Shown here: positions 1-10,531 of the stretch, in pieces
Position numbering within the stretch: the first letter of the stretch is position 1
Layout: every line of letters starts with the position of its first letter
Origin: Trueperaceae bacterium
GTDB lineage: Bacteria; Deinococcota; Deinococci; Deinococcales; Trueperaceae
Length of the DNA: 10,531 nt
Assembly (NCBI GenBank): GCA_024636105.1
Contig: JAGXHO010000243.1
Location: forward strand, 1-10,531
Direction of reading: 5' to 3'
Position numbers and translations under genes: made by a program
Notes under the pieces: generated by a model
What the model was told of the DNA's origin: nothing
What the model saw: the letters and a program-made list of their open reading frames with translations, nothing else
The model's database searches: none

Positions 1-1
1 G

Positions 2-334
2 CTCAACCCGGTGGGCGTCGCAGATCTTGACGGCGACGGCGTCGCTGAGATCGCCGCGGTGACGACGCCCCACATCGGCGACGTATTGCGCGTCTACCGC
101 CGCGACGGCGCGCGACTGGTCGAACTCGCCTCCCTCACTGGCTTCTCGAACCACGTCTACGGCTCGCCCGAACTCGAGCTATCGCGACCCGCGGCGGCCG
201 GCGCCCGCATGCACCTACTGGTGCCGGACGTACCGCGCACCAGTGTCCGCGCGATCGCGCTCGACGGCGACCGGCTCGTCGAGACCGACCGCTGCACCCT
301 CGACGCGCCGATCAGCGGACCCGACGCGCCGTGA
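2..334 (+). CDS. FG-GAP/VCBS repeat protein, C-terminal part (5' end outside window)
   Basis: The reading frame is open from the left edge to a TGA at 332-334, giving about 110 residues of a protein that starts upstream. Near its beginning it has a calcium-binding-type loop of FG-GAP/VCBS repeats (V-A-D-L-D-G-D-G-V-A-E, with Asp at alternating positions and a following Glu). This is followed by strand-rich sequence including LRVYRRDG and GFSNHVYGS. Proteins of this type are usually exported and fold as beta-propellers built from several such repeats; here only the last one or two blades are visible. A GTG at 11 could be read as a start, but the frame continues upstream with L-N-P-V, so it is internal. 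No partner gene is close: the next gene starts about 120 nt downstream. Substrate and role cannot be read from this fragment. The repeat family call is fairly sure, the function is not. Confidence 0.75.
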   Translation, partial: LNPVGVADLDGDGVAEIAAVTTPHIGDVLRVYRRDGARLVELASLTGFSNHVYGSPELELSRPAAAGARMHLLVPDVPRTSVRAIALDGDRLVETDRCTLDAPISGPDAP

Positions 335-442
335 CGGCCGCAGGTCGTCGTGCGATCCGCGGTACCGACGACGCGCACGTTTGCTACGGTCCACGCACCC
401 CGGGTATCCGCGTCACGGCCAGCACTCGTGTTCACCAGTTCG

Positions 443-448
443 AGGAGG
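443..448 (+). promoter_or_regulatory. Strong ribosome binding site AGGAGG for the histidine-rich peptide gene
   Basis: A perfect AGGAGG lies 7 nt before the ATG at 456 and only 1 nt before the ATG at 450, which settles the start at 456. Confidence 0.8.
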
Positions 449-455
449 CATGACG

Positions 456-674
456 ATGAAGAAGCTTGGGATCTCGATTGTCGCGTTCGTTCTTGCGCTA
501 GCCGTTGCCGCACCGGCCTTCGCCTCCACAGCCGGCTCCACGGGGTCCGACTACGGTCAGCATCACGCCCACCACGCCAAGGCGATGGGCGGGTTCACCG
601 GCACGATGAACCCGGGCGTCGTGCACCGTGGCTTCTCGGGCTGGCACGAGCATTGCCCTGACATGCTCGACTAG
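456..674 (+). CDS. Small secreted histidine-rich peptide (72 aa), function unknown
   Basis: The N-terminus is a classic Sec signal peptide: MKK, a hydrophobic stretch of about 16 residues (GISIVAFVLALAVAAP), then the signal-peptidase I site AFA|S after residue 23. The predicted mature peptide is about 49 residues. It has seven histidines, clustered as HHAHH (36-40), H57 and HEHC (64-67), plus one cysteine, so metal or heme binding outside the membrane is conceivable but unproven. The start at 456 was chosen over an in-frame ATG at 450 because the AGGAGG at 443-448 lies 7 nt from 456 but only 1 nt from 450. I do not recognise a family. It appears monocistronic, with a GC-rich hairpin just after the stop. 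The signal peptide and ribosome site make it very likely a real gene. Confidence 0.8.
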   Translation: MKKLGISIVAFVLALAVAAPAFASTAGSTGSDYGQHHAHHAKAMGGFTGTMNPGVVHRGFSGWHEHCPDMLD

Positions 675-686
675 GATCGAGCTCCG

Positions 687-713
687 GCGCCCCGCCCGAT
701 GCGGGCGGGGTGC
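687..713 (+). terminator. GC-rich hairpin after the secreted peptide gene, probable terminator
   Basis: An 11-bp stem (687-697 pairing with 703-713, one G-T pair) closes a 5-nt loop and begins 12 nt after the stop codon at 674. There is no T-run afterwards, so it is not a canonical intrinsic terminator, though U-poor hairpins are common 3' ends in high-GC genomes. It could also stabilise the transcript. Confidence 0.55.
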
Positions 714-770
714 ATGGTCCTCTCGCACGCGCTCCCGCCCTGCACGAGCACGACGTCGACGACGACCACA

Positions 771-789
771 TCCGGACCTTTGGTCCGGA
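771..789. repeat. Second inverted repeat in the intergenic region before vapB
   Basis: A perfect 8-bp inverted repeat (TCCGGACC / GGTCCGGA) flanks a 3-nt TTT. It sits between the hairpin at 687-713 and the antitoxin gene. It could be a hairpin in RNA or a binding site for a dimeric regulator; the sequence does not decide. The rest of the 188-nt gap between 675 and 862 holds no gene I can support. Confidence 0.5.
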
Positions 790-837
790 CGATCGTCGTC
801 TCGTCATCGATGGCGGCGAGCGCCCCTGGCGCATCGA

Positions 838-851
838 CGCATCATGATGCG
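838..851. promoter_or_regulatory. Perfect 14-bp palindrome, likely VapB/VapBC autoregulatory operator
   Basis: CGCATCATGATGCG is its own reverse complement and lies 11 nt before the antitoxin start at 863. RHH antitoxins of VapBC systems bind short palindromes that overlap their own promoter, so position and symmetry fit autoregulation. A further ATGATG follows at 852-857 and could extend the site. The binding partner is inferred. Confidence 0.6.
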
Positions 852-862
852 ATGATGTGGCC

Positions 863-1090
863 ATGCGCACGACCCTCGACCTCCCCGAAGACCTGTTGGA
901 ACGCGCCCGAGCGATCGCCCGCGGCACCAAGCGCAGCCTCGGCAGCGTCGTCGCCGACCTGATGCGGCACGGCCTCGCACCGGGTCCAGTAGCAGCCCCC
1001 GAGGCGAGCGCGCGAACCGGGTTGCCGCTGGTGTCGGTGGGACGCGTCGTGACGTCCGACGACGTGCGCGCGCTGGAGGACGAAGGGTGA
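863..1090 (+). CDS. vapB: VapB-type ribbon-helix-helix antitoxin
   Basis: A 75-residue protein that begins MRTTLDLPEDLLERA, the usual N-terminal strand and first helix of a ribbon-helix-helix DNA-binding domain. A second helix follows (SLGSVVADLMRHGL), then a flexible Ala/Pro-rich linker and a tail with PLVSVGRVVTSDDVRALEDE. That tail is typical of VapB antitoxins, where it wraps around the PIN toxin. A GTG at 857 would add two residues (M-A), but ATG at 863 gives the standard family N-terminus. The stop overlaps the toxin start by 4 nt (GTGA), so the two are translationally coupled. The palindrome at 838-851 probably allows repression by the VapBC complex. No strong Shine-Dalgarno site is visible, so the mRNA may be nearly leaderless. 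Confidence 0.88.
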   Translation: MRTTLDLPEDLLERARAIARGTKRSLGSVVADLMRHGLAPGPVAAPEASARTGLPLVSVGRVVTSDDVRALEDEG

Positions 1091-1485
1091 CGCTGCTGCT
1101 CGACGCCAACGTGCTCATCGCGGCCGTCGTCGTCGATCACGTGCACCACGGAGCCGCCGAGCGGTCCCTCGCGGCCGGCGAGGCGCCCTTCGCCACATGC
1201 CCCCTTACCGAGCTCGCGCTGGTGCGGTTTCTGGTCCGCGAGGGGACGCCCGCGGCCCACGCCGCCGCCGTGCTCGGCGCGATCATGCGCCATCCGCGCC
1301 ATCGGTCCTGGCCCGCCGATCTACCAGCGAGTGAGGTGCACTGGGGCGCCGTCCAGGGCCACCGGCAGGTCACGGACGCCTACTTGGCGGCGCTGGCGCG
1401 CGCCAAGGGCGGCCGCCTCCTCACGCTCGACCGCGGCTTGGCCGCCGCGCATCCGGACGTGACCGAACTCATCGACGCTCGGTGA
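1087..1485 (+). CDS. vapC: VapC-type PIN-domain ribonuclease toxin
   Basis: A 132-residue PIN-domain protein. The acidic residues expected for Mg2+-dependent RNase activity are all present: D6 (LLLDANVLI), E42 (TELALVRFL), D97 (VTDAYLAALA) and D115 (LLTLDRGLA). Length and order match VapC family toxins, which cleave specific RNAs such as tRNA or rRNA when freed from the antitoxin. The start is GTG, inside a GTGA overlap with the antitoxin stop. All catalytic positions are intact, so the toxin looks functional. The RNA target cannot be predicted. After the stop there is a 208-nt stretch without a certain gene, containing the promoter at 1551-1579. Confidence 0.92.
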   Translation: MTLLLDANVLIAAVVVDHVHHGAAERSLAAGEAPFATCPLTELALVRFLVREGTPAAHAAAVLGAIMRHPRHRSWPADLPASEVHWGAVQGHRQVTDAYLAALARAKGGRLLTLDRGLAAAHPDVTELIDAR

Positions 1486-1550
1486 GGAGAACTCCAGACG
1501 CTTCGAGGCCACGACCGAGCCCCTGAATCCGTCCGACTCCGAGCCTCTGC

Positions 1551-1579
1551 TTGACTCGTCATGCACCAGCGCCTATGGT
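1551..1579 (+). promoter_or_regulatory. Sigma70-type promoter upstream of the small alpha/beta-barrel gene
   Basis: TTGACT (1551-1556) and TATGGT (1574-1579) are separated by 17 bp: 5/6 and 4/6 matches to the consensus hexamers at ideal spacing. Transcription would start near 1586, about 108 nt before the ATG at 1694 and about 26 nt before the candidate leader ORF at 1612. Confidence 0.6.
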
Positions 1580-1611
1580 TACTCGACACAACAACCAAGG
1601 AGCAGACCTTC

Positions 1612-1821
1612 ATGGCGGACACGGAATCGACCCTGGCTGGGGTCACTCGTTTCGCCCAACTCCCCGCTCACCACACTTTGAACGGAGTCGTCCATGCCCA
1701 CCGCGATCATCTTCCACGACGTTCAGGACGGCCAAGTCTGGGCCAACGCCTGGAAGCAGGGCCCCGGCAGCCGGCACGAGATGTTCGGCAAGATCGGCGT
1801 GAAGTGCCGGAACTTCCGTGA
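1612..1821 (+). CDS. Possible leader/overlapping small ORF (69 aa), uncertain
   Basis: An ATG at 1612 is preceded by AAGGAG at 1597-1602 (9-nt spacing), just downstream of the promoter at 1551-1579. The frame runs 69 codons (starting MADTESTLAGVTRFAQ) and overlaps the next gene in another frame for its last 128 nt. In the overlapping half it is very rich in Arg and Pro, as expected of an alternative frame in high-GC DNA. Only the first 27 codons or so are free of overlap. It may be a translated leader that affects the downstream gene, or simply a chance ORF. I do not recognise the sequence. Confidence 0.25.
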   Translation: MADTESTLAGVTRFAQLPAHHTLNGVVHAHRDHLPRRSGRPSLGQRLEAGPRQPARDVRQDRREVPELP

Positions 1822-1975
1822 CCCCAACGACCCCGACGCCACGGGCGTCATGGCCGAGATCCCCGACATGGCGGCGTTCCAAAAGCTTCTGCAGTCCGAG
1901 GAAGGCCAAACGGCGATGCGGGAGGACGGCCTGAAGGTCGACACCATGCGCATGCTGGTCGAGTTCACTCCGTAA
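1694..1975 (+). CDS. Small dimeric alpha/beta-barrel-like protein (93 aa)
   Basis: The 93-residue product has a beta-alpha-beta-beta-alpha-beta pattern: TAIIFHDV, a helix around VWANAWKQG, then GVKCRNFRDPNDPDATGVMAEI, a helix AAFQKLLQSEEGQTAMRE, and a last strand TMRMLVEF. The R-D-P-(N/D)-D-P turn followed by a strand and an 'aFqkllqSeE' helix is typical of small dimeric alpha/beta-barrel (ferredoxin-like) proteins related to antibiotic-biosynthesis monooxygenase and cyclase-like stress proteins. No catalytic residue can be named. ATG at 1694 has GGAG at 1684-1687 (6-nt spacing). It is monocistronic, with its own promoter and a hairpin after the stop. The fold class is moderately sure; the activity is unknown. 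Confidence 0.75.
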   Translation: MPTAIIFHDVQDGQVWANAWKQGPGSRHEMFGKIGVKCRNFRDPNDPDATGVMAEIPDMAAFQKLLQSEEGQTAMREDGLKVDTMRMLVEFTP

Positions 1976-1989
1976 CGGGATAACGGTGC

Positions 1990-2014
1990 GCCCCGGGCCG
2001 AGGTCGCCCGGGGC
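1990..2014 (+). terminator. Hairpin terminator after the alpha/beta-barrel gene
   Basis: A perfect 9-bp GC stem (1990-1998 with 2006-2014) and 7-nt loop start 14 nt after the stop at 1975. The following sequence (ACTTCGTTC) has only scattered T residues. It lies between two converging genes. Confidence 0.65.
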
Positions 2015-2021
2015 ACTTCGT

Positions 2022-2645
2022 TCAGCCTGGATGCTGGGTCGTGGCCACCGCGGTGGCCACGACCCAGCCTTCTTCGATCAGTACGATCGCGGCGCGCGGC
2101 ACGAACACGTCCAGGTCGCCCAGCCCCGTCGTCAGACGCGCCACGACGTCGCCGTCGGGAAGGTAGACCGCGTGGTCGCCGATGCCGGCATCGAACTCCA
2201 GGTCGTGCACCGCGGTGCCGCGCAGGTCGAGCATCGTCTGGCCAACTCCGGAGCGCACGGTGAGGGTGGCCGGCAGGTCGGCGGCGAGGTTCAGGTCCCA
2301 GTGCGGGCCGTCGCGGACGATGCGCGGGCGCAGCGGGGTGCGGCCCCGAAGGACGACGTCCAGGTGGTCGCTCCCCCTGACCGTGCGCTCCAGCGTCTGC
2401 GCGTTCCCGAGGTCGAGGACGCCGGCGAGCGCGCGTCCGTCTTCAGCGGGCTGGCCGCGCAGGTCGAGGCGGCCGACGTCCACTTCGAGGACCACGCTGG
2501 CGGACCGTGCGTCGCCGCGCGCGACGACGACGGACTCGAACGGGCGCCCGGGTTGAGTGGTCGCGGCCACGGGGTTGGCGACGACGACGAGGACGGCGAG
2601 GATCGGCAGGGACGTTCCGAGGATCGTTCGAAGCGTGGGGTTCAT
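2022..2645 (-). CDS. Secreted toast-rack/DUF4097-like beta protein (207 aa)
   Basis: The protein starts with a signal sequence (MNPTLRTILG, then a hydrophobic SLPILAVLVVVANPVAA with an AxA-like VAA cleavage region). The rest is made of repeated beta segments: VVLEVDVGRLDLRG, WDLNLAADLPATLTVRSGVGQTMLDLRG, LEFDAGIGDHAVYLP and LTTGLGDLDVFVP. This G-x-G-x-x-x-(L/V)-D-L pattern is that of toast_rack and DUF4097-type right-handed beta-repeat domains, which occur in secreted or membrane-anchored bacterial proteins, including the C-terminal part of LiaF-like stress proteins. The function of this stand-alone form is unknown. The ATG start has no convincing Shine-Dalgarno site. The C-terminus (VVATAVATTQHPG) is encoded by the 36-bp palindrome and reads as a tail rather than a domain. 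Upstream on the same strand, 75 nt away, is the DUF3293 gene. Confidence 0.78.
   Translation of the reverse strand: MNPTLRTILGTSLPILAVLVVVANPVAATTQPGRPFESVVVARGDARSASVVLEVDVGRLDLRGQPAEDGRALAGVLDLGNAQTLERTVRGSDHLDVVLRGRTPLRPRIVRDGPHWDLNLAADLPATLTVRSGVGQTMLDLRGTAVHDLEFDAGIGDHAVYLPDGDVVARLTTGLGDLDVFVPRAAIVLIEEGWVVATAVATTQHPG
2033..2068. terminator. 36-bp perfect palindrome, likely bidirectional terminator inside the 3' end of a CDS
   Basis: Positions 2033-2050 are exactly complementary to 2051-2068, so both strands read the same for 36 bp. On the plus side it is followed by CTTCTTCG. It lies between converging transcripts and also encodes part of the C-terminus of the minus-strand gene 2022-2645 (about 9 nt before its stop). 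A role as shared terminator is inferred from position and stem strength. Confidence 0.65.
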
Positions 2646-2666
2646 GCGGACCAGCTTGGTGCCGGA

Positions 2667-2700
2667 CCTACCGGACGCGTAAGAGTGCTGCTCCGGTAGG
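2667..2700 (-). repeat. Inverted repeat between the DUF3293 and toast-rack genes
   Basis: Nine perfectly complementary bases (CCTACCGGA at 2667-2675 and TCCGGTAGG at 2692-2700) enclose 16 nt. It lies after the DUF3293 stop and before the start of the toast-rack gene. It could be a weak terminator for the former or an operator for the latter. No T-run is present. Confidence 0.45.
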
Positions 2701-2720
2701 CCGGCCGCGCGTCCAGCTCG

Positions 2721-3131
2721 TCACCCCAACACCCGCCGCACCACCCAGTCCTCGCTGCACGCCAGCACGGCCAGCTCGCTCGCCGTCACCCGGAAGACCG
2801 CCACCTGGTCGAACGCCGCCCCCACGCGCCGCGCGGCGTCGTCGGAGAGGCCCACGACGGCCCAGCTCTCCTCGGCATGTGCCGAGTCGGGATCGGCGCC
2901 TAGCGCCGGCACGGGCTCGTGGCCCAGGTCCACGAGGTGCGCGCGCAGGCGCTCGTTGGCGGCGCGGTTGACGGCATCGCTCGGACGTACGGCGCCCGGG
3001 TTCCAGGCGGTGAGCACGTGCACGGGGGCGCTCGCTGCCGCGGCGTAGGCGCCGGCGTCGAGCCAGGCGCCCTCCACGCGGACGGTCACGAGCGCCCCGA
3101 GGTAGACGGGGGCCCAGTGGAGCGAGCTCAC
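2721..3131 (-). CDS. DUF3293 domain-containing protein (136 aa)
   Basis: The sequence carries the DUF3293 pattern: an N-terminal strand region, then VHVLTAWNPGAVRPSDAVNRAANERLRAHLVDLG (the T-A-W-N-P turn and the N-x-x-x-N-x-x-L helix), PVPALGADPDS with HAEESWAVVGL, and the C-terminal GAAFDQVAVFRV strand. No function has been assigned to the family to my knowledge. There is no internal Met. The GTG at 3129-3131 (V-S-S-L-H-W-A-P) gives a length normal for the family; an in-frame extension to 3311 would run into the neighbouring vapC and is Arg/Cys-rich, so it is rejected. No clear Shine-Dalgarno site supports the start, which stays uncertain by a few codons. The 100-nt gap to vapC (3132-3231) shows only short, weak inverted repeats. 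Confidence 0.82.
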   Translation of the reverse strand: MSSLHWAPVYLGALVTVRVEGAWLDAGAYAAAASAPVHVLTAWNPGAVRPSDAVNRAANERLRAHLVDLGHEPVPALGADPDSAHAEESWAVVGLSDDAARRVGAAFDQVAVFRVTASELAVLACSEDWVVRRVLG

Positions 3132-3231
3132 TCGGCAGCCGCCGCGTGTCCCGCACGGTCCCGGATCGACCGAACGGGACGCACGCCGCTGGGTCGCGAT
3201 CGCACGAAACCCCGTGCACACGGCGCGCCGG

Positions 3232-3669
3232 TCACGCCACCAGGCGCACGACCTCGACGCCGTCGTACACGACGAAGTCGCGCCAGTCCGACGTCGCGAT
3301 GCGGCGGACACCGGCCGCTACGTACGTCGCGGCGAGGAGCGTATCCAACAAGCGCTTGCGCCCCAACCGATGGCGCGCCATCCAGTCGAAGAAAAGCGCC
3401 ACCGCATCGGGACCCTGCTCGACCTGGTGGGTCTCGCGCGCCGTCCACCACCGGTCGGCGATCGCGAGCGCCTCGTCCGTACCGAGCGGCCGCTCGAATC
3501 GGCGTGCGTCGGTGACGACGTGCACGAACTCGGCGAGCACCTGCGGCGCGAGGGCGACGCTCCCGGCGCGACCGCGGAGATCGCGATCGAAGACGGCCCA
3601 TGCCGCCGCATGCAGCGGATGCTCGCGTACCGCCACCGCGACCAGGAAGCTCGTGTCCAGCCCTATCAC
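3232..3669 (-). CDS. vapC: VapC-type PIN-domain ribonuclease toxin (second module)
   Basis: A 145-residue PIN-domain protein that starts at a GTG (VIGLDTSFLVAVAV). Expected acidic residues are D5 (LDTSFL), E47 (LAEFVHVVTD), D109 (LLDTLLAATY) and D128 (ATSDWRDF); the T-S-D-x-x-D-F ending is typical of this VapC subgroup. It is expected to be a Mg2+-dependent endoribonuclease held inactive by the antitoxin encoded just before it. The start GTG overlaps the antitoxin stop as GTGA. It shares little sequence with the vapC at 1087-1485, so the two pairs are separate lineages and not a duplication. The reading frame remains open far upstream of the GTG (to 6480), but that extension is an alternative frame of other genes. 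Confidence 0.92.
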   Translation of the reverse strand: MIGLDTSFLVAVAVREHPLHAAAWAVFDRDLRGRAGSVALAPQVLAEFVHVVTDARRFERPLGTDEALAIADRWWTARETHQVEQGPDAVALFFDWMARHRLGRKRLLDTLLAATYVAAGVRRIATSDWRDFVVYDGVEVVRLVA

Positions 3670-3908
3670 GGGCGGGTCGCTTCGGTCATCTCCTCGAGGA
3701 GGTCGTCGTCGGGCCGGAGCGGCTCCAGCACGCGGCCCAGCGAAGCCGGCGACCACCCCGTCAGGTCGCGACGCGGCATGAGGCGCTCGCGGCGATACGC
3801 CTCCATCGCCTCGCGGATCAACTCCGACGTGGGGCGTCCCATGGCCTGGGCGGCCCGACGGAACTCCGCGTACACGGGCTCGGATACATTGACCGTGATG
3901 GTCTTCAT
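3666..3908 (-). CDS. vapB: VapB-type ribbon-helix-helix antitoxin (second module)
   Basis: An 80-residue protein with the N-terminal strand KTITVNVSEPVYAEF, a helix-turn AAQAMGRPTSELIREAMEAYRRERL (the second RHH helix begins at the P-T-S cap), and a charged C-terminal tail with LEPLRPDDDLLEEMTEATRP for toxin binding. The stop codon overlaps the toxin GTG by 4 nt. The ATG lies 9 nt after the stop of the DUF418 gene with no Shine-Dalgarno site between. It may therefore be read by coupling to that gene or have its own promoter inside the end of it; CATAC/GTATG at 3906-3927 might be an operator. Family assignment is strong from the RHH pattern and the adjacent PIN toxin. Confidence 0.9.
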   Translation of the reverse strand: MKTITVNVSEPVYAEFRRAAQAMGRPTSELIREAMEAYRRERLMPRRDLTGWSPASLGRVLEPLRPDDDLLEEMTEATRP

Positions 3909-3927
3909 ACATCGAGCTTAACGTATG
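3906..3927. promoter_or_regulatory. Short inverted repeat over the second vapB start, possible operator
   Basis: CATAC (3906-3910) and GTATG (3923-3927) form a 5-bp inverted repeat spaced by 12 bp, covering the antitoxin start codon and the stop of the upstream gene. The position suits an antitoxin operator, but arms this short may be chance. Confidence 0.25.
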
Positions 3928-5096
3928 GTTTGCCGCCACACCCGCGTCCACCCGCTCATCGCCCACTCGAACGGCCCTTGCCGGAAGCGCCCGAGCACCA
4001 GCCGCGCGAAGCCCGCAAGCACCACGTACGTGGCGACCGCCACCAGCACCGTCCCCCAGTACGGCAGGCGCTGGTAGAGCCCCAGCCCCCAGGGCCCGAA
4101 GATCGTCGCGAGCACCATCGACTGCAGTAGGTACGTGGTGAGCGACATCCGCCCTGGGTAGCGCAGCCACGCCACCCACGCCGGGCGCCGCTCGAGCAGC
4201 CACAGCAGCGCGCCGACGTACCCGGCCGCGAGCAGTGGCGCAGTGGTGAGCCCGAAGGCCACGGCACCCACGGCGACGGCGTCGGAGGAGGCCACGCTCA
4301 ACTCGTTCGCGACGCCCACCCATGCCGACGCCACCTGGAGCGGCAGTCCGAGGCCGAAGCCCCACGCCATCAGCCGCGTCGCGCCGAACACGCGTGCACC
4401 GCCGCCGAGCGCGCCCGCGCGCGCTGCCATCAGCCCCAGCAGGAACATCACGAAGGCGTAGCCGCCCTGGAGCACCAGGCCCGAGGGGAGGCCGACCGCG
4501 AAGAGCTCCAGGCGCGCGGCGATCGACGCGCCGTAGGTGCCTTCCCGGAACACGGCGTCCAGGGTCGAGGTCGTGAGCACGGCGGTCTGCTCGCCGGCGC
4601 GCTCCGCGGCCCACAGCGCCCACACCAGCAGCGCCTGCAGGGCGGCCGTCGCCACGAAGACGCCCCACGCCCAACGCCGCAGCGCGGCGCCGTCGCGGAA
4701 CATCAGCGCCGCGAACGGCAGCGCGAGAAGCCCGTAGGCGAAGAGGATGTCGCCGTGGAACAGCAGCGCGCCATGCAGCGCTCCGAGCGCGAGCAGCGCG
4801 AACGCCCGCGCGATCCAGCGCGGCCGCCGCGCCGGATCCGCCTTCACCACGTACTGCGAGCTGTAACCGAACAGGAACGAGAACAGCAGGTAGAACTTCC
4901 CCTGCGCGAGCGCCCACACGAGGAACGCTGCGACCGTGTTCCCCGCCCCGCGCAGCCACGGACCCGTCGCGCCCAAGCCGGGGTCGATGGCAAAGAACGC
5001 GACGTTCACGAGCGCGATGCCGAACAGCGCGAAGCCGCGCAGGACGTCGGGGGCGAGGTCGCGGGGGGTGCGCGCGGGGAAGGATCGGTCGTGCAT
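3918..5096 (-). CDS. DUF418/YeiB-like polytopic membrane protein
   Basis: About 392 residues with roughly nine to ten hydrophobic segments. Family hallmarks in order: PDVLRGFALFGIALVNVAFF in the first helix (near residues 18-36); FYLLFSFLFGYSSQYV (about 69-84); LGALHGALLFHGDILFAYGLLAL (about 105-127); and near the C-terminus GRMSLTTYLLQSMVLATIFGPWGLGLY (DUF418 domain). These match YeiB-type inner-membrane proteins, an acyltransferase-3-like group whose biochemical role is not established. The start is taken as ATG at 5096; a GTG directly before it at 5099 is possible. No Shine-Dalgarno site precedes either, and the 42-nt gap to the hydantoinase B stop holds a nested inverted repeat. The gene could be the last member of that operon or separately transcribed; a link to hydantoin metabolism is not supported by family knowledge. 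Confidence 0.9.
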   Translation of the reverse strand: MHDRSFPARTPRDLAPDVLRGFALFGIALVNVAFFAIDPGLGATGPWLRGAGNTVAAFLVWALAQGKFYLLFSFLFGYSSQYVVKADPARRPRWIARAFALLALGALHGALLFHGDILFAYGLLALPFAALMFRDGAALRRWAWGVFVATAALQALLVWALWAAERAGEQTAVLTTSTLDAVFREGTYGASIAARLELFAVGLPSGLVLQGGYAFVMFLLGLMAARAGALGGGARVFGATRLMAWGFGLGLPLQVASAWVGVANELSVASSDAVAVGAVAFGLTTAPLLAAGYVGALLWLLERRPAWVAWLRYPGRMSLTTYLLQSMVLATIFGPWGLGLYQRLPYWGTVLVAVATYVVLAGFARLVLGRFRQGPFEWAMSGWTRVWRQTIR

Positions 5097-5103
5097 CACG
5101 GAT

Positions 5104-5142
5104 ACGGTACCGCCGCAGTGTGCGGCGCCGCCTCCGTACCGT
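5104..5142 (-). terminator. Nested inverted repeat after the hydantoinase B gene
   Basis: An inner 7-bp hairpin (5111-5117 with 5121-5127, 3-nt loop) sits inside an outer 7-bp pairing (5104-5110 with 5136-5142), leaving 8 unpaired nt on one side. It fills the gap between the hydantoinase B stop and the DUF418 start. On the minus strand the unpaired bulge reads GGAGGCGG. It could end the hydantoinase operon or attenuate read-through into the membrane-protein gene. Confidence 0.5.
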
Positions 5143-6770
5143 CAGCGCGTGACGTACCCCTCGGCCAGGTCGGACGCGTGCGCGGCTGGATCGCGCTCCG
5201 CCACGTCGCCGAAGCCGCTGCCGCCGGCGATCTCGATCGTGCACACGTCCGCGGGCGTCCGCAACTCGGCCATCCCGTCCAGCTCCGCATCGACGCGCCG
5301 GCCGTCGGGTCCGTCGAACGAGACGCTCGCGCGTCGACCCGCCGCACCGCCCGCAAGACCCTGCGTCGAAACGATCATCCCCTGGGGATGCAAGGAGAGC
5401 AGCGCCGTGCGCCCATCGTCGCGAAGCTTGCGCACGCGCACCCGTTGACCCAAACCGCCTCGGTGGCGACCCATGCCGGCGCTGTCCGGGATGAGCGCCT
5501 TCTCCTCGACGACCAGCGGGGTGCGCGTCTCGAACATCTCGATCGAGGTGTTGCCCGCCGACGTCGGGTACAGCAGCGCGCTCTTGCCGTCGCCGCGCGC
5601 CCCCGCTCCCTGTCCGCCGCCTTGGAACAGGTGATCGTTGAACACCGTCCCATCGGCGTCGATCCCATACGCGCCGGCACCCATCGGCAGGCCGGTGAAC
5701 GCTTGCACGGCGTTCGGCAACACGTCGGCGAGCGCCGCGAACACCGCGGGCGCGCAGTACCAACCCGTGTGGGTGCGAAGGTTGACCGCGGCGGGATAAG
5801 CGCAGTTGAGCATGCTCCCCTCCGGCGCGACCACCTCGATCGGCCGGAAGCAGCCGGCGTTCGACGGAATCTCCGGCGTGAGGATGCTCTTGAGCGCGTA
5901 CACCGTATGCGCGGCCGTGTAATTGAGGGTGCAGTTGATGCCACCCTTCGCCAGTTGCGGCGGGGCGTCCCACTCGACGCGCAGGTGCTCGCCCTCGACG
6001 TGGATCGCGACGCCGAGTTCGAGCGGCGTACCCACGCCGTCGAAGCCGACGCGGCTGCGGTACACGCCGTCGGGCACGGCGGCGATGGCGTCCCGCATCG
6101 CCTGCTCGGCGCGGGTCTGCACCTCGTACGCCAGGTCGGACAGGTCGTCGAGGTCGTAGGCGTCGAGGAACGCCAGCAGCCGCTCGCGCGCGACGAGGTT
6201 CGCGCCATGCTGGGCGTGTATGTCGCCGAGCACCATCTCGCCTTTGCGCACGTTCTGATCGATGAGCGCGAACAGCGTGCGGTTGGGGACGCCCGCCTCG
6301 TAGAGCTTCATCGGCGGGATCTGCAGACCCTCCTCGTACACCTCGCGCACGCTCTGGTAGTGCCGCGTGCCGCCGATGTCCGAGCAGTGCGCGATCGAAC
6401 CGACGAGCGCCACGAGCCGCCCATGCCGGAAGACGGGCGTGACGATCGCGACGTCGAACAGGTGACCGGCGCAGATCCACGGGTCGTTCGTGATGAGGGC
6501 GTCGCCCTCTTGGAGCGTGTCGGGCGGGAACACTTCGAGCAGCGACTTCACCGCGCGCGGCAGCGTGAGGTTGAAGACCGGCATGGATCGCGGCGAATGG
6601 GCCAGCGATTCGCCCTGCGCATCCAGCAGCTCGCAGCCGAAGTCCTGCGCCTCACCGATGATCGTGCTGAACGCCGTGCGCCAGATGGTGGTCCAACACT
6701 CCTCGGTGATGTTGATCATGCGACTCCACATCACCTCGAGGCTCACGGGGTCGAATTTCGAGGCACTCAC
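5142..6770 (-). CDS. hyuB: Hydantoinase B / oxoprolinase family subunit (HyuB-like)
   Basis: A full-length 542-residue Hydantoinase_B protein, the partner of the ATP-dependent HyuA subunit. Family hallmarks: KFDPVSLEVMWSRM at the start; DAQGESLAHSPRSMPVF (about 50-66); the metal-site region ITNDPWICAGHLFDVAIV (N95, D96, H103, D106) and SIAHCSDIGG (H128, D131); and the glycine-rich C-terminal FQGGGQGAGARGDG followed by SAGNTSIEMFETRTP and LIPDSAGMGRHRGGLGQ. These residues match the mononuclear-metal subunits of N-methylhydantoinases, 5-oxoprolinase and related carboxylases. The usual reaction is ATP-driven ring opening or related amide chemistry; the substrate here is unknown. The GTG start overlaps the hyuA stop by 4 nt and has a strong AGGAGGTG (minus strand, 6776-6783) inside the end of hyuA. 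All key residues are intact. Confidence 0.95.
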   Translation of the reverse strand: MSASKFDPVSLEVMWSRMINITEECWTTIWRTAFSTIIGEAQDFGCELLDAQGESLAHSPRSMPVFNLTLPRAVKSLLEVFPPDTLQEGDALITNDPWICAGHLFDVAIVTPVFRHGRLVALVGSIAHCSDIGGTRHYQSVREVYEEGLQIPPMKLYEAGVPNRTLFALIDQNVRKGEMVLGDIHAQHGANLVARERLLAFLDAYDLDDLSDLAYEVQTRAEQAMRDAIAAVPDGVYRSRVGFDGVGTPLELGVAIHVEGEHLRVEWDAPPQLAKGGINCTLNYTAAHTVYALKSILTPEIPSNAGCFRPIEVVAPEGSMLNCAYPAAVNLRTHTGWYCAPAVFAALADVLPNAVQAFTGLPMGAGAYGIDADGTVFNDHLFQGGGQGAGARGDGKSALLYPTSAGNTSIEMFETRTPLVVEEKALIPDSAGMGRHRGGLGQRVRVRKLRDDGRTALLSLHPQGMIVSTQGLAGGAAGRRASVSFDGPDGRRVDAELDGMAELRTPADVCTIEIAGGSGFGDVAERDPAAHASDLAEGYVTR

Positions 6771-8884
6771 GCGCCCACCTCCTGGTGCTCGTGCGTCGCC
6801 GCGGTGGGCGCCGCAATCGCAACGCGCAAGTTACCGACCGCGTCGACCTGAACGACGTCGCCGGGCGCGAGGACGGTCGTGCTCTCGCGCTCTTCGACGA
6901 TGGCGGGACCTGCGATGCGCACCCCCACGGGCAGAGCGCTGCGGTCGTAGACGGGCGTCGCGACGAAGCCCCCCGCTTCCGGGAAGTACGCGCGGCGCTC
7001 GCCCTTGGCGGCGGCGACGTCGCCGCCGAGGACCTCCGCGAGCGGTACGTCGGGCGCCGGACCGAGGGCGCGAACGCGCCAGCTCATCGCCATCGGCCGG
7101 TAGCCCTCGAGCACCGTGTGGTACGTCGCCGCATACGCGCGCTCGAAGGCGTCGGTCAGCGCCGCTCCGGTGGACGCCTCGATGGGGCCCTCGTGCAACG
7201 GCACCTCGATCTCGTGGAACTGCCCGATCAAGCGCGCCTCGACGGATCGCTCGATCTCGACGTCCTCCGGCAGCACTCCGGCCGTGGCGAGCACCGCCCG
7301 CGCATCGGTCTCCATGGCCTCCAGGACGCTGGCGATCACGGCCGGATCGAGTTGGTCGAACGCGACGGGGTAGGACCGGACGACTTCGTGGCTGACCGGC
7401 GCCACCAGGAAACCGAGCGCGGAAGCGACCCCAGAGACGGGTGGGACGAGCATCTCGCGGGCACCGAGGATGCGCGCGACGCGCGCCGCGTGCGCGGGAC
7501 CCGCGCCGCCGAAGGCAAGCACCGGGAACTCGCGCGGGTCGTGGTTCTTCTCGATGATGTGAACGCGCGCCGCGCCGGCCATGTTCTCGCAGACGACCTG
7601 GTGGATCCCCCACGCCGCCTCGACCGCGCTCAGCCCCAGTTTGGCGCCGAGGGCCGCGCAGGCACGTTCGGACGCAGCAGCGTCCAGCGTCATCGCGCCG
7701 CCGAGGAAGTAGCCGGGATCGTAGTAGCCGAGCACCAAGCATGCGTCGGTGACGGTCGCCTCGGTACCGCCCAAGCCGTAACAGGCAGGTCCTGGATCCG
7801 CGGAGGCGCTGTCCGGGCCCACCTTCAAGAGCCCGAGCGCATCCTTGCGCGCGATCGAACCGCCGCCGGCACCGATCTCGATCATGTCGACCACCGGGGC
7901 GCGGATCGGAAGTCCGGAACCGCGCTTGAAGCGATGGACGCGGCCCGCTTCCATCTCCGCGGCGACATCCGGGCGGCCGTCGCGAATCAGGCACGCCTTG
8001 GCCGTCGTGCCGCCCATGTCGAAGGACAGCAGGTTCGACAGACCCGCGCGTGCGCCCAGGTACGCCGTGGCAAGCGCCCCACCGGCAGGACCGGACTCCA
8101 GGAGCCGAACCGGAAAGCGCCGCGCGGTCTCCGGCGAAGCCACCCCCCCGGAGCTGAGCATCAGCGCGAAGCGCCCGCGGAAGCCACCGCTGCGCAGCGC
8201 GTCGTCCATGCGGCGCAGGTATCGGTCCATGACCGGTTGGACGTACGCGTTGCACGCCGTGGTGTTGGTGCGCGCGTATTCGCGGATCTCGGGAACCACC
8301 TCCGACGAGAGCGACACGTACAGCCCGGGATGGCGCGCCAGGACGCGCTCGGCGACCGCACGCTCGTGGTCGGGGTTGCGGTACGCGTGCAGGAGGCAGA
8401 TGGCGACGCTCTCGACGCCGTCGGCGACGAGCGCGTCGATGAGCTCGTCGACCGACGCGGGATCGAGCGGACGCAGCACGCGGCCGTCGCGGTCGAGCCG
8501 CTCGTCGACCTCGAGGCGCCACCGGCGCGGCACGATCGGTTCCGGGTACTGCAGGAACAGGTCGTATATGTCGTACCGCTGCTCGTGCCCCATCTCGAGC
8601 ACGTCGCGAAACCCCTTGGTGGTCAACAACCCGGTGGGGCGGCCGCGACGCTCGATGATCGCGTTCGTGACGAGCGTCGTCCCGTGCAGCACGGTGCCGA
8701 CGTCTTCCAAGGCGATGCCAGCAAAGCCAAGCAGTTCGTCCAGGCCCGCGAGCGCGCCCTCGGCCGGATCGGACGGCGTGGTCAGCCGCTTGTTGATCCG
8801 CAGGCTGCCGCCCTCCCGGTCGAACAGGACGTAGTCGGTGAAGGTGCCTCCGATGTCGAGGCCGACCTGATAGCGCGCGTTCAC
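6767..8884 (-). CDS. hyuA: Hydantoinase A / oxoprolinase family subunit (HyuA-like)
   Basis: A 705-residue protein of the ATP-binding subunit family. The N-terminal domain (about 1-185) has the actin-like phosphate loop VGLDIGGTFTDYVLFD (D10-D17) and the conserved LHGTTLVTNAIIERRG. The central domain (about 200-490) has SSEVVPEIREYARTNTTACN, LSSGGVASPETA, LLESGPAGGA, the second phosphate motif LLSFDMGGTTAKACLI (D289) and LAFGGAGPAHA. The C-terminal domain runs from about 505 to 690. Together with HyuB it should couple ATP hydrolysis to cleavage of a cyclic amide such as a hydantoin or 5-oxoproline; carboxylase relatives (acetone, acetophenone) share the fold, so the substrate is open. The start is GTG at 8884, overlapping the DUF1177 stop (GTGA). 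Length and motifs are complete. Confidence 0.95.
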   Translation of the reverse strand: MNARYQVGLDIGGTFTDYVLFDREGGSLRINKRLTTPSDPAEGALAGLDELLGFAGIALEDVGTVLHGTTLVTNAIIERRGRPTGLLTTKGFRDVLEMGHEQRYDIYDLFLQYPEPIVPRRWRLEVDERLDRDGRVLRPLDPASVDELIDALVADGVESVAICLLHAYRNPDHERAVAERVLARHPGLYVSLSSEVVPEIREYARTNTTACNAYVQPVMDRYLRRMDDALRSGGFRGRFALMLSSGGVASPETARRFPVRLLESGPAGGALATAYLGARAGLSNLLSFDMGGTTAKACLIRDGRPDVAAEMEAGRVHRFKRGSGLPIRAPVVDMIEIGAGGGSIARKDALGLLKVGPDSASADPGPACYGLGGTEATVTDACLVLGYYDPGYFLGGAMTLDAAASERACAALGAKLGLSAVEAAWGIHQVVCENMAGAARVHIIEKNHDPREFPVLAFGGAGPAHAARVARILGAREMLVPPVSGVASALGFLVAPVSHEVVRSYPVAFDQLDPAVIASVLEAMETDARAVLATAGVLPEDVEIERSVEARLIGQFHEIEVPLHEGPIEASTGAALTDAFERAYAATYHTVLEGYRPMAMSWRVRALGPAPDVPLAEVLGGDVAAAKGERRAYFPEAGGFVATPVYDRSALPVGVRIAGPAIVEERESTTVLAPGDVVQVDAVGNLRVAIAAPTAATHEHQEVGA
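6776..6783 (-). promoter_or_regulatory. Strong ribosome binding site for hyuB within the hyuA 3' end
   Basis: Minus-strand AGGAGGTG lies 5 nt before the GTG of hyuB, inside the last codons of hyuA. It supports the GTG start at 6770 and independent re-initiation in addition to coupling. Confidence 0.75.
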
Positions 8885-9816
8885 GACGGTTCCCTTCCGA
8901 CGAGCCGATCCATCGGCCCGTACGCGGCCACGAGGGCTGCGTGTTCCTCGCGGTCATAGAAGCTCAGGCCGCCGGTCCCGAAGCGCTTGGCGACCTCGAG
9001 CGCGAACTGCCCCGCGGCGGCGACGTCGTCGACCTGGGTGGCGCCGGTGGCGCTCCCCGGCACGGCGACCTGCGCGGTCAGGGCGACGCCGACGACGGGC
9101 ACCCGCGCCACGACCGCCGGCTGCATGATCGAGTTGACGTGGTACACGCCGTTGCCGTACGGGGTGAGGTCCTGCATGGTGATCGGCAGCACGAGGGGAA
9201 TCCGCCCGGTCACCCAGCCCGCGACGTCGAGCAAGTCGTCGGCGACGCGCATGATCCATCCGTCCAGGACCGTTGCGGTGATCGCGATCCCCTTGGCGTT
9301 GAGCACCCGGTTCCCGCGCGTCGTGTCGATCGACAACAGCGCGTCCATCTCGGAGCGGACCTCGACGGCGTTCATCGCGGCCGAGTCGACGGGCGACCCC
9401 ATCATCGGCACCGGCTTGTGCGGGCGCACCGGCGCGTCGGGGCAGACGTGCGTCGTGACGATCAGATCCCCGTCGAGGTGGTCGCCGGCCGCCGCCATCT
9501 CGGCCGCCTTGGCGGCCGTGGCGAGCGCCGCGACGGCGCCGTCGCCGTCCGAGACGTGGCCGATCATCTGCGGTCGGGCCCCGGAACCGCCCAAGCGCCC
9601 GATCACGCCGAGCGTCGGAGCGTTGCCGCCGCTGGACTTGCCGTGGCGACCGCGCACCAAGGCGCGCACGTGGTCGGTCGACCCCTGGGGTCCTTGGAGC
9701 CGCTCGACGTGGACGTCGACCGGACCTTGGGCCTCGAGGTAGGCGCGCACCCCTGCGCCGTCCGCATCGGGTCGATCGAGCCGGTCGAGCAGCGCGAGAA
9801 CGTGCCGCCAGATCAT
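8881..9816 (-). CDS. DUF1177 family protein (311 aa)
   Basis: Matches the DUF1177 family: GVIGRLGGSGARPQMIGHVSDGDGAVAALATA (70-101), DLIVTTHVCPDAPVRPHKPVPMMGSPVD (117-144), EMDALLSIDTTRGNRVLN (156-173), and PITMQDLTPYGNGVYHV (211-227). The function is unassigned. The conserved H87, D90, D92, H123, D127 and H133 could form a metal or catalytic site, and the H-V-S-D-G-D-G-A and T-H-x-C-P-D-A-P stretches recall co-catalytic metallopeptidase folds, but that is speculation. ATG at 9816 was chosen because minus-strand GGAGG (9822-9826) sits 5 nt before it; an open frame to 10014 overlaps AroM and is Arg-rich, so it is rejected. It lies 22 nt after aroM and overlaps hyuA by 4 nt, so it is very likely part of the same pathway. 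Confidence 0.9.
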   Translation of the reverse strand: MIWRHVLALLDRLDRPDADGAGVRAYLEAQGPVDVHVERLQGPQGSTDHVRALVRGRHGKSSGGNAPTLGVIGRLGGSGARPQMIGHVSDGDGAVAALATAAKAAEMAAAGDHLDGDLIVTTHVCPDAPVRPHKPVPMMGSPVDSAAMNAVEVRSEMDALLSIDTTRGNRVLNAKGIAITATVLDGWIMRVADDLLDVAGWVTGRIPLVLPITMQDLTPYGNGVYHVNSIMQPAVVARVPVVGVALTAQVAVPGSATGATQVDDVAAAGQFALEVAKRFGTGGLSFYDREEHAALVAAYGPMDRLVGREPS

Positions 9817-9821
9817 GAGTG

Positions 9822-9826
9822 CCTCC
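9822..9826 (-). promoter_or_regulatory. Ribosome binding site GGAGG that fixes the DUF1177 start
   Basis: Minus-strand GGAGG with 5-nt spacing to the ATG at 9816, in the 22-nt gap after the AroM stop. Confidence 0.75.
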
Positions 9827-9838
9827 AGGCGTGCGCGC

Positions 9839-10513
9839 TCATGCGGCGACCTCCGCCGCGATGCGCGCCGCCATCGAGCGAGCGACCACCACAGGGCCGC
9901 CGAACGCCGCGCGCGCCGCCGCCCCCATCTCGGCGTCGTAGCCGAAGCAGTCCATGAACAGCGCCGCGGCCCCAGCCGCGTCCGCGCGCGCCGCGGCTGC
10001 GGCGACGGCGCCATGGGGATCGTCCCCGTACGGGTCGGCGTCGAACACGACGGAATCGATCCCGAGCGACGTCCACTTTGCCTGCGCCTGCGGTACTTGC
10101 GACGCCAACGGGGTCAGCGAGGCCACGATCCCATCGCCCGCCAGCCCCTTGACAACTCCGTACAGCGCCAACTGGGGCTGGATCAACGGCACGCGGTGCC
10201 GGAACGGAGGGAACTCGCCGGTGCACATGATCAAGATCGCGTCGGCCCCTGCGCCCTCGAGGGCGTCAACCTGCGCCTGCAAGCGCTCGAGGATGAAGCG
10301 CTTGGCGATCTCGACCGACGAACCGTCCTGCAGCAGCGTGATCAACCGGTAGTCGCCGGGGCCGGGCCGCATGCCCGCGAGCTCACTGCGCGACAGCCCG
10401 TCGAGCGCCCCGCGTTCGAGCACGCGTTCGATGCCGCTCGCGGCGGCGACGTCGCGGGCGAGGCCATCCGGCCGCGGGGCCTGTCCGATGGTGAGCAGTC
10501 CGAGGGTCGCCAT
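9839..10513 (-). CDS. AroM family protein, Asp/Glu/hydantoin racemase-like (224 aa)
   Basis: A complete 224-residue AroM-family protein: GLLTIGQAPRPD (5-16) at the N-terminus, RLITLLQDGSSVEIAKR (56-72), a central ADAILIMCTGEFPPF (90-104), a QVPQAQAKW helix (139-147), and ALFMDCFGYD (184-193) near the end. Despite the name, AroM has no proven role in aromatic biosynthesis. The fold is related to aspartate/glutamate/hydantoin racemases, which use two cysteines, one per domain. Here C97 (M-C-T-G) and C189 (D-C-F-G) sit at such positions. E. coli AroM, as I remember it, has Ser in place of the first. The neighbourhood (DUF1177, HyuA, HyuB) supports a racemase or isomerase role; this is inference. 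ATG at 10513 has minus-strand GGAG (10521-10524) 7 nt upstream. It is the first operon gene visible; the operon may start outside the window. Confidence 0.9.
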   Translation of the reverse strand: MATLGLLTIGQAPRPDGLARDVAAASGIERVLERGALDGLSRSELAGMRPGPGDYRLITLLQDGSSVEIAKRFILERLQAQVDALEGAGADAILIMCTGEFPPFRHRVPLIQPQLALYGVVKGLAGDGIVASLTPLASQVPQAQAKWTSLGIDSVVFDADPYGDDPHGAVAAAAARADAAGAAALFMDCFGYDAEMGAAARAAFGGPVVVARSMAARIAAEVAA

Positions 10514-10531
10514 CAGCGGTCTCCGTACAGC

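Follow-up and report, generated by a model that had tools for sequence, protein, structure and literature searches.

An AroM-DUF1177-HyuA-HyuB gene set of Trueperaceae and the peptide-uptake neighbourhoods of the DUF1177 family

The window (the whole stretch of DNA that was analysed) is a contig of 10,531 bases according to the protein database. Four complete genes lie together on its minus strand, with AroM standing at the contig end:

9839..10513, minus strand: AroM-family protein of 224 aa, probably a cofactor-independent racemase/epimerase; Cys97 and Cys189 are invariant
9817..9838, minus strand: 22-nt gap between AroM and DUF1177; by its sequence, a GGAGG ribosome-binding-site-like stretch just upstream of the DUF1177 ATG
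8881..9816, minus strand: DUF1177 protein of 311 aa; a probable hydrolase whose predicted fold is that of the M28/M42/M20 zinc exopeptidases
6767..8884, minus strand: HyuA of 705 aa, subunit A of a hydantoinase/oxoprolinase; by family the subunit that binds ATP and phosphorylates, here as a Lys296 variant (PF05378/PF01968/PF19278)
5142..6770, minus strand: HyuB of 542 aa, subunit B of a hydantoinase/oxoprolinase; by family the subunit that hydrolyses at a metal site (PF02538)

The ORF coordinates agree with the sequence-only reading, which had described four minus-strand genes with the 22-nt gap and two 4-nt GTGA overlaps, at the DUF1177/HyuA and HyuA/HyuB junctions. All Pfam scores were above the cut-offs (AroM 201 bits, DUF1177 395, Hydant_A_N 183, Hydantoinase_A 285, Hydant_A_C 50 and Hydantoinase_B 451). 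In the mechanical ORF list the DUF1177 frame extends to 10014 and so runs into AroM; the start at 9816 agrees with the family alignment. The compact same-strand layout suggests that the four genes are co-expressed. A DUF418 gene begins on the same strand 42 nt past HyuB, so the end of the operon is uncertain. Promoter and terminator scans gave nothing better than shuffled sequences, and a hairpin 3' of HyuB was rejected as a terminator (z -1.64; 12 of 200 shuffles equally good).

The predicted model of AroM adopts the hydantoin/allantoin/Asp-Glu racemase fold (top structural match hydantoin racemase 2eq5, tied with others) and both C97 and C189 are invariant in 40/40 sequences, which bears out the proposed kinship to these racemases. 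The two residues may form the catalytic cysteine pair and, judged by the model, AroM is probably a cofactor-independent racemase/epimerase. It is set apart from the superfamily by a Pfam family of its own (AroM) and often stands beside a classical member: an Asp/Glu-type racemase accompanies AroM in 24/80 DUF1177 loci (the best 80 of 580), which speaks against the suggestion that AroM stands in for a hydantoin racemase, and such replacement was discarded as the general case. Another nine AroM regions from the Ktedonobacter phylum (the fetched part of the AroM matches there, weak matches left out) contained OppB/C in 6 and DUF1177 in only 2, so AroM appears to work also without DUF1177. Neither an enzymatic activity of AroM nor a link between AroM and a hydantoinase was reported in the open-access literature searched.

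For the DUF1177 protein, the predicted model shows an M28/M42/M20 zinc-peptidase-type fold. By this fold it may be distantly related to these zinc exopeptidases while having a conserved D/H set of its own, and it is probably a hydrolase, in support of the hydrolytic or processing role that had been suggested for it. D90, H123, D164, D216 and H226 are the candidate metal ligands. Sequence comparison with the M28/M42/M20 exopeptidases gave no significant match, a profile-profile link to them was rejected as not significant, and a Pfam scan of the protein returned DUF1177 and no other family. The HxD and Glu-Glu motifs, which we take to be the active-site motifs of M28/M42/M20 zinc peptidases, are not conserved in DUF1177: with their position inferred from secondary structure, R74 (126/126) comes right after the strand expected to bear HxD, and the strand that follows ends with T122 (126/126) and H123 (122/126). 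At least 3079 DUF1177 homologs were found at E 0.001 in one protein-database search, in genomes that range from Thermococcus to Actinomycetota; IMG/VR contained no DNA matching patterns built from the DUF1177 of the window. Widespread as DUF1177 and AroM are, no function of either was found in the open-access literature searched, in which DUF1177 (PF06675, IPR009561) is scarcely mentioned, the sole mention being titled on another DUF.

The solved chains closest to HyuA by sequence are N-methylhydantoinase 7hk5 (E 1.7e-124) and caprolactamase 6yra (E 8.5e-106). In the text on subunit A of the caprolactamase paper, the phosphate motifs are given as P1 = DxGGTxTD and P2 = DxGGT (PMC8453981); HyuA has both, with DIGGTFTD at D10 and DMGGTTAK (DMGGT at D289), and also has the PGP motif. 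HyuB residues D43, H103, D106 and H128 align to the CapB metal ligands D41, H99, D102 and H124. The pair shares with CapAB, N-methylhydantoinase and 5-oxoprolinase both subunits, the ATP motifs and the D-H-D-H metal site of HyuB, and differs from CapAB in being joined to AroM and DUF1177 and in having Lys296 of HyuA at the substrate-site position of CapA Asp302. Asp occupies this position in the solved 7hk5, 6yra, 5l9w gamma, 5svb and 5m45. Lys296 (DMGGTTAK) is present in 120/120 of the nearest HyuA relatives, and for the alpha-prime subunit of acetophenone carboxylase the same paper gives Lys281 as the corresponding residue (PMC8453981); an Asp there need not define the family. The ATP motifs and four metal ligands support the ATP-dependent ring opening attributed to HyuAB, but because HyuA has Lys where the displayed solved relatives have Asp, the reaction itself is predicted from family membership only. 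Plain caprolactamase identity was rejected, since HyuA and HyuB score far under the NCBIfam cut-offs of their best models, the caprolactamase subunits (505 and 198.5 of 1000 bits required).

The neighbourhoods of DUF1177 were surveyed in 80 loci from Bacillota, Actinomycetota, Synergistota, Spirochaetes, Bathyarchaeota, Thermococcus and others, which are the best 80 of 580 confirmed in a species-genome collection and not a random sample. HMM matches within 10 kb of DUF1177 were counted as neighbours, because the greedy ORF caller misses some of the AroM genes whose frames run into DUF1177, and the controls were 20 stretches, each 20 kb long, in seven of the genomes (G001, G004, G011, G111, G207, G357 and G389). 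Families were named by a Pfam scan of one representative per cluster (46 of 77 unclassified neighbours were scanned; the first 25 of 66 families were listed). With HMMs built from clusters of these same best 80 of 580 loci, which favours the loci and makes the controls a test for close family members only, AroM was found in 53/80 loci (0/20 controls), OppB/C or OPT in 52/80 (2/20), an M20 or M29-like peptidase in 51/80 (0/20), an Asp/Glu racemase in 26/80 and DUF917 in 24/80 (0/20 each), the loci cut by contig ends undercounting their neighbours. By single family, the same best 80 of 580 loci held Opp ATPases in 41, SBP family 5 in 31, OppB in 30, OppC in 29 and OPT in 24; M29-like peptidases in 34, M20 in 28, a second M20 group in 13 and S51 in 7; IclR in 22, PucR in 19, an NCS1 permease in 6 and a CN-hydrolase in 6; and any HyuA in 4 and HyuB in 2. 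The 20 controls gave Opp ATPases in 7, OppB in 2, OppC in 1, SBP in 1 and the other families in 0.

AroM adjoins DUF1177 on the same strand at no more than 150 nt in 34/80 loci (best 80 of 580), and 33 of those 34 pairs have AroM as the downstream gene; the order in the window is reversed. A recurrent operon can be written as regulator - (OPT or Opp) - Asp/Glu racemase - DUF917 - DUF1177 - AroM - M29-like peptidase, with many variants, and the commonest context of DUF1177 in the best 80 of 580 loci is peptide uptake plus peptidases. Similar sets are carried by plasmids (four of 7 DUF1177 records were fetched, one of them without annotation): IclR-OPT-DUF1177-AroM-pepE-racemase in Klebsiella, Opp-M20-DUF1177-AroM in Paenibacillus and Opp-DUF917-DUF1177-AroM-aminopeptidase in a haloarchaeon.

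These partners resemble those of the non-CDPS cyclodipeptide-oxidase-like clusters, which are enriched in hydantoin racemase, DUF917, AroM and Opp and OPT transporters, with peptidases in many (PMC11055893); the main text of that paper contains no 'DUF1177', and its passages on these clusters do not name a HyuA/HyuB pair. The CDO-A/CDO-B (nitroreductase-fold) pair was not among the ten window proteins scanned with Pfam, the contig ending beside AroM, and one locus (L063) of the best 80 of 580 has two nitroreductase genes in tandem. A candidate cyclodipeptide-oxidase pair in L056 was rejected, as the ORFs resemble, by eye, the C-terminal piece of a HyuB and a regulator of the helix-turn-helix/cupin type.

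In two phylum samples DUF1177 was found in 9/201 genomes of the Ktedonobacter phylum (G008; two matches weak) and in 8/296 of the Actinopolymorpha phylum (G001; one weak), tallies that each include one centre genome picked for having DUF1177. The weak DUF1177-like matches in G018, G097 and G478, where no DUF1177 gene was called, count in these tallies and are absent from the 12 regions (6 per phylum) examined around strong matches. AroM and DUF917 were present in 6/6 of the Ktedonobacter-phylum regions. Those of Actinomycetota had an M29-like peptidase, DUF917 and a short HyuA in 6/6, a CN-hydrolase in 5/6 and an NCS1 permease in 4/6, and AroM was not found in any of the six; a hydantoin-type context thus exists beside the peptide context. 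The cyclic-amide setting first proposed for the operon is supported by a subset of DUF1177 homologs that stand beside an NCS1 permease, a CN-hydrolase, DUF917 and short HyuA genes, but peptide uptake is the commoner one.

It could accordingly be asked whether the window encodes a hydantoin/N-carbamoyl pathway, in which the substrate is a 5-substituted hydantoin or an N-carbamoyl amino acid or peptide, AroM racemises, HyuAB opens the ring and DUF1177 is the decarbamoylase. The structural match of AroM to 2eq5, the Actinomycetota regions just described and four of the best 80 of 580 loci (L033, L072, L074 and L079), which combine NCS1 permease, CN-hydrolase and DUF1177, fit such a pathway. Yet an NCS1 permease or CN-hydrolase occurs in 7/80 loci against 52/80 with peptide uptake (best 80 of 580), DUF1177 persists where a CN-hydrolase is present, AroM is missing from the six Actinomycetota regions, and the DUF1177 protein matches its own Pfam family alone. 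We regard this pathway as unlikely.

The survey also bears on HyuAB, which had been taken for a partner of DUF1177 and AroM. Full-length HyuAB lies near DUF1177 in L056 and L078 alone (2/80 of the best 80 of 580 loci; HyuA of 696 and 684 aa, counted under the label 'HyuAshort' because that HMM covered both kinds), and neither AroM nor DUF1177 was found in 14 regions around the best HyuA matches of the Ktedonobacter phylum (0/14). HyuA occurs in 97/201 genomes of this phylum versus 9/201 for DUF1177, and in 988 plasmid records versus 7. With HyuAB rarely near DUF1177 and HyuA common without it, the DUF1177/AroM genes of the family at large are usually unrelated to HyuAB, and HyuAB as their standard partner was rejected. 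For the near relatives of the window, the association is supported by contig-size coincidences, defined as equal size of the longest contig in the top-120 lists of homologs: DUF1177 and HyuA coincide on 7 contigs besides the window (mean 0.48, maximum 3, in a control with sizes shifted by 1-25), AroM and HyuA on 17, DUF1177 and AroM on 17 and all three on 6 (shift-control means 0.48, 0.44 and 1.04, maximum 3). Contigs of 101,635 and 311,673 bases are Trueperaceae-named in the AroM, DUF1177 and HyuA lists alike, and three proteins (226, 311 and 695 aa) would fill about 3.7 kb of a 4024-base contig, so they are adjacent if this is one contig. In a DUF1177 tree of 120 sequences (L055 served as an arbitrary root, and a partial DUF1177 from a 10963-base contig was omitted), the seven HyuA-linked tips, window included, fall into one 21-tip clade (support 0.958) that holds none of the best 80 of 580 loci, L056 and L078 falling elsewhere. 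Contig sharing far above the shift control, a single clade and the 4-nt overlaps together suggest a maintained association.

This last point weighs against a second alternative, namely that AroM-DUF1177 is a general peptide/D-amino-acid module and HyuAB a functionally unrelated neighbour, the Lys-type HyuA making it carboxylase-like or otherwise different. The rarity of HyuAB at DUF1177 loci, the 14 HyuA regions, the uniform Lys296 and its counterpart Lys281 are consistent with it, as is genome G050, where HyuAB and the AroM-DUF1177 pair (on a 6.4-kb contig) lie on different contigs; set against the shared contigs, the one DUF1177 clade and the gene overlaps of the window, we rank it next, as rather improbable. 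Least probable of the three, with a small chance of being right, is a salvage of D- or iso-aspartyl/glutamyl peptides or cyclic imides by a racemase, an imide-opening enzyme and a special peptidase on isomerised residues, which would suit the 24/80 loci with AroM and an Asp/Glu racemase, the S51 genes in 7/80 (both of the best 80 of 580; S51 peptidases are PepE-type, with a presumed Asp-X specificity), the Klebsiella plasmid set with pepE and an aspartoacylase-family gene in L233, but S51 accompanies DUF1177 in a minority of loci and nothing in the residues of DUF1177 or AroM pointed to aspartate.

The reading that we prefer, at a probability of about 0.47, is that the four genes are expressed together as a module and serve to assimilate a compound derived from peptides, in which a cyclic amide is present or has arisen. 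It builds on the computed gene order, families, predicted folds and conserved residues and on the association of HyuA with DUF1177/AroM near the window. The compound (perhaps a peptide-derived lactam, diketopiperazine, hydantoin or imide) would be imported, as relatives often appear to do by Opp-type ABC or OPT transporters, an importer not being visible here because the contig ends; AroM, as a two-cysteine racemase/epimerase, would set the stereocentre, HyuA would phosphorylate the cyclic amide with ATP, HyuB would open the ring at its D-H-D-H metal site, and DUF1177 would cleave the linear product or an analogous amide, in this presumed order. Across genomes, the recurrent core is DUF1177 plus AroM in peptide-uptake/peptidase operons, to which ring-type enzymes (DUF917 and short HyuA, or HyuAB) are added in particular clades. 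The simplest reading of this pattern may be that these operons assimilate compounds of peptide origin that resist ordinary peptidases through their stereochemistry or cyclisation.

More speculatively, and with appreciable doubt, DUF1177 might found a new metal-dependent amidase family, of zinc-exopeptidase fold with different ligands, and with the AroM racemase be the heart of an unrecognised bacterial and archaeal pathway for stereo-inverted or cyclised peptides, for which the clade of the window would have recruited an ATP-dependent ring-opening enzyme. With a predicted fold, candidate residues for the active site, a partner that recurs and a few substrate classes to choose from, DUF1177 becomes directly assayable, and a possible racemase-peptidase-lactamase route for D- or cyclic peptides could join nitrogen and carbon recycling.

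Open-access searches found no literature joining hydantoinase, dipeptide transport, operon and racemase. Among the 14 HyuA regions, OppB/C was present in 1 (L267 of G050, with a Lys-type HyuAB beside Opp genes) and SBP5 in 2, and two Alphaproteobacterial plasmids, 2 of the 988 plasmid records with HyuA, carry the order IclR - Lys-type HyuAB fusion - SBP5 - OppB - OppC - two ATPases.

Where DUF1177 and AroM genes were adjacent among the best 80 of 580 confirmed DUF1177 loci, they stood in the order DUF1177-AroM in 33 of 34 pairs, whereas the order in the window (8881-10513) is the opposite, AroM-DUF1177. In six Actinomycetota regions around strong DUF1177 matches, DUF917 and a short HyuA adjoin DUF1177 and an M29-like gene, accompanied in most of them by a CN-hydrolase and an NCS1 permease; AroM was not found in these six loci. 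One of the 80 loci (L063) carries tandem nitroreductase-family genes (12534-13717), a candidate cyclodipeptide-oxidase-like pair, immediately past PucR-racemase-OPT-DUF917-DUF1177-AroM-M29-like. Horizontal spread is suggested for the IclR-OPT-DUF1177-AroM-pepE-racemase set of a Klebsiella plasmid, because transposase genes flank the set and the plasmid was typed as conjugative.

The HyuA of the window (6767-8884) belongs to a branch with Lys at the position of the caprolactamase substrate-site residue CapA Asp302 (DMGGTTAK in all 120 nearest relatives among the matches listed), and differs there from the five solved chains compared (7hk5, 6yra, 5l9w gamma, 5svb and 5m45).

Beyond HyuB and elsewhere in the window, family matches identified the following genes:

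3918-5099, minus: DUF418 (YeiB-like) protein, starting 42 nt past HyuB
3232-3908, minus: CopG-type ribbon-helix-helix gene and overlapping PIN-domain VapC-like gene
1087-1485, plus: second VapC-family PIN protein (89.4 bits, cut-off 73.6)

Two further minus-strand ORFs (2022-2645 and 2721-3219) had no Pfam match at E 0.001. The DUF418 gene possibly shares a transcript with HyuB, and the overlapping CopG-type and VapC-like genes probably form a toxin-antitoxin pair.
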